Assembly: GCA_025358455.1 (NCBI GenBank)
Contig: JANYJP010000080.1
Span: 1 to 62,515 of the forward strand
Length of the DNA stretch: 62,515 bases
Direction of reading: 5' to 3'
Source of the DNA: Bacteroidales bacterium
GTDB lineage: Bacteria > Bacteroidota > Bacteroidia > Bacteroidales > VadinHA17
The translations under genes and the position numbers were made by a program. Each line of letters starts with the position of its first letter. Position 1 is the first letter of the stretch. This document shows, in pieces, positions 1 through 62,515 of the stretch. The notes below the pieces were generated by a model. The model had not been told where the DNA came from. It did not search any database and was given only the letters and a program-made list of their open reading frames with translations.

Positions 1-118
1 TCCCCTTATCCAACCACTTATTTGCTAAAAATGCCCTTTGGCAGAATAATTTTATTATTGTTTTTAAGCTATCGTATTTTTGATCCAAGCCATGTTTCAA
101 ACCATTACGGAAATACAT
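1..118 (-). CDS. possible 5' end of an unidentified gene, cut by the window edge
   Basis: On the minus strand an ATG at 118-116 opens a frame of 39 codons that runs off the window without a stop; the product begins MYFRNGLKHGLDQKYDSLK. I do not recognise it. A plus-strand frame over the same bases is also open (to about 165), so an open frame alone is weak evidence in this AT-rich DNA. It could be a real gene start, a transposase remnant or chance. Confidence 0.2.
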   Translation of the reverse strand, partial: MYFRNGLKHGLDQKYDSLKTIIKLFCQRAFLANKWLDKG

Positions 119-251
119 TCAAAATATTCCACAGAGTCTCATATGCTCTTAGTTTTAGGTACTAATTTAACATTGGAACATGGCTTTCTTTTATCTCAAT
201 CAAGGCTTATCCAATCACATTGGTAAGGCACACAGAAAAATAGTTGGCGGA
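119..251. other. intergenic stretch without recognised gene
   Basis: This AT-rich stretch lies downstream of the Hdr operon stop codon at 252. A 64-codon plus-strand frame crosses it and continues antisense into the Hdr fusion gene, but its product resembles nothing I know. No clear hairpin terminator was seen. Confidence 0.4.
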
Positions 252-2150
252 TTAAATTTTTGCCAGCTCTTTTATAGCTGTTACCTGCTTACTTCTATTT
301 ATTTTTACAGCCGGATATATCAGAGCTTCAGCAACAATTTCCGAAATGTCGGCTACTTTTGTTTCTGTAGCTGAAGAGAATGTCTTTTTGCAAAGAGGAC
401 ATGCAGTAGCAAGCATATCAGGATTAGCTTTTGTTAATTCTGCTGCAGTATCACAGGCTATTTTATGTTTTTTCTGATAACTTATTTTCATATTAGCCAG
501 GCTGCCTCCGCAACAGAGTGAATTTTCATCTTCAAACTTACTTTTTTCAAGCCTCACTACATGACTTAATACATCTTTTGGTTCATCATAAACACCCGAT
601 CCTCGTCCCAGTTCGCAGGGCGAATGATACACAACTCTTTTGCGTAAAAAGTTCATTTTTACCGAACCATCATCAATAAGCATTTTAATAAACTGGGTAT
701 GATGAAGCACCTCTACATCGAGATAATAACTCTCTTTGAACACTTTATAACAAATCGGACATGAGGTAACAAGAGTGTGTGCACCTGATTTCCAGATCAT
801 CTGTGAATTATAATTAATAAGCTCTCTTGCTTCCTTATCCTGCCCGGCCAGCATAAGAGGCCGTCCGCAACATACACCTCCCTGTTCATCAATAAAACTG
901 TAATTTACCCCTGAAGCATCAAGGATTTTTACCATTGAGTTTTTAATGGCCGGTGTCAGGTGAGTCATGCAACCGGCAAAGAACACGACATCAACCTTTT
1001 TAGGTTCATTTTCAGGAAGAAAATTATAAGCAGACGGTACATTAACTTCTTCTGCTGTAAAGTTCTGGCGGGTTCTGAAATATCCTTTATAAATGTTCCT
1101 TATATCATTTTCAGCTTCTGCACCTCTTCTCTGTATCATCCTGATTGGAGAAAGCTCTATTCCCACCGGACATTTCTGATCGCATCTGCCACACATCAGG
1201 CAATTATGAGCAATTTCAGAAACGTCATCATTATTACGGATAGCTTTCATCAGATAAGCCGACTGTATATTATTGACACCAGCTGAAAAATTGAGCTGGC
1301 ACGCATCTATGCATATACCGCATGATGAACAGGCATAAGTCTGTACTTCAGTATAAGAACCTGCCTTGTCACCTGTTCTGATTCCGGAATTCCTCATAAA
1401 TATCAGGAATAATTCTGTTGGAATATGCATGTATCTGGTTATCGGAAGAAGAACAAAAAAAGTACCAAGTGAGAGTGAATAAAGCCACCAGAAAGGATAA
1501 GCCATCTGCTGGGCCGGAAGGAATGAAGCCAGCCATGAACCTAGTGAACCTGTCAGAAAACTGCCTGTTCCATACGCGCCGCTCGTAAAACTTTCCGCAA
1601 GCAACCGACTTGGAAAGATCAGCCATAAGGAAGTAAGTGCGATTTTATCGGTAAGCTTCAAATGTGTTGTTTTTTTCATTCCGACTACTTTGGAATAGAA
1701 TCTTTTAGTTACGGCAAGAACCAAACCCGACAGTATAAAGGCAAGTATCAGATCCATTAAGAAACCATACGCCGCTTCAAATCCCATTCTTCCATGTTCA
1801 GGATTAAAAAACCTGAAGAAGATTGCTTTGTATGGGGCATTCAGATGTTTCGCGCCAAAAATATCGGCCTCAATTGTCCCGAAAAATATAAGTAAGAACC
1901 ATCCGAATGCGAGACTCATATGCATATAACCAAGTCGTAAATTTGTCTTCAGTATCTTTCTGTGTATGAGGCTTTCAAGAAATATCTCCTTAAGACTGAG
2001 TACGAATGGTCTTCCAAAGAATCCTCTTTGCAATCTCAGTTTATCAGGACGTGACAGGTCACGAAACCAGATGAGGCTCCTTATAACAACGTAAATGATT
2101 ATAAAGTATAATCCTATATCGAAAGGAATTATGAAAGGATCAAATTGCAT
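252..2150 (-). CDS. membrane-anchored Hdr-like protein: cytochrome-b-like domain fused to HdrD-type iron-sulfur module
   Basis: The 632-residue product probably exchanges electrons between the Hdr-like complex and the quinone pool. Residues 1-255 carry several membrane segments of NarI/HdrE type, with H77 and H242 in or beside membrane helices as possible heme ligands. Two [4Fe-4S] motifs follow (C274, C277, C280, C284 and C317, C320, C323, C327), then two complete CCG domains (C394, C427-C428, C464, C467 and C512, C546-C547, plus a CxxC near 584-587). CCG pairs hold noncubane clusters in HdrB/HdrD. The layout matches an HdrE-HdrD fusion and resembles FadF-like and EMO-type quinone-linked oxidoreductases. 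It is last in the five-gene operon and its start overlaps the preceding gene by 11 bases. It occupies the place held by HdrB2 in sHdr operons. Domain assignment is firm; substrate is inferred. Confidence 0.85.
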   Translation of the reverse strand: MQFDPFIIPFDIGLYFIIIYVVIRSLIWFRDLSRPDKLRLQRGFFGRPFVLSLKEIFLESLIHRKILKTNLRLGYMHMSLAFGWFLLIFFGTIEADIFGAKHLNAPYKAIFFRFFNPEHGRMGFEAAYGFLMDLILAFILSGLVLAVTKRFYSKVVGMKKTTHLKLTDKIALTSLWLIFPSRLLAESFTSGAYGTGSFLTGSLGSWLASFLPAQQMAYPFWWLYSLSLGTFFVLLPITRYMHIPTELFLIFMRNSGIRTGDKAGSYTEVQTYACSSCGICIDACQLNFSAGVNNIQSAYLMKAIRNNDDVSEIAHNCLMCGRCDQKCPVGIELSPIRMIQRRGAEAENDIRNIYKGYFRTRQNFTAEEVNVPSAYNFLPENEPKKVDVVFFAGCMTHLTPAIKNSMVKILDASGVNYSFIDEQGGVCCGRPLMLAGQDKEARELINYNSQMIWKSGAHTLVTSCPICYKVFKESYYLDVEVLHHTQFIKMLIDDGSVKMNFLRKRVVYHSPCELGRGSGVYDEPKDVLSHVVRLEKSKFEDENSLCCGGSLANMKISYQKKHKIACDTAAELTKANPDMLATACPLCKKTFSSATETKVADISEIVAEALIYPAVKINRSKQVTAIKELAKI

Positions 2151-2484
2151 ACCCGTCTGTTAATTGAAAGGCCTTTTTAGCCAGTGATACAATATTTCTT
2201 GTATTTACTCCGCGGGGACAAACCAGTGTACATTTTCCACATAGCATACATTTCCCTATACTCTCCCTGACCTGGTCATTTTCACCCCGTTTGATCAATA
2301 TATTAAGTTCCCTCAGACTAAATTTTGTAAGGTTTCCGGTTGTACATGTTGCGGAACAACCACCACATTCAATACATAATCTGAAGCTTGGTTCTCTTTC
2401 AAAAATATAAGCTGCTATGCTCCTGTCGTTGGAATCATAGTCGATCTGACGTCCTTTTGATATTGTAAATCCGAATTTTCCCAT
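2140..2484 (-). CDS. HdrC-like [4Fe-4S] dicluster protein (HdrC2 position)
   Basis: This is a 114-residue soluble ferredoxin-like subunit. It has two classic cluster motifs, CIECGGCSATC near residues 37-47 and CMLCGKCTLVCP near 79-90, spaced as in HdrC, and no membrane segment. In Hdr complexes HdrC wires the flavin subunit HdrA to the CCG subunit. The gene sits one base after hdrA and overlaps the following membrane fusion gene by 11 bases, which implies translational coupling. It is shorter than typical HdrC (about 180 residues) and begins only about 35 residues before the first cysteine. The position directly after hdrA matches HdrC2 of sulfur-oxidation-type Hdr operons. Confidence 0.8.
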   Translation of the reverse strand: MGKFGFTISKGRQIDYDSNDRSIAAYIFEREPSFRLCIECGGCSATCTTGNLTKFSLRELNILIKRGENDQVRESIGKCMLCGKCTLVCPRGVNTRNIVSLAKKAFQLTDGYAI

Positions 2485-2485
2485 T

Positions 2486-3514
2486 TTACTTTCTGTCGTC
2501 TTTCAGATATTCCATCACCTCCGAAACTGCTGCCCTCGCATGCGAGATCGTTTCAGTGATATTCATCGGAGCAGTACAGGTACCTGCATAAAAAACTCCC
2601 TCAACATTGCTTACATTGCTACCAAAATGGTGGTCAGCAGCTGCAAAAAACTTATTTTCACCAGTGTTAAGACCTCCCAACGCGGCAATCTTTTTACCAC
2701 CTTCCGACATTTCCATACCAGCCATCAGCACAAGCATATCCAGTTCCATTTTGAGGGGTCTTCCTGCAAGTGTATCTTCAACTTTGATTACCAGCTTGTT
2801 ATCAAAAGACTCCCCTGCCTCGGATACTTTGCCCCTGATGAAACTTACCCCCCATTTTTCCTGAGCCTCACGATAAAGTTCTTCATAATAAGCTCCGCCC
2901 ATTCTCATATCCATATAGAAGCAAAATACTTTTGATTCAGGAAGATATTCCCTGATCTCAATCGCCTGTTTTACTGCAGTAACGCAACATAATTTTGAAC
3001 AATAAAGATTCCCCACTTTCTCATCACGCGACCCAACGCAATGGACAATTCCTATTTTTTCAGGCTCTTTCCCGTTTACCAGTGCTATATTATTCTTCCA
3101 AAACATCTCCTCAAGTTCAGCTGAAGTAATAACATTATCATAGATGCCATATCCATACTCTTCTTTCCTTGAACTTTTAAAAAGATCAAATCCGGTAGCA
3201 ACAATTACTGCATCAGCAACCAGTTCCTCACCATTATTGGTTAAAATTGTAAGATTTGTTTTATTCCTCGAAAACTTTTCAATTGTAGTATTGGTAAGTA
3301 ATTTAACCTGACCATTAATAGAAATTCTGTCGAGGTATTCATTTACCTCAGAACTACTCCTCCTGTCGGGAAAAAGCTTATACCAGTTATTCAGATGTCC
3401 CCCGGTTTTGTCTTCCTTCTCTAATAAACTAACCTCAAAACCGACCTTCGATAACCTGCCTGCAGCTTCAAGCCCCGCGACACCACCTCCAATTACTACA
3501 ACATGTTTACTCAT
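2486..3514 (-). CDS. HdrA-like FAD-dependent subunit (short form)
   Basis: The 342-residue flavoprotein would be the electron-branching core of the Hdr-like complex. It opens with a Rossmann FAD motif (VVIGGGVAGLEAA). Near residue 170 it has the HdrA/QmoA cysteine motif YCSKLCCVTAVKQA, which binds a [4Fe-4S] cluster in characterised HdrA. The C-terminal part contains a GVFYAGTCTAPMNI segment like the second FAD-contact loop of the family. It lacks the extra ferredoxin domains of methanogen HdrA (about 650 residues) and so matches the short QmoA/sHdrA class. It lies between hdrB1 (6-base gap) and hdrC2 (1-base gap), so the genes are almost certainly cotranscribed. Confidence 0.85.
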   Translation of the reverse strand: MSKHVVVIGGGVAGLEAAGRLSKVGFEVSLLEKEDKTGGHLNNWYKLFPDRRSSSEVNEYLDRISINGQVKLLTNTTIEKFSRNKTNLTILTNNGEELVADAVIVATGFDLFKSSRKEEYGYGIYDNVITSAELEEMFWKNNIALVNGKEPEKIGIVHCVGSRDEKVGNLYCSKLCCVTAVKQAIEIREYLPESKVFCFYMDMRMGGAYYEELYREAQEKWGVSFIRGKVSEAGESFDNKLVIKVEDTLAGRPLKMELDMLVLMAGMEMSEGGKKIAALGGLNTGENKFFAAADHHFGSNVSNVEGVFYAGTCTAPMNITETISHARAAVSEVMEYLKDDRK

Positions 3515-3520
3515 TTACAA

Positions 3521-4582
3521 TCAAACATTTATCAAGTTATGGTTTTTTGAGTATTCAACATTAATCTTGGTATTGTACTTATCTTCCGGTGAGTATTCGA
3601 TACCAATCTTATCGAGTACCGGTTCACAATCGGTCTGATGCATTTGAAGACCTAAATCCCACGGATTATAACCAAGTACCAGGCCTGCCACTTCCTCGTA
3701 AGTAAAGACAGGAATGCCTTCGCCATTCTGTCCATATCTCTTACCTTCCATTTCATTTATTACATATTGCCACCTGTCTAGAAACATTGGACAGCCGGGA
3801 CAGTTAGTAATAATCATATCAGGTTTATAGGGTTTCATTGATTCGAATTTCTCTTTTGAACAGGCAATGGAAAAGCCTCTGTTAGCCTGCACCAGGTATT
3901 GCCTGAATCCGAAACCGCAGCAATGACGACGCTCCGGATAATCAATAATTTGTCCACCCCATTCTTCAATCATACCTGTAAGAACAAAAGGATATTCAGC
4001 TCCGCCAACACCTTTTGAAGGAAACATCTTGGCATAATGGCAACCAATATGATCAACAACTTTTAATGGTTCACCTGTATTCTTGTTTATAAGCTTGAAT
4101 TTCGCTTTTGCTGCAATTTCTTTTCTGAATTTATAGATAACATCACTGGCGTGGGCAAGGTTTTTCGGTTTATTAAATTCCCTGCCTGTAGCTTTTTTGA
4201 GCTGTACCCTGATTTTTTCTTCGATTTCAGGGAAATGATGCCAGGTGTCGAGGATTTCAGTATACAATCCAAAAGATGTGATACACGATGGAAGAAGGTT
4301 TTCATAACCTGCCTCAGTCATAATGGCAAACTGACGGGCAACAATGGTCATGGTAGTCTCAACGGGAACAATATCACTATGGTAGCCTATGCCAGAACAG
4401 CTGGTATGGCATGGGTGTTCATAGACATCCTTCTTAAGCTCTTCACGCATAATCTTAAGAAATGCTGTTTCTGAACCGGGAAAGAAATTTTGACGGACGC
4501 AGCTTCTTACATAATAGTATTTATCATCAGCTATTTCCTTCTGGTAATCTTTCCAGATTGCCTTTTTCCCTTCGATGTTCAT
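3521..4582 (-). CDS. HdrB-like CCG-domain subunit (HdrB1 position)
   Basis: The 353-residue product has two cysteine-rich halves. The second is a standard CCG domain: HIGCHYAKMFP, then RRHCCGFGFRQ, then NCPGCPMFLDRWQ. The first half has CVRQNFFPGSE, HPCHTSCSGIGYH and LPSCITSFG, with the cysteines rearranged relative to a textbook CCG domain. HdrB subunits bind two noncubane [4Fe-4S] clusters that cleave or form disulfides in heterodisulfide reductase. There are no membrane segments. It follows hdrC1 by 12 bases and precedes hdrA by 6, as HdrB1 does in sHdr operons. The natural substrate (persulfide, disulfide or carrier-bound sulfur) cannot be read from sequence. Confidence 0.82.
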   Translation of the reverse strand: MNIEGKKAIWKDYQKEIADDKYYYVRSCVRQNFFPGSETAFLKIMREELKKDVYEHPCHTSCSGIGYHSDIVPVETTMTIVARQFAIMTEAGYENLLPSCITSFGLYTEILDTWHHFPEIEEKIRVQLKKATGREFNKPKNLAHASDVIYKFRKEIAAKAKFKLINKNTGEPLKVVDHIGCHYAKMFPSKGVGGAEYPFVLTGMIEEWGGQIIDYPERRHCCGFGFRQYLVQANRGFSIACSKEKFESMKPYKPDMIITNCPGCPMFLDRWQYVINEMEGKRYGQNGEGIPVFTYEEVAGLVLGYNPWDLGLQMHQTDCEPVLDKIGIEYSPEDKYNTKINVEYSKNHNLINV

Positions 4583-4594
4583 CTATTGAAAATA

Positions 4595-5302
4595 TTATCT
4601 TGTATGATTACCGCTATCTGTTTTATAAATATGCCTGAAGTACTCATTATCAATACCTTCGTCCAGCTCCATATTTAACTCTTTAGCTTTCTTCTTTGAA
4701 AATTCTTCAATATCTTCAAATCTTTTCATTCCCCCGGTAAGCTCAAAGATTTGCTTTATTTCATCCATTGCTTCTTTCGGGATTTTCCGCAGAATTCCCG
4801 GTCCGTCGCCTTTATAATTTGCTCCCATTTTTTTAAATAGAGGGGTCCAGTTATCCTGAATCCAGTCCCAGACCGGTCCCTGTTCGGGATGCAGATCCGT
4901 ACCGACTCCTTCAAGATAAAGACAGTATCCATGTTCGAGCATCCAATGACCAACTGTTCTCTTAAGAGCAAGTTGTTGCCTCCCTTTCTCAGATTCAACA
5001 AAATATCCAAGATCCTGTGAAAGAGATCGTAATGCCATAATAATCAAACCTGGTGCATTTCCGCGCGGACAGCGTGTCTTGCATGACATACATTCCCCGC
5101 AATACCAGATTGTATCAGATTTCAAAAGTTCTTCAATATCAGCATCATTCTTTGACTGAACTGTGTCAACTATTTTACGGGGATCGTAGATATAAAATTC
5201 AGCAGCAGGACAGATAGCTGTACAGACTCCGCAATTCATGCATGCATTCAGGCCCTCTTCAAATCTGATATCCTTTAAAAGTAAATCGTACAGCTTTTCC
5301 AT
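4595..5302 (-). CDS. HdrC-like iron-sulfur subunit (HdrC1 position), first gene of the Hdr operon
   Basis: The 235-residue product has an N-terminal dicluster ferredoxin domain, with motifs CMNCGVCTAICP near residues 21-32 and CGECMSCKTRCP near 68-79. A long C-terminal alpha-helical region contains conserved-looking WMLEHGYCLYL and WDWIQDNWTPLF stretches. Long-tailed HdrC1 of this kind opens sHdr operons, whose order hdrC1-hdrB1-hdrA-hdrC2 is reproduced here. The upstream region carries a -7-like box and a palindrome immediately before the start, so this is the promoter-proximal gene. Confidence 0.82.
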   Translation of the reverse strand: MEKLYDLLLKDIRFEEGLNACMNCGVCTAICPAAEFYIYDPRKIVDTVQSKNDADIEELLKSDTIWYCGECMSCKTRCPRGNAPGLIIMALRSLSQDLGYFVESEKGRQQLALKRTVGHWMLEHGYCLYLEGVGTDLHPEQGPVWDWIQDNWTPLFKKMGANYKGDGPGILRKIPKEAMDEIKQIFELTGGMKRFEDIEEFSKKKAKELNMELDEGIDNEYFRHIYKTDSGNHTR

Positions 5303-5322
5303 CTACCTGAAAAAATAGAGAT

Positions 5323-5340
5323 GTGTTAAAATATTAACAC
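5323..5340. promoter_or_regulatory. palindrome upstream of the Hdr operon, candidate operator
   Basis: GTGTTAA-AATA-TTAACAC is a perfect 7-base inverted repeat with a 4-base spacer, centred about 30 bases upstream of the hdrC1 start codon. It abuts the candidate -7 box, so a bound regulator would cover the transcription start. The binding protein is unknown. Confidence 0.4.
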
Positions 5341-5347
5341 AAAATTA
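5340..5347 (-). promoter_or_regulatory. candidate -7 promoter box of the Hdr operon
   Basis: On the minus strand the bases read TAATTTTG, matching the Bacteroidota -7 consensus TAnnTTTG. Transcription would start near 5333, giving a leader of about 30 bases. No good -33 TTG box was found at the expected distance, so this is tentative. Confidence 0.35.
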
Positions 5348-5439
5348 GGTCTAATGCAGGTGAAGTGAAAGAGGCTTAAAGCCTATTTGTTCAGGGTATT
5401 TATACTTATAAGGCGGCAGGTGTGAGGCGTGTGAGAATG

Positions 5440-6303
5440 TTATTGCCGCTTTTGTTCCATCATTGTGGTAACGCTTCCATACCTTAATACTTTCAGCATG
5501 ATTTTAATGATCAACATTAACTGCGAAAGTAAAAATAGAAGAAAAACACCGATTCCAGAAACAGGTGTAATACCGGGAAGTATGCTCAGTACTAACCATC
5601 CATATAAAAGCTGGAATAGCAATAAAATAAGCATTAATGAGTATGAGAAGAAAAACGTCCTGAAGGTTTGTTTGAATCCGAATCCGATTGCCCTGAAATA
5701 TCCGCTTTTGTCATTCAATACCTGCCATGCTCTGGCATAATCAGCCACCAGTAACATTACGACCAGTAAAAGAAAAAACACTGAAAAAGTAATTAAGGCG
5801 GTCTTCATCATAATTCCCTCTGTTGGCCCGTCTGCCTGACCTACAACTACAAGCGGAATAACAATGATCAGAATCCCAAGAAATAATATAATTGCGCTAA
5901 TTATTAATAATATTACCAGGAATGACCAGAAATTTTTAGCAGAAGCACTGAAGAACTCCGCTACTGAAAATTTTCCAGCTGAACTTTTTATGGCTGAAAA
6001 TAATCCTCCCGTAAGAAATACATTTAGGAGAAAACCAATCACAATTGCCATAAATAAACCGGTCTTAAAAAAAGATACCAGACCTTTGAATGTTGTGCCC
6101 AGATCAGTAAAGACCTCAAGATTAATCCCTTGTTTCAGTTGTTCTGTTATCATACTATTACCCAATCCTGATTTAAATACACCTTTAATTGGAAGAGCCA
6201 CCATACTGACAAGAATAAGAGATAATAACCATACGATAAGAACACCCTTCCATGTTTTTAAGGAGCGGAAAGCTGATAGTTTTATTGCGGAAAATATTTT
6301 CAT
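5440..6303 (-). CDS. polytopic membrane protein of unknown function
   Basis: The 287-residue product has about six hydrophobic helices, including segments near residues 19-37, 81-102, 127-153, 168-188, 219-240 and 245-268. It has no catalytic motif I can name. Its layout, with polar stretches before the helices and a FSVAEFFSASAKNFW segment, recalls the broad class of YciC/DUF4013-like integral membrane proteins, but I would not assign a family. It lies 10 bases after the M1 peptidase gene on the same strand, so the two are probably cotranscribed. It may act in membrane homeostasis, but nothing in the sequence proves that. Confidence 0.6.
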   Translation of the reverse strand: MKIFSAIKLSAFRSLKTWKGVLIVWLLSLILVSMVALPIKGVFKSGLGNSMITEQLKQGINLEVFTDLGTTFKGLVSFFKTGLFMAIVIGFLLNVFLTGGLFSAIKSSAGKFSVAEFFSASAKNFWSFLVILLIISAIILFLGILIIVIPLVVVGQADGPTEGIMMKTALITFSVFFLLLVVMLLVADYARAWQVLNDKSGYFRAIGFGFKQTFRTFFFSYSLMLILLLFQLLYGWLVLSILPGITPVSGIGVFLLFLLSQLMLIIKIMLKVLRYGSVTTMMEQKRQ

Positions 6304-6313
6304 ATTCGTAACA

Positions 6314-8290
6314 TTATAGCGATAGAAAAGTAATAAAAAACTGCATGAATGAAATCAACTTATTGGTTAAGCGCCGGACTGGAACACGATCTGGCTCATC
6401 GGTCAATGAATTGTTAATGTAATTCACATCCATTTTTATTTTGTATTCAGGGTCAATCTTGACCCATTGAATCTTTCTATTGCCGGTATAACTAAAGTCT
6501 TTGAATCTGCTTTTCCCATCCCACAACTCATTTACATTATCTCCATTTGAAAAATGGATCAACACCTCTACCGGAAGTATTACCTCTCCTGCCCTTTCGA
6601 GTTCAACCACAGATTTATAAACAGAAACAGAATCAGATCCTGATAAAGGTTTTTGAAGTGAGTCATTTCTTACCATTACAGCTTCGGGTAATACAACTTT
6701 CCCGTTGAAAAAACCTGATACCTTATAATCACAAATTCCTGTTCCATAGATTGTCTGATCGAAAAACCAGTTCATATCAGGTCCGAATTTATATCCATGA
6801 AGCCTTACAACAACATCATTTACAACATTGATAAAATCTCTTCCTGATGGGTGTTTGAAAGCCCATCTTTTGTAATATTCATGAAAAATTTCATTCATTG
6901 TCGCTTCACCTACAATGCCCATCAATGTATTTAATATAACAGCTGTTTTATTGTACGACATCATACCGTATGTGCCGTGCGGATAGTTCCATGAGAACTC
7001 TGAATTACTTGAGGCCTGCCTGCTTTCGGAGCCGACATATGATAGTCTGGACATTGACTTATCAGAAAGTTTAAACAATTCATTATCAATAAGTCCGGAG
7101 TTTATACCATAATAATGGTCGACAATCCTTCCTTCCCAGAAGGTATTTACACCTTCGTCCAGCCAGGGTTCTTCAAATTCATTGCTTGCAAGGATACCCA
7201 TAAAATAGGCATGTCCGAATTCATGAATTGTTACCATTTCAGGAAGATGAAGGTAGCCGGGAACGCCATAAAATGATTCTGAAGTAAAAAGTGTTGTGTA
7301 CTCCATGCCACCTGATCCTCCCCCTTTTGCAGGAGGATCTGCAAAAGTCAGATAAGGCCATGGATACGGACCAACATTTGCCTCTAAATATTCAAGGGCA
7401 TTTTTAACAGCCTGAAATTGTCTGATTACCTGGTTTTTTCGTTCCGGAGGTGAAAGCAGAGTAATTTTTACATGTTTCCATTGATCCTTATAAACAGCAT
7501 AGCCGGGCCATGCGGTCCATGCAAAATCAACAATATCTTCAGCACGGTAAGTAGAAGATTTGTTGCCGTCTCCATTATCCTTTTCATTAATGAGCATGCC
7601 ACCAGAGCCAACAACATATTCTTTTGGCAGAGTTATTTTTACATCATAAACGCTATGATTTGAATAGAATTCGGAATTTCTGTGAAACTGATGACAATTC
7701 CATCCTCCTTTGGTTGAATAACGCATGCCTGCCGGTTCATAAACTCCAAATTTTGGAAACCACTGGGCCACAAAGAAGTAATCACCGGAATATCCTGTCC
7801 GTATTATCCTCGATGGAAGTTTAGATTCAAATTTAATATTCAGATATACGGTATCGCCCGGTCTTGCAGCATTTGGAAGGTTTATGTTCAGAACTGACTT
7901 ATCTGCAATGTTGTTATCATCGGTACTTATGTACTGCATAAAAGGGATAAGGTCAATCCCATTATTGTCAGTAATATACTTAATATTAATCCATCCGAAT
8001 TCTGAATCTTTGTTCCCGGGTTTCTCCCCTGATTCTTTATTAAATGTTGTATTGGCGTTACTGAAGGCGTTCAGATAAAGATGCAACTCAACATTCTGCA
8101 CTATGTCAATTGATCTGTTAACCCAGAATGCTTTCATGTCACCTTTTATCTTTTTTGCAACCGGGTCCAGACTTGCTTCAATGTTGTACCCTGTCTGCCT
8201 GCTGCTAAGTGGTTCCTTCAGAACTATCTGTGCTGGGGAATAGGGCAAAAAAACTAAATAGCAAATAAGAACAAATAATAGGTTTTTCAT
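6314..8290 (-). CDS. secreted M1-family zinc metallopeptidase
   Basis: The 658-residue product is a gluzincin aminopeptidase-like enzyme. An N-terminal signal peptide (MKNLLFVLICYLVFLPYSPAQ, about 21 residues) sends it to the periplasm or surface. The zinc site HEFGH near residue 360 is followed 18 residues later by the third ligand in WLDEG. The exopeptidase substrate loop reads GGSGGMEYTT instead of the classic GAMEN, a variant common in Bacteroidota M1 homologues. A beta-rich N-terminal domain precedes the catalytic domain as usual. It is transcribed with the downstream membrane protein gene and diverges from the MprF-like gene. Confidence 0.88.
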   Translation of the reverse strand: MKNLLFVLICYLVFLPYSPAQIVLKEPLSSRQTGYNIEASLDPVAKKIKGDMKAFWVNRSIDIVQNVELHLYLNAFSNANTTFNKESGEKPGNKDSEFGWINIKYITDNNGIDLIPFMQYISTDDNNIADKSVLNINLPNAARPGDTVYLNIKFESKLPSRIIRTGYSGDYFFVAQWFPKFGVYEPAGMRYSTKGGWNCHQFHRNSEFYSNHSVYDVKITLPKEYVVGSGGMLINEKDNGDGNKSSTYRAEDIVDFAWTAWPGYAVYKDQWKHVKITLLSPPERKNQVIRQFQAVKNALEYLEANVGPYPWPYLTFADPPAKGGGSGGMEYTTLFTSESFYGVPGYLHLPEMVTIHEFGHAYFMGILASNEFEEPWLDEGVNTFWEGRIVDHYYGINSGLIDNELFKLSDKSMSRLSYVGSESRQASSNSEFSWNYPHGTYGMMSYNKTAVILNTLMGIVGEATMNEIFHEYYKRWAFKHPSGRDFINVVNDVVVRLHGYKFGPDMNWFFDQTIYGTGICDYKVSGFFNGKVVLPEAVMVRNDSLQKPLSGSDSVSVYKSVVELERAGEVILPVEVLIHFSNGDNVNELWDGKSRFKDFSYTGNRKIQWVKIDPEYKIKMDVNYINNSLTDEPDRVPVRRLTNKLISFMQFFITFLSL

Positions 8291-8523
8291 ATAATTGGGA
8301 TGGCACTTAATTTGAGTCGATAATGCATTAATAAATTACAAATTTAAAAATCCATGAATGAATTTTCTTATTGAATTGTAAATATTTTAAAGTTACACTT
8401 CCTTTTATAATAGTTAAAAAATCAAATAAATATTTTCGCAAAAAATTCAGTAAATTAGTAACCAATAATTATTAGTGAATATTGCTATACTGACCTAATA
8501 TTAAAACCTTACCAACCTGAGCT

Positions 8524-11112
8524 ATGGATAAATCAAAATCCTTCCTATCAAAATTACTTTACAATAAATTTCTGTGGCAGCTTATATTTTCATCATTTCT
8601 TATCGGGATGGCGGTCTTTTTTATTCGTCATGAGAACCTTGAGCTGTCAAAGATAATAGATCAACTTTCCCAAAGCAATCCATGGTATATAGGGTTGGGA
8701 ATTCTCCTGACAGTTATCTACATTATTTTTCAGGGACAGATGTATGTTCATAGCTATAAGTCGATGGGTATAGCTATTCCTGTCAAAGTTGCTGTAAGAT
8801 TGTTTCTGAAACGTAATTTTATAAGCGTATTCCTTCCGGCAGGAGGTTTCTCATCTCTCGCATTTTTTACAAGTGAGGTAGAGAGCAGGGGAGCCAGCAA
8901 GTCACAAATACATCTCGCGTCGACTTTTTTTGCATTTTTCAGCATATTGTCAGTTGTTGTAGTTGCCTTTCCGGTATTTGGAATTGCCCTTTTCAGGTAT
9001 AATATGCAAAAGGCAGAAGTATATGGATTCATTTTCCTGATAATTATGATATCCGCTTTATTCATCTTCCTCTTTTCGGTATCGCAAAAAGGCAAAGCAT
9101 ATCTTTGGTTATCAAAAATACGACCCTCGGTGACTTTAATTCTTGACGAAATGATAAGCCAGAGTGTCAACAGAAAACAACTTTGGATTACCCTTCTCTT
9201 CTCTATTGGAATTGAAATACTGGGAGTGGTTCATTTGTATATAGCAATGCTGGCGTTAGGTTTTGAACCGTCATGGCCGGCAGCATTTATCGGATATATT
9301 GTTATGGTTCTGATACTTATAGCATCACCTTTTCTTCGCGGACTGGGAGCTATTGAAGTATCACTTACTTTTATTTTAGGACAATTCGGTTTTCCCATTA
9401 TTGCGGCTGCCTCAATAACTTTATTATATCGCTTCTTTGAATTCTGGCTCCCTCTGATTTCCGGTATTGCAAGTTTCATCTCGCGCAAAAATCATATAAT
9501 ACTGCGTATTTTACCACCACTTATCATTTTTACACTGGGAATGGTGAATATAATTTCAGCTATTACTCCCGCCTTACCGGAAAGATTAAAGTTGGTGCGC
9601 GAATTCCTCCCTAAAGGTTTTGCAACCAATAGTAACGAACTCATACTGGTTATAGGTCTTCTATTGATCATTCTAAGTGTATTCCTGTTTCAGGGATCGC
9701 GAAGAGCATGGTATATAGGAATTTTTCTTACCGGGATTTCGGCACTGGGCCATATGACAAAAGGGGCTGACTATGAAGAGGCTATCCTTGCTCTGATTGC
9801 AGCCATATCGCTTATTTACACCCGGGGTCTATATACCTTAAAACCTCATCGCCGGCTGACCCGGATAAGTTATATCGTTCTTCTCTATAGCATTGCAGCT
9901 GTTCTGTTTTATGGCGTTGCCGGCTTCTATTTTATGGATAAACATCATTTTGGTATTGAATTTCGATTTGTTACTTCAGTAAAAGTCATTTTTAAAATGT
10001 TCTTTCTGTTTGATGATAGTGGATTGCAACCCCTAACTTCCTTCGGAAGGCATTTCCTCTATTCAATATATATATTCGGAGGACTTGTTCTAAGTTTTAT
10101 TTTCTTCAGTCTTCTGAAACCATACTTCAGTAAACCGTACAACTCGCAAGATGATATTTTACTGGCAAAAGACCTTTTAAAAAAATATGGCAATTCACCA
10201 CTTGACTTTTTTAAAACATACCCTGACAAGTTTATTTTCTTATCAGGAGACCGTGATGGTTTCATTTCATTTAAAATGACCCGTTACTTTGCTTTTGTAC
10301 TTGAAAATCCTGTTTGCAAAGACGATGAATCACTAATAAAACTGATACGGGATTTTGATGACTTTTGTCTTGAAAATGGATTTGTAAGTATTTATTACCG
10401 GATCCCGCAACAAACATTACCACTGTTTAAGAGCCTTGGAAAAAAGAGCTTCCCCATAGGTGAAGAAGCCATTGTTGACCTTACTACTTTCACGATGGAC
10501 GGAGGTAAAATGAAAACTACCCGAAGTGCAATAAACCGGTTGACCTCAGAAGGCTTTGAGATTAAGATTTATCAACCTCCCATAAAAGAAGGATTGCTGC
10601 AAAAGCTGGAATTCGTTTCAAACAACTGGCTTGAAGAAATGAATCAGAAAGAAATTGCGTTTACACAGGGAGTTTTTGACAGGGTCATTCTTAAGGAACA
10701 AATCATAATCACAGTTGAAGATAAGGAAGAAAAAGTTTATGCATTTCTAAACCTTATTCCCGATTTTGCACCGGGCGAATCTACTTACGATCTTATCAGA
10801 AAGGTCAAAGATGCTCCAAATGGGGTACTTGATCTTCTTATGGCAAAGACATTGCTGTACATGAAGGAACAGGGATATAAGTCAGCAAATCTTGGTCTGG
10901 CGCCACTGTCAGGAATCGAGGGAACAAATCTGGCTGAGAAGACTATTCATTACGCCTATGAAAACCTTAAAGCTTTCGGACATTTCAAAGGGTTAAGAAA
11001 TTATAAAGAGAAATTTTTCCCCCGTTGGGAGCAAAAATTTCTCGTTTACAATTATGATTTTCATTTATTGCAGGTTCCGAATGCTCTTAAAAGGGTTTCG
11101 GAAGGCAAATAA
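8524..11112 (+). CDS. mprF: MprF-like bifunctional protein: lipid flippase domain plus DUF2156 aminoacyltransferase domain
   Basis: The 862-residue product has an N-terminal polytopic region of about 14 hydrophobic helices (to about residue 530) like the lysyl-phosphatidylglycerol flippase domain. A soluble C-terminal DUF2156 domain with GNAT-type folds follows; the stretch KMKTTRSAINRLTSEGFEI and the terminal LRNYKEKFFPRWEQKFLVY block are typical. In Firmicutes and Proteobacteria MprF transfers lysine or alanine from aminoacyl-tRNA to phosphatidylglycerol and flips the product, lowering surface charge. Full length agrees with the family (about 840-880). The aminoacyl donor and lipid acceptor are not deducible; Bacteroidota lipids differ, so ornithine- or glycine-lipid substrates are possible. 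It is a single gene, divergent from the M1 peptidase. Confidence 0.8.
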   Translation: MDKSKSFLSKLLYNKFLWQLIFSSFLIGMAVFFIRHENLELSKIIDQLSQSNPWYIGLGILLTVIYIIFQGQMYVHSYKSMGIAIPVKVAVRLFLKRNFISVFLPAGGFSSLAFFTSEVESRGASKSQIHLASTFFAFFSILSVVVVAFPVFGIALFRYNMQKAEVYGFIFLIIMISALFIFLFSVSQKGKAYLWLSKIRPSVTLILDEMISQSVNRKQLWITLLFSIGIEILGVVHLYIAMLALGFEPSWPAAFIGYIVMVLILIASPFLRGLGAIEVSLTFILGQFGFPIIAAASITLLYRFFEFWLPLISGIASFISRKNHIILRILPPLIIFTLGMVNIISAITPALPERLKLVREFLPKGFATNSNELILVIGLLLIILSVFLFQGSRRAWYIGIFLTGISALGHMTKGADYEEAILALIAAISLIYTRGLYTLKPHRRLTRISYIVLLYSIAAVLFYGVAGFYFMDKHHFGIEFRFVTSVKVIFKMFFLFDDSGLQPLTSFGRHFLYSIYIFGGLVLSFIFFSLLKPYFSKPYNSQDDILLAKDLLKKYGNSPLDFFKTYPDKFIFLSGDRDGFISFKMTRYFAFVLENPVCKDDESLIKLIRDFDDFCLENGFVSIYYRIPQQTLPLFKSLGKKSFPIGEEAIVDLTTFTMDGGKMKTTRSAINRLTSEGFEIKIYQPPIKEGLLQKLEFVSNNWLEEMNQKEIAFTQGVFDRVILKEQIIITVEDKEEKVYAFLNLIPDFAPGESTYDLIRKVKDAPNGVLDLLMAKTLLYMKEQGYKSANLGLAPLSGIEGTNLAEKTIHYAYENLKAFGHFKGLRNYKEKFFPRWEQKFLVYNYDFHLLQVPNALKRVSEGK

Positions 11113-11120
11113 ATAAAATT

Positions 11121-11513
11121 CTATTTATTTACGGCAACTTCTTTCGTAAGTGTAAGTGGTACTTCTCCTTCCGAGTATACAGCTTTTCCTGACATTTTTG
11201 TTTCGTCTTCAATCTTTAAAACGACTTTAACATCCTGTCCTTCAACATATACTGAAAACAATATACTGTCATTAGTCACTGAAACTTTTTCACCCGGAAT
11301 CTTATAATCGTTTCCTGTAAAGGACATTGTAGTAGTGTGTTTCTCTTTTTCAATACCAATTGATATGGTACCTGAGCCATAACCTTCAGGAGCATAGGGA
11401 GCTTCAAACTTCCATGTTCCCACAGGATTAGATTTTTTTACATTATTTTGTCCATTTACAGTTAATACTGATAGTATGGAAATTACAAGAAGTGTCAAAA
11501 CTTTATTTTTCAT
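11121..11513 (-). CDS. small secreted beta-strand protein, unknown function
   Basis: The 130-residue product has an N-terminal signal peptide ending near NGQNN, then a short extracytoplasmic domain of alternating strands (GTWKFEAPYAPEGYGSG, TTTMSFTGNDYKIPG, KMSGKAVYSEGEVPLTLTK). This pattern resembles the small lipocalin-like proteins that are common in Bacteroidota. There is no cysteine at the cleavage site, so it is not a lipoprotein. It converges with the MprF-like gene only 8 bases away. Confidence 0.65.
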   Translation of the reverse strand: MKNKVLTLLVISILSVLTVNGQNNVKKSNPVGTWKFEAPYAPEGYGSGTISIGIEKEKHTTTMSFTGNDYKIPGEKVSVTNDSILFSVYVEGQDVKVVLKIEDETKMSGKAVYSEGEVPLTLTKEVAVNK

Positions 11514-11615
11514 AATGAGTTATTTAAAATTGATATCAAATATAGAAATCAATTATTATAAAGCAACCTGTAAAAGCAGAAATCCTGAAAATACTAACAA
11601 CCACCTGCTGCTTTC

Positions 11616-12183
11616 CATGTCAGCTACTTCACGACGGCTTAGAGGTATCTGAAATTTTGTACTGGAAAACAACCCGTGAAAAATAAAGTAACATGTCAGC
11701 AATACGGCCATAGGTCTTCTTATTGCTCTGCGCTATAAACCTGTGAAAACTTGAAAGACTCTCCCGGCCTACTGATGTAAGAATTTCAAATGCAAAAGTT
11801 CCGTTGCTTTTAACCATTGCAGTAAAGACATCAATATCGATATAACAGACTTTCAGATCAGTAAGTGCCGAATAGGAATAATGGTTTATATTGTCACCAA
11901 ATAATGAGGTCAGACCAAGGTATGAATGGGGCAGAATTATCTGAATGATCTGCTCTTTATTATCCGGCTTGATAAGGTATTCTTTTACCAGCCCAGATCT
12001 TAGGTAAATAATATGAGAATTCGGGGAACCAGAATTTAGGATATTAGTCTTGCGCTTTATTTCGCTGCGATACCTGTTGTTCGTAATTAAATCCAACTCT
12101 TCGTTTCCAAGCTTTTCAGTAGCACAAGACTTATCAAGACAATCCTGGCACCGGGAATTTTTAGAGTTTGATTCTTTAACCAT
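11616..12183 (-). pseudogene. Crp/Fnr-family regulator with frameshifted, truncated HTH
   Basis: The open frame (11629-12183, 184 residues) encodes a cyclic-nucleotide-binding-like beta-barrel and dimer helix, with an N-terminal cysteine group CQDCLDKSC and the phrase RIADMLLYFSRVVFQ that normally leads into the HTH. The frame then ends after nine unrelated residues. Shifting frame at the CAG codon restores STKFQIPLSRREVADM (about 11616-11654), which is the start of a Crp/Fnr helix-turn-helix. The simplest reading is loss of two bases from CAGAGTACA. Beyond ADM no recognition helix is found in any frame. The gene therefore looks unable to make a DNA-binding protein, although its promoter region is intact. 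A sequencing error could explain the shift but not the missing recognition helix. Confidence 0.75.
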
Positions 12184-12200
12184 ACTTTACTTTTTCGATA

Positions 12201-12208
12201 CAAAGGTA
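12201..12208 (-). promoter_or_regulatory. -7 promoter box of the Crp/Fnr remnant
   Basis: The minus strand reads TACCTTTG, an exact TAnnTTTG match. The start of transcription would be near 12195, only about 12 bases before the ATG. The palindrome at 12230-12245 is then centred near -42, the usual place for a class II Crp-type activator. Confidence 0.5.
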
Positions 12209-12229
12209 AAAAATAGAGAATCGCTTTTT

Positions 12230-12245
12230 TGTGATATTCATCACA
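12230..12245. promoter_or_regulatory. Crp-type palindrome TGTGA-N6-TCACA
   Basis: TGTGATATTCATCACA is a perfect palindrome in its arms and equals the enterobacterial Crp half-site spacing. It lies between the divergent Crp/Fnr remnant and the SQR-like gene. A second imperfect copy, TGTGCCAGTAATCACA, follows at 12252-12267. A Crp/Fnr-family protein is the likely ligand. Confidence 0.55.
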
Positions 12246-12251
12246 CTTTAT

Positions 12252-12267
12252 TGTGCCAGTAATCACA
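12252..12267. promoter_or_regulatory. second, imperfect Crp-type site
   Basis: TGTGCCAGTAATCACA keeps 4 of 5 bases in one arm and all in the other. It is offset by 22 bases, two helical turns, from the perfect site, so both would lie on the same DNA face. Confidence 0.4.
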
Positions 12268-12402
12268 TAAGTCACATTTTAAGCAGTTTATAAGCGTGCA
12301 TTTTTACTCGAAAAAGTACTTTAGTATAACGACGGAAATGCTCAAGTAGTGGCTTTAACAAAATAATTATCATAATTATGCACTTAATTACATATATAAA
12401 TA

Positions 12403-12410
12403 TATATTTG
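12403..12410 (+). promoter_or_regulatory. -7 promoter box of the SQR-like gene
   Basis: TATATTTG matches TAnnTTTG and lies 33 bases before the ATG at 12444, giving a leader of about 27 bases. The surrounding AT-rich repeats make chance matches possible. Confidence 0.4.
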
Positions 12411-12443
12411 TACTGTGAATAAATTAACAGTATTTTATAAATT

Positions 12444-13676
12444 ATGAAAAAACTATTAATTCTGGGTGCCGGTACGGCAGGAACGATGATGGCAAATAAG
12501 ATGAGGAAAGATCTGCTTCCCAAAGAATGGAATATTACAGTTATTGAAAAAGAAAAGGATCATTTTTATCAACCCGGATTTTTATTTGTTCCTTTCGGAT
12601 ATTCGAGCCGGAAAGATATTATGAAACCCGGTCAAAAGTTTTTCGCTGGCGGAATTGATATAGTATACAAGGAAATTGACAGGATTGAATCAGATAATAA
12701 CAGGGTTTTCCTGAAAGATGAAACCTGCTTTGATTATGACATTTTAATAATTGCTACCGGTACACGTATAAGTCCCGAAGACACACCTGGCCTTAAAGGA
12801 GAATTGTGGTATAAAAACGTTTTTGATTTTTATACAATTGAAGGTGCTGAAGCGCTTGCACGATTCTTCTCTACCTGGGAAGGAGGTAATCTGGTAGTTA
12901 ATATTGCTGATAATCCTATCAAGTGCCCTGTTGCGCCTCTCGAATTTGCATTTTATGCTGACGATTATTTTACAAAAAAAGGAATTCGGGATAAGGTAAA
13001 TATTACATATGTTACCCCGATGTCAGGAGCATTTACAAAGCCAAAAGCCTCAAAGATGCTAGGCTCTCTGCTGCAAAGAAAAAATGTAAATATTGTAACA
13101 GATTTTTTCCTTGGAGAAGTTGATAATGTTAATAAAAAGATTCTTGATTTCGGAGGACGTGAAGTACCATTCGATTGTTTAATAACAATTCCGCTTCATT
13201 CAGGCGATCCTGTTATTTCAAAAAGCGGATTGGGAGATGAATTTGGATTTGTCAGAGCCGATAAGAATACCCTCCAGTCGACCAGTAAACAGAATATTTT
13301 CGTTATTGGTGATGCTGGTAATTTTCCATCATCAAAGGCTGGTTCCGTTGCTCATTTTCAGGCAGAGGTACTGCATGCAAATCTGCTAAGTTTTATAAAT
13401 AACAGGCCACTTGAAGCTAAGTTTGACGGGCATTCAAATTGCTATATTGAAACAGGATACGGAAAAGGAATTCTCATTGACTTCAACTATACCACCGAAC
13501 CTTTACCCGGGATGTTCCCATTAGCTTTATTTGGGCCGTTTGCTTTGCTTAAGGAAACCAGACTCAATCACATTGGTAAACTTTTCTTTAAATGGATCTA
13601 TTGGAATATATTGTTAAAGGGAAGAAAATTACCGGTAAGTAACCAAATGTCTATGTCAGGAAAAATCACAGATTAA
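12444..13676 (+). CDS. sulfide:quinone oxidoreductase-like flavoprotein
   Basis: The 410-residue product has an N-terminal FAD motif (ILGAGTAGTMMANKM), the ATG motif IIATGTRISPED, and the FAD-binding FVIGDAGNFPSSKAG near residue 288. Two cysteines sit where redox cysteines of SQR-type enzymes lie: C161 in IKCPVAPLEFAF and C333 in HSNCYIETGYGKG, the latter resembling the TSCPLVTGY loop of human-type SQOR. A C-terminal aromatic amphipathic stretch (KLFFKWIYWNILLKG) suits monotopic membrane attachment. SQR oxidizes sulfide to persulfide or polysulfide and reduces quinone. The following TusE-like and DsrE2-like genes support a sulfur role. A non-SQR member of the same NDH-2/SQR superfamily remains possible. 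Confidence 0.75.
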   Translation: MKKLLILGAGTAGTMMANKMRKDLLPKEWNITVIEKEKDHFYQPGFLFVPFGYSSRKDIMKPGQKFFAGGIDIVYKEIDRIESDNNRVFLKDETCFDYDILIIATGTRISPEDTPGLKGELWYKNVFDFYTIEGAEALARFFSTWEGGNLVVNIADNPIKCPVAPLEFAFYADDYFTKKGIRDKVNITYVTPMSGAFTKPKASKMLGSLLQRKNVNIVTDFFLGEVDNVNKKILDFGGREVPFDCLITIPLHSGDPVISKSGLGDEFGFVRADKNTLQSTSKQNIFVIGDAGNFPSSKAGSVAHFQAEVLHANLLSFINNRPLEAKFDGHSNCYIETGYGKGILIDFNYTTEPLPGMFPLALFGPFALLKETRLNHIGKLFFKWIYWNILLKGRKLPVSNQMSMSGKITD

Positions 13677-13730
13677 AACCAATTAACACTCTAATTATAC
13701 AAATTAATTAATCTTTTAATTTTCAATATT

Positions 13731-14042
13731 ATGTCACAAAAAACTTATGCAGGTATTACAGTAGATGTAAATGAGGAAGGTTATTTTACAAACTCTTCCC
13801 AGTGGTCCAAGGAAATTGCACTTGAGATTGCAAAAGAAGAAGGTGTTGTTCTGACTGATCAGCATTATGCTATTATGGAATTTCTTCGCAACAGGTTCAA
13901 GAGTGGAGAACCGCTTTCGATCAGAAGTATTAACCATTCCAATGTTATAGATGTCAAAACTTTCTATCAGCTTTTCCCAGGTGCCCCTCTTAAAAAGGCC
14001 ACCAAAATAGCAGGTATTCCAAAACCGGCAAGTTGTATCTAA
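13731..14042 (+). CDS. TusE/DsrC-family sulfur carrier with one C-terminal cysteine
   Basis: The 103-residue product matches TusE/DsrC throughout: an early DVNEEGYF strand, a central helix YAIMEFLRNRFKSG, and the mobile arm KIAGIPKPASCI. The penultimate residue C102 is the conserved sulfur-carrying cysteine (CysA). The second cysteine of true DsrC, 11 residues earlier, is threonine here (T91), so the protein cannot form the DsrC intramolecular disulfide and is of the TusE or DsrC-like type. It is 54 bases downstream of the SQR-like gene and 19 before the DsrE2-like gene. The TusBCD partners of tRNA thiolation are not in the window. Confidence 0.88.
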   Translation: MSQKTYAGITVDVNEEGYFTNSSQWSKEIALEIAKEEGVVLTDQHYAIMEFLRNRFKSGEPLSIRSINHSNVIDVKTFYQLFPGAPLKKATKIAGIPKPASCI

Positions 14043-14061
14043 CCAATAATTAATCAGCCAT

Positions 14062-14565
14062 ATGACCACTGAACAAAATTACCCGATCAAAAAAGTCAAT
14101 CTCATTTGTGCCAAAGGTGCAATTGAAGATGTTTATGCAACACTCGTCATGGGAAACGGTGCAGTTATGGAAGGTATAGAGACCAACATTTTCTTTACTT
14201 TTTTCGGACTCGACGCCATTGTTAAAAGCAGAATGGACAAACTGCATACCGCCATTGTGGGAAATGCGGCTTTGAGGCTCCCGGGCGGTTTAAGAATGCC
14301 TACGCTTCTTGGAGTTATTCCGGGAATGGAGTCATTCACGTCCTGGATGATGAAAAGCCAGATGGAAAAACTTGATATACCACCTGTAAGCGAATTCCTT
14401 GACCTTATAAAAGCCGGAGGAGGAAATATCTATGCATGCAAACTAGCCATGGATATGTTCAAGTTCAGGAAAGAAGATCTGTCAGAGCATGTAAGCGGTG
14501 TTCTTACCATTGGCGAGTTTTATGAACACGCGGGAGGAGAAGGTTCTCAGATTATATTTACCTAG
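14062..14565 (+). CDS. DsrE2-like sulfur-transfer protein
   Basis: The 167-residue product begins with a DsrE-fold strand and loop (KVNLICAKGAIEDVYATL), continues with FFTFFGLDAI, and has a central methionine-rich segment with MMKSQMEKL. The likely persulfide cysteine is C126 in IYACKLAMDMFKF; the ACxxxMD context is typical of the DsrE2 class. C16 near the N terminus is a second cysteine. DsrE-type proteins pass sulfane sulfur between carriers such as TusA, TusE and rhodaneses. The gene closes the SQR-TusE-DsrE2 operon and is followed by a strong hairpin terminator. Confidence 0.8.
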   Translation: MTTEQNYPIKKVNLICAKGAIEDVYATLVMGNGAVMEGIETNIFFTFFGLDAIVKSRMDKLHTAIVGNAALRLPGGLRMPTLLGVIPGMESFTSWMMKSQMEKLDIPPVSEFLDLIKAGGGNIYACKLAMDMFKFRKEDLSEHVSGVLTIGEFYEHAGGEGSQIIFT

Positions 14566-14598
14566 AATATATTTTAGAGTATTGTTTAATAAAAAAAT

Positions 14599-14624
14599 AA
14601 AAGGCCGGAAATATCCGGCCTTTT
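14599..14624. terminator. bidirectional hairpin terminator
   Basis: A 10-base perfect stem (AAAAGGCCGG with CCGGCCTTTT) closes a 6-base AAATAT loop, followed by ATTTTTATT on the plus strand and preceded by an A-run that becomes a T-run on the minus strand. It lies between two convergent genes and can end both. Confidence 0.85.
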
Positions 14625-14628
14625 ATTT

Positions 14629-14832
14629 TTATTCCTTCTTTCTGGTACTAAGTCCAAACGGAAAATATAGCGGACAAAAACTTAAAAAGCTTGTTACGAT
14701 AAATATGCCTGAAATTATCAGGAGTATTATCGCCAGCGTTCCGGAAACTACGTGACTAAAATAGAGTACAACAACTACGACTGCAATCAGTATCCTGATT
14801 ACTTTGTCGATTGTTCCCATGTTCTTCTTCAT
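14629..14832 (-). CDS. DUF2892 small membrane protein
   Basis: The start chosen is the internal ATG at 14832, giving 67 residues that begin MKKNMGTIDKVIRI, the characteristic DUF2892 opening. Two hydrophobic helices follow, with a cytoplasmic tail containing FCPLYFPFGLSTRKK. The DUF2892 domain also forms the membrane part of YgaP-type rhodaneses, and stand-alone copies often lie near sulfur-transfer genes, as here. It converges on the DsrE2-like gene and shares its terminator. No enzymatic residue is present. Confidence 0.8.
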   Translation of the reverse strand: MKKNMGTIDKVIRILIAVVVVVLYFSHVVSGTLAIILLIISGIFIVTSFLSFCPLYFPFGLSTRKKE

Positions 14833-15002
14833 TTGAAAAGAGATTAATTTTGAAAATATCTGAAATTTTAATTTAATTTCCTGGCTATTGCCATTGCAGC
14901 TATTGTACCATCGCACGGTTGACATTCTGAAGAATAAAAATCCATAACAACTTTGCCGGCTGCTAAAACGAATAGTGGGGTAAAGTTAAATAATATATTT
15001 GT

Positions 15003-15046
15003 AAATCGCAATAGCATCACTAATAAATCGTAATAATATCACTAAT
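15003..15046. repeat. tandem 22-bp direct repeat, candidate operator
   Basis: Two adjacent 22-base units, each beginning AAATCG and ending ATCACTAAT, differ at three positions. The period equals two helical turns. They end 8 bases before the -7 box at 15055-15062 of the zinc-ribbon gene. Confidence 0.6.
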
Positions 15047-15054
15047 ATTTTTTC

Positions 15055-15062
15055 TACCTTTG
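15055..15062 (+). promoter_or_regulatory. -7 promoter box of the zinc-ribbon gene
   Basis: TACCTTTG is an exact TAnnTTTG match 19 bases before the ATG at 15082, so transcripts would have a leader of roughly 13 bases. The tandem repeat covers its -10 to -60 region. Confidence 0.55.
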
Positions 15063-15081
15063 CAGAATAAACCCATTGATT

Positions 15082-15516
15082 ATGAATGCGATTTTCAATA
15101 AAGAATTAAGTAAAGAAAAGCTGGATGAACTATTTAATAGTGATGAAAAATGTTTGGAGTTTTTAGCCGAATTAAAATGGAATGACGGGTTTGTATGCAG
15201 GAAATGTGGCAATGACAATCATTGTCCGGGTAAGACACCATACTCAAGAAGATGTACTAAATGCAAGTCAGAAGAATCGGCGACTACCGGCACCATTTTT
15301 CATAACTGTAAATTTCCTGTAAGTAAGGCATTCTATATTGCATACAATGTTTGTAAAGGCAAAGAGGATCTGTCAACTTATGAATTTGCCCGCCGGTTAT
15401 CCTTGCGACAAATGACCTGCTGGAACTTTAAAACTAAAATTCAGCATGCTTTGCAGGAAATGGATTCGCTGAGTGAAAGAGAAAAATCATCCATCAATAA
15501 GATCCTCACAAGTTAA
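15082..15516 (+). CDS. stand-alone IS1595-type zinc-ribbon/HTH protein without transposase domain
   Basis: I start at the ATG at 15082 (144 residues) and not at the in-frame TTG at 15076. The N-terminal part has the IS1595 zinc-ribbon layout: DGFVCRKCGNDNH, then YSRRCTKCKSEESATTGTIFH, supplying CxxC...CxxC ligands. A helix-turn-helix-like region follows (FYIAYNVCKGKEDLSTYEFA, then RLSLRQMTCWNFKTKIQHAL). IS1595 transposases of about 300 residues continue into an ISXO2 DDE domain; this one stops cleanly after the HTH. I found no terminal inverted repeats or DDE fragment around it. It may be a domesticated DNA-binding protein, perhaps acting on the adjacent repeats, or a truncated transposon relic. 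Confidence 0.75.
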   Translation: MNAIFNKELSKEKLDELFNSDEKCLEFLAELKWNDGFVCRKCGNDNHCPGKTPYSRRCTKCKSEESATTGTIFHNCKFPVSKAFYIAYNVCKGKEDLSTYEFARRLSLRQMTCWNFKTKIQHALQEMDSLSEREKSSINKILTS

Positions 15517-15541
15517 AAATAAATTAAATCAGGGAAAAGTT

Positions 15542-16423
15542 CTAAATAACGAGTAACTTGAATCCCAGCACATTAACCAGCCTATTCCCCGGACAAAATA
15601 TTTTATAAGCAGTCGGCCAGACTTTGGCCATATATCTGTCCTGTTTTTCCCGAATAATTACTATCAGTTCATCCATGGCAGGTATGCTGGCACTATCAGG
15701 ATATTTATACCCAAGTGCCTTTATCAGTTGTGAAAGATCATTTACCCTGCCCAGGTTCTGGGTCATAATATCGAGTTTCTTTTCAAGTGCTTTTACCACC
15801 TGAATATTTAATGGTCTGAAAAAATAAAGCTGGTAAAGAAAATCCTTTGATCTCTTCCTGAAGTCATGAACATTAACTGGTCGGGGATTATTCCTGCAGA
15901 TCATATAAATTTCCACAACCTTCGAATAGGAAAATTCAAGTTCTTTTATGAGAAGCCGGGGATCAATCTTACTCATGTCCTCAAACCTGATTCTGTATCC
16001 GGTCCTGTTCAGGAGATTTTCAATTTGTTCCATTCCGGATACTATATCAGCCGGCGGTTCCTGTCCCGGATCAGGCTTTTTTAAAAGAGCAGTAATCTTC
16101 TCATTATCATGAAGCTGAGAAAAGATTCCCAGGTATTCTTTTCTTAGTTCCTTAAGAACTCTCCTGTGAACTGAAGTTTCCCTCCATTTACACATGATCC
16201 GTCCTACTTCTCTTAATGTATATATATCTTTGTCAAAATATTCTTTATCAAGCTGGGGTACTATAAGTCGTAACGCTGCACGGGATTTCTTCATAAGCAC
16301 CCTAACATCGTGAGTCACGTTTTCGTCCGGTACAATGGATTTCTTCAGCAAAGTTTGTGATTCTCTGATATACCCTGCAAGGGCGGGCTTAATCTCTTTT
16401 AATTTCACATAATCCAGTTCCAT
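15542..16423 (-). CDS. CHAD-domain protein
   Basis: The 293-residue helical product has the hallmarks of a CHAD domain: an early HDVRVLMKKSRAALRLI helix with conserved histidine and basic residues, a second repeat with VHRRVLKELRKEY, and VHDFRKRSKDFLYQLYFF in the second half. CHAD domains bind polyphosphate through basic surfaces and localise to polyP granules in studied bacteria. The gene diverges from a pfk-sixA-ppk1 cluster, which supports a polyphosphate role. There is no signal peptide or CYTH domain. Confidence 0.85.
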   Translation of the reverse strand: MELDYVKLKEIKPALAGYIRESQTLLKKSIVPDENVTHDVRVLMKKSRAALRLIVPQLDKEYFDKDIYTLREVGRIMCKWRETSVHRRVLKELRKEYLGIFSQLHDNEKITALLKKPDPGQEPPADIVSGMEQIENLLNRTGYRIRFEDMSKIDPRLLIKELEFSYSKVVEIYMICRNNPRPVNVHDFRKRSKDFLYQLYFFRPLNIQVVKALEKKLDIMTQNLGRVNDLSQLIKALGYKYPDSASIPAMDELIVIIREKQDRYMAKVWPTAYKIFCPGNRLVNVLGFKLLVI

Positions 16424-16606
16424 TTATCATTTCTGGTTTAAACCTTGAATTGTATAAAGTTAAACAATAAAAATCGGGAAAATAAACCTAAAATATTTTT
16501 CTTTATATCCATGTTATTTGAAAATCTGCTATTTAGTCTCTATGCAGACCTGCAAAAAATAAAAAGAAAACGCTAAATTTGTTTATAATTAATTAAAAGG
16601 CTTAAA

Positions 16607-17650
16607 ATGGGTAAGATAACCATGGGACAAAGGATCGGGATTCTGACTGCAGGGGGCGACTGCCCTGGGATAAATGCAGCTATCCGTGGGGTTGGAAAAA
16701 CAGCAATTGTTAAGTACGGGATGAAACTGGTTGGTATCAGCGATGGTTTTACCGGCATGATAAACAAGGAGTACAGGGACCTTACAGAATCTGATCTTTC
16801 AGGAATACTAACTCTTGGAGGAACAATTCTGGGAACCTCAAGAGAAAAACCTTTTAAAAGCAGCGGAAAGGGTAAAAATGAAATAAGTAAACCTGTCCTT
16901 ATAAAAGAACATTATGAACAGATGGGCCTCGATTGTCTGGTTTGTATCGGAGGAAATGGCACTCTTAAAACTGCCTACCTGCTCTCACAGGAAGGACTTA
17001 ACGTTGTTGGTATTCCAAAAACCATTGATAATGATGTTTGGGGTACCGATGTTACATTCGGATTCGATTCAGCAGTAAACATAGCCACTGAAGCTATCGA
17101 CCGTCTGCATTCCACAGCAAACTCCCATAAACGAATAATGATAATTGAACTCATGGGCCACAATGCCGGATGGATAGCTTTGTATTCAGGCATTGCAGGC
17201 GGTGGTGATGTTATCCTTATTCCCGAGATTCAATATAATGAAAATAAAATAGCAGAATATCTCATGCATCGGGTTGAGGATAATAAACCATATTCTATAG
17301 TTGTGGTTGCAGAAGGAATTAAAAATCCAATTAAGGATAGCTGTTCTGCTGCTCAGTCATTAAGCAAAAGAATTAATGAACTTACCGGACTCGAAACCAG
17401 GGAAACAGTTTTGGGTTATCTTCAGAGAGGCGGTACGCCCTCTCCCATGGACCGTGTACTGGCTACCAGATATGGAGCCGCCGCGGCTGATATGATAGCA
17501 CAGCGTGACTTTGGAAAGATGGTTGCTCTGAAGGATAATAAGATCGAGTCTGTTCCTCTTTCAGAGGTATCCGGTAAATTGAAATTGGTAGAACCAAATA
17601 ATCGTCTCGTGATACAGGCCCAGAATATGGGAACTAACTTTGGAACCTGA
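16607..17650 (+). CDS. pfkA: 6-phosphofructokinase, group III type
   Basis: The 347-residue enzyme phosphorylates fructose 6-phosphate. It shows ILTAGGDCPGINAAIRG at the N terminus, a catalytic GIPKTIDNDVWGTDVTFGFD loop, MGHNAGWIALYSG, and VLGYLQRGG with substrate-binding residues. Two positions bear on the phosphoryl donor: the GGNGT motif keeps glycine where PPi enzymes have aspartate, while PKTIDND has the lysine of PPi and group III enzymes instead of the bacterial ATP-type PGTIDND. This combination fits group III ATP-using enzymes, but PPi or polyphosphate use cannot be excluded. It leads the pfk-sixA-ppk1 cluster. Confidence 0.9.
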   Translation: MGKITMGQRIGILTAGGDCPGINAAIRGVGKTAIVKYGMKLVGISDGFTGMINKEYRDLTESDLSGILTLGGTILGTSREKPFKSSGKGKNEISKPVLIKEHYEQMGLDCLVCIGGNGTLKTAYLLSQEGLNVVGIPKTIDNDVWGTDVTFGFDSAVNIATEAIDRLHSTANSHKRIMIIELMGHNAGWIALYSGIAGGGDVILIPEIQYNENKIAEYLMHRVEDNKPYSIVVVAEGIKNPIKDSCSAAQSLSKRINELTGLETRETVLGYLQRGGTPSPMDRVLATRYGAAAADMIAQRDFGKMVALKDNKIESVPLSEVSGKLKLVEPNNRLVIQAQNMGTNFGT

Positions 17651-17695
17651 ATCATAATCCTGAATTCATAATAAATATTCATAGCCAAGAGAAAT

Positions 17696-18193
17696 ATGAA
17701 AAAGCTAATTTTTGTACGTCATGGCAGAGCTGAAGACCCGGCTCCTGAATTTTCTGACTTTGAACGATCCCTGACAACAAAAGGGAAAGCAATAGCCAGA
17801 AGGATATCGCTCGAACTCCTGGAAAAAGAAACTACTCCGGGGATTATGATAACAAGCCCTGCTTTCAGAGCCCTGGAAACAGCAATAATCTTCGCACTTG
17901 AATTCAGGGTAAATCCTGAAAATATTGTACTCGACAGTAATATCTATCATAAAATGAATTTCAAGTATCTCATTGAAATACTTTCAGATGTAAGTAAAGA
18001 TACTGATACAATTACATTGTTCGGACATAACCCTTCGTTCTCGGAGATAACCAATAGCCTGTGCAAAAATGGTTGTGATTCTATGCCAAAATGCGGTGTG
18101 GCAACAATTTCATTCGATATAAAAAAATGGTCTGATATAAAACGTAACACGGGAAACCTGGAATATTTTCTTAAACCTGAGAAAACACTATGA
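17696..18193 (+). CDS. SixA-like histidine phosphatase
   Basis: The 165-residue protein starts with the RHG motif (LIFVRHGRAEDPAPEFSDFERSLTTKG in outline), where H8 would be the phosphorylated histidine. It continues with ITSPAFRALETA and the second histidine in LFGHNPSFSEI near residue 118. SixA-type enzymes are compact phosphohistidine phosphatases; the E. coli enzyme acts on PtsN-system phosphocarriers. Here the gene overlaps ppk1 by four bases (ATGA), so translation is coupled to polyphosphate synthesis. A role in hydrolysing phosphohistidine or small polyphosphates is inferred only. Confidence 0.88.
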   Translation: MKKLIFVRHGRAEDPAPEFSDFERSLTTKGKAIARRISLELLEKETTPGIMITSPAFRALETAIIFALEFRVNPENIVLDSNIYHKMNFKYLIEILSDVSKDTDTITLFGHNPSFSEITNSLCKNGCDSMPKCGVATISFDIKKWSDIKRNTGNLEYFLKPEKTL

Positions 18194-20250
18194 GCAAGAC
18201 ATTTATTCCAAAGGAAATCAGCTGGTTATCGTTTAATGAAAGGGTGTTACAGGAAGCTGAAAACAAGTGCGTTCCCCTGATTGAGCGATTTAAGTTTCTT
18301 GGTATCTATTCCAATAATCTCGATGAATATTTCAGGGTAAGAGTTGCCACATTACGACGGCTTTCTCAGTTTGGTTCAAAATCCAAGAATATACTTGGTT
18401 ACAGCCCTAAATCAACATTAAAACGGATACACGAAATAGTACTATCTCAGAACGTAAGATTTGAGAAAATATATTCCGCTTTAATACAGGAACTTGACGG
18501 GCATAAGATTCATATTATCAATGAAAAACAGCTTAACCCCGAACAGATAGAATTTGTAAAAAACTATTTTCATACAGAGGTGCGTACCAGATTGATGCCA
18601 TTTCTGATAGAGAAGGATTCGGAACTTCCAAACCTTACCGACGATGCTATTTATCTTGCAATATATCTTAAGAACAAGGAACCGGAAAAAAACAAATATT
18701 CATTGCTTGAAATACCAACGAATGTACTACCCCGTTTCGTGATATTGCCTGAAAAAGATGATGACAAATATGTGATATTCATTGATGATATAATCAGATT
18801 CGGTCTGAAAGAAATTTTTTTCATTTTTGATTTTGACGAAATTTCAGCATATACAATTAAACTTACAAAGGATGCGGAACTTGAATTAGTCGATGATATT
18901 TCAGAGAGCTTTATCGATAAAATGTCACGCAGTCTTCAACAACGCAAGTGGGGGTCACCGGTCCGATTCATTTATGACAGGGAAATGCCTCATGAGCTTT
19001 TAAAGATGCTTACAAAAAAACTCAATTTCGGGCCTGACGATGTTGTGATGCCTGGTAACAGGTATCATAATTTCAAGGATTTCATAAAGTTCCCGAAACT
19101 TGGTAAGAAAAAATTCTATTATGAACCGATTGTCCCGGTATATCATAAAGACATACAACCGGGAAGGAGCATTTTATCATCAATAAAGAAGAAGGATATT
19201 ATGCTTTTCTTTCCATATCAACCCTTTGATTATTTCATTGATCTTTTGCGGGAAGCATCCATCGATCCCTACGTAACAACTATACAAATTACGCTTTACC
19301 GGCTTGCCAGGAACTCAAGCGTAATAAATGCCCTTCTCAATGCTGTACGTAACGGCAAGAGCGTGACTACTATTGTTGAGTTGCAGGCTCGGTTCGATGA
19401 AGAAGCCAATATTACCTGGGGTAACAAACTTATGGAAGAAGGAGTTAAGGTCATATATGGAGTGCCCGGACTTAAAGTACATTCCAAGTTATGTCTGATC
19501 TCCCGTGAGAAGAACAAAATAATTGAAAGGTATGCCGCAGTGGGAACAGGTAATTTTAATGAAGATACTGCAAGAATATATACTGATCATCTGCTCCTGA
19601 CAACAAATAAAAAAATCACTTACGAGGTTTATAAAGCATTCGGATTTTTCAATGTAAACTACCGGAAAGATAATTTCTATCACCTTGTATTGTCTCCATT
19701 TTTCCTAAGGAACAAAGTAACTCTCCTGATCGATAATGAAATAAAGAATGCCAAAGCAGGAAAAAAGGCTTTCATCTACTTAAAACTTAACAATATAACT
19801 GATAGTGAAATAATAAATCATCTTTATGAGGCAAGCAAAGCCGGAGTAACTATACGGCTTATTATCAGAGGAATGATCTCACTTGTTCCGGGACTAAAGG
19901 ATTTAAGTGAGAATATTAAGGCAATAGGAATAGTTGACCGGTTTCTCGAACACACCCGGTTTATGATTTTTTGTAACGGGGGAAATGAGGAATGTTATAT
20001 TTCTTCCGCCGATCTGATGACCCGAAACATTGAGCACCGCATCGAAGTAACATGTCCTGTCTTCGATAAAAGTATCCGTAATGAGATGAAAGAGATATTT
20101 GAAATCCAGTGGAGTGATAATGTCAAAGCCAGAAAGTTAGATGCTGCTCTTTCAAATGAATATGTGAAACCAGGGAAGAATGCAATTCAGTCGCAGATAG
20201 AGGTTTATAATTACATTAAAAAGGTTAATGAAAAAACTCCGGACAAATGA
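18190..20250 (+). CDS. ppk1: polyphosphate kinase 1
   Basis: The 686-residue enzyme polymerises the gamma-phosphate of ATP into polyphosphate reversibly. The N-terminal domain begins IPKEISWLSFNERVLQEA, the usual Ppk1 opening. The two catalytic phospholipase-D-like domains carry H431 in LKVHSKLCLI, the autophosphorylated histidine equivalent to E. coli H435, and H588 in RFLEHTRFMIF, equivalent to H592. Length agrees with the family. The 4-base overlap with the sixA-like gene and the divergent CHAD gene form a compact polyphosphate locus. Confidence 0.96.
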   Translation: MSKTFIPKEISWLSFNERVLQEAENKCVPLIERFKFLGIYSNNLDEYFRVRVATLRRLSQFGSKSKNILGYSPKSTLKRIHEIVLSQNVRFEKIYSALIQELDGHKIHIINEKQLNPEQIEFVKNYFHTEVRTRLMPFLIEKDSELPNLTDDAIYLAIYLKNKEPEKNKYSLLEIPTNVLPRFVILPEKDDDKYVIFIDDIIRFGLKEIFFIFDFDEISAYTIKLTKDAELELVDDISESFIDKMSRSLQQRKWGSPVRFIYDREMPHELLKMLTKKLNFGPDDVVMPGNRYHNFKDFIKFPKLGKKKFYYEPIVPVYHKDIQPGRSILSSIKKKDIMLFFPYQPFDYFIDLLREASIDPYVTTIQITLYRLARNSSVINALLNAVRNGKSVTTIVELQARFDEEANITWGNKLMEEGVKVIYGVPGLKVHSKLCLISREKNKIIERYAAVGTGNFNEDTARIYTDHLLLTTNKKITYEVYKAFGFFNVNYRKDNFYHLVLSPFFLRNKVTLLIDNEIKNAKAGKKAFIYLKLNNITDSEIINHLYEASKAGVTIRLIIRGMISLVPGLKDLSENIKAIGIVDRFLEHTRFMIFCNGGNEECYISSADLMTRNIEHRIEVTCPVFDKSIRNEMKEIFEIQWSDNVKARKLDAALSNEYVKPGKNAIQSQIEVYNYIKKVNEKTPDK

Positions 20251-20392
20251 ACTTATCAGACTTAATTTAGAATCATATGTTCATAAAACATATTAATTCA
20301 AAATCGAAATGAGTCTTGCAATCTTGCGGACCTACTGTCTTTCTCAAGTATTTAAACACTACAGGGATGTACTGTTGAGTTATAAAAAGAAA

Positions 20393-20427
20393 GAGGCTGC
20401 TTCATTCATTTGTTATGAAACAGCCTC
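20393..20427 (-). terminator. terminator of the glutathione peroxidase gene
   Basis: An imperfect stem pairs GAGGCTG plus TTCAT with ATGAA plus CAGCCTC. On the minus strand it is followed by a TTTCTTTTT run, and it lies 35 bases beyond the peroxidase stop codon. Confidence 0.7.
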
Positions 20428-20461
20428 AAAAAATCTGATATTAAATAAACAAAAGTATTGA

Positions 20462-21007
20462 CTATTTTGAAGAAATCCACGCAATTACTTTATCAGATGT
20501 TGGCTTGTCTTTTGAATAAATAACATCTACCAGTTTCCCGTTTTCATCAATGAGATATTTCTGGAAATTCCATTTAACTTCTGAATCCATTACTCCGTTT
20601 TTCTCTTTTGAGGTCAGCCACTTATAAATCGGCGCCATGTCGTCTCCTTTAACTGAAATTTTTGCCATCATTGGAAATTTAATTCCATAATTCTCTGTGC
20701 AAAATTTTCTGATCTCAGCAGATGTTCCTGGTTCCTGGCTTGCAAAGTTATTGGCAGGAAACCCTATAATTATAAGATTATCCTGGTATTTTTCATAAAC
20801 CTCTTCCAGATCTTTATATTGTGGAGTAAAACCACATTTGGAAGCAGTATTCACAATCATTATCTTCTTTCCCTTAAGAGTGCTGAAATCAAAATCTCCA
20901 CCCTCAAGTGTTTTAACCTTAAAATCATAGATACTGCCAGTCTGGCTAAAGCTTGTAAGTGAAATTGCCATGAATAAAAATATTAAGCTCAGTTTATTTG
21001 TTTTCAT
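20462..21007 (-). CDS. exported glutathione-peroxidase-family thiol peroxidase
   Basis: The 181-residue product has a signal peptide (cleavage near SFSQT), so it acts in the periplasm. The GPx catalytic set is complete: peroxidatic C58 in NTASKCGFTPQY, Q91 in NNFASQEPG, and the Trp-Asn pair in VKWNFQKYL. A second cysteine C103 (KFCTENYGIKFP) aligns with the resolving cysteine of thioredoxin-dependent GPx enzymes, so thioredoxin-like reductants are more likely than glutathione. It detoxifies hydrogen or lipid peroxides. It is a single gene divergent from the CAP-domain gene. Confidence 0.93.
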   Translation of the reverse strand: MKTNKLSLIFLFMAISLTSFSQTGSIYDFKVKTLEGGDFDFSTLKGKKIMIVNTASKCGFTPQYKDLEEVYEKYQDNLIIIGFPANNFASQEPGTSAEIRKFCTENYGIKFPMMAKISVKGDDMAPIYKWLTSKEKNGVMDSEVKWNFQKYLIDENGKLVDVIYSKDKPTSDKVIAWISSK

Positions 21008-21052
21008 TTCGAATAATTTACATTTACACTTTAAAACAATTCATAAAGAGTT

Positions 21053-22036
21053 ATGTTCAGGAAAACATGGAAACATATAAAGATATTTTTAATAATAATT
21101 ATCATATTAGTATGTTTACCTCATTCAATATTACCTCATCAATCATCAGACTCATCAAAAGATGATCTTGAAAACCTTATTAAACTTAATGACGGTGAAC
21201 AAAGACTTATTGAATTTAAGGATAACGAAGATGCTCTTAAACTGAAGCTTATACAGCTTGATATTATTAATTTAAGCAGAAAAAAATTTAACGCTCAACC
21301 AGTCCGGCTTGATATACTTGCATCGAGAGTTGCAAATAAGATGTGCCGTGAGGCAGCCGAAAATAATTTTGTGGGGCACTGGAATATGGCCGGGGAGAAA
21401 CCTTATCACAGGTATGGCATTGCCGGAGGGAATGACCACGTATCGGAAAATGCTTTTGGTGAATGGTCAACTGCTAAATATGAGGTTACTAATGCAAATA
21501 TCAGCGCTATGATGAAATCCGGACATGAATCATTCATGTCAGAAAGGGCACCAAACGACGGACATAAGAAGAACATAATTGACAAAACACACAATTTTGC
21601 AGGGCTTGGGTACTATCTTTCCGGAAAGCAGTTCAGATACTACGAAGAGTTTATCGACAGGTATCTCGAATTTGAGAATATTCCAAAAGAGGTAAAAGTA
21701 AATGACCCCACAAGCATTACAATAAAAACTGATGGTAAAAATTTCCTGTATTTCCTCATCGTCTACTTCGACAAGAATCCGCAACCTCTTTCACCATCCC
21801 AGATAACAAGGAAAGGAAGTTATGCGGATTTCAGCAATGAGGAATATCAGAAGATATTTGCCTGGGATCTTTCGAAATACAGGAATGGGTCAATATATAA
21901 AATACCCCTTAGTTTTTCAAAGGAAGGGCTATATTATATTCAGGTTTATACAGACAAAAAAGAGATCATTAAACCTACTTCCCTCAGTACAAAAGACAAA
22001 TCGCCTTTTAGCGGAATTGTTATTAAAGTGAATTAA
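21053..22036 (+). CDS. secreted CAP-domain (SCP/PR1-like) protein
   Basis: The 327-residue product has a hydrophobic N-terminal export signal, then a CAP domain in residues about 65-200. Typical motifs are FVGHWNMAGEKPYHRYG, the histidine-glutamate pair with VSENAFGEW, GHESFMSE and GHKKNIIDKTHNFAGLGYY. A C-terminal beta domain of about 110 residues follows. Bacterial CAP proteins are extracytoplasmic and poorly understood. The CAP histidines and glutamates for metal binding are present. It is divergently placed from the peroxidase. Confidence 0.82.
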   Translation: MFRKTWKHIKIFLIIIIILVCLPHSILPHQSSDSSKDDLENLIKLNDGEQRLIEFKDNEDALKLKLIQLDIINLSRKKFNAQPVRLDILASRVANKMCREAAENNFVGHWNMAGEKPYHRYGIAGGNDHVSENAFGEWSTAKYEVTNANISAMMKSGHESFMSERAPNDGHKKNIIDKTHNFAGLGYYLSGKQFRYYEEFIDRYLEFENIPKEVKVNDPTSITIKTDGKNFLYFLIVYFDKNPQPLSPSQITRKGSYADFSNEEYQKIFAWDLSKYRNGSIYKIPLSFSKEGLYYIQVYTDKKEIIKPTSLSTKDKSPFSGIVIKVN

Positions 22037-22214
22037 TAAAATTTTTCTCCCGGTTCTCTGCCTGAGATATTTCATAACCCCGTGAAATACATTTCATTAT
22101 TTAAAATTAACATTAGCACTTGCTTTCATATGAAATCAATTTTGCTTTTATATAAAGTTTAGATATCTTTAAAAAAATCACATTCATGCACTTTCAGATA
22201 ATAACCTCCAGCAT

Positions 22215-23105
22215 ATGATCTTCAACATACAGCGATTTTCTACTCACGATGGTCAGGGAATTAGAACGATGATTTTTTTTAAAGGGTGTCCGCTGCATTG
22301 TCTTTGGTGCTGTAATCCGGAGAGTCAGTCTTTCGGATATAGTCTTATGTATGACCGCAGTTTATGCAAAAACTTCAGAGATTGTCTTCTGCCCGGAGGC
22401 AAAGGTATCACCAGCGGAACAACCGGGATTAATATTGAACCTTCAGAAATTCAGCATCCGGAAAAATTCAGAAATGTCTGCGCATCCAGAGCTCTAACAG
22501 TTTCAGGTGAAGAAAAGAGTGTAGATGATATCCTGACCGAAATTGAAAAAGATATGCCTTTTTACCTGGAATCTGAAGGAGGGATTACTCTGTCAGGAGG
22601 AGAGCCTCTTTCGCAGGGAGCAGAACTGAAAACCCTTTTAATGGAGATCAAACGTAGAAACATTAATATCTCAATTGAGACTTCGCTACATGTTCCCTGG
22701 GGAATGATAATAAGATGTCTTGATTTTACCGACACTTTCCTTGTTGACCTTAAACATACAGATAACGGGAAATTCAAGAGTTACACAGGAGGTAAGGCTG
22801 ATCTTGTGCTTACGAATATCCAAAAACTGGCGCTACGTCATAAAAATGTCATCATCCGGGTCCCTGTGATACCTGATTTCAACCATTCAGAGCAGGAAAT
22901 GAAAAAGATAATAGACTTTACGGTCTCACTGAAAACTGTGAGGGAGATACATCTTCTCCCCTTCCATACTCTTGGTACTCTAAAGTACAATATGCTTGGG
23001 ATGGAATATACCTATAAAGGCAAAAGGAAAGTGGATAATTGTGAGCTTACAGGTTATAAGGAATATGCTGAACAGATGGGATTAATTGCAAAAACAGGAG
23101 GATGA
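22215..23105 (+). CDS. glycyl radical enzyme activating protein (radical SAM)
   Basis: The 296-residue enzyme would install the glycyl radical on the next gene product. The radical SAM cluster motif CPLHCLWCCNPE (CxxxCxxC) lies near residue 30, after the family opening FNIQRFSTHDGQGIRTM; GGITLSGGEPLSQ near 120 is the SAM-binding GGE motif. Many GRE activases carry an inserted two-cluster ferredoxin domain; here that region (about 47-95) keeps only scattered cysteines (CKNFRDC and NVCASRAL), so the auxiliary clusters are reduced or absent. Its stop is 1 base before the GRE start, indicating coupled translation. Confidence 0.93.
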   Translation: MIFNIQRFSTHDGQGIRTMIFFKGCPLHCLWCCNPESQSFGYSLMYDRSLCKNFRDCLLPGGKGITSGTTGINIEPSEIQHPEKFRNVCASRALTVSGEEKSVDDILTEIEKDMPFYLESEGGITLSGGEPLSQGAELKTLLMEIKRRNINISIETSLHVPWGMIIRCLDFTDTFLVDLKHTDNGKFKSYTGGKADLVLTNIQKLALRHKNVIIRVPVIPDFNHSEQEMKKIIDFTVSLKTVREIHLLPFHTLGTLKYNMLGMEYTYKGKRKVDNCELTGYKEYAEQMGLIAKTGG

Positions 23106-23106
23106 A

Positions 23107-25521
23107 ATGTTACAAAAGATAAAAACAGGTGAAGTATCGGAAAGGATTTCTATTTTACGCGAAAAAGTATTAACTACAAAGCCTTCAATTTGTACCGAAC
23201 GAGCCAGGTTCTATACCCAAGCCTATTCTGAGAATGAGGACCAGCCTGTAATTATTAAACGAGCCCTTGCACTCGAAAAAACACTTAAGGGGATGACCAT
23301 TTTTATCGATGATGGTGAACTTATAGTCGGAAACCAATCCTCACAACACAGAGCAGCCCCAATATTTCCTGAATATGCAGTTGACTGGCTGCCTGAGGAG
23401 ATGAATGAACTGGATAAACGCCCGGGTGATGCATTTTTTCTAACTGATCAGCATAAGGAAGATCTGGTTGACATTGCAGCTTGGTGGAAAGGCAAAGTGC
23501 TATACGATAAGGGACGTGCATTGATGTCGCAGGAGCTCAGGGATATCCAGGATGCATCTATTATTAAGGCCACCGGAAACCTCACATCCGGTGACGCTCA
23601 TATAGCAGTTGACTTTTACAAAATTCTTGCAACAGGGCTTAACGGATACCTTGATGAAATAAGCCATCACCACAGGAAGGTTAAATTATTTGAACAGGAA
23701 GGTATCAGAAAAGATCATTTTTACAAGGCGTTAACCATAAGCATTAAATCATTTCAGGCATTCATCCTCAGATATCAGGTACTATCCATAGCTTTGAGCA
23801 AAACGATTAAAGACCCTGTTAGAAGTGAGGAACTGATCACCATCAGCAACAACTGTAAAGTGATAGCAGAACAGCCACCCGAAAATTTCTACCAGGCCTT
23901 ACAGCTGGTATATTTTGTTCAACTTATACTTCAGATCGAGAGTAATGGTCATTCTGTCTCCCTCGGTCGGATGGACCAGTATCTTTACCCTTTCTATAAA
24001 GAAGATATTTTAAAAGGCAAAATAACCAATGAGTTTGTCGCGGAATTGCTGGAGAATACATGGATCAAGCTACTTTCAATTAATAAGATACGTCCATGGT
24101 CGCACACGCGATTCTCTGCCGGAGGGCCTCTTTACCAGAATGTTACAATCGGTGGCCAAACAGTGGATGGACTTGATGCTGTAAATGAGCTGAGTTTTCT
24201 GATACTACAATCGGTAGGCAGGATGAAGTTAACTCAGCCAAATCTTTCTGTGAGGTTTCATAAAAATATAAGTGATAAGTTTTTGAATGAATGCATCAGA
24301 ATTATAGAAAAAGGTTTTGGCATGCCTGCCTTTAACAACGATGAAATTGTAATACCAGAACTGATAAAGCTGGGCGTTGAAAAAGAAGACGCCTATAATT
24401 ACTCTGCAATTGGATGCATTGAGATCGCTGTTCCGGGAAAATGGGGTTACCGATGCACAGGAATGAGCTTCCTGAACATGATGCGGGTTCTATTGGCATC
24501 AATGTACGACGGTCTCGATAAATATTCCGGAAAGACATTTCATAAGGGTCTTGGAAATTTTGTTGATTTCAATTCGTATGATGATCTATTCAGGGCCTGG
24601 CAGCAACAGATAAAATTCTATGCACAAAAAACTATTGAAATCGATACAGTTATTGATACAGCCATTGAAGAATATGTACCTGATATTCTTTGTTCAGCAT
24701 TTGTAGATAGTTGTATAAGCCGTGGAAAAACTATAAAAGAAGGTGGCTCAAAATATGACTTTGTTTCAGGATTGCAGGTAGGTATTGCCAATCTGGGTAA
24801 TTCCCTGGCCGCAATTAAGAAGCTGGTTTTTGAAGAAAATAAAATCACTAAAGAGCAGCTTATACATGCTATTGAATCTGATTTTGAGGGAAGAGAGGAC
24901 GAAAAAATACGATATATGCTTCTGAATTTTGCGCCTAAATACGGTAATGACGATGACTATGTTGACATTCTACTCAGGGATGCCTACCTGGAATTTATCA
25001 AAGAACTCGATAATTATCATACCACCCGCTACAACCGTGGCCCTATTGGCTGTAAATATTATGCCGGCACTTCAAGTATATCTGCCAATGTACCCAACGG
25101 GTCAGTAGTTCCCGCTACACCTGATGGACGAAAAGCTTTTACCCCTGTTGCGGAAGGTAGTTCGCCATCATCCGGTACCGATGTTCTCGGACCAACTGCC
25201 GTTTTCAAATCAGTCGCAAAACTTCCAACCGACAAAATCATGGGAGGAGTACTTCTTAACCAGAAGCTCTCACCTGCTGCAATAAGCAGCGATTCAGATA
25301 AAAGGAAACTTATCTCAATTCTGCGGACTTTTTTTACGGACCTGAAAGGCTGGCATGTTCAATACAATATAGTTTCAAGAGAAACACTTCTTGCTGCTAA
25401 AAAAGATCCTGAAAATTATAGGGACCTTATTGTGAGGGTGGCAGGATATTGTGCCTTTTTTACTAGCTTGTCACCTGATACACAAGATGATATTATTGCC
25501 CGTACTGAACAAACATTATAA
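23107..25521 (+). CDS. glycyl radical enzyme, pyruvate formate-lyase superfamily, Cys-x-Glu (eliminase) type
   Basis: I place the start at ATG 23107 behind the GGAGGA site at 23098-23102 (804 residues), not at the in-frame TTG 23086. The radical site is RVAGYCAFFTSL near G780. The thiyl cysteine is C437 in AIGCIEIAVPGKWGYR with E439 as the partner base, the arrangement of diol dehydratase, isethionate lyase and other eliminases, not the Cys-Cys of pyruvate formate-lyase. SNGHSVSLGRMDQY resembles the His-Ser substrate loop of glycerol dehydratase, but the aspartate 14 residues after the thiyl cysteine in that enzyme is threonine here. The WGYRCTGM loop recalls the YbiW-like group. With a kinase and DeoR regulator downstream, a phosphorylated sugar or polyol substrate is a reasonable guess. 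Confidence 0.9.
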   Translation: MLQKIKTGEVSERISILREKVLTTKPSICTERARFYTQAYSENEDQPVIIKRALALEKTLKGMTIFIDDGELIVGNQSSQHRAAPIFPEYAVDWLPEEMNELDKRPGDAFFLTDQHKEDLVDIAAWWKGKVLYDKGRALMSQELRDIQDASIIKATGNLTSGDAHIAVDFYKILATGLNGYLDEISHHHRKVKLFEQEGIRKDHFYKALTISIKSFQAFILRYQVLSIALSKTIKDPVRSEELITISNNCKVIAEQPPENFYQALQLVYFVQLILQIESNGHSVSLGRMDQYLYPFYKEDILKGKITNEFVAELLENTWIKLLSINKIRPWSHTRFSAGGPLYQNVTIGGQTVDGLDAVNELSFLILQSVGRMKLTQPNLSVRFHKNISDKFLNECIRIIEKGFGMPAFNNDEIVIPELIKLGVEKEDAYNYSAIGCIEIAVPGKWGYRCTGMSFLNMMRVLLASMYDGLDKYSGKTFHKGLGNFVDFNSYDDLFRAWQQQIKFYAQKTIEIDTVIDTAIEEYVPDILCSAFVDSCISRGKTIKEGGSKYDFVSGLQVGIANLGNSLAAIKKLVFEENKITKEQLIHAIESDFEGREDEKIRYMLLNFAPKYGNDDDYVDILLRDAYLEFIKELDNYHTTRYNRGPIGCKYYAGTSSISANVPNGSVVPATPDGRKAFTPVAEGSSPSSGTDVLGPTAVFKSVAKLPTDKIMGGVLLNQKLSPAAISSDSDKRKLISILRTFFTDLKGWHVQYNIVSRETLLAAKKDPENYRDLIVRVAGYCAFFTSLSPDTQDDIIARTEQTL

Positions 25522-25530
25522 AGTTTTAAT

Positions 25531-26496
25531 ATGGAAAAAATTCTCTGCGGAGTTGATATAGGTGGTACTAAACTATCTGTTGCCCTGATGACAACTTCAG
25601 GGAAAATAATTGACAAATGTATCGATTGTGATCACGCAGAAAAAACTGAGTGTGGTTTGACTGACCAGGTTAAAGCCAATATCATAAAGTTACTCCACAG
25701 GAACAACTTTAAGGAATCTGACCTGCTGGGTATCGGAATTGGTTGTACAGGACATATCCGGTTTAAAGACGGTATTATTATAACCATCTCTAATCTTAAG
25801 GGATATAAGTGTTATCCCCTTCGCGATGCCATACAATCAAGTTTCAAAATACCGGTAATTCTTGACAACGATGCCAATGCCCAGGCCTTAGGAGAATTTA
25901 AGTTTGGTGCAGGAAAGGGATTTAATGATATGATTTTTCTAACAATTAGCACTGGTATTGGTGCAGGTATCATTATAAATAAAAGGTTACACCGTGGGAT
26001 GACAGGAACGGCAGGAGAATTTGGTCATACCATCATAGAACCTGATAGTGACCTGATCTGTACATGCGGTAACAAAGGTTGCCTGATGGCAGTTGCATGC
26101 GGAATGGCTCTGCCTCATCTTTTTCAAAAGAAGATGAAAGAAGGGAAAGTCTCAAAGCTTAGATTACCTTCCGACTTTGATTATACAAGGATTGACGGTA
26201 AGCTGCTTAAACAGGGTCTGGATATAGATGACCCGGTATCAAAAGAAATTATTCTCGACAGCGGACGTTATGTGGGCATTGGTATTTATAACATCTTCCA
26301 GGCATTGAATCCGTCCCTGATAGTTCTGGGAGGTGGTCTTCTGAGCTGGGGCGATTTTTACCTTGGCCAGATCCGAAAGACTTTTTACGAACTTGCCCGC
26401 GATATGATGTATGATCCTATTGAGATAAAAGTTTCCGATATAGGACCCGATGCAGGAGTTATAGGCGCAGCCTCATTACCTATTGAATTATGCTGA
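25531..26496 (+). CDS. ROK-family sugar kinase
   Basis: The 321-residue product has the ATP-binding opening GVDIGGTKLSVALM, the catalytic aspartate in DNDANAQALGEF, the TISTGIGAGIIINK phosphate loop, and the ROK zinc site GEFGHTIIEPD with CTCGNKGCL. It has no N-terminal helix-turn-helix, so it is a kinase and not a ROK repressor. ROK kinases phosphorylate glucose, fructose, N-acetylmannosamine and related sugars. It starts 9 bases after the GRE stop and overlaps the DeoR gene by 7 bases, so it probably prepares the substrate of the GRE. Confidence 0.9.
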   Translation: MEKILCGVDIGGTKLSVALMTTSGKIIDKCIDCDHAEKTECGLTDQVKANIIKLLHRNNFKESDLLGIGIGCTGHIRFKDGIIITISNLKGYKCYPLRDAIQSSFKIPVILDNDANAQALGEFKFGAGKGFNDMIFLTISTGIGAGIIINKRLHRGMTGTAGEFGHTIIEPDSDLICTCGNKGCLMAVACGMALPHLFQKKMKEGKVSKLRLPSDFDYTRIDGKLLKQGLDIDDPVSKEIILDSGRYVGIGIYNIFQALNPSLIVLGGGLLSWGDFYLGQIRKTFYELARDMMYDPIEIKVSDIGPDAGVIGAASLPIELC

Positions 26497-27236
26497 ATGA
26501 ACGACAGACTAAAATACTGAAGCTCCTGGGCCGCGATGATGTTACTTCAGTAAATGATCTTTCCACCGGGCTCAGGGTCTCAGCCGTTACAATACGACAG
26601 GATCTCACTTTTCTTGAGTCTGAGGGACTATTGAGACGGGTTCATGGTGGAGCTGTCCTCGGGGATGCAGACAATCTTTCAAACCGCATGGGGGTTAACT
26701 ATGATAAAAAACTATTGATTGCCCGTAAAGCTGCCTCGCTGGTGAATGAAGGTGAAACAATTCTGATTGAATCCGGATCTACAAATGCCCTGCTGGCACG
26801 TGAATTAATTAATAAAAGGAATGTAACCCTTATCACTACAAATGTTTTTATTGCACGGCAGTTCCGTAAAAATGAACAGTCCAGCATTATTTTACTAGGT
26901 GGCATTTATCAGCATGGAAGTGAAAGTGTTGTCGGCAAGATTACCAAGGGTTGTCTCGATCAGATCAACTTCGACAAAGCCTTTATTGGGATTGACGGAT
27001 ATACCACTAAAGCAGGTTTCACTTTACGTGATCTCTTCAGAGCTGAGATTTCAAGCTACATTATTAAAAAGTCATGCGAAGCCATAATAGTATCGGATTC
27101 CAGCAAATTCGGCAAAACAGAACTTACAAACATTTGTTATCCTGCTGATATAAAATATATTGCCACTGATAGTGATCTTGCCCCCCGGTATAAAGATGAA
27201 TTTGCCCTGGCCGGCATAAGTCTGATCCTGGCCTGA
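26490..27236 (+). CDS. DeoR/GlpR-family transcriptional regulator
   Basis: The 248-residue regulator has an N-terminal winged HTH (LNERQTKILKLLGR, then LRVSAVTIRQDLTFLE, then LLRRVHGGAVL), the DeoR signature. A sugar-phosphate isomerase-like effector domain follows with ESGSTNALLARELI, LLGGIY and FIGIDGYTTKAGFT. DeoR proteins usually repress sugar operons and respond to sugar phosphates. It is translationally coupled to the kinase (7-base overlap) and closes the apparent operon, so it probably regulates it. Confidence 0.92.
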   Translation: MLNERQTKILKLLGRDDVTSVNDLSTGLRVSAVTIRQDLTFLESEGLLRRVHGGAVLGDADNLSNRMGVNYDKKLLIARKAASLVNEGETILIESGSTNALLARELINKRNVTLITTNVFIARQFRKNEQSSIILLGGIYQHGSESVVGKITKGCLDQINFDKAFIGIDGYTTKAGFTLRDLFRAEISSYIIKKSCEAIIVSDSSKFGKTELTNICYPADIKYIATDSDLAPRYKDEFALAGISLILA

Positions 27237-27412
27237 TGCCTTTTTTCCTGTTATCGGGATCGCCTTCTCCATGAATATTTACGCTTACAGTCAAACAATC
27301 CGGTAAAGTAGCAGTATCAATCCATTTTTGATGCAAGTATTTTAACTACAAAAATAAATGCAAGATATGGCTGACCATTATAAAATTCTTAAATACCTCA
27401 ATATTGTCAATA

Positions 27413-27955
27413 TCACTGCTGATCATAAGCCATTTGCAAAGTTTTAATGTCAAGCTTTTTCATCTGAAGCATTGCCTGCATAACTCTTCCTGATTTTAAA
27501 GGATCAGTTCCGCCCAGCAATTCACCCAATGGTGCCGGAACTATCTGCCACGATACACCATACCTGTCCTGAAGCCAACCACATTGTTGTGCTCCTTCGA
27601 ACCCACCATCGGTTAATTTTTCCCAGTAAAAATCAACTTCTTTCTGTGTTTTGCAATTCACAACGAAGGATATGGCAGGACTAATCTTAAAAACAGGACC
27701 GCCGTTTATAGCTGTGAAATCCTGACCTTCGATCTGAAAAGCCACAGTCATTACAGTTCCTTTTTGTCTTCCTGAGACTTTTGCTCCTTCTTCTGAATAA
27801 CGGGTAACGAATTCAATACTGGAATTTTTAAATATCGATGAATAAAATGTAACCGCTTCTTCCGCATTATCATTGAACCATAGAAACGGAGTGATTTTTT
27901 GATTATCGGTTCTTTTTATTCTTACTTCAGGGGTTGCTATTATTTGTGTTTTCAT
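27413..27955 (-). CDS. PhnB-like VOC-family protein
   Basis: The 180-residue product matches the PhnB/3-demethylubiquinone methyltransferase-like branch of the vicinal oxygen chelate family. Seen are PFLWFNDNAEEAVTFYSSIF, GQDFTAINGGP, SFVVNCKTQKEVDFYWEKL and DRYGVSWQIVP. These proteins are common in Bacteroidota, of uncertain substrate. No metal-ligand assignment is attempted. It is a single gene convergent with the DeoR gene. Confidence 0.85.
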   Translation of the reverse strand: MKTQIIATPEVRIKRTDNQKITPFLWFNDNAEEAVTFYSSIFKNSSIEFVTRYSEEGAKVSGRQKGTVMTVAFQIEGQDFTAINGGPVFKISPAISFVVNCKTQKEVDFYWEKLTDGGFEGAQQCGWLQDRYGVSWQIVPAPLGELLGGTDPLKSGRVMQAMLQMKKLDIKTLQMAYDQQ

Positions 27956-28132
27956 AATTTAAGTTTTTTAGTTTTGCTTCCGTTCTTTGTTATAAGTCAC
28001 CATCCGCTCTTAAAAAGTGTAAAACATTTACCTTTTTTTATTGTTCAATTGGTTAACTAAAAAAGCTAGTGCCAGGTAGATAGCTGAACACAAAAAGACG
28101 GTTAGTAAAGAAGCTTCAGGGGGAAACAAATC

Positions 28133-28166
28133 GAAAAAGCCCTTCCGTTTTGCGAAAAGGCTTTTC
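28133..28166 (-). terminator. terminator of tRNA-Pro
   Basis: Arms AAAAGCC and GGCTTTT form a hairpin, and on the minus strand the RNA ends with a T-rich tract just after. It lies 6 bases beyond the tRNA 3' end. Confidence 0.6.
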
Positions 28167-28171
28167 ATTTG

Positions 28172-28244
28172 TCGGGGTGGCCAGGCTCGAACTGACGACC
28201 CTCTGGTCCCAAACCAGATACGCTACCAACTGCGCCACACCCCG
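28172..28244 (-). tRNA. tRNA-Pro (anticodon TGG)
   Basis: The minus strand folds as a cloverleaf: acceptor CGGGGTG with CACCCCG, D stem GCGC with GCGT, anticodon stem TCTGG with CCAGA, T arm with TTCGAGC loop. The anticodon loop TTTGGGA gives anticodon TGG, reading CCN proline codons. CCA is not encoded. Confidence 0.95.
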
Positions 28245-28395
28245 AAATCGAAGCGCAAAAGTATCATAATTTTTTTGATTTCATCAATATATCATAAGTA
28301 TTTTGATAATTTTCCTTGCAACATCCTTCAATATGGTTGGAAGCAATTATTTATTACATATTTACTTTATACTTTATAACTGAAAGAAATATCAA

Positions 28396-29715
28396 TTAAT
28401 ATAATGCATAGACACTTCCATCTGTACTTCCAAAATAAATCAAACCCTGGGAAACTGCAGGCGATGACAGGATGGATCCAAGAGAATAAAGTATATCCAT
28501 CGACTTTATCATGCCTGAGTAACTGTTCTCCTTAAATATTTTCGGAGAATCGAATTCCCCTTTACTCGTAATAAGTGAATCTTTATTAAGCCTGGCACCC
28601 GGTGTTTTAAATTCCCAGACAGGATTTCCGTTTTTCGTATTGAAGGCCATTAAACTCCCACCGAAATTTCCAAGGTACACGATTCCCCCAGTTATTACAG
28701 GCGATGAAAAACCAAAGGTCTTGCAATCGCCAATATACAACTCCTTCCCGTCTCCAGCGTTTAAGGCAATAAATTTGTGTGTGTCAGAAGTTGTAAAATA
28801 AAGTGTGTCATTGCTTATGGCAGGAGTAACTATAACCCATGAACCGTTATTATAATATTTCCATTTCAGCTCGCCTGTTTTTGCATTAATTGCCCAGACA
28901 TTTGCATCACGACAACCAGAATACACAATCCCCTTATAAACTACCGGAGAAGATTGAAATCCAACCTGATTATAGTAAACTGTATCAGTTCCTGTCTTAA
29001 ACATCCATTTCAAAGATCCGTTAACTGAATTTAAGGCATATAAGTAACTGTCCCAACTTCCGAAAAACACTGTACTGTCAGAATAAGCAGGAGAAGAATG
29101 TATTACTCCATTGGTTGGGAACTCCCACATCTTCTTTCCTGAATTGCAATCAACGGCATAAAATATTCCTGATCCGCTACCAAAATATATTTTCCCATCT
29201 GCTATTACAGGTGAAGAAAGGAACATGTCCCATGGATCATTCAGCGGCCTGTCTTTTTCAGGGATTCCATGTATACCGGGTGCGGAAAAAACACGCTCTC
29301 CGGCAGTCTCAAATTTCCATAGCAATACTCCGGAATCCTCTCCCAGACAATAAAGATACCCATCAAAACTTACAAAAAATACTTTACCGTCGGACACTGC
29401 TGTCGAAGAGCTTACTCTGCCTCCTGTTTTGAATTTCCAGTATAAATTACCGTCCTTAGCATTCAGTGCATAAACTGAACTGTCATCACTGCCAATAAAT
29501 ACTTTGTCATTGCAAATCACAGGAGATGAAAATACTCTTCCGCCAGTCTTAAAGCTCCATTTTACTCCATGAAGCTGATCGACGCCTGCAGTATTGTAAT
29601 AGCCTGAATGACTGGCATCTGCGTGAAAGAAAGCGGATTCTATCTTTGTTTTGCTTTTACAGGCAGATAGCAATACGATAGAAATACATAAAGCAATAGA
29701 GCTTAATTTTATCAT
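28396..29715 (-). CDS. PQQ-repeat beta-propeller lipoprotein, BamB-like
   Basis: The 439-residue product has a lipoprotein signal (VLLSACKSK). About eight to ten repeats follow, each with the AxxGxxxW motif of the PQQ/BamB blade, for example YALNAKDGNLYWKFKTGG, YCLGEDSGVLLWKFETAG and AINAKTGELKWKY. The fold is a beta-propeller anchored in a membrane on the periplasmic side. BamB-type propellers assist outer membrane protein assembly, but many Bacteroidota have extra propellers of unknown role. No dehydrogenase active site is apparent. It is a single gene on the minus strand. Confidence 0.82.
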   Translation of the reverse strand: MIKLSSIALCISIVLLSACKSKTKIESAFFHADASHSGYYNTAGVDQLHGVKWSFKTGGRVFSSPVICNDKVFIGSDDSSVYALNAKDGNLYWKFKTGGRVSSSTAVSDGKVFFVSFDGYLYCLGEDSGVLLWKFETAGERVFSAPGIHGIPEKDRPLNDPWDMFLSSPVIADGKIYFGSGSGIFYAVDCNSGKKMWEFPTNGVIHSSPAYSDSTVFFGSWDSYLYALNSVNGSLKWMFKTGTDTVYYNQVGFQSSPVVYKGIVYSGCRDANVWAINAKTGELKWKYYNNGSWVIVTPAISNDTLYFTTSDTHKFIALNAGDGKELYIGDCKTFGFSSPVITGGIVYLGNFGGSLMAFNTKNGNPVWEFKTPGARLNKDSLITSKGEFDSPKIFKENSYSGMIKSMDILYSLGSILSSPAVSQGLIYFGSTDGSVYALY

Positions 29716-29802
29716 AAGTCAGGTTTTAGGTTTATTATAAGACCGGGCATGATAATTTTTACCTATGCTAAATTAAGAAATTCGTAATCTTTTTTATTAG
29801 AA

Positions 29803-29822
29803 ACGCGAAACTGAAATCGCGT
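29803..29822 (-). terminator. weak hairpin after the ABC-F gene
   Basis: ACGCGA and TCGCGT form a 6-base stem with an 8-base loop only 8 bases beyond the ABC-F stop. The following minus-strand bases are only partly T-rich, so termination is uncertain. Confidence 0.35.
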
Positions 29823-29829
29823 AACACCT

Positions 29830-31455
<1,626 letters not shown>

Positions 31456-31627
31456 TTACCAAAATTGAACCCAACCGGTGTCTCCTGTTAAAGGGCTGCA
31501 AAAATAAACAATTATTAATAAGAACAATAGAATATAACAACATAACCAGATCGCTGATTAATAACTATTGTTAAAATTAGCCTTTTAAATGGAACCAATC
31601 AAGGAGAAACAGTAGTCGGTTTAGAAA

Positions 31628-31951
31628 TTACAGCTGATCAATTTTTGCAGCTAAAATGAAATCGTTTTCTGACAATCCGTCAATTGCATGAGTCCACAAT
31701 TCAACCTCAATCCTTCCATAGTATACATGCATAACAGGGTGATGGCCTTCCTTCTCAGCCAGTTCTGCAACTTTGTTCACAAAATCTATGGTATGAAGAT
31801 AATTGACGAATGAAAATTCTTTGAAGATTTTATTATTGTCTATGACTTTCCAGTCACTCCCAATATGCTTTTTTAATTCCTCAATCTCTTTTTGACCTAA
31901 AGCCGAAACACCCCCTTCGCATGGTTTGCATTTCTTTTTGGTTAAGTCCAT
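31628..31951 (-). CDS. phhB: pterin-4a-carbinolamine dehydratase
   Basis: I choose the ATG at 31951 (107 residues, MDLTKKKCKPCEGG); the longer frame starts with TTG. The catalytic segment EGHHPVMHVYYGRIEVELWTH carries the paired histidines of the PCD/DCoH family, and FKEFSFVNYLHTIDFVNKV is the preceding helix. The enzyme recycles the hydroxylated pterin cofactor of aromatic amino acid hydroxylases. None of those hydroxylases is in the window. It diverges from the aconitase gene. Confidence 0.93.
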   Translation of the reverse strand: MDLTKKKCKPCEGGVSALGQKEIEELKKHIGSDWKVIDNNKIFKEFSFVNYLHTIDFVNKVAELAEKEGHHPVMHVYYGRIEVELWTHAIDGLSENDFILAAKIDQL

Positions 31952-32162
31952 AACTTTATATTTTAAAGTTAATTTAAACCACAATTTTTATCATACTAAC
32001 CTGATTACACGGAATAACTTCCAACACTAGAAACAATTTAATCCCTCTCTTGTTCTTTAATTCATGAAATATACTTTTGGGAGTTTGTTTTACTTTTCAA
32101 AGGGTTATAATAAACATATGTGCATACTGTTTGTTTATATTCTGAACTAATTTTTGCACATC

Positions 32163-34973
32163 ATGAGTGGAGTAGAAAGGCTGCATAAATCAATTTCAAC
32201 ACCCCTGGGTAAGTTCAGTTACTTTTCAATTAAGGAATTAAATAAAGAGGGAAATAATGTGGGTGAACTTCCATTCTCAATAAGGGTGCTTCTGGAAAAT
32301 ATAATCAGGAATTTTAACAATAGTAGCTTTAATAAAACTCACCTTGACAATATCTTAACATGGAATTCGAAGAAGGATTCCAGCGAAATACCATATTTAC
32401 CCTCCAGAGTGTTAATGCAGGATTTTACAGGAGTCCCTTCTGTTGTTGATATAGCCTCTATCCGTTCAGAAGTAGCACGCAGAAATAAAAATCCCCGGCT
32501 GATAAATCCCCAGGTTCCTGTTGACCTTATCATTGATCATTCTGTACAGGTAGATTTTTTTGGTACCGATTACGCGTATGAACGGAATGTCGATCTGGAA
32601 TATAAACGGAATAGCGAAAGGTATTCGCTTCTTAAATGGGCAAAATCATCGTTCGAAAACTTTAATGTACTACCGCCCGGTATGGGGATATGCCACCAGG
32701 TAAATCTTGAATATCTGGCAACTGTAGTCACCACAAGAAATGGAGTAATATTCCCTGATACGCTGGTAGGAACAGATTCCCATACTCCAATGATAAATGG
32801 AATTGGTGTAATTGGATGGGGTGTTGGCGGTATTGAAGCTGAAGCTGTAATGTTGGGCCAGCCAATTTATATAATGCTACCTGAAGTAATCGGATTAAAA
32901 CTAAGCGGAAAATTGAAAGAAGGCACAACATCTACCGATTTAGTATTATCGGTGGCTGATCTTTTAAGGAAGAAAGGCGTAGTAGATAAATTCGTAGAAG
33001 TATTCGGGAATGGGTTAGATTCACTATCAGTCCCCGACAGGGCAACAATTTCAAATATGTCGCCTGAATTTGGCTGCACTGTAACATACTTTCCTCCTGA
33101 TAATAAAACACTTGAATATTTAAAGGTTACGGGAAGAGAGGAAAAACAGATTGAGACCGTTGAGAAATATCTGAAAACGAACCTTTTATGGCGGGAAAAT
33201 GAAGATAAAATAAAATTTACTGAGGTCATCAGTTTGAATTTAAATGAGATCGAACCATCAGTTGCCGGACCGAAACGACCACAGGACAAAATTGAACTTG
33301 TAAAGGTAAAAAGTAAGTTTGTCGAAATTTTGAAAAGCACTTATGAACGGGATTATGTTGATGTGAACAAGGCTGAAGGAGAATGGTCTGATGAGGGAGG
33401 ACATCCGGCAGAAAATATCGGGCTAACGGCACAAAAACAAAAGAAAATAAGTGAAGCCGGAATTGAGATTGAACCAAAACCTGAAAAGGTTAATGGTCTG
33501 AAAAGTGTAAGAATAAAAACCGGCAATTCCGAATATGCACTAAGAGACGGATCGGTCGTTATCGCAGCAATAACCAGTTGCACGAACACTTCAAATCCAA
33601 GTGTTATGATAGGAGCCGGACTCCTTGCAAAAAAAGCAGTGGAAAAAGGATTGGTAACAAAACCCTGGGTTAAAACAAGCCTTGCTCCCGGATCAAGAGT
33701 TGTAACAGAATATCTTGAAAAGGCCAACCTGCTTCCATATCTTGAGGCATTGGGTTTCCACACAGTCGGATATGGTTGTACAACCTGCATCGGTAACAGT
33801 GGACCATTACCTCTGCACATAAACAAAGCCGTTACCGATAATAATCTGGTTGTTGCCTCTGTACTTTCCGGTAACAGGAACTTTGAAGCAAGGATACATC
33901 CTTTGATAAAAATGAATTTCTTGGCATCTCCCCCGCTTGTAGTAGCTTATGCAATACCCGGCAGAGTAGATATAAATTTTCAGGATGAACCGCTGGGATA
34001 TGATCCAAATCTTGAACCGGTATATCTGAAGGACATATGGCCAACTACGGAAGAGATCAGAAGTGTAATGAACGAAGTACTTGATTCAAAAGATTTCGTG
34101 TCGAATTACAAAAAGATATTCCTTGGTGATGAAAAATGGAATATCCTTAAAACACCTGATAGTGATAATTATATGTGGGACAAAAATTCCTCATACCTGA
34201 GAGAAGCCCCGTTTTTTAAGAATATATCAGAAGAGCCCGAAAAAATTAAGGATATCAGGTCAGCCCGCGTACTTCTGAAACTTGGTGATTCGATAACCAC
34301 AGATCATATCTCACCGGCCGGATCTATTGGAGAAAGCTCCCCGGCCGGTTTATATCTTAAAAGTCAGGGAGTCAAAAAAGAAGATTTTAATTCCTATGGA
34401 TCCCGCAGAGGCAATCACGAGGTAATGATGCGTGGCACATTTGCAAACGTGCGGCTTAAGAATGAATTAACCGACAAAGAAGGAGGAGTAACAATATACT
34501 TTCCGCAAGATAAATTGATGACAATATTCGATGCTTCTGAAAAGTATAATGAGGATAAAGTGCCCCTTATAATACTTGCAGGTAAAGAATATGGCAGCGG
34601 TTCATCGCGCGACTGGGCAGCAAAAGGAGTATCGTTATTAGGAGTACGGGCTATAATCGCCGAAAGTTTTGAAAGGATACACAGAAGTAATCTGGTGGGA
34701 ATGGGTGTATTACCGCTGCAGTTATTAAAAGGAGATACTATCTCTTCATTGGGTTTAAAAGGAGATGAAAAATTTGATATTTTGATATCAGATGATTTAG
34801 CTCCCAAAAAATTGATAAAAGTACTTGCTACCGGACCATCAGGGGAAAAATCTGAGTTTTTCACACTCGCCAGGCTTGATTCAAATATAGAGGAGACCTA
34901 TTTTCGTAATGGGGGGATACTCCAGTATGTACTGAGAGCTTTTCTCAGAAAAGATGACCCAGATAAAGGATAA
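32163..34973 (+). CDS. acnA: aconitate hydratase, AcnA/IRP type
   Basis: The start is the ATG at 32163 (936 residues), preferred over the in-frame TTG at 32154. Cluster ligands are in ITSCTNTSNPS and GYGCTTCIGNSGPL; other marks are LVGTDSHTPMINGIGVIGWGVGG, GDSITTDHISPAGSI, and the swivel-domain KEYGSGSSRDWAAKG. It interconverts citrate and isocitrate in the TCA cycle. A [4Fe-4S] aconitase of the AcnA/iron-regulatory-protein class is unlike the AcnB or mitochondrial type. It stands alone. Confidence 0.97.
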   Translation: MSGVERLHKSISTPLGKFSYFSIKELNKEGNNVGELPFSIRVLLENIIRNFNNSSFNKTHLDNILTWNSKKDSSEIPYLPSRVLMQDFTGVPSVVDIASIRSEVARRNKNPRLINPQVPVDLIIDHSVQVDFFGTDYAYERNVDLEYKRNSERYSLLKWAKSSFENFNVLPPGMGICHQVNLEYLATVVTTRNGVIFPDTLVGTDSHTPMINGIGVIGWGVGGIEAEAVMLGQPIYIMLPEVIGLKLSGKLKEGTTSTDLVLSVADLLRKKGVVDKFVEVFGNGLDSLSVPDRATISNMSPEFGCTVTYFPPDNKTLEYLKVTGREEKQIETVEKYLKTNLLWRENEDKIKFTEVISLNLNEIEPSVAGPKRPQDKIELVKVKSKFVEILKSTYERDYVDVNKAEGEWSDEGGHPAENIGLTAQKQKKISEAGIEIEPKPEKVNGLKSVRIKTGNSEYALRDGSVVIAAITSCTNTSNPSVMIGAGLLAKKAVEKGLVTKPWVKTSLAPGSRVVTEYLEKANLLPYLEALGFHTVGYGCTTCIGNSGPLPLHINKAVTDNNLVVASVLSGNRNFEARIHPLIKMNFLASPPLVVAYAIPGRVDINFQDEPLGYDPNLEPVYLKDIWPTTEEIRSVMNEVLDSKDFVSNYKKIFLGDEKWNILKTPDSDNYMWDKNSSYLREAPFFKNISEEPEKIKDIRSARVLLKLGDSITTDHISPAGSIGESSPAGLYLKSQGVKKEDFNSYGSRRGNHEVMMRGTFANVRLKNELTDKEGGVTIYFPQDKLMTIFDASEKYNEDKVPLIILAGKEYGSGSSRDWAAKGVSLLGVRAIIAESFERIHRSNLVGMGVLPLQLLKGDTISSLGLKGDEKFDILISDDLAPKKLIKVLATGPSGEKSEFFTLARLDSNIEETYFRNGGILQYVLRAFLRKDDPDKG

Positions 34974-35057
34974 CAACAGGGTAATTAACATATGAACTTT
35001 TTGAACTTCCTTTTGTTAGGATAGTTAAATGTTTTGTCATTTAAATATCTGTAAATT

Positions 35058-35888
35058 ATGAAAACAATAATAAAAACAGCACTTGGTATAAAGCTTCTGC
35101 TTATTTGCATTGTATTGTTCACTGCAGCAACAGGTATGAGGTCAAAAGGTCTGACTGCATCAATAAAAGAAGAATCCGTGTCATATACTGCAGATGGCGT
35201 TACTATGAAAGGTTTTGTAGCCTATGATGAAAATATAAAGGGAAAAAGACCGGCGGTTGTCATTGTTCATGAATGGTGGGGCTTGAACGATTATATAAGA
35301 ATGCGCACCCGTAAACTGGCAGAACTCGGTTACATAGCATTTGCCGCTGATTTGTATGGCGATGGCAAAGTTGCTGCTAACCCAACTGATGCCCAGAATT
35401 TTACTGCACCATTTTATAAAAATCCGGGGCTTGCCAAAACGAGACTGGAAGCTGCAATAAAAAAGATGAAGGAATACCCGCAGACAGATCAGGCCAACAT
35501 CGCTGCCATAGGTTACTGCTTTGGTGGTTTTGTTGTACTAAATTCTGCAAAATTGGGCACCGAAGTAAAGGGAGTGGTAAGTTTCCATGGTGGACTGGGA
35601 GGTGCGCCGGTGGATAAGAGCCTTTTGAAAGCCAGGGTTCTGGTATGCCATGGAGCAAGCGACAAATTTGTTTCGCAGCATGATGTAGATCTGTTTAAAC
35701 ATCAGCTTGACTCTATTGGAGCTGACTATGCTTTTAAAATATATGCAAACGCCACCCACGCGTTTACAAATCCTGATGCAACAAAAATCGGTAAGGAATT
35801 TAATATGCCAATTGAGTATAACGCTGATGCTGACAGAGATTCATGGAATGACATGAAAACGTTCTTCAGCAGGATATTTAAAAATTAA
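35058..35888 (+). CDS. exported dienelactone-hydrolase-family protein
   Basis: The 276-residue product has an N-terminal signal or anchor (about 30 residues), then the alpha/beta hydrolase fold. The nucleophile elbow GYCFGGFV has cysteine as in dienelactone hydrolase, with [11 protein letters not shown] supplying the glutamate, HGASDKFV the aspartate and NATHAFTN the histidine. Family members hydrolyse lactones or esters. Physiological substrate unknown. It overlaps the 3' end of the convergent release factor gene by four bases. Confidence 0.88.
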
Positions 35889-37486
35889 GACAGTTTCTTT
35901 TTTATCTTAAAATCCGATGTTTCATGAAATGTAATGGAGGGGAAATTTTCTCTAGCTAATTTAAGCATCCATTCACTCTCTGCAAAAAACACCGGGTTAT
36001 TCTCTTTATCGTATGCAATTGCTCCGGATTTTCTTAAAAGGAATGCATCGAGTTCTTTCTTGTTATCCGTGGTGATCCAGCATGCTTTAACATATTGCAG
36101 ACTGGCAAAGTTACATTTTGCCCCATACTCATGTTCCAATCTGAATTTTATAACTTCATATTGCAGTTCACCTACTGTACCAATTATTTTTCTATTTCCG
36201 GGTTGTTGCATAAATAACTGGGCAACACCCTCGTCAGTCATCTGCCTGACACCTTTGTCAAGCTGTTTGGTTTTCATTGGATCGAGGTTAACTACTTCGC
36301 GGAGTATTTCAGGTGAAAAGCTGGGTACCCCTTTAAAATGCAGGGATTCTCCTTCTGAAAGGGTATCTCCTATCTTAAAATTACCACTATCGTACAGCCC
36401 CACTACATCACCGGGAAAAGCTTCTTCTACAATACTCTTATTATTTGCCATAAAGCTTGTTGGCGAGGAGAACCTTATTTTCTTTTCTGAACGTGTATGA
36501 AAATAAAATTTGTTTCTTTCAAATCTTCCTGAACAGATGCGCATGAATGCTATCCTGTCACGATGATTTGGATCGAGATTAGCATGGATTTTAAAGACAA
36601 AACCAGTAAGTTGATCTTCTGCGGGATCTACGCTCCGTTCTGATGCCTGAATAATACCAGGACAGGGAGCTATCTGGAGGAATGTCTCAAGTAATTCAAG
36701 AACACCAAAATTATTCAAAGCACTACCAAAAAACAAAGGAGCAAGATATCCTTCACGGTAAAGTGGCATATTAAAGGACTCAAACATAGTGTGAACAAAA
36801 TCAATCTCTTCCCATAACTTACTTATGTTTTTAAGTCCCACATATTCTATTAGTTTAGGATCTTTAATATCCTTTGTACTTATAAGGTTTTCAGAGACAC
36901 TGCTTTTTTCAGGAGTATAGATCTGCACCTCTTCTTTAAATAAATTATATACTCCTTTAAACTGTTTGCCATTTCCAATTGGCCATGTATATGGACAGAC
37001 TGCTATTTTCAGTTCTTTCTCAAGCTCATCCAGCAAATCATAAGGATGGATACCTTCCCTGTCCATCTTGTTTATGAAGATCATTACCGGTGTATTTCGC
37101 ATCCGGCACACCTCCATAAGTTTACGGGTTTGTTCCTCTACTCCTTTAACCGAGTCAACAACAAGAATTACGCTGTCAACTGCTGAAAGAGTCCTGTAAG
37201 TATCCTCTGCAAAATCTTTATGTCCCGGGGTATCAAGAATATTAACCCTTACGTTATTATAATCGAAAGCCATTACCGAAGTTGATACTGAAATGCCGCG
37301 CTGTTTTTCGATTTCCATGAAATCGGAAGTGGTAGTTTTCCGAATTTTATTGCTTCGGACTGCACCGGCAGTCTGTATAGCTCCCCCAAAAAGAAGAAGC
37401 TTTTCGGTAAGGGTTGTTTTGCCGGCATCAGGATGGCTTATGATAGCAAATGTCCTTCTTTTCTTTATTTCGCTTATTAAATCCAT
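35885..37486 (-). CDS. prfC: peptide chain release factor 3
   Basis: The 533-residue GTPase has G1 [16 protein letters not shown]2 region around [10 protein letters not shown]3 LDTPGHKDF and G4 FINKMDREG, followed by the RF3-specific C-terminal region ([22 protein letters not shown]). RF3 recycles RF1/RF2 after peptide release. Length matches the family. It is a single gene; its upstream region holds a hairpin and a gene remnant. Confidence 0.97.
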
Positions 37487-37557
37487 TTTCTAAAAGTTGG
37501 ACAAAAGTAGTAAAAAATGAGAAATTGAAACTATCAGAGGAGCACTTTGACTTTATT

Positions 37558-37578
37558 GGGGTGAATAGCATTCACCCC
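37558..37578. terminator. perfect 9-bp hairpin
   Basis: GGGGTGAAT and ATTCACCCC pair around an AGC loop. The following CTCTTGTTT is only weakly T-rich. It could be a terminator for a lost plus-strand gene or an operator. Confidence 0.4.
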
Positions 37579-37635
37579 TCTTGTTTGGCATTTGTCACTC
37601 ACTTCCCCATTTATCCCATATTAAGCCATGATTAA

Positions 37636-37806
37636 TCCCTTCTGGTTGCAAAGGATATTAATGGAATATTCAAAGATGTTAAATCAATTATTTTGTTTAG
37701 GACATTTAAGGCATTGAATCTTGGCCTATGGGACGAAGCCAACAGGAGGATGATTAGTTTTAAAAGCCTTAGCAGGTTCCGGATGAACTATAATAGTGTT
37801 GTATAA
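37636..37806 (+). pseudogene. C-terminal gene remnant, family uncertain
   Basis: A 56-codon open frame without a plausible start, preceded directly by a stop, reads like real protein: LFRTFKALNLGLWDEANRRM and then ISFKSLSRFRMNYN. The composition and the LWDE...MISF pattern remind me of the C-terminal tail of fatty-acid-desaturase-like proteins, but this is from memory and weak. The rest of the gene is absent upstream. Confidence 0.3.
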
Positions 37807-37890
37807 AAGGATTTCGATCTTTAATTAATTTAACATCTAATCTAAAAATTTTAAGGTCATCAGTAGTTATATCAATAGTTATTGCTGCAA

Positions 37891-40800
37891 TTACTTAAGG
37901 GCAGGATTCAAGTAAACATCGAGCTGCCTTACATATCCGTTCCTGCTAAAAATCGCGTTGCAGGTCGAGGCATTCAGAGTAAGACCATCTGTTTCAGTAT
38001 TTCCCTCCTCAGTGGTGATCCTTATGAAATTCCTTGATGAGATGTGGTATATTACAGGCACCTGACAGATTGTAAATGCAAGACTGTCAATTCCTATATA
38101 TATCTTATTCTCAATATTTCCGGGAGACATATAATGAAAATTATCAGGAGAACGAAGGAATTCGGAACGACGCAAAAGTCCGGGATTAAATGAAATCTTA
38201 CCCAATTCTACAATAACACCCAGTTCGCCGAACCTGGAAATTATATCCTCTTTAACCTGGCCGGTCATTCCAGGTTGCTTTGCGCCTCCATTTCCCGGAG
38301 TATGTGAATAGGCATCAGTAGGAAAAGCGCCATATTCCTGAGGTTCTTTGTTTAAGCCTAATCCCGCACGTATATCATAATAATGCTGAACCATCTTTAT
38401 TAACTCATCATCATCTGCTTCGGACCTGAGAGCCAGGAAATAGTTTTCATATACTGCCAGCATCAACTTAGAAACCATATGCCAGTATATACAGCCAAGC
38501 CCTTCAAAACCATAAAACGTTCCTGAACGACCAGTAAAAGACTGGTGATCAAATATTTTTTCATAGAGATCAATTATATACTCTTTTTGGATTTGTGTAA
38601 TAGCATATTTATGTTCGATAATATCCAGAGCTTTTTTCAGATATGACACATTTCTGAAGCCACTGTTAAAGTGAAACAGACCATCCATATCTTTATATAG
38701 GATGCCTGAGTCTTCGTTCCTGATCAATTCTGTCAGCACAATTGATTTAGTTACAGATTCAGAAGGAATGATATTCTTTTCCATAAACCGCAGAAGCTGC
38801 CTGTCGGGGTAGAGCATATAGCTGTATTGATCTTTACGAAACATAGCGCTTCCTTTTAAAGCATCCAGCACCGCATTAACTTCCCGGGGTTCTAAAAAAC
38901 CAGAAGTTAATACAGCTACCTGTCCTTCAAGCATTTCGTAAAGACGGCGAATTGTCACACCATCGCTATTAAACGAGATCAGATTGTAAGAATGATAGAG
39001 ATTGTCATTGCGCTTATTTCTTTGAATCGATGTATCGATAAATTTCATGGATAAGTTAAGAAACGCTACCAGCTCTTTAGCTGAAACGAAACTCCTTATT
39101 CCTGAAAAACCATCTTTATAAAGATTCTCCCGGTAATAACTGCCAGCCGTACCAAGTTCATCAACGATTGATTTCCGTTCCTTGTCAGATAATGCTCGTC
39201 CCAATAATGGTTCGTATTGAATGAACGTATCATAGATTGATTTGAGAAATAAGTTAACCTCCTCTGAAACTTCATACTCTCCATCAGGGGTTTCACTGAA
39301 CAACTCAATTAAAAAATGTTGGAGTCTTCTTAAATAGCACAATGTAACCATCGAAGAACCAAATCCAACAAGTGCATTATTTGCGTCGTTCCATTCAGGA
39401 CGCTGTGTATTCATCCATATCCCTGCCTCAGGTATAAAATTTGAAAGTTTTGTAAGAATGCTGATTAGAATTTTTTCGGTAAAGTTGACAAGTTTAATCT
39501 CATCATTTTTATCATTAATGAGCCTACCATCGCTTCCTATTGAAGCCACTCTTACAAGTGCTGCTTTTTCAGCCGGATAATCAAAGTCTATAGTTTCAAA
39601 GGGATTTTTTACCAGTTCATTGTATGGTTTAATTCTGTATGGTACATCGGCAAATGCGAAAATATTCTCTGAAAGCATTTTATTAAGCTTCCCCGGATGG
39701 TAGTTTCTTGAAATCTCAAGCAACTTGAGCAAATAAATTACCTGGTGATCTCCCCAGTACCCTATACTTGCCCATGGATCGGTAGGATCCGGGGACTCCC
39801 AGTCAATTCCACCCCGGGTTATGCGATATGGATTATAGCCATCGGCTGTTGATGCATTAAGAAATTTGTGAATCATACTCTCAACAAAAGCTGGATACGA
39901 TACAGCCAGGGCCTCCCAGTTCTGGAATATATCTCTCCAGTTACCCTGGTAATTCAGACTTTTTGAGCCATTTTCTTTTTTTAAATCAATAGAAAATATA
40001 TTCCAGGGACGGGAAGGGTCCCCATGTCTTCTGCTTAAAGCAAGTGGCAGATATTCATAGCATAGTCTTTGTAACTGTGAATCATTTTCTAAGGCAGCTT
40101 TTTCCAGTAAAGTTTGTAAGCTGATAGGATGATCGATTGATTCAAGAAAGTACCTTTTCCTTAAATAAACAGTTGAATTGGCTCCTTTAAAAAAATCAAT
40201 AAGGTCGTCTTTTGATATCCAGTAATTATTATCAAAAATACCACCCCTCATAACATTGAAAAAAACATTTGACAAATGCCTGTTTATACTTAACTTATCT
40301 TCTGTAAGCTGTAATCCGTCAGCAGCGGCAATTATATTAAACAGATCTTTTGTACATGCTGCCACATCTCTTTTCAGAAGTTCTTCAATACTTTCATTCC
40401 CCTTCAAAAGATGGCCTAGAGTGACAATCTGTCCTGCATCTTTATTCACATCGGCAATTATGTACCAGGTCCTCTCATTACCTGCATCAAGATTAATATC
40501 TGCATTTAATAAATAGGCTCCCCTTTCTGCCCGCACATCTATCACTTCTTTAACCTGCTGTCCCTTTCTGAAATTATCAATATGGCGCGCTGATAAAAGT
40601 ATTTTTGCGTCCGGAATACCTGTTGACCATACCACGTTTGCGTTTAAAGCTTCACTGGGTTCAGCTCTGTCGACAAGTATTGAACTCAGCATGTAGAGGG
40701 CAATATTGGTATTTCTCAAAAGCTCATTCTTTTTATACGCATCGACCAGATTGCTAAACGAGAGCTGAAGAGTTCTGTTAAGACCTGCCGGCAAAATATT

Positions 40801-41355
40801 TTGTATCCCATCAAGCATTGAGACACGACATGCAGATTCCCCTGAATTCAATAACACCGACTTTCTTATTATACCAAATCTTTCACTGTTCATCCAGGAA
40901 TATGTGAATGATATCCTTAGATCCTGATTTATCTCTTCAAAGATGATTTTATTGCCATATATGCTTTTATACAAATTCCTTTGAATGTTATAAACCCCTG
41001 AGTATCTGTCTGAAAATGGCTCCCACAGAAAAGTATTTTTCTCCCTGGTAATAAGAAATATTGATTTACTTCCGGTGATTTCTCCAGAATCCTGAATTTT
41101 GTCAACAGTATAATATGGGAATAAAGCGTTATCAGGATTTTTTCTGCCCGCAGTAATGCCACCGGTACTTGAGAGAAACATCCACAGGTCAGAGCTACTG
41201 GCGATGGTAATAAAAAACGGATCCATCTCGTTGTAACCGGTAATTTTGTAAAAAGTCTCACCCTCAATTTTTACGAACCCTCCGGATAATCCTTTCATTT
41301 CATTGTTAAGCATACAATTGCCTAGCAAAATTCTCTTTTCTGCCTTTTCTGACAT
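37891..41355 (-). CDS. large GH94/GT36-related protein
   Basis: The 1154-residue cytoplasmic-looking product has no signal peptide. An N-terminal beta-sandwich (about 1-310) precedes a long helical region with YQGNWRDIFQNWEALAVSYP near 480-500 and GYWGDHQVIYLLKLLE near 555, which resemble the (alpha/alpha)6-barrel of cellobiose-phosphorylase-like GH94 proteins. WESPDPTDPWASIG lies between them. The protein is far longer than typical GH94 enzymes (about 800) and I cannot place a certain catalytic acid. It follows the GH16 gene by 24 bases, so a role in splitting or phosphorolysing imported beta-glucan oligosaccharides is likely but unproven. Confidence 0.55.
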   Translation of the reverse strand: MSEKAEKRILLGNCMLNNEMKGLSGGFVKIEGETFYKITGYNEMDPFFITIASSSDLWMFLSSTGGITAGRKNPDNALFPYYTVDKIQDSGEITGSKSIFLITREKNTFLWEPFSDRYSGVYNIQRNLYKSIYGNKIIFEEINQDLRISFTYSWMNSERFGIIRKSVLLNSGESACRVSMLDGIQNILPAGLNRTLQLSFSNLVDAYKKNELLRNTNIALYMLSSILVDRAEPSEALNANVVWSTGIPDAKILLSARHIDNFRKGQQVKEVIDVRAERGAYLLNADINLDAGNERTWYIIADVNKDAGQIVTLGHLLKGNESIEELLKRDVAACTKDLFNIIAAADGLQLTEDKLSINRHLSNVFFNVMRGGIFDNNYWISKDDLIDFFKGANSTVYLRKRYFLESIDHPISLQTLLEKAALENDSQLQRLCYEYLPLALSRRHGDPSRPWNIFSIDLKKENGSKSLNYQGNWRDIFQNWEALAVSYPAFVESMIHKFLNASTADGYNPYRITRGGIDWESPDPTDPWASIGYWGDHQVIYLLKLLEISRNYHPGKLNKMLSENIFAFADVPYRIKPYNELVKNPFETIDFDYPAEKAALVRVASIGSDGRLINDKNDEIKLVNFTEKILISILTKLSNFIPEAGIWMNTQRPEWNDANNALVGFGSSMVTLCYLRRLQHFLIELFSETPDGEYEVSEEVNLFLKSIYDTFIQYEPLLGRALSDKERKSIVDELGTAGSYYRENLYKDGFSGIRSFVSAKELVAFLNLSMKFIDTSIQRNKRNDNLYHSYNLISFNSDGVTIRRLYEMLEGQVAVLTSGFLEPREVNAVLDALKGSAMFRKDQYSYMLYPDRQLLRFMEKNIIPSESVTKSIVLTELIRNEDSGILYKDMDGLFHFNSGFRNVSYLKKALDIIEHKYAITQIQKEYIIDLYEKIFDHQSFTGRSGTFYGFEGLGCIYWHMVSKLMLAVYENYFLALRSEADDDELIKMVQHYYDIRAGLGLNKEPQEYGAFPTDAYSHTPGNGGAKQPGMTGQVKEDIISRFGELGVIVELGKISFNPGLLRRSEFLRSPDNFHYMSPGNIENKIYIGIDSLAFTICQVPVIYHISSRNFIRITTEEGNTETDGLTLNASTCNAIFSRNGYVRQLDVYLNPALK

Positions 41356-41379
41356 TGTTGATAGTTGTTATATTTCTTT

Positions 41380-42633
41380 TTAATTGAGTTCGTAAACTCT
41401 TACGTAGTCAATAATAAACTTAGCTGACTTCATTTCAGGATCCATTCCTTTTGCTCCTCCCCAACCGCCGCCCATGGCAAGATTGAGAATCAGGTTTTGT
41501 GGTTTATTAAATGGCCAGGTTAAATTAGTTGACGTATCGTGATAATCAAAATATTTCCTGCCATCAATTAAAATAGAAATGCCGCCACTAAGCCATTCGA
41601 TAGAATAAACATGGTATTCATTCGTCATATTATTGACATCAACTATTGAAGTTGGCTGGTTACCCAGTTTAAAATAGTAAGCACCGCAATGTATTGAGGC
41701 ATGTGTTTTTCCGTTCCCTGTTTTTGGGTCCATTTCAAAGCCAACATTTTCCAGCACATCGATCTCACCGCAATATGGCCACGACAATTCATCCCTGTAT
41801 TCATCCCCCAGTAACCATCCCGCTGCCCAGGTGCCTCTTCCTGCCGGCACTTTTGCCCTGAACTCGATTTTGCCATACAGAAAACTTTCTTTTCCGCGGG
41901 TTGTCAGACGGGCAGAACTCCATGGGTAAACTCCATCATCTCTTCTTGCTTCAATAATCAGGTTGCCGTCTTCCTGTCTTGCATTTTCCACTCTGTTTGC
42001 AGTATAGTACTGTAATTCGTTATTTCCCCAGCCCCAGTTTCCGATATCAAAAGTCCACTTTAAAGTGTCGGGCAAACCTGTTCCGTTAAATTCATCACTC
42101 CAAACCAACTTCCATTCTTTTCCCGAGGTCTTTTGTTTTAATACAACCGGTGAGCTTTTGTGCTTTCTGATCAGATCAAAACAGATCTTATTAAATACAA
42201 CAGTGCCCGTATCATAATGAAGACGCATAACATGGAGACCTGAATCAAGTGGTGCTCCATCTTTCTCAATCATATTAATAATTCCACTAACAGAAGGTTT
42301 CTTAAGCCTCATATTTCCGGTTATATTGTATGTCCTTCCATCTCTATTATATACATTATCTTCAATCCAGCAAACAACATCTGATGAGTCTGATTCTGAT
42401 CCTGTTAACCGGATCTTGTACCTGCCAGTTTCAGGCACCCGTATTTTGTACTCGAGCCAGCCTTTTGAGTTGTCTTTTACATAGTCCTTTAGCTGTATGG
42501 TAATGGAACATGAATCATACTTGCCTGCGGCATCCTGATTTTTCTTATTGCTTTGATTGGAAGTACAACTCACAGAAAACATTAAGATCAAAATTATTGC
42601 TGTGACATTTTTTATTCTGATAAGTGATATCAT
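41380..42633 (-). CDS. GH16 family beta-glucanase lipoprotein
   Basis: The 417-residue product has a lipoprotein signal (MFSVSCTSN). A carbohydrate-binding-like beta domain spans about 40-160. The GH16 domain begins WKLVWSDEFNGTGLPD and has the catalytic ExDxxE motif GEIDVLENVG, with WAAGWLLGDEYRDELSWPYCG before it and LILNLAMGGGWGG after. GH16 members of this type cleave beta-1,3(4)-glucans such as laminarin. It is exported and probably surface exposed. It sits between the sugar porter and the GH94-related gene in one transcription unit; there is no SusC/SusD pair nearby. Confidence 0.9.
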   Translation of the reverse strand: MISLIRIKNVTAIILILMFSVSCTSNQSNKKNQDAAGKYDSCSITIQLKDYVKDNSKGWLEYKIRVPETGRYKIRLTGSESDSSDVVCWIEDNVYNRDGRTYNITGNMRLKKPSVSGIINMIEKDGAPLDSGLHVMRLHYDTGTVVFNKICFDLIRKHKSSPVVLKQKTSGKEWKLVWSDEFNGTGLPDTLKWTFDIGNWGWGNNELQYYTANRVENARQEDGNLIIEARRDDGVYPWSSARLTTRGKESFLYGKIEFRAKVPAGRGTWAAGWLLGDEYRDELSWPYCGEIDVLENVGFEMDPKTGNGKTHASIHCGAYYFKLGNQPTSIVDVNNMTNEYHVYSIEWLSGGISILIDGRKYFDYHDTSTNLTWPFNKPQNLILNLAMGGGWGGAKGMDPEMKSAKFIIDYVRVYELN

Positions 42634-42733
42634 AATTATTGATTTTAGGGATAATACATTAAATTAATACTATTGCGAAAAGGATTTTAATACTCTTTAT
42701 CGCATTGATTTGGATTTTTGTCCTGTCTGTTAA

Positions 42734-44302
42734 TTACTTATTTTTTACAAGAATTGCTTCCAGCTCTTCCAGGGATCTTCCTTTAGTCTCAGGCACCAAT
42801 TTCCAGATAAAAGCAAGACCGATCAGAGCAAATATTCCATAAAACAAAAATGTTCCACTGCTGCCCAGCGTAGCTAATTCCCATGGGAAAACGAGTTGAA
42901 CAAGAAAGCTTATTGCTGAATTTATAAACCCCACAAAGGAGATTGCCGTACCTCGTATTGCATTGGGAAACAGTTCAGAGAATAAGACCCACATTACAGG
43001 TCCGAGTGATACTGCAAAAGCAGCAACAAATCCAAGTATTCCAATTAATATCAGAGTCGGATTCATAGTTATTGAAGCCGAAATAAACTCAGATTCATAC
43101 TTCTTTTCAACATCTTCACCCATCACTTTTTTAATCTCATTTTTAAATTCAGTATCACTTTTATAAGTTTTGTTTATTACCGGAACAAGCTGACCCTTGT
43201 TTATTTCCAAAGGTAGCTTTGAAACTGAGGCTTCTGTAAGTTCATATTTAGCAGAATGAAAACCATACGCGAGCAGAAACATACTGATTATGATGAAAGT
43301 GACACCGGCAATAAGTAGTGGTTTCCTTCCAAGTTTATCTATCAAAACCATAGCTACAATTGTAAATACAACATTCGTAAGACCAACCAGAATGGCCTGG
43401 ATAAAAGCTGCATCAGTTCCAATTCCTGATTGCTCGAAGATCATAGGTGCATAAAAGAATACTGAATTTATCCCTGTTATTTGCTGGAGAATTGCAATTA
43501 CTATTCCTATTGTCAAAACAAGCTTCATTGAAGGAAGAAAAAGGTTTTTAAGCGGAGTCTTTTGTTTTGGGACTGTTTCTTTTGAAACATTAAGCTTTAT
43601 TTCGCTTATAACTTTTTCTGCATTTTCATCATCGTCAAACTTCTTCATGACCTTCAGAGCTTCATCATATCTACCTTTCATTACAAGCCATCTGGGACTC
43701 TGGGGAATAAAGAGCAGAAGGAAAAAATAAATGATTGCAGGAAAAAATTCAATTCCGAGCATCCATCTCCATATATATTCTTTCATTTTCAATGATTCAA
43801 CCCATGATGCATCTGATTTTGAAAGAAGAACAATAAGGTAGTTGGTAAAAAAAGCAACAGAAATACCAACAACAATATTTAACTGATTAAATGATACCAG
43901 TTTACCACGCTTATCTGAAGGTGATATCTCTGCAATATACATTGGTGCAAGTATTAATGAAGCGCCGACACCAACACCAGCAAGCATCCTTGCCATTACC
44001 AATATGGTGAACGAAGGAGCGAATGCTGAAAGAAAAGCTGAAAATGCATAAAGCAGTGCAGATGCCTTCAGGACACTTGTTCTTCCAAACCTGTCACTTA
44101 ATGGTCCTGCAAAAGCCATTGCTGCAGTGGCTGCAAGAGAAAGAGAAGCAACTGCCCATCCCAGCTCAATCTTCGACAAATTAAATTCTGGTTCGATAAA
44201 TTTTATTACACCGGAAATAACAGAAGCGTCGAATCCCATTAAAAAACCGCCAAGAGCTACAATCAGGGCGGTAAGTACGACAGAACTTTTTTGTTTTTTC
44301 AT
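42734..44302 (-). CDS. MFS sugar porter
   Basis: The likely start is the ATG at 44302 (522 residues, MKKQKSSVV); a longer frame to 44362 adds a non-membrane tail. Sugar-porter motifs are GPLSDRFGRTS, IPQSPRWLVMKGR, QQITGINSVFFYAP, DKLGRKPLL and VPETKGRSLEELE, over about 12 helices. A roughly 60-residue polar insertion lies between helices 9 and 10. Such porters import monosaccharides by proton symport. As the first gene of the operon with GH16 and the GH94-related protein, it probably imports products of beta-glucan breakdown. Confidence 0.9.
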   Translation of the reverse strand: MKKQKSSVVLTALIVALGGFLMGFDASVISGVIKFIEPEFNLSKIELGWAVASLSLAATAAMAFAGPLSDRFGRTSVLKASALLYAFSAFLSAFAPSFTILVMARMLAGVGVGASLILAPMYIAEISPSDKRGKLVSFNQLNIVVGISVAFFTNYLIVLLSKSDASWVESLKMKEYIWRWMLGIEFFPAIIYFFLLLFIPQSPRWLVMKGRYDEALKVMKKFDDDENAEKVISEIKLNVSKETVPKQKTPLKNLFLPSMKLVLTIGIVIAILQQITGINSVFFYAPMIFEQSGIGTDAAFIQAILVGLTNVVFTIVAMVLIDKLGRKPLLIAGVTFIIISMFLLAYGFHSAKYELTEASVSKLPLEINKGQLVPVINKTYKSDTEFKNEIKKVMGEDVEKKYESEFISASITMNPTLILIGILGFVAAFAVSLGPVMWVLFSELFPNAIRGTAISFVGFINSAISFLVQLVFPWELATLGSSGTFLFYGIFALIGLAFIWKLVPETKGRSLEELEAILVKNK

Positions 44303-44630
44303 AAAGATCAATTTAAAAATATTAATTTGTACGAATGCAAAATCCAATACTGAAATATACAAATAAATAGAATCCGCAATACAATGAAGAGAAAAATAAT
44401 AACCTGAAAATTAATGGCAACGAGTAAATCAGTAACGGCAATCATTATAAAAGATTGATTTATCCATTATCCGGTATTGATCACATCTTTAAAAACATCT
44501 TATCAAATAAGAAAACCTTTTTCGATTCATGTTGTTTAAGAAGAAGCCATCTCTGAAGTAAGTAGACCAAAAGACTACATGACTGCATAACAACCAATTA
44601 AGTATTCATCTGAGTAAAAATTATTATAAC
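44303..44630. other. 328-bp divergent intergenic region
   Basis: It separates the sugar porter operon from the DHOD-like gene. It is AT-rich and should hold both promoters. I see no convincing TAnnTTTG box, palindrome or small gene. Confidence 0.4.
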
Positions 44631-45653
44631 ATGGCAGATCTTAAAACACATTATATGGGATTGGAATTAAAAAGTCCAATAATAGTCGGTGCAAGTAATC
44701 TGGTTACCAACCCCGATAATCTCAAGAGAATTGAAAAAGCTGGTGCCGGGGCAATAGTATATAAAACACTATTCGAAGAGCAGGTACAACTTGAAAACCT
44801 GGAACTCTCCGAACGTAAATCTGAGTATGAAGAACGTAATGCCGAAATGATAAAACTCTTTCCTGACATAAACACAGATTCTTCTGAGATTCAGGATCAT
44901 CTTACGGCTTTGAAAAGAGCAAAAGAAGCGGTATCAATTCCGGTTATAGCGAGTCTCAATGCAGTAGTCCGGTCAACATGGGTTGAATATGCAAAAAAAA
45001 TCCAGGAGACCGGTGTTGATGGAATTGAGCTAAACTTTTATACAGTTCCGGAAAAGTACGATAAGGAACATGAGGATATTGAATCCAGTCAAATCGAAAT
45101 TCTCAGGAATGTCAAAGCAGCAATAAGCATTCCGGTGTCGGTAAAACTCAGTCCGTTTTATACTAATCCTTTAAACCTGATTTCCGATCTGGACAAAGCA
45201 GGAGCTGATGCATTTGTTCTATTTAACCGGCTTTTTCAACCTGATATTGATATTCAAACTGAAGAGCACATTTTTCCATATACTCTAAGCAACAAGGAGG
45301 ACTGCAGGCTACCTTTAAGATTTGCAGGACTTTTATACGGGAACACTAAGGCTTCAGTATGTTCAAGTTCAGGTATAATCAGTGGAACCGATGTCATAAA
45401 AATGTTATTGGCCGGAGCTGATTGCGTACAGGTTGTGAGTACCGTATATTTAAACCAGATAGAGGTTATTGACAATATGTTAAAGGAAGTGGATAAATGG
45501 ATGGATTCTAAAGGCTATAATAACATAGAAAGTTTCAGAGGTAAGCTTTCGAAAAAAAATACAAAAAACAAACTCCCATATCATCGTGCCCAGTATATGG
45601 ATTTCATGATGACAACAACGGAGATAATGAAGAAATACAAAATAATACATTAA
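44631..45653 (+). CDS. dihydroorotate-dehydrogenase-like flavoprotein, not clearly pyrimidine-specific
   Basis: The 340-residue TIM-barrel protein starts DLKTHYMGLELKSPIIVGAS and keeps FMN-phosphate-binding patterns (SSGIISGTDVIKMLLAGADC near residues 245-265). The usual DHOD motif with the catalytic base (ELNVSCPN in class 1) is replaced by IELNFYTVPEKYDKEHED, so orotate chemistry is doubtful. Annotation pipelines often label this group dihydroorotate dehydrogenase-like. Substrate unknown. It precedes the transglutaminase-like lipoprotein gene with a striking hairpin between. Confidence 0.8.
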   Translation: MADLKTHYMGLELKSPIIVGASNLVTNPDNLKRIEKAGAGAIVYKTLFEEQVQLENLELSERKSEYEERNAEMIKLFPDINTDSSEIQDHLTALKRAKEAVSIPVIASLNAVVRSTWVEYAKKIQETGVDGIELNFYTVPEKYDKEHEDIESSQIEILRNVKAAISIPVSVKLSPFYTNPLNLISDLDKAGADAFVLFNRLFQPDIDIQTEEHIFPYTLSNKEDCRLPLRFAGLLYGNTKASVCSSSGIISGTDVIKMLLAGADCVQVVSTVYLNQIEVIDNMLKEVDKWMDSKGYNNIESFRGKLSKKNTKNKLPYHRAQYMDFMMTTTEIMKKYKIIH

Positions 45654-45695
45654 CTGATTTAATAAATAGTTTTAATCTAACTGTATTAATGCTCA

Positions 45696-45737
45696 TTTCT
45701 TTGATCCAAAGTTTAATTTAACTTTGGATCAAAGAAA
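45696..45737. repeat. perfect 18-bp inverted repeat
   Basis: TTTCTTTGATCCAAAGTT is followed by TAATTT and then its exact complement, ending 10 bases before the ATG at 45748. On the plus strand it is followed by A-rich, not T-rich, sequence, so it is not a normal terminator for the upstream gene. It could be an mRNA leader hairpin or a dyad operator. Confidence 0.7.
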
Positions 45738-45747
45738 AAAATCAGGT

Positions 45748-47190
45748 ATGAAATACTACAGGTTGTTATTATTCCCGGCTTTGCTTCTGGCATTGATCAG
45801 TTGCAAACTAACTCCGGATTATAATAAACTATTAAATCTGATAGAGCAGGATATTGAATCGGGAAATAATAAATCTGCGGTCCATCTGGCTGATTCCCTG
45901 AAAAGTAAATATGCAGATAACATTCCGTTTTTTAGAAAAGCCGACTCACTTTCACAGATTGCGGAGAGGATTAATCTCGATTTTTCAGTAACGGATGATC
46001 AGATAATTGCGCAGATTGAAAAGAGATCTGGCGCATTTACCCATGAAGATATGGAAGCCTGGGAAAATAAAGGATGGCTTGAGTATAAGCTTATTGACGG
46101 GAAGAAAATGTATTTCAACAGAGCAGCATCCAATCTGATGCTTATCAGAAAATTCTATGAGCAGAAAGAACAACGACTTCTTGATATTGCCGGTGACCCG
46201 GCGATGATATTCCGATTAGGACATACAGAAAATGTTTTGAAAACAGCTCACAATCAAAACAATCCGGTTGTACCTGTTAATATGAAAATAATTTATACGA
46301 TAACTGTGCATCCCGACGTAGTCCCTGATGGCAATGTCATTCGTTGCTGGATGCCGTGGCCTGAAAAAGGCAATCCGCGTCAGCAAAAAGTTGAACTAAT
46401 AAATACTTCCAACCCGGAATACATCATAGCGCCAGACTCAGCAATACATTCCACAATATATATGGAAAGCAAAGCAAAAAATGGTCAGCCTGCTGTTTTC
46501 CAGACATCATTCAGTTATCAGTCTTCTGCCCAGCATTTTAATCAGGAAGCTATTAAACCGATACCTTATGATAAAACCACTGAAATTTATAAGAAATATA
46601 CTTCCGAGCAGCTCCCGCAGATCTGTTTTTCCCCGCACATAAAAAGATTGGCTGACAGTATTGCCGGAGAGGGCGATAATCCGCTTACAGTTGTGAAAAA
46701 GATTTATTACTGGTTTAAAGAAAATATTCCATGGACCGGAGCTCTTGAATATTCGATAATACCTGACATACCGGAATATGTTTACATGAACAGAAGAGGC
46801 GATTGCGGGATGCAGACATTCTTATTTATTTCAATGCTCAGATATAAAGGGATACCGGTAAGGTGGCAAAGTGGATGGATGGTACCTCCTGGTTCTGAGA
46901 ATCTCCATGACTGGTGTGAAGTATACTTTGAAGGAACCGGATGGGTGCCTGTTGATGTTTCATATGATCTTCAGAAATCGAAGAACATGGCAATAATGGA
47001 ATTTTATCTTTCAGGGATAGATTCATACCGGCTGGTTCTGAATAATGGAGTAGCCGGACCTCTTCACCCGCTGAAACTATTCATGAGAAGTGAACCGTAT
47101 GACTTTCAGAGAGGAGAGGTTGAATGGAAAGGCGGAAATCTCTACTTCGACAAGTGGGATTATGATATGAAAATCGAATACATGAAATAA
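45748..47190 (+). CDS. transglutaminase-like domain lipoprotein
   Basis: I start at ATG 45748 (480 residues); the longer frame uses TTG 45724 within the hairpin. The lipobox is ALLLALISCKL. The N-terminal half is helical. The C-terminal half contains a transglutaminase-core triad: cysteine in RRGDCGMQTFLFISML, histidine in LHDWCEVYFEG and aspartate in GWVPVDVSYD. Such domains act as cysteine peptidases or amidases in the cell envelope. The substrate is unknown. Its stop is 45 bases from the convergent FeoAB gene. Confidence 0.85.
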   Translation: MKYYRLLLFPALLLALISCKLTPDYNKLLNLIEQDIESGNNKSAVHLADSLKSKYADNIPFFRKADSLSQIAERINLDFSVTDDQIIAQIEKRSGAFTHEDMEAWENKGWLEYKLIDGKKMYFNRAASNLMLIRKFYEQKEQRLLDIAGDPAMIFRLGHTENVLKTAHNQNNPVVPVNMKIIYTITVHPDVVPDGNVIRCWMPWPEKGNPRQQKVELINTSNPEYIIAPDSAIHSTIYMESKAKNGQPAVFQTSFSYQSSAQHFNQEAIKPIPYDKTTEIYKKYTSEQLPQICFSPHIKRLADSIAGEGDNPLTVVKKIYYWFKENIPWTGALEYSIIPDIPEYVYMNRRGDCGMQTFLFISMLRYKGIPVRWQSGWMVPPGSENLHDWCEVYFEGTGWVPVDVSYDLQKSKNMAIMEFYLSGIDSYRLVLNNGVAGPLHPLKLFMRSEPYDFQRGEVEWKGGNLYFDKWDYDMKIEYMK

Positions 47191-47234
47191 CAGCACAATA
47201 TCTCATTAATGAGACGTGGTGAAAGGGAGATTTA

Positions 47235-49700
47235 TTATCTAAAGAAACTTCCCACCTGAAATACGGTAAATGAAAGGAGCCAGGCAATTCCTGTAGTATA
47301 TACTACTGTAAAGGCAGCCCATTTCCAGCTTCCCGATTCACGTTTTATTGCAGCAATAACGCCTATGCACGGGAAGTAAGTAAGAATAAAGAGCATAAAA
47401 GAGAAGGCAATCAATGGAGTGAACAGTATTTTACCGGAAGTATCTTTCTGGGTTTGAATTTTTTCAACAAGCGATTTTTTACTGGTATGGGAATCAGCCT
47501 GGAAGATAACACCCAGTGTACTTACTACAACCTCTTTTGCTGCCAGTCCGGACAGAATACTTACACTAAGTCTCCAATCGAAACCCAAAGGTTTCATGAT
47601 CGGTTCGATCGAATGTCCGATCAACCCGATAAATGATTTACTCTGTTTCTCGCTTCTCTGTTCCATTAATAGGTTATTTACCGATTCGCGTTTTAGCTGG
47701 TCAGGTGCCTGATTTTTTTCAATTGTGGAAATTTCAGAAGAATAATCTCTTGAATATGATACATTCCTGGGAAAATTACTTAATATCCATACAATTATGG
47801 AGGCAATAAGGATCACTCCTCCAATTTTTCTAAAGTATAATCCTGTCCTGAACCAGACATGTTTAAAGATACTTCTTACAGTAGGTATCCTGTAGGGTGG
47901 TAGCTCCATAACGAATGGTATTTCAGCTGATTTGAAAAATACCTGTTTTAAAAATAGCGCTGAAAGGATGGCAAAAATCATACCCAGAACATATAACAAA
48001 AACAGAACTGAACCCTGATTCTTTGCAAAGAAAGCACTGATAAACAGTATATAAACCGGCAACCTTGCACTGCACGACATAAATGGAGTAATAAGCATTG
48101 TAATAAGGCGATCCCTGCGGCTTTCAATTATTCTGGTTGCCATTATTGCCGGGACATTACATCCGAATCCCATAAAAAGAGGAATAAACGATTTACCATG
48201 AAGACCAATCTTATGCATAAGCTTATCCATAATAAATACAGCCCTGGCCATATAACCGGTATCTTCCATAAATGAGATAAACAGGAAAAGAATAATAATA
48301 TTGGGGAGGAACACGATTACACCTCCTACCCCTCCGATAATACCCTCAACAAAAAAATCTCTGACAATTCCTGCAGGTAAAATGTTGGTAAATATTTCAG
48401 ATAATTTACCGGTTCCGATTTCCATCCAATGCTTCGGATACCCGCCCAGCTTAAATGTTGTAAAAAAGGTCAGCCACATAAAAAAAACAAAAATAGGAAT
48501 CCCCAGATACTTATTTGTCAGATAGTTATCAATGATTTTTGTTTTCCGGAGCCTTTCAACTTTATTCAGAGTAAGCGTTTCTTTTAAAGCTCCTGAAATG
48601 AATCCGTACCTGAGGTCAGTGATTACTGTCTCAACGGGATCTGAAAATAGTTTTTCGAGCCTGTTATATTCTTTTTTTGCTTCCTGAATAATTTCCGAAG
48701 AGTTTACACAGCGGGTGATGCTTTTTGAATACTCATTATCATTCTCAAGTAACTCAATAGCGAGATAACGCGCAGAAATAATGTTCGTAAAAGCCCTGTT
48801 CTCCTCAATCTTTATTTTTGATTGTAATGCACAAATGGAATTTTCAATTTCAGACCCATAATTGACATGAATATGTCGCACAACCGGCTCCTTATTCTCA
48901 TAAACTTCAATTAATTTCTCAAACAGATCTTTAATTCCTTTCCCTTTTGAGCTGACTGTTGGAATTATTGGTACTCCTAATAACTTCCCGAGGGAAACAT
49001 AATCGAGAATATCACCTTTCTTTTCCAGCTCATCAAACATGTTCATGGCTATAACAACCTGAACACCCATATCTATTAACTGTGTGGTCAGATACAGATT
49101 TCTCTCCAGGTTTGAGGCATCTACAATATTAACGACAACATCCGGCTTGTTATCGAAGATATAATTTCTGAGGTAAATCTCTTCCGGGGAATAGCTCTTC
49201 AGTGAATACGTCCCAGGCAGATCTACAATTGAAAAAGTGTAACCTGACTGTTTATACCTTGCTTCTTTAGAGTCGACAGTAACACCGGCATAATTCCCGA
49301 CTTTCTCTTTGGAACCGGAGGCATAGTTAAAAAGCGTAGTCTTCCCTGAATTGGGATTTCCGACTAAAGCTACCTGTATATGTTTTGTCTTCTCTAACCA
49401 CGAACTGTTTTCATCTTCACTCTGAAGGGTGCCATTCGACGATTGAAATTCTTTGAATTTACTTTCAGCGTCAACCTCAATAAGTTGTGCTTCACTGTTT
49501 CTCAGCGAGATATGATAGCCCATTATCATATATTCAACAGGATCTCTAAGGGGTGCTTTTTTAATGACTGATACCTTTTTCCCAACAACAAATCCCATTT
49601 CTGAAAGTCGTTGTCTGAACTGACCTCTTCCTTTGATCTTCAGAATTATCCCCTCTTCTCCCTCATTGAGATCATATAGTGTAATCATCCCTATTTCCAT
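47235..49700 (-). CDS. feoB: FeoA-FeoB fusion, ferrous iron transporter
   Basis: The 821-residue product joins an N-terminal FeoA SH3-like domain (about 1-75; LYDLNEGEEGIILKIKG, then RQRLSEMGFVVGKKVSVI) to FeoB. The GTPase has G1 LVGNPNSGKTTLFNYA, G3 VDLPGTYSLKSYSPEE and G4 AMNMFDELEKKG. The membrane part has the gate repeats with GCNVPAIMATR and SAFFAKNQGS, and a C-terminal helix hairpin. It imports Fe2+ across the inner membrane, driven or regulated by GTP. FeoAB fusions are typical of Bacteroidota. Start could also be the ATG 12 bases later. It would supply the many iron-sulfur proteins here. Confidence 0.96.
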   Translation of the reverse strand: MEIGMITLYDLNEGEEGIILKIKGRGQFRQRLSEMGFVVGKKVSVIKKAPLRDPVEYMIMGYHISLRNSEAQLIEVDAESKFKEFQSSNGTLQSEDENSSWLEKTKHIQVALVGNPNSGKTTLFNYASGSKEKVGNYAGVTVDSKEARYKQSGYTFSIVDLPGTYSLKSYSPEEIYLRNYIFDNKPDVVVNIVDASNLERNLYLTTQLIDMGVQVVIAMNMFDELEKKGDILDYVSLGKLLGVPIIPTVSSKGKGIKDLFEKLIEVYENKEPVVRHIHVNYGSEIENSICALQSKIKIEENRAFTNIISARYLAIELLENDNEYSKSITRCVNSSEIIQEAKKEYNRLEKLFSDPVETVITDLRYGFISGALKETLTLNKVERLRKTKIIDNYLTNKYLGIPIFVFFMWLTFFTTFKLGGYPKHWMEIGTGKLSEIFTNILPAGIVRDFFVEGIIGGVGGVIVFLPNIIILFLFISFMEDTGYMARAVFIMDKLMHKIGLHGKSFIPLFMGFGCNVPAIMATRIIESRRDRLITMLITPFMSCSARLPVYILFISAFFAKNQGSVLFLLYVLGMIFAILSALFLKQVFFKSAEIPFVMELPPYRIPTVRSIFKHVWFRTGLYFRKIGGVILIASIIVWILSNFPRNVSYSRDYSSEISTIEKNQAPDQLKRESVNNLLMEQRSEKQSKSFIGLIGHSIEPIMKPLGFDWRLSVSILSGLAAKEVVVSTLGVIFQADSHTSKKSLVEKIQTQKDTSGKILFTPLIAFSFMLFILTYFPCIGVIAAIKRESGSWKWAAFTVVYTTGIAWLLSFTVFQVGSFFR

Positions 49701-49857
49701 TCTAAAGATAAACCATTAAATAATTGGATTGTTCAAAACCCAGATTGACTAAAGTGATTGATATATGCTCACAATATAGTGATTAAGGGCTCCAGCCATC
49801 TGGCTATAAGATTCTAATAAATTGAGCTGACTACCACAGCCTGCCTCCTGCAGCCTA

Positions 49858-50472
49858 TTAATCAACCTTCACTTTTACGACGATCTTCCTGACCTGTGAG
49901 TTTTCCTCAACTTTTACACCTGGTCTGTGGATATCTGAAGGAAAGAATACAAAGAATCTTTCTGATGTGGCTTTATAATCTTTACTCTGTTTAACAGTCA
50001 TGAATTCAATATCCTTTGTAGAATCATAGACGGTAATAACCTCTTTTCTTTCTGACATCGGAGCAACACTCATTAGTTCAACACCCTGAATAACATACTG
50101 AATATCAATGTATTTTTTATGCGCTTCATATTTGGCGTCACCTTCGTTTTTCGAAAGATATTCACTTACCGGAGCGTATACATTATCGCCATCTATATCA
50201 TATCTTTTAATTTCAAGTTTTGATAAGTCATTGGTTTTAAGAAATGTGAATGCCTTATCCCACCTGGATTTGTTTTTAAAATAAGAAATAGCAAGTTCTC
50301 TTCTGTTAATTGATCCGTCAGGCTTAATTTTCCATCCATTGAGCCACTCTCCTTTTTCAAACCATTTGTTAATCTTTTGAGAACTCCAGCTGGAAGGATC
50401 ATTAGAACCAGAGAATCCAAAAATCCCAAAAAAACTTATCAATACCATAGTTTTTACAATTAATTTTTTCAT
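49858..50472 (-). CDS. secreted YhcH/YjgK/YiaL-family protein
   Basis: The 204-residue product has a signal peptide (cleavage near FGFSGSN) before a DUF386/YhcH domain, with EAHKKYIDIQYVIQGVELM and FFPSDIHRPGVKV as cupin-like metal-site segments. YhcH relatives are cytosolic proteins linked to sialic acid and sugar metabolism in E. coli, so an exported version is slightly unusual. The exact role is unknown. Single gene, same strand as the downstream feoAB and the upstream histidine kinase. Confidence 0.8.
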   Translation of the reverse strand: MKKLIVKTMVLISFFGIFGFSGSNDPSSWSSQKINKWFEKGEWLNGWKIKPDGSINRRELAISYFKNKSRWDKAFTFLKTNDLSKLEIKRYDIDGDNVYAPVSEYLSKNEGDAKYEAHKKYIDIQYVIQGVELMSVAPMSERKEVITVYDSTKDIEFMTVKQSKDYKATSERFFVFFPSDIHRPGVKVEENSQVRKIVVKVKVD

Positions 50473-50521
50473 ATTTCTTATTTATCAAGAACTTGTGAAT
50501 CGCCAATGATGCAAAGATCCT

Positions 50522-52453
50522 TTAGATGAACTCTTTCAGGGTATCTAAAAGTTCTTTTCTGTCAAATGGTTTAGATATAAAACCATTGCATCCGCATTCT
50601 ATTGCCTTTTCCATGTCATCTGCATAAGCTGTCTGCGCAATAATCGGAATATCTGGCAATGTTTCTCTGATTAACCTGACAGCAGTATGTCCATCCATAA
50701 CAGGCATCTTAACGTCCATCAGAATAAGATCAATATTCTTTTCTGAATGGCATTTGTCAACAGCTTCCTGCCCGTTAACTGCTCTGATTATCTCAGTATT
50801 GGTTCCTTCCAGGAAATATTTTAACAGTTTAAAGTTGCTTTCAACATCTTCCGCTATCAGAATCTTTTTTCTTACCGGAAACACAAAATTATCAGGCGGC
50901 ACATTTTCTCTGATTGTTGGTTTATGTACAACCTGCTTATCGTAAGGAACTGTAAAATAGAATGCTGTTCCTTTCCCTGGTTCCGATTTAAGCCAGATTT
51001 TTCCACCCATAAGCTCGATGTAAGCTTTCGATATGGAAAGCCCCAGCCCTGTTCCTTCATGTATATCTGATAACAAGTTATTCACCTGATAGAAACGATC
51101 AAATATCTTATTTTGATATTCTTCATGTATTCCAATACCGGTATCTGATACACAAAATTCCAGCAAACTGTCTTTTACCTGATATTCAAGTTTTATATAT
51201 CCCGAATCAGTGAACTTGAGCGCGTTATTTACAAGATTTGATAATATCTGTACCAGTTTTGTTCCATCTGTCAGAATAATTGCCTCATTATCCCGTAATC
51301 CCGTTTCACATATTATCGACAATTTTTTTTCATTTGCTCTCAGAGCGAACTGATCACAGATCGTTTTGAGTTTCGCGTTTATGTTTATCTCATTCTTATC
51401 TATTCTTACCAGATTGGCCTCAATGTTTGAAATATCAACAATATCGGTTATAATTGAAAGCAGATGATTACTGCTTTGCATAATTATATCAACATAAGAT
51501 TGACGCGACCTGGCATCCAGGTCGGGTTCGGACAGGAGAGTTGAGAATCCGACTATTGCATTCATGGGAGTTCTGATTTCATGCGAGATATTATGAAGAA
51601 AAGCAGTTTTTAATTTATCACTTTCCTCAGCCTTCTCTTTGGCTTTTATTATTTCTTCCTCAGCAAGTTTTCTTTCAGATATATCCTGAATTACACCAAC
51701 CACCATGATCCGGTTACTTTCCCGATCCTGAATAAATTCGGCTTTTGAGTAAATAAACCTTATTGCGCCATCATTAACCCGTCTGATCTTAAATTCAACC
51801 TCGTATGGTTCATTATATTTTAAAAGACGGTCAATTGCCTCATTTAGAATTGGTCTGTATTCCGGAAGTGGAATCTTTTGTATCATTTCCAGAGGAAATT
51901 CATTTTTCAGAGTGTCCACTCCGTATATTACTGTTGCTTCTTCCGAACACCAGATTGACTTTGAGGAAAGATCGAGTTCCCAATTTCCAACAAGAGCTAT
52001 TGATTGTGCTCTCTGAAGCCTTCTTTCGCTCTTTTGAAGCTCCTCTTCAGCGCTTCTTTTCTCTTTTAATAAATTGATTTTATAAATTGAATTAACTATT
52101 GATGGAACCAGGCGCGAAAGATTTTCTTTCAGAATGTAATCATCTGCTCCTGCTTTCATACATTCAACTGCAACCTCCTCATTCAGAGAACCTGTAACAA
52201 GAATAAACGGAGTCATAGGTACAAGTTCATTTCTGATCTTAAGTGCAGTCATCCCATCAAATTGTGGAAGTGAGTAATCAGAAATAATAAGATCGGGTTC
52301 AAAGGATTTAATACCTTCTATAAAACTATCCCTGTTATCAACCAGCAATCTTTCAAAATTCAATTTGTTTTTTTCAATTTCCCTCCAGATCAACTCAGCA
52401 TCCAACTTGGCATCTTCCACAAACAATATTTTCAATATCTTATCCATACACAT
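50522..52453 (-). CDS. hybrid histidine kinase (REC-PAS-HisKA-HATPase-REC)
   Basis: The 643-residue cytosolic signalling protein has no membrane segment. In order: a receiver domain (LFVEDAKLDAEL, phosphoacceptor D59 in IISDYSLPQFDG), a PAS domain near 145-270, the HisKA H-box FLHNISHEIRTPMN near 290, an HATPase domain with NALKFTDSGYIKLE, DTGIGIHEE and GTGLGLSISK, and a second receiver with LILMDVKMPVMDG. The first receiver would take phosphate from another kinase, making this a relay hub. The ATG 6 bases later (M3) is an alternative start. Input signal unknown; no adjacent output regulator. Confidence 0.95.
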   Translation of the reverse strand: MCMDKILKILFVEDAKLDAELIWREIEKNKLNFERLLVDNRDSFIEGIKSFEPDLIISDYSLPQFDGMTALKIRNELVPMTPFILVTGSLNEEVAVECMKAGADDYILKENLSRLVPSIVNSIYKINLLKEKRSAEEELQKSERRLQRAQSIALVGNWELDLSSKSIWCSEEATVIYGVDTLKNEFPLEMIQKIPLPEYRPILNEAIDRLLKYNEPYEVEFKIRRVNDGAIRFIYSKAEFIQDRESNRIMVVGVIQDISERKLAEEEIIKAKEKAEESDKLKTAFLHNISHEIRTPMNAIVGFSTLLSEPDLDARSRQSYVDIIMQSSNHLLSIITDIVDISNIEANLVRIDKNEININAKLKTICDQFALRANEKKLSIICETGLRDNEAIILTDGTKLVQILSNLVNNALKFTDSGYIKLEYQVKDSLLEFCVSDTGIGIHEEYQNKIFDRFYQVNNLLSDIHEGTGLGLSISKAYIELMGGKIWLKSEPGKGTAFYFTVPYDKQVVHKPTIRENVPPDNFVFPVRKKILIAEDVESNFKLLKYFLEGTNTEIIRAVNGQEAVDKCHSEKNIDLILMDVKMPVMDGHTAVRLIRETLPDIPIIAQTAYADDMEKAIECGCNGFISKPFDRKELLDTLKEFI

Positions 52454-52641
52454 TTGTATTAAGATCTCAAAGTTCAGGTCAATTTACTATCGGATTACTT
52501 ACTCATAGATTAATTCTCAGCAATTTATAATCTTTTTTTGGATTTCAGTTTATTAAAATTAAAATTCACAGGTTTTGTGGTGCGAACCTTCTTAGCTGAA
52601 GTTTCGCAGGTTGAAATGTGTGAGGTAATATTAATGAATAA

Positions 52642-53418
52642 TTACCAGATCTTCTCCATAAGAAGAATATTCCTCAGGTCATTAGCAGTAATGTTTTCTC
52701 TTATTTCGCCTGTATCAACAACTGATATAAAGCCCGACTCTTCTGAGACCACCACAACTATGGCATCTGAATGTTCTGACATTCCAACCGCTGCCCTGTG
52801 ACGCATACCATATCGTGGAGGCAACGCTACCTGCTCGGTAATTGGTAAGGGGCATCTGGCAGCAAGTATCACGCCACCTTCGATCAATACTGCGCCATCG
52901 TGTAACGGTGAATTTTTAAAGAATATTGTTTCCAGAAGCTCCGCACTTATCCTGGCTCTGAGTATCTCACCCCCTTCGGAAAAGATATCAAGACTACTTT
53001 TTCTTCCGATAACAATAAGAGCACCAGTTTTATTTGAAGCCATTGATTCACATGCCCTTACAATCTCCTCCGCTTCCTTTATACTCCCGGTATCTTCTCT
53101 GCCAGGTGAAAACAATCGTCCAATCGGAAAACGATTACCTTTGATATACTTGTTTCCAATAGCAAGCAGGAATCTCCTCACTTCCTGTTGAAATACAATT
53201 ATCAGTGCGAGTACCCCGACGCCAATAACCTGCCCGAGTAAAGCGCTTATAAGTTCCATATTAAGCGCTTTTACCAGGATCCAGAAAAGATAGATAAAAA
53301 ATATTGCTATGAAGATGCTGAAAGCTGCAGTACCTCTTATTAACTTGTATATCTGAAAGAGAATAATTGCTACCAGGAAAATATCAATTATATCAAATAC
53401 GGTTATATGAAATGGCAT
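52642..53418 (-). CDS. cdaA: diadenylate cyclase CdaA
   Basis: The 258-residue membrane protein has three N-terminal helices, then a DAC domain. The catalytic motifs are seen: LHDGAVLIEGG with the DGA motif, and RYGMRHRAAVGMSE with the RHR motif. It condenses two ATP into cyclic di-AMP, which controls osmolyte uptake and cell-wall homeostasis. This short CdaA form (about 270 residues) is standard. It lies downstream of folP on the same strand, a pairing also common in Bacteroidota. Confidence 0.95.
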   Translation of the reverse strand: MPFHITVFDIIDIFLVAIILFQIYKLIRGTAAFSIFIAIFFIYLFWILVKALNMELISALLGQVIGVGVLALIIVFQQEVRRFLLAIGNKYIKGNRFPIGRLFSPGREDTGSIKEAEEIVRACESMASNKTGALIVIGRKSSLDIFSEGGEILRARISAELLETIFFKNSPLHDGAVLIEGGVILAARCPLPITEQVALPPRYGMRHRAAVGMSEHSDAIVVVVSEESGFISVVDTGEIRENITANDLRNILLMEKIW

Positions 53419-53565
53419 ATTATTAAAAATTGTATGTCGTAAAATTAATTAAACATTAAAATTAAACTGTACTTAAAGTGCCTAAAGTGAACTAACGTGC
53501 CACAAGTTAAAATATTTTCATCAGGAATTAAATAATGGTTTGAGAAAGCAAATGCCTGAGAATGT

Positions 53566-54408
53566 CTATTTCCCAATCTTTTGCAGCAAGCGGACTGCCT
53601 GAACAGCTTCTTTTACATCATGAACCCGCAGAATATCAGCACCATTTGCAAGCGCTAATGCATTTAAAACTGAAGTGCCGTTAAGGGCTTCATCAGCAGT
53701 TACCTCCAATGTCTTCCAGATCATCCCTTTACGAGATAACCCGACTAACAAAGGCAATCCGGCTACTGAAAAATCACTCAGCCGTCTTAACATTTCAAAA
53801 TTATGTTCAGTTGTTTTCCCGAATCCAAAACCAGGATCTATAATTATGTCTTTTACTCCTGCTGACTGAAGCCTGAAGATCCTTTCTCCAAACCATTTCA
53901 GAATATCGGCAACTACATCGTCATAAACTGGATTATTCTGCATATTACCTGGAGCTCCCTTCATATGCATAAGAATATACGGAACCTTTAGTTTTTCCAC
54001 AAGGGGGAACATTTCGGTATCAGCTTCACCGCCTGAGATATCATTTATAATATGAGCGCCACATTCCAAAATGGCAGCCCGGGCAATGTCAGCCCTGAAA
54101 GTATCTATTGATATTATCGCATCAGGAAATTCCGAACTTATAAGTTTTATTGACTTAAGAACCCGGATACTCTCCTCCTCTTTTGAAATATCAGTCGCTC
54201 CCGGACGAGAGGAATAACCACCAACATCCAGAATATCAGCTCCCTCAGATAGCATCCTGTCTGCAGCTTTCAGAATATCTTCATCTGAATTATAACGACT
54301 CCCTTTATAAAAGGAATCGGTGGTTATGTTCAGGATACCCATAACCTTTGGTGTCTCAAGGTCAAGTAGTTTACCCCCTGCATTTATGTATCTCGGTTTT
54401 CCAGTCAA
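53566..54408 (-). CDS. folP: dihydropteroate synthase (TTG start)
   Basis: The 280-residue enzyme couples dihydropterin pyrophosphate with p-aminobenzoate in folate synthesis. Motifs are VMGILNITTDSFYKGSRYN, ILDVGGYSSRPGATDI, IIDPGFGFGKTTEHN, LLVGLSRKGMIWKTL and ILRVHDVKEAV. The start is a TTG at 54408: an in-frame stop lies just upstream and the next in-frame ATG is inside the conserved VMGILNIT motif, so translation must begin at a non-ATG codon. It is upstream of cdaA and divergent from tmk. Confidence 0.95.
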   Translation of the reverse strand: MTGKPRYINAGGKLLDLETPKVMGILNITTDSFYKGSRYNSDEDILKAADRMLSEGADILDVGGYSSRPGATDISKEEESIRVLKSIKLISSEFPDAIISIDTFRADIARAAILECGAHIINDISGGEADTEMFPLVEKLKVPYILMHMKGAPGNMQNNPVYDDVVADILKWFGERIFRLQSAGVKDIIIDPGFGFGKTTEHNFEMLRRLSDFSVAGLPLLVGLSRKGMIWKTLEVTADEALNGTSVLNALALANGADILRVHDVKEAVQAVRLLQKIGK

Positions 54409-54516
54409 AGCGTAATTTATTTATACCCGAATTTAATGAATTTATTAAAACAGGCAATCCATTTTTATCTTTGAACAGTGGTTATTACATTTGTATTGAA
54501 AGAAACCAGACTTAAA

Positions 54517-55203
54517 ATGAAGCTTTTCGTAATTGAGGGTGTTGATGGAGCAGGCAAATCGACACAGATAAAAATGTTACAGGCCTTCTTTAAAAATAAA
54601 GGATATAGCTGTGAATATCTGCACTTTCCAAGAACCAATGCTCCATATTTCGGAGAGCTTGTTGCCCGGTTTTTAAGGGGTGAATTTGGTTCACTCAAAG
54701 ATGTTGATCCTTACCTTGTAGCAATGCTATACGCCGGCGACAGGAAAGATGCATCTGAAATAATCGGCAATTGGTTAAAAGAAGGGAAAATAGTGCTCCT
54801 CGATAGATATACCTATTCAAATATTGCCTATCAGTGTGCAAAACTTCATGACGTTCAATCTCAGGATGAACTTATGAAATGGATACTTTCACTTGAATTC
54901 AGCCATTTTGCTATTCCTAAACCCGATCTTAATATTTTTCTTGATGTGCCATTTGCGTTTACCGAAAAAAAGCTATCATCAGAGAGGAAAGGCGATGACC
55001 GAAATTACCTTAACGGGACAAGGGATATTCATGAAGAAAGCCTTACATTTCAGAAAAATGTCAGAGATATTTATGTCAGGGTTGCAAAAAGTGATGACCG
55101 TCTGGCATTAATAAACTGCAGTAATAAAAAAGGAGCCATGCTTACACCTTCAGAAATTTTTGACTTAATAGTTAAAATATTTATCGACCGAAAGCTCATT
55201 TAG
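54517..55203 (+). CDS. tmk: thymidylate kinase
   Basis: I start at ATG 54517 (228 residues, MKLFVIEGVDGAGKSTQ), where the P-loop begins correctly. The DRYTYSNIAYQCAKL segment is the TMP-binding DRY motif and FLDVPFAFTEKKLSSE the LID-side loop. It phosphorylates dTMP to dTDP. The product is slightly longer than typical Tmk (about 210). Its stop is one base before the DoxX-like gene start. Confidence 0.93.
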   Translation: MKLFVIEGVDGAGKSTQIKMLQAFFKNKGYSCEYLHFPRTNAPYFGELVARFLRGEFGSLKDVDPYLVAMLYAGDRKDASEIIGNWLKEGKIVLLDRYTYSNIAYQCAKLHDVQSQDELMKWILSLEFSHFAIPKPDLNIFLDVPFAFTEKKLSSERKGDDRNYLNGTRDIHEESLTFQKNVRDIYVRVAKSDDRLALINCSNKKGAMLTPSEIFDLIVKIFIDRKLI

Positions 55204-55204
55204 G

Positions 55205-56323
55205 ATGAAGATATTAAGATCTGTCTGCAGAATAGTAATTGGTCTTGTCTTTATTTTCTCGGGCACTGTCAAAGCTATTGATCCATTAGGGTCATCATAC
55301 AAATTCCATGACTATTTTCACGCTTTTAATCTAGGCGTTTTGAACTGGCTAAGTCTTCCACTGGCGATTATCCTGTGCACTGCCGAGTTCATTTCCGGAT
55401 TTTCTGTCCTTACAGGATTAAGGCTAAAAACCGGAATATGGGGCGTTATGATTCTCATGGTAATTTTCACCCCTCTCACATTCATACTTGCATTGACAAA
55501 TCCGGTTTCTGACTGTGGTTGTTTTGGCGATGCAATTCATCTTACCAATTGGCAGACATTCGGTAAAAACATAATATTGATTGCACTGGCTGCAATCCTT
55601 TTTTTCAACCGTAAACAGATAAAGAATTTATTCAGCACTTTTACGGAATGGGTTATAATTTCCGTTACAATACTTCTTTTTATTCTTTTTTCCTTTTACA
55701 ACCTGAGATATCTCCCTGTATTAGACTTTCTACCATATAAAACCGATGTAAAAATTGCTGACAAAATGATTGTTCCGGAGGGTGTTATGGTTGACGAATA
55801 TAAAACAACTTTTACTTACGAAAAATCAGGTGTCAGGAAGGAATTTGATCTGAATAACTATCCGGCCAATGATACAGCATGGAAATTTGTTGATCAGAAA
55901 TCTGTTATTATTAAAAAAGGATATCAGCCTCCCATACACGATTTTATTATAACTTCGGTTGATGGAGAAGACATCACTCAAAAGGTACTATCTAATCCTG
56001 GATTATCATTATTTATGGTCTCCGGAAAGTTGACAGATGCAGGTAAAAAAATGATGTTGACTGGTTTTGAATTAGGAAAGTATTGTAAAGAAAATGGAAT
56101 TGATTTTTACATACTTACAGCTTCCGGGGCTGAAGAAGTTAAAAGATATGATAACGGTCTCCTGTTCTGTACAGTTGACGAAACGACACTTAAAACTATG
56201 ATAAGAGCGAATCCTGGTTATATTCTCCTTAAAGATGGAAGTATCATCGGAAAATGGTCATGGGCAAATGTTCCGGAAAGGGAGTGGTTTAAACAACAGG
56301 TCGAAGCGGTTTTGCCGAAATGA
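55205..56323 (+). CDS. DoxX-family membrane protein, BT_3928-like
   Basis: The 372-residue product has about four N-terminal helices of DoxX/MauE type (VCRIVIGLVFIFSGTVKAID at the start, GCFGDAIHLTNWQTFGKN between helices). A membrane helix near 155-170 then leads to a C-terminal extracytoplasmic thioredoxin-like domain (about 210-372). Cysteines in VSDCGCFGD suggest redox function linked to the MauE/VKOR-like fold. Exact role unknown. It is translationally linked to tmk and followed by tpiA. Confidence 0.8.
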   Translation: MKILRSVCRIVIGLVFIFSGTVKAIDPLGSSYKFHDYFHAFNLGVLNWLSLPLAIILCTAEFISGFSVLTGLRLKTGIWGVMILMVIFTPLTFILALTNPVSDCGCFGDAIHLTNWQTFGKNIILIALAAILFFNRKQIKNLFSTFTEWVIISVTILLFILFSFYNLRYLPVLDFLPYKTDVKIADKMIVPEGVMVDEYKTTFTYEKSGVRKEFDLNNYPANDTAWKFVDQKSVIIKKGYQPPIHDFIITSVDGEDITQKVLSNPGLSLFMVSGKLTDAGKKMMLTGFELGKYCKENGIDFYILTASGAEEVKRYDNGLLFCTVDETTLKTMIRANPGYILLKDGSIIGKWSWANVPEREWFKQQVEAVLPK

Positions 56324-56385
56324 TTACTATAAATATTAAATGATTTTAACTATAAATTTTATTACCATTTTAAAAATTAAATTAT

Positions 56386-57147
56386 ATGAGAAAAAAGATT
56401 GTTGCCGGGAACTGGAAAATGAACATGAATCTGGCAGAAGGCCTGAAATTTGCAGGTTCAGTTGATAAACACTTCAAAGAAAATCCCACCGGAAAAGCAT
56501 TGGTTATCTTGTGCACCCCATTTATTCATCTGGCTGGTGTATCAGAAATTCTGAAGCATGGCAAATTAGCGCTGGGTGCACAGAACTGCGCTTCTGAGGC
56601 CTCCGGCGCCTTTACAGGTGAAGTATCAGCTTATATGGTAAAAAGTACTGGCGCTGAATACGTGATTATAGGTCATTCCGAAAGAAGATCCTACTATCAT
56701 GAGGACGATAAGCTCCTGAATAAAAAGACATTACTGGCAATTAACAGTGGTTTGAAAGTGATCTTCTGCTGTGGTGAAGTATTGAGCGAGAGAGAAGCAG
56801 AAAAACACTTTCTTATTGTAAGAAGACAACTGGAAGAAGGATTATTTACACTGACTCCGGAACAGATGGATATGATAATTGTGGCATATGAACCTGTTTG
56901 GGCCATAGGGACAGGTCTCACCGCCTCACCGGATCAGGCTCAGGAGATGCATAAATACATCCGCGACCTGGTAAAAGAGAAATATGGAAACGATTGTGCT
57001 AAAAAACTGCCCATTCTATATGGTGGTAGCTGTAAACCATCAAATGCAGCCGAGATATTCTCAAAACCCGATGTTGATGGCGGTTTGATAGGAGGTGCAG
57101 CACTTAAGAAGGAGGATTTTGCCGGGATCGTTGATGCAATAAAATAA
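56386..57147 (+). CDS. tpiA: triosephosphate isomerase
   Basis: The 253-residue TIM barrel has AGNWKMNMN with the catalytic lysine, [14 protein letters not shown] with the histidine, and [16 protein letters not shown] with the catalytic glutamate; [16 protein letters not shown] and [10 protein letters not shown] bind phosphate. It interconverts dihydroxyacetone phosphate and glyceraldehyde 3-phosphate. It is full length. It lies 62 bases after the DoxX-like gene. Confidence 0.98.
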
Positions 57148-57224
57148 ACTTTTCTTCCCCTCTGCTTTTCTTTGCCGAAGCTGCTATGCAAAAGCAAAGA
57201 AGGGGGGCAAAAGAACATACAAAA

Positions 57225-60200
57225 ATGTTAAGAAAACTTGTTATTCTGTGTCTCATTTTGCAGGTATTAATTCCTGTCTCTTTGTATTCACAGACAAAAT
57301 CGGCATTTTCAGGAGATCCTCTAAAATTCAGGGAAGAGCTAAAGACTTTTATGGGACCTAATCTGAGTGATGAACAGATAGCCAACCTGAATACTTTCTC
57401 TGCCAGATGGGACAGTGCAGCCTTCTCAAAAGAGAATATGGTTAAGATAATAGACATCTCCAGCCAGCTCTCTTCCAGATATATGAGACCAGCACCACAT
57501 TTTCATGATTTTCTCCTGACACTTAACTATTTTATTGACTTCAAACGCGAGGACACTTTTTTTAAAAACTGGCTCACGGGGCTAAGTGAATTAGCATTCA
57601 GCCGCAAGTTTACAAATGATAACATTGACACTTATTTCAGGAACTCGGGGTCAATGATAAAAAGTAATGTCTTGTTTGAATCAAGTAGTGTTAAATGGAA
57701 AGTAAAAAACAGTACAACTAAATTTTTACATGACACTACGTTTTATATTGCCATCTCAAATGCAACCCTAACATGTTATTCTCAAAAGGACAGCACAGAA
57801 ATCTATAATGTATCTGGCTCGTATTATCCTGAATTGCAATTATTTAAAGGACAAAAAGGGCTAGTTACCTTCGAGAAAGCGGGTTATTCCAGAAATGATG
57901 TATTTGTTGAGCTTAACGATTATATAATTAACACAACCACTAGTAGTTACACAATTGATTCCGTAAAACTTACACATAAAACCTATTTTAAAAACCCCGT
58001 ATCAGGTACCCTGACTGATAAGGCTGTAAGTTTCGTTAACTGGGAAAAAGCAAATTTCCCCAGGTTCACCACATATACCAAATCATTCCAGATAAAGAAC
58101 ATGTATGAGGGAGTTAATTATGAAGGCGGGCTCTTATTTGAAGGCGCTAATGTAAAAGGTTCCGGAGAAAATTACCTGCCTGCAAAAATATTGCTATTCA
58201 GGCATGATACTCTTTATCTTAAAATCAAGTCGAAGGAGTTTCTTTTCTCAAAAGCGGGGTTGAACAGCCAGGAAACATCAATATCTCTTTATCTCGGCAA
58301 AGATTCAATATACCATTCAAACCTCGGGTTTTCATATTTTGCCAATACCAGACAGGTAAACCTGTTCAGGACAAACAATCCAATATCAAAGAGCCCATAT
58401 TTTGATTCTTTTCACAGTATTGACATGTATTTTGAATACCTGTCGTGGAATATGAAAGAATCAAAAATTATTCTTTCACGGGCAAGAGGAGCATCAATGG
58501 GACAGGCCCGGTTTGAATCATCATCATTTTTTAACTCAGATTACTTCATGCAGCTAATGGGTATGGATGAGTACCATCCGTTAAGCCGGCTGATGAAGTT
58601 TGCAGAATGGTTCTATTCAGAAACCTTCCCCGTGGCTGAATTTGCCAAATGGATGAACAGACCTAAGGAAGCAGTTATCGGGTTATGTATTGATATGGCT
58701 AATAAGGGTTTTGTATTCTATGACCGGACAAATAACGAAATAACAATTAAGAAAAAAACAAAGGATTTTCTCGATTTCTATTCCAGAAGAAAGGATTACG
58801 ATATTTTAAATATTCTCAGTGAAACAAAAGCCCCGACCGACAATGCGATACTTGATCTTAAAAACTTCAGACTAACCGTCAATGGAGTAAGCGGGGTTTT
58901 TCTCAGCGACTCACAAAGGGTTGCAATTTATCCTTACAACAAACAGCTGGTTATCGGTAAAAACAGAAATTTGCAATTTGACGGGGTTGTTGAAGCAGGT
59001 CTGTTTACTGTTTTTGGCCATAATTTCTCCTTCAGTTATGATACATTTAAGATAAGGCTTCAAAAGATCGATTCAATTAGAATATCTGTGGAAACTGATA
59101 AAAAAGATGTTTATGGTAATCCCTTAATAAAAAGTGTCGATAATCTTATTCAGTTAGGCACAGCAGAGTTATATATCGATAAACCTGATAATAAATCAGG
59201 GTTAAAAAGCCTTAAACAATACCCGATAATTAATGCTATAACTTACTCATATATTTTTTACGATAAAATCCCCGGGTTAGAGGGTGTATATCCCCAGAAA
59301 GATTTTTATTTCAAGGCTGATCCTTTCACCTATGAAAATATTGACCATTATTCCAATAAGGATATGAACCTTTCAGGAGAATTTGTCGGAGGGAATATCC
59401 TTAAACCAATGCGACAATTCCTTACTATACAGGAAAATAATTCACTTGGTTTTAATATGGCTATTCCCGAAGAAGGGGTTGATATATATGGAAACAAAGG
59501 AAGGCTGTACGATAATCTTAATATGAGTAATAAAGGATTAATTGGCGATGGTACAATAAAACATCTGACGTCAACAACAAAGTCGGATGAATACAAATTC
59601 TTCCCTGATTCAATGATTACCCGGGCCACAACCTTTGTGATTGACAAAGATGCTTCCGGAATTTTCCCGGCGCTTAACAGCCAGGATGTTGCAATCAAAT
59701 GGCTTACTCAAAAAGATGAGTGGCTGGCAACAAATGCTACCGGAAAATATTTTGATATGTTTGGGAACGGAACAACGCTTGATGGCTCATTAAAACTTAC
59801 ACCGTCGATACTTAATGGTTCTGGTATTATAAATATGACCAATTCAAGAGTTACTTCTAACCTTTTCAGTTTTGCTCCAAATGCAATAAAAGCAGACACT
59901 GCTGACTATAATCTCAAATCGTCCACCACAAGCGGTTATTCCTTTATTGCTGAGAATGCTAATACAGATATTAATTTTGATCAGAAAATGTCGCGTTTCC
60001 ATCTGAACACTGACTCCTCGATGGTGAAATTTCCCGAAATCCAATACATATGTACGATGACTGATTTTACATATGATATGGATGCAAGAGTTCTGGAGAT
60101 GGAGCAAAAAGGAAAGTTAAATTCACCTCTGTTAACATCTGATAAGTTGCTCAGTTTAGATATTAAGCACCTTGATAAACCAACATTCTTTGCGACAAAT

Positions 60201-61718
60201 AACAATTCTGACACTGTTGCTTTTTCCTCCTGGAAAGGAAGTTATCACCTCGACCAGGAATATATTGAAGCAGAAAACATAAATTATATACATATAGCAG
60301 ATGCTCTGATACAACCTGAAAACGGGAAAATAACCATAAACAGGAGAGCAAAGATCCAGCAGATGCAAAATGCTGTTATCGCACTGAATAACAAGTATAT
60401 TCTGCACGATGCAAAGATTGATATTGAGTCTACCAAACGATACACCGGCAGTGCAATTTATGATTACGTTGATGAAAACAAGAATATTCAACCGGTCAAT
60501 TTCCCTGAACTTGCTGTTGATACGCTGACAACAAGTGCCAAAGGATATATACCTGTAACTCAGAAATTCATGCTCAGTCCGGCATTTTCTTTCGCGGGGG
60601 ATGTGAAACTCTATGCCAGGGATGATCTTTTAACATTTACCGGATCAGCAGGAATTGTAAATGACTGCAGTAAAATCACAAGTTATAATGTCAGGTTTAA
60701 ATCCAGAATCGACCCGAAAAATGTTATGATCCCGATTATTGATAAGCCAAGGGATATGAATGATAATCTTGTATTTTCAGGTTCATTTATCAATACAGAT
60801 TCAACCCATATTTATCCTGCATTTCTATCTGCCCAAAAATCCTGGACTGATGTGGCCCTGGTAAATTCCAGTGGTTATCTATATTATGAAAAAGCTAAGG
60901 GAAGATATTTGATTGCTTCACTTGAGAAGCTGGCTGATCTGACACTTCCGGGTAATCTGTTAGCTTTCGACAGAAACTTTTGCATTCTGTCGGGTGAAGG
61001 AAATATAAACTTCGGAGCTAAATACGACCTGTTTAAATTTAACAGTGCAGGCAAGGTAATACATGCAATAGATTCAGGGAAAGTCAATATACAGGCAATT
61101 CTTACTCTCGATTTTCACTTTTCAGCAGAGGCTCTTAAGTTAATGGCTGATGAACTGAGGTTGATGCCTTCGCTTAAACCGGTTAATCTGAACACTGAAC
61201 TGAATAATAAGGCGATGAAAGATCTGCTGGGCGTATCGGCCGCGACACAGGTAAAAGAAGAAATGGATCTTTTTGGTACCTCAAAAAACCTTCCTAAGGA
61301 GTTTGTTTATGAACTGCTTCTTAACGATGTGAATCTCTTCTGGAATGAAGCGTCATCTTCGTTCCGTTCAAATGGGAAAATTGGTATTGGATTCGTCGGG
61401 CAACAACCTATTAATGTATATGTTGACGGATATATAGAAATTCAGCGGAGAAGATCAGGTGATATGATTGATGTATATCTTAAGGCTGATGAATCTACAT
61501 GGTATTACTTTTCGTATTTCAGAGGTGTAATGATGGCCCAGGCAGGAAATAACAATTTTAATACAATCATTTCAAATGCCAAACTGAACGACAGGAAACA
61601 CCCTGAATCATCAGTAAGAGTACCTTATACATATATGATTGCAGCTGAGGACAGACTTGCCCGTTTCCTGAGAAGAATGGCCAGTAATAATGCTGAGGAG
61701 GATTCTGTTACAAAATAG
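57225..61718 (+). CDS. giant secreted beta-rich protein of unknown function
   Basis: I start at ATG 57225 (1497 residues) because a good signal peptide follows (MLRKLVILCLILQVLIPVSL, cleavage near LYSQT). After a helical N-terminal part (about 30-170), the protein is almost entirely beta-strand patterned in repeating turns, with a short helical, winged-helix-like island near 455-530 (FPVAEFAKWMNRPKEAVIG). No lipobox, sorting tail, catalytic or SusD-type motif is visible; the C terminus (RFLRRMASNNAEEDSVTK) is not a PorSS signal. A large periplasmic or surface beta-helix-like scaffold is likely. Function unknown. Confidence 0.75.
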   Translation: MLRKLVILCLILQVLIPVSLYSQTKSAFSGDPLKFREELKTFMGPNLSDEQIANLNTFSARWDSAAFSKENMVKIIDISSQLSSRYMRPAPHFHDFLLTLNYFIDFKREDTFFKNWLTGLSELAFSRKFTNDNIDTYFRNSGSMIKSNVLFESSSVKWKVKNSTTKFLHDTTFYIAISNATLTCYSQKDSTEIYNVSGSYYPELQLFKGQKGLVTFEKAGYSRNDVFVELNDYIINTTTSSYTIDSVKLTHKTYFKNPVSGTLTDKAVSFVNWEKANFPRFTTYTKSFQIKNMYEGVNYEGGLLFEGANVKGSGENYLPAKILLFRHDTLYLKIKSKEFLFSKAGLNSQETSISLYLGKDSIYHSNLGFSYFANTRQVNLFRTNNPISKSPYFDSFHSIDMYFEYLSWNMKESKIILSRARGASMGQARFESSSFFNSDYFMQLMGMDEYHPLSRLMKFAEWFYSETFPVAEFAKWMNRPKEAVIGLCIDMANKGFVFYDRTNNEITIKKKTKDFLDFYSRRKDYDILNILSETKAPTDNAILDLKNFRLTVNGVSGVFLSDSQRVAIYPYNKQLVIGKNRNLQFDGVVEAGLFTVFGHNFSFSYDTFKIRLQKIDSIRISVETDKKDVYGNPLIKSVDNLIQLGTAELYIDKPDNKSGLKSLKQYPIINAITYSYIFYDKIPGLEGVYPQKDFYFKADPFTYENIDHYSNKDMNLSGEFVGGNILKPMRQFLTIQENNSLGFNMAIPEEGVDIYGNKGRLYDNLNMSNKGLIGDGTIKHLTSTTKSDEYKFFPDSMITRATTFVIDKDASGIFPALNSQDVAIKWLTQKDEWLATNATGKYFDMFGNGTTLDGSLKLTPSILNGSGIINMTNSRVTSNLFSFAPNAIKADTADYNLKSSTTSGYSFIAENANTDINFDQKMSRFHLNTDSSMVKFPEIQYICTMTDFTYDMDARVLEMEQKGKLNSPLLTSDKLLSLDIKHLDKPTFFATNNNSDTVAFSSWKGSYHLDQEYIEAENINYIHIADALIQPENGKITINRRAKIQQMQNAVIALNNKYILHDAKIDIESTKRYTGSAIYDYVDENKNIQPVNFPELAVDTLTTSAKGYIPVTQKFMLSPAFSFAGDVKLYARDDLLTFTGSAGIVNDCSKITSYNVRFKSRIDPKNVMIPIIDKPRDMNDNLVFSGSFINTDSTHIYPAFLSAQKSWTDVALVNSSGYLYYEKAKGRYLIASLEKLADLTLPGNLLAFDRNFCILSGEGNINFGAKYDLFKFNSAGKVIHAIDSGKVNIQAILTLDFHFSAEALKLMADELRLMPSLKPVNLNTELNNKAMKDLLGVSAATQVKEEMDLFGTSKNLPKEFVYELLLNDVNLFWNEASSSFRSNGKIGIGFVGQQPINVYVDGYIEIQRRRSGDMIDVYLKADESTWYYFSYFRGVMMAQAGNNNFNTIISNAKLNDRKHPESSVRVPYTYMIAAEDRLARFLRRMASNNAEEDSVTK

Positions 61719-62217
61719 CTGCTTTGCCCCTTTCGCCCAGTTCGATCAGTTCCATATCGTGTATATTTTTGCCATTTATCTGAAACCTTATCGCTGTCAT
61801 AAATTTATGAAAACCATAATATCCTGCTGCACCCGGATTAATATATAAAAATCCTGTTTTCTTGTCGTGCATTACTTTTGCAATATGTGAATGTCCACAG
61901 ATAAAAATGTCTGGAGGATTCTCGTATACTGCAGGTCTGACTCTTTGATCATAATGCCCCGGAGTACCTCCGATATGGGTAAGCCAGACCTTTATATCAT
62001 CTATCTGAAACATCAGATGTTCTTTATAAACCGTTCTTACCAGTGCATCATCAATATTTCCATAAACAGCCCTTAGCGGTTTGAAAGCTGCAAGTTTATC
62101 TGCTGTTTCAATATTCCCGATATCGCCTGCATGCCATATTTCATCACATCCTGCAAAATGGGTATAAAGCCTCGGGTGAATCCATCCATGCGTATCTGAA
62201 AGAAGGCCGATTTTCAT
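61708..62217 (-). CDS. YfcE-family metallophosphoesterase
   Basis: The start is ATG 62217 (169 residues, MKIGLLSDTHGWIHPRL), where the DxH metal motif begins. Further motifs are EIWHAGDIGN, AVYGNIDD, LTHIGGTPGHYD and FICGHSHIAKV, all calcineurin-like phosphoesterase. YfcE/MJ0936-type enzymes are phosphodiesterases of uncertain substrate. Its 3' end overlaps the end of the giant protein gene by 11 bases. Confidence 0.92.
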   Translation of the reverse strand: MKIGLLSDTHGWIHPRLYTHFAGCDEIWHAGDIGNIETADKLAAFKPLRAVYGNIDDALVRTVYKEHLMFQIDDIKVWLTHIGGTPGHYDQRVRPAVYENPPDIFICGHSHIAKVMHDKKTGFLYINPGAAGYYGFHKFMTAIRFQINGKNIHDMELIELGERGKAAIL

Positions 62218-62309
62218 AATTTGATTATCATATAATATTTTAAAAAAGGATTTCCCAATAGCTCTTAAAGGTAAGGCCAAATTATCTATTTTTGTATAAA
62301 CTGATTGCA

Positions 62310-62515
62310 ATGCAGATATTTTATGCTCCTGAGATCAACGGAGATTTGTACACCCTGGACGAAAATGAGTCGAGGCATGTCATTAGAGTATTACGGATGA
62401 CTACAGGAGCAGCCGTAAGGCTTATTGACGGAAAAGGCAATCTTTATGATGGGATAATTACCAACCCGGATCAGAAAAAATGCAGCATCTCAATAACCGG
62501 TATAACAAGGGATTT
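62310..62515 (+). CDS. rsmE: 16S rRNA m3U1498 methyltransferase RsmE, 5' part
   Basis: The ATG at 62310 opens a frame to the window end. The product begins MQIFYAPEINGDLYTLDENE, then SRHVIRVLRMTTGA and LIDGKGNLYDGII, the N-terminal PUA-like domain of RsmE. The full enzyme (about 240 residues) methylates U1498 of 16S rRNA. Only the first 68 codons are present. It diverges from the phosphoesterase gene. Confidence 0.88.
   Translation, partial: MQIFYAPEINGDLYTLDENESRHVIRVLRMTTGAAVRLIDGKGNLYDGIITNPDQKKCSISITGITRD

Follow-up and report, generated by a model that had tools for sequence, protein, structure and literature searches.

A five-gene hdr unit with a cytochrome-b/HdrD fusion in Bacteroidales and its kinship with sulfur-oxidation-type heterodisulfide reductase

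Heterodisulfide reductase (Hdr) genes arranged much as in sulfur oxidizers, on a contig of a Bacteroidales bacterium, raise the question of whether they encode a sulfur-oxidation-type (sHdr) complex or a relative of it working with other partners. No paper linking sHdr and heterodisulfide reductase with Bacteroidetes was found in open-licence PMC. Likewise, titles and abstract openings among the open-licence PMC matches listed held no description of the five-gene unit in Bacteroidales, an earlier report in print being still possible, and the accessible portions of PMC10266427, PMC6742706, PMC12345210, PMC13384644 and PMC6085437 do not describe it. According to the accessible portion of PMC12345210, only six ordered sHdr subunits at a minimum of 40% identity were retained in that work, a filter by which the form seen here would be missed.

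Layout and conservation of the hdr unit

The window (the whole stretch of 62,515 nucleotides analysed) is an entire contig (G000:C103), sequence to the left of base 1 being outside its view. The ORF list and family searches revealed five minus-strand open reading frames at positions 252-5302 in the order hdrC1-B1-A-C2-D. The hdrC1-like gene (4595..5302) codes for an HdrC-type protein of 235 aa with two 4Fe-4S motifs, and the hdrB1-like gene (3521..4582) for an HdrB-type protein of 353 aa with a candidate substrate site. They are followed by a short hdrA (2486..3514; 342 aa, FAD and one 4Fe-4S motif, without ferredoxin inserts), an hdrC2-like gene for a small HdrC-type dicluster ferredoxin (2140..2484; 114 aa) and a cytochrome-b/HdrD fusion, subunit D (252..2150; 632 aa), which combines a membrane part with two 4Fe-4S and two intact CCG motifs. 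Spacers of 12, 6 and 1 bases separate the first four genes, and C2 and D overlap by 11. Pfam domains of the unit are CCG, Fer4 and FAD/NAD-binding. In NCBIfam, C1, B1, A and C2 matched Hdr models best and D matched TfrB best, in every case under the curated cut-off.

Family searches covered most window genes up to base 21007, with the ORF list representing everything beyond. Neither the conserved unit nor the annotated genes of this range include Mvh, Flox or EtfAB genes. The earlier note had described five tightly packed Hdr genes in this order with none of these partners alongside; the ORF coordinates, the domain matches and the order kept in relatives confirm the first statement, and the second holds for the annotated part of the window. 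Elsewhere in the same genome, a Flox-HdrABC-like cluster (the Flox label being our interpretation) lies on contig C56, and the EtfBA genes on contig C66 adjoin their own split EtfD-like pair.

The neighbourhood survey suggested by the earlier note was carried out on an order-level sample of 81 loci (80 named ones and the first 20 kb of the window), with a further set of 55 order loci. The order C1-B-A-C2-D was whole in 73 of the 80 named loci, interrupted by contig ends in six more and reduced to C1-B in one (L114), hence the gene order is not a matter of chance. The unit was carried by 50 of the 149 order genomes sampled (about one third; two of the 50 hold fragments). Nearly every locus surveyed stems from a metagenome-assembled genome. 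Carriers include animal-gut Bacteroidales, e.g., Alistipes and Butyricimonas, and several, judging from their titles, originate from anoxic or gut samples. No other gene family was widely common to the neighbourhoods of the unit. Neighbour families were labelled with Pfam on representatives, and the labels were extended to further loci that matched in sequence. In seven copies C1-B is retained while A, C2 and D are absent, a pattern suggestive of C1-B as a separable catalytic module.

Relatives of HdrA and HdrB1 and the nature of subunit D

Phylogenetic analysis placed HdrA with sHdrA (97/95; three sHdrA references, one of type I and two of type II), outside Qmo (QmoA/QmoB), Flox-type and methanogen HdrA. 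HdrB1 clustered with sHdrB1 (100/100), represented by two type II sequences and an HdrB-like protein of an A. ferrooxidans plasmid, with no type I sHdrB1; several long branches meet in this tree, and the branching order within the B1 clade was not used. In these two trees the proteins stand outside the Qmo, Flox-type, SdhE and methanogen Hdr groups. The short HdrA furthermore matched sHdrA (6tjr) across residues 3-332 (E 1.5e-61). In an alignment of 33 sequences, the N-terminal CCG motif of HdrB1 (structure model pLDDT 81.5) is altered to C28, C62 and C100 plus an invariant S103, and the C-terminal one is intact (C181, C221-C222, C261, C264). The signature of the altered motif, (K/R)SC..(Q/H)T(S/T)C..CxTS(F/Y), is common to these proteins and sHdrB1. 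The phylogenies proposed in the earlier note thus group HdrA and HdrB1 with sHdr and not with EtfAB- or Flox-linked Hdr.

Judged from the trees and the HdrB1 motif, the link of the unit to sHdr holds at family level. The sHdr-like complex envisaged in the earlier note stands in this sense of kinship, but not as a standard sHdr: LbpA and in-cluster EtfAB are missing, and a membrane fusion occupies the place of the second HdrB arm. By its predicted subunits, the unit departs from a standard sHdr in having a small ferredoxin and a cytochrome-b/HdrD fusion in place of the C2B2/B3 arm.

Residues H77 and H242 of D were invariant in all 40 aligned sequences and fell in the His columns of EtfD-like proteins; they are proposed as putative heme ligands. 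The AlphaFold2 model of D (pLDDT 87.4) had EtfD (9ojn) as its best PDB fold (E 4.6e-20). The accessible portion of PMC13083937 describes EtfD as a b-heme-containing ETF:menaquinone reductase whose Thr539 and His583 render its clusters non-catalytic. At these positions D carries Cys428 and Ile466, both invariant in the 40 sequences, and hence looks HdrD-like rather than EtfD-like; the EtfD-like protein on C66 of the same genome, unlike D, has the catalysis-blocking residues. The EtfD-type Thr and His are missing from D at the two CCG clusters, which speaks against its assignment as an EtfD. In its general build, with a cytochrome b, two candidate heme histidines and an HdrD-type iron-sulfur part, D would fit the HdrDE/EtfD membrane module.

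Sulfur genes, lipoate-binding proteins and possible roles

A trio of sulfur genes lies 7 kb from the hdr unit, outside the conserved part, on the plus strand: a type III sulfide:quinone reductase (SQR) family gene (12444..13676; 410 aa; NF049943 618 bits, cut-off 525), a DsrC/TusE family sulfur relay protein gene with the penultimate Cys only (13731..14042; 103 aa) and a gene for a DsrE2-like protein (14062..14565; 167 aa; PF13686 above and NF047629 below cut-off). Divergent from the SQR gene is a minus-strand gene for a cNMP-binding Crp/Fnr-type regulator (11629..12183; PF00027). The same trio occurs in L060 and L063, and L074 has SQR with a cut DsrC, which makes three of the 80 named loci with an SQR, many flanks being too short to reveal one. 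In a few relatives Hdr genes adjoin TusA/DsrE/Qmo genes; one genome (G319) has the full hdr operon adjoining DsrE-TusA-FlpD-Qmo-like genes and ahead of a Cys/Met PLP enzyme. The QmoA/QmoB labels are our interpretation of sub-cut-off matches to HdrA2, and the QmoC matches were also below cut-off.

Across the sample, queries for TusA, FlpD, Qmo, YeeE, rhodanese and Cys/Met-lyase matched in none of the 81 loci (blastp, E 1e-6), a search that missed the window's divergent DsrE2 too. Among the 149 genomes, with relatedness ignored, co-occurrence of Hdr was not significant with DsrC (18/50 versus 25/99, p 0.18), with any TusA-domain protein (22/50 versus 42/99, p 0.86) or with standalone TusA (14/50 versus 16/99, p 0.13). 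EtfA, being near-universal (135 of 149 genomes), has no discriminating value. The absent query matches and the co-occurrence counts led us to reject the idea that the unit generally lies among sulfur genes, and DsrC, present in 43 of the 149 genomes, is unsupported as a general partner. The correlation with sulfur-carrier genes expected in the earlier note is therefore seen as physical links in the window and some relatives, but not order-wide.

We consider it an even chance that the unit is a membrane-bound, LbpA-free, menaquinone-linked sister of the sulfur-oxidising sHdr, delivering thiol or sulfane electrons to menaquinone. HdrB1 is the proposed catalytic subunit in sHdr. Here it would handle a thiol or protein-bound sulfane sulfur, and its electrons would travel via the ferredoxin HdrC1 to HdrA, a flavoprotein with FAD and 4Fe-4S, and onward via HdrC2, the HdrD part of D and the b heme to menaquinone; the formation of one complex by the five proteins, the direction of flow and the sulfur substrate are equally inferred. 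In the sHdr redox model of Ernst et al. 2021, the second arm (C2B2 or B3) reportedly passes electrons to lipoate/NAD or EtfAB, so a quinone-reducing subunit in its place would remove the need for LbpA. This menaquinone-linked reading may draw support from the sulfur genes of the window, L060, L063, L074 and G319, from the C1-B-only copies and from a Picosynechococcus cluster that ends in an SQR-related flavoprotein without a listed LbpA. Counting against it are the non-significant co-occurrence, the absent TusA, Qmo and lyase query matches, the few loci with SQR, the sparse sHdr references in the trees and gut carriers such as Alistipes and Butyricimonas, which one would not readily expect to live by lithotrophic sulfur oxidation. 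More tentatively, and with a clearly smaller probability, the unit might constitute a third sulfur-type Hdr architecture, LbpA-free and menaquinone-linked. Anaerobic and gut Bacteroidales would use it to oxidise small thiols or protein-bound sulfane sulfur, its separable C1-B1 catalytic module docking on HdrA-C2-D or on a Qmo complex.

Two further roles appear rather unlikely, although each has evidence in its favour. Flow in the reverse direction, from menaquinol to a disulfide or sulfane carrier that is reduced at HdrD, HdrB1 or both, as in methanogen HdrDE, would provide an electron sink or a thiol-redox system in fermenting anaerobes; it agrees with the two catalytic-type CCG motifs kept in D, with the anoxic or gut origin of several carriers and with the presence, in 8 of the 81 loci, of a glutathione-peroxidase family gene that is the first or second gene upstream of hdrC1. 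HdrA and HdrB1 are nevertheless nearest to the oxidative sHdr family, and the SQR nearby in the window belongs to a quinone-reducing family. The unit might alternatively serve as a general Qmo- or EtfD-like bridge that supplies menaquinone with electrons of a soluble donor (flavin, ferredoxin or protein), without a sulfur substrate and with the CCG sites as wires. EtfD offers a precedent for such non-catalytic CCG proteins (PMC13083937, accessible portion); no sulfur-carrier gene is universally linked and co-occurrence is not significant. In four of the 81 loci (L059, L060, L062, L063), moreover, the opposite strand holds EtfA/EtfB-like frames (24-33% identity) some 5 to 8 kb upstream of hdrC1, and none of the 55 order loci has one. 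Against this bridge speak the residues of D, which are not those that block catalysis in the C66 protein, and the sHdrB1 signature of HdrB1.

A bona fide LbpA-dependent sHdr with lbpA genes located elsewhere is highly improbable, despite gene order and tree kinship. The accessible portion of PMC6067878 states that sHdr clusters encode LbpA, yet two LbpA queries (labelled as such by their NCBIfam GcvH-family match, one of the two above cut-off, and extra cysteines) found no match in the 81 and 55 hdr loci, as did the 251-aa H of L259. GcvH-family matches occurred in 133 of the 149 genomes (a single one in 86 of these) and in 46 of the 50 Hdr-positive ones, which would leave room for a distant lbpA. 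Four Hdr-positive genomes (G299, G313, G342 and G417; 94-99% complete) had none at E 0.001, a share similar to that of Hdr-negative genomes (12 of 99). Among the 30 best-scoring GcvH loci inspected, six of them from Hdr-positive genomes, none ended in a C-terminal CxxC like the LbpA of L259/L260, and three (L145, L154, L167) had a Cys near the end. We regard a bifurcating HdrABC of Flox, Mvh or Etf type as just as implausible: the unit shares HdrABC homology, but its HdrA is short, lacks ferredoxin inserts and falls outside the Flox-type, Qmo and methanogen clades, and the Flox-Hdr-like and Etf-EtfD clusters of this genome are separate from it.

The unit is a respiratory-type gene set conserved in roughly one of every three order genomes sampled, and many uncultured and gut Bacteroidales carry it. 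If sulfur or thiol electrons enter menaquinone through it, anaerobic and gut Bacteroidales would possess an added sulfur-redox route. The same reading, if true, would show that the sHdr catalytic core can function without lipoate-binding proteins and would offer a comparison system for the respective roles of HdrB1 and LbpA.

Comparison with known systems

Membership in Flox/Mvh-HdrABC was rejected, as the long HdrA clade, MvhD and the Flox/Mvh genes were not matched. QmoABC likewise ties an HdrA-type flavoprotein to a quinone-reactive membrane subunit, but it lacks HdrB and its HdrA is of a different clade; Qmo membership was rejected on the position of HdrA outside both the QmoA and QmoB clades. 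Mycobacterial EtfD (9ojn) and methanogen HdrDE resemble D in combining a cytochrome b with an HdrD-type iron-sulfur part. EtfD differs in its non-catalytic clusters and is described as serving ETF, and methanogen HdrDE is not known to have an HdrA or HdrB1 partner.

As given in the accessible portion of PMC11582611, the type I core is shdrC1B1AHC2B2, and type II consists of shdrC1B1AHB3 with etfAB in one cluster. The C1-B1-A-C2-D unit, without H, a soluble B2/B3 or in-cluster etfAB, matched neither core. It resembles type I in the C1-B1-A order and in the clade of its short HdrA (97/95, one type I sequence), the comparison covering HdrA and gene order; it differs by having HdrD fused to cytochrome b and no hyp gene, LbpA or soluble B2. 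The type II clusters of G005 and G087 share the HdrB1 signature, the HdrA clade and an in-cluster cytochrome-b/CCG membrane protein. Theirs, however, has lost most of the CCG cysteines of D, and they possess LbpA, DsrE, B3 (our label for the Fer4 and CCG protein at that position) and EtfAB. The plasmid cluster of Picosynechococcus PCC 7003 (L138), C1-B1-A-C2-B2, has no LbpA listed within the 29 kb shown and carries a soluble C2-B2 and an SQR-related flavoprotein (sub-cut-off) where the unit has C2-D. It keeps the same gene order, and its C1, B1 and A are 49, 40 and 46% identical to those of the Bacteroidales unit (the C1 value being for the window's C1 over 206 columns).

Gene order and distribution of the five-gene unit

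Analysis of the open reading frames confirmed that the five hdr genes (hdrC1-B1-A-C2-D, minus strand) occupy positions 252-5302, as the earlier note had placed them, and are packed as a single unit. As the window makes up one whole contig of a 142-contig, 3.4 Mb genome (G000), the view on the hdrD side stops at the contig end. Scanning named genomes of bacteria and archaea revealed 339 relatives of HdrB1, and the record titles of the best 80 of these, which were kept, name Bacteroidota groups, apart from loci L090, L113 and L137, taken as mislabelled or mixed MAGs. By tblastn, the complete C1-B-A-C2-D order was found in 73 of these best 80 loci; six were interrupted by contig ends and one (L114) carried C1-B only. 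Neighbour clustering in 81 loci, the first 20 kb of the window included, gave no sixth widely common gene family, the next commonest occurring in 15 of the 81.

HdrB1 matches were present in 61 of 149 genomes sampled from the order and were strong (at least 59% identity) in 50, two of which (G307 and G357) are fragments. At E 0.001, 79 of 296 genomes of the phylum sample had a match, and none of the matches listed exceeded 32% identity outside G000 itself. The 55 regions around order hits comprised 41 complete units, 3 cut, 9 incomplete inside and 2 without usable HdrB; exceptions in gene order were G375, where C1-C2-D precedes B-A, and the genomes G296 and G414, with B-A only. In seven genomes (L192, L200, L206, L215, L218, L220 and L221), hdrC1 is preceded on its own strand by a histidine kinase and a LuxR-type response regulator gene (with one intervening frame in L200 and L221), and the pair is divergent in L210. 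This pair, confirmed by Pfam in L192 only, is a possible clue to the signal inducing hdr.

Seven copies of C1-B were devoid of A, C2 and D (G321b, G349, G368b, G374b, G384, G389b and G423b, the sequence of G389b stopping 3.1 kb past B), and five of the seven genomes contain a second HdrB copy with the full or most of the operon. Six of these orphans cluster at 100/98 clade support in the HdrB tree and all seven together weakly (82/61). The orphan of G321b, with a 743-aa frame between C1 and B, adjoins a Crp-TusA-YeeE-rhodanese-DsrE-TusA-FlpD-Qmo-like run, and those of G349, G368b, G374b, G389b and G423b adjoin some of DUF134, Nitro_FeMo-Co, ParA/NUBPL-type ATPase, OsmC and Cys/Met PLP genes. 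Orphan pairs with some of these neighbours were seen at L171, L174, L202, L208 and L211, and the neighbour set is reminiscent of the orange-protein (Orp) locus.

Kinship of HdrA and HdrB1 with sHdr

HdrA matched the solved sHdrA structure of Hyphomicrobium denitrificans (6tjr) across nearly its whole length. In the HdrA tree (41 rows), the Bacteroidales and Picosynechococcus proteins are joined at 99/95 and form one clade (97/95) with sHdrA of both types, I and II; Qmo-like, Flox-type and methanogen HdrA all fall outside. One side of the HdrB tree (100/100) unites HdrB1 of Bacteroidales and Picosynechococcus with that of two type II sHdr clusters and with a plasmid protein of A. ferrooxidans, opposite methanogen HdrB, Flox-type HdrB, SdhE and B2. 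The proteins of that side share an altered N-terminal CCG motif, and the C-terminal motif is CPGC in Bacteroidales and Picosynechococcus rows and DTGC in type II and A. ferrooxidans rows. Both trees thus uphold the sHdr-like affiliation proposed in the earlier note, and we regard the architecture and sHdr kinship of the Bacteroidales unit as very probable.

The two type II clusters (L259 and L260), from another class within the same phylum, encode DsrE, LbpA, C1, B1, A, B3, EtfB, EtfA and an EtfD-like protein, L259 with an additional 251-aa gene between A and B3. The plasmid cluster of Picosynechococcus PCC 7003 reads hdrC1-B1-A-C2-B2, closes with a further gene for an SQR-related flavoprotein, and is a possible cyanobacterial counterpart of the Bacteroidales unit.

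Sulfur genes in hdr-bearing genomes

The expected link with sulfur-carrier genes received mixed support, with physical links at individual loci and no significant co-occurrence across the order sample. Within 12444-14565 of the window, a divergent regulator gene is adjoined by a type III SQR (618 bits against a cut-off of 525), a DsrC/TusE protein in which only the penultimate cysteine is present, and a DsrE2-like protein. L060 and L063 carry the trio as well, L074 contains SQR and a cut DsrC, and in G319 DsrE-TusA-FlpD-Qmo-like genes are followed by the full hdr operon and a Cys/Met PLP enzyme. On the other side, TusA, Qmo and lyase queries matched in none of the 81 hdr loci, and co-occurrence of Hdr with DsrC, any TusA-domain protein or standalone TusA was not significant across the 149 order genomes. 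The TusA match of G000 lies within a 215-aa frame adjoining an AIR-synthase family gene, and since the latter is read as selD, this frame is probably not a sulfur-oxidation gene.

DsrC with both redox cysteines was observed in Hdr-positive G414, G329 and G442 (L268, L270 and L271), on contigs other than those of hdr. Runs of YeeE/YedE, TusA, rhodanese and DsrE genes occur in L170, L175, L176, L177 and L178 of the order genomes; FlpD and Qmo-like genes come next in L170, L175 and L178, and L176 and L177 end at contig ends. These runs resemble the YTD cluster, which has been proposed for sulfur disproportionation; of the phyla studied in PMC12998232, Desulfobacterota and Nitrospirota alone are reported there to have the cluster complete.

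Departures from sHdr and the membrane subunit

PMC11582611 defines sHdr as C1B1AHC2B2 (type I) or C1B1AHB3 with etfAB (type II), and two further sources describe its linkage to LbpA as inevitable (PMC6067878) or as having very few exceptions (PMC10332631). In the 81 and 55 hdr loci, H, B2/B3 and LbpA had no match besides D/HdrC proteins and one frame of L085. In the latter locus, this 431-aa frame, weakly similar to B3, follows the hdr operon at 16445-18685 along with a DsrC-family frame that is 30% identical to DsrC of the window. EtfA/EtfB-like frames were found in 4 of the 81 loci (L059, L060, L062 and L063) on the far flank and other strand, at 5 to 8 kb from hdrC1 on its upstream side, one being a 646-aa frame that matches both, and in 0 of the 55 regions.

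A GcvH-family gene is present in 46 of 50 Hdr-positive order genomes, and the drafts G299, G313, G342 and G417 (94-99% complete) gave no match to this family, possibly as an artefact for one of them, less likely for all four. GcvH-like domains also occur inside proteins of 245-590 aa in G000 and other order genomes; that of G000 (L263, 1-1549) lies close to a frame carrying CxxCH.

The simplest cofactor route would lead from HdrB1 via HdrC1, HdrA (FAD), HdrC2, D and heme b to menaquinone; we infer the direction of electron flow and the substrate. A quinone arm would stand in place of the LbpA/NAD or EtfAB arm, which would account for the absent LbpA. We give the whole mechanism about an even chance; neither the EtfA/EtfB-like frames nor the 32% identity ceiling of the phylum sample alters our estimates.

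D is a 632-aa fusion. Across 40 aligned sequences its H77 and H242 are invariant, as are the eight cysteines of the ferredoxin motifs and those of the CCG motifs, C464 being nearly so. Its predicted structure (pLDDT 87.4) best matches EtfD (E 4.6e-20), and both histidines align with His columns of EtfD-like proteins. According to PMC13083937, the b heme of EtfD is held by His78 and His241, menaquinone receives the electrons, and the clusters are non-catalytic, Thr539 replacing an Hdr cysteine and His583 completing the second cluster. In contrast, D carries Cys428 and Ile466 at the aligned positions, both invariant. The EtfD-like protein on contig C66 of G000 shows the EtfD pattern (CTG, CPHC) and otherwise keeps the CCG cysteines. 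In the EtfD-like proteins that neighbour type II sHdr, the first CCG motif is gone and the second lacks its last cysteine. Based on these comparisons of fold, histidines and CCG motifs, D resembles HdrD in its iron-sulfur part and EtfD/HdrE in its membrane part.
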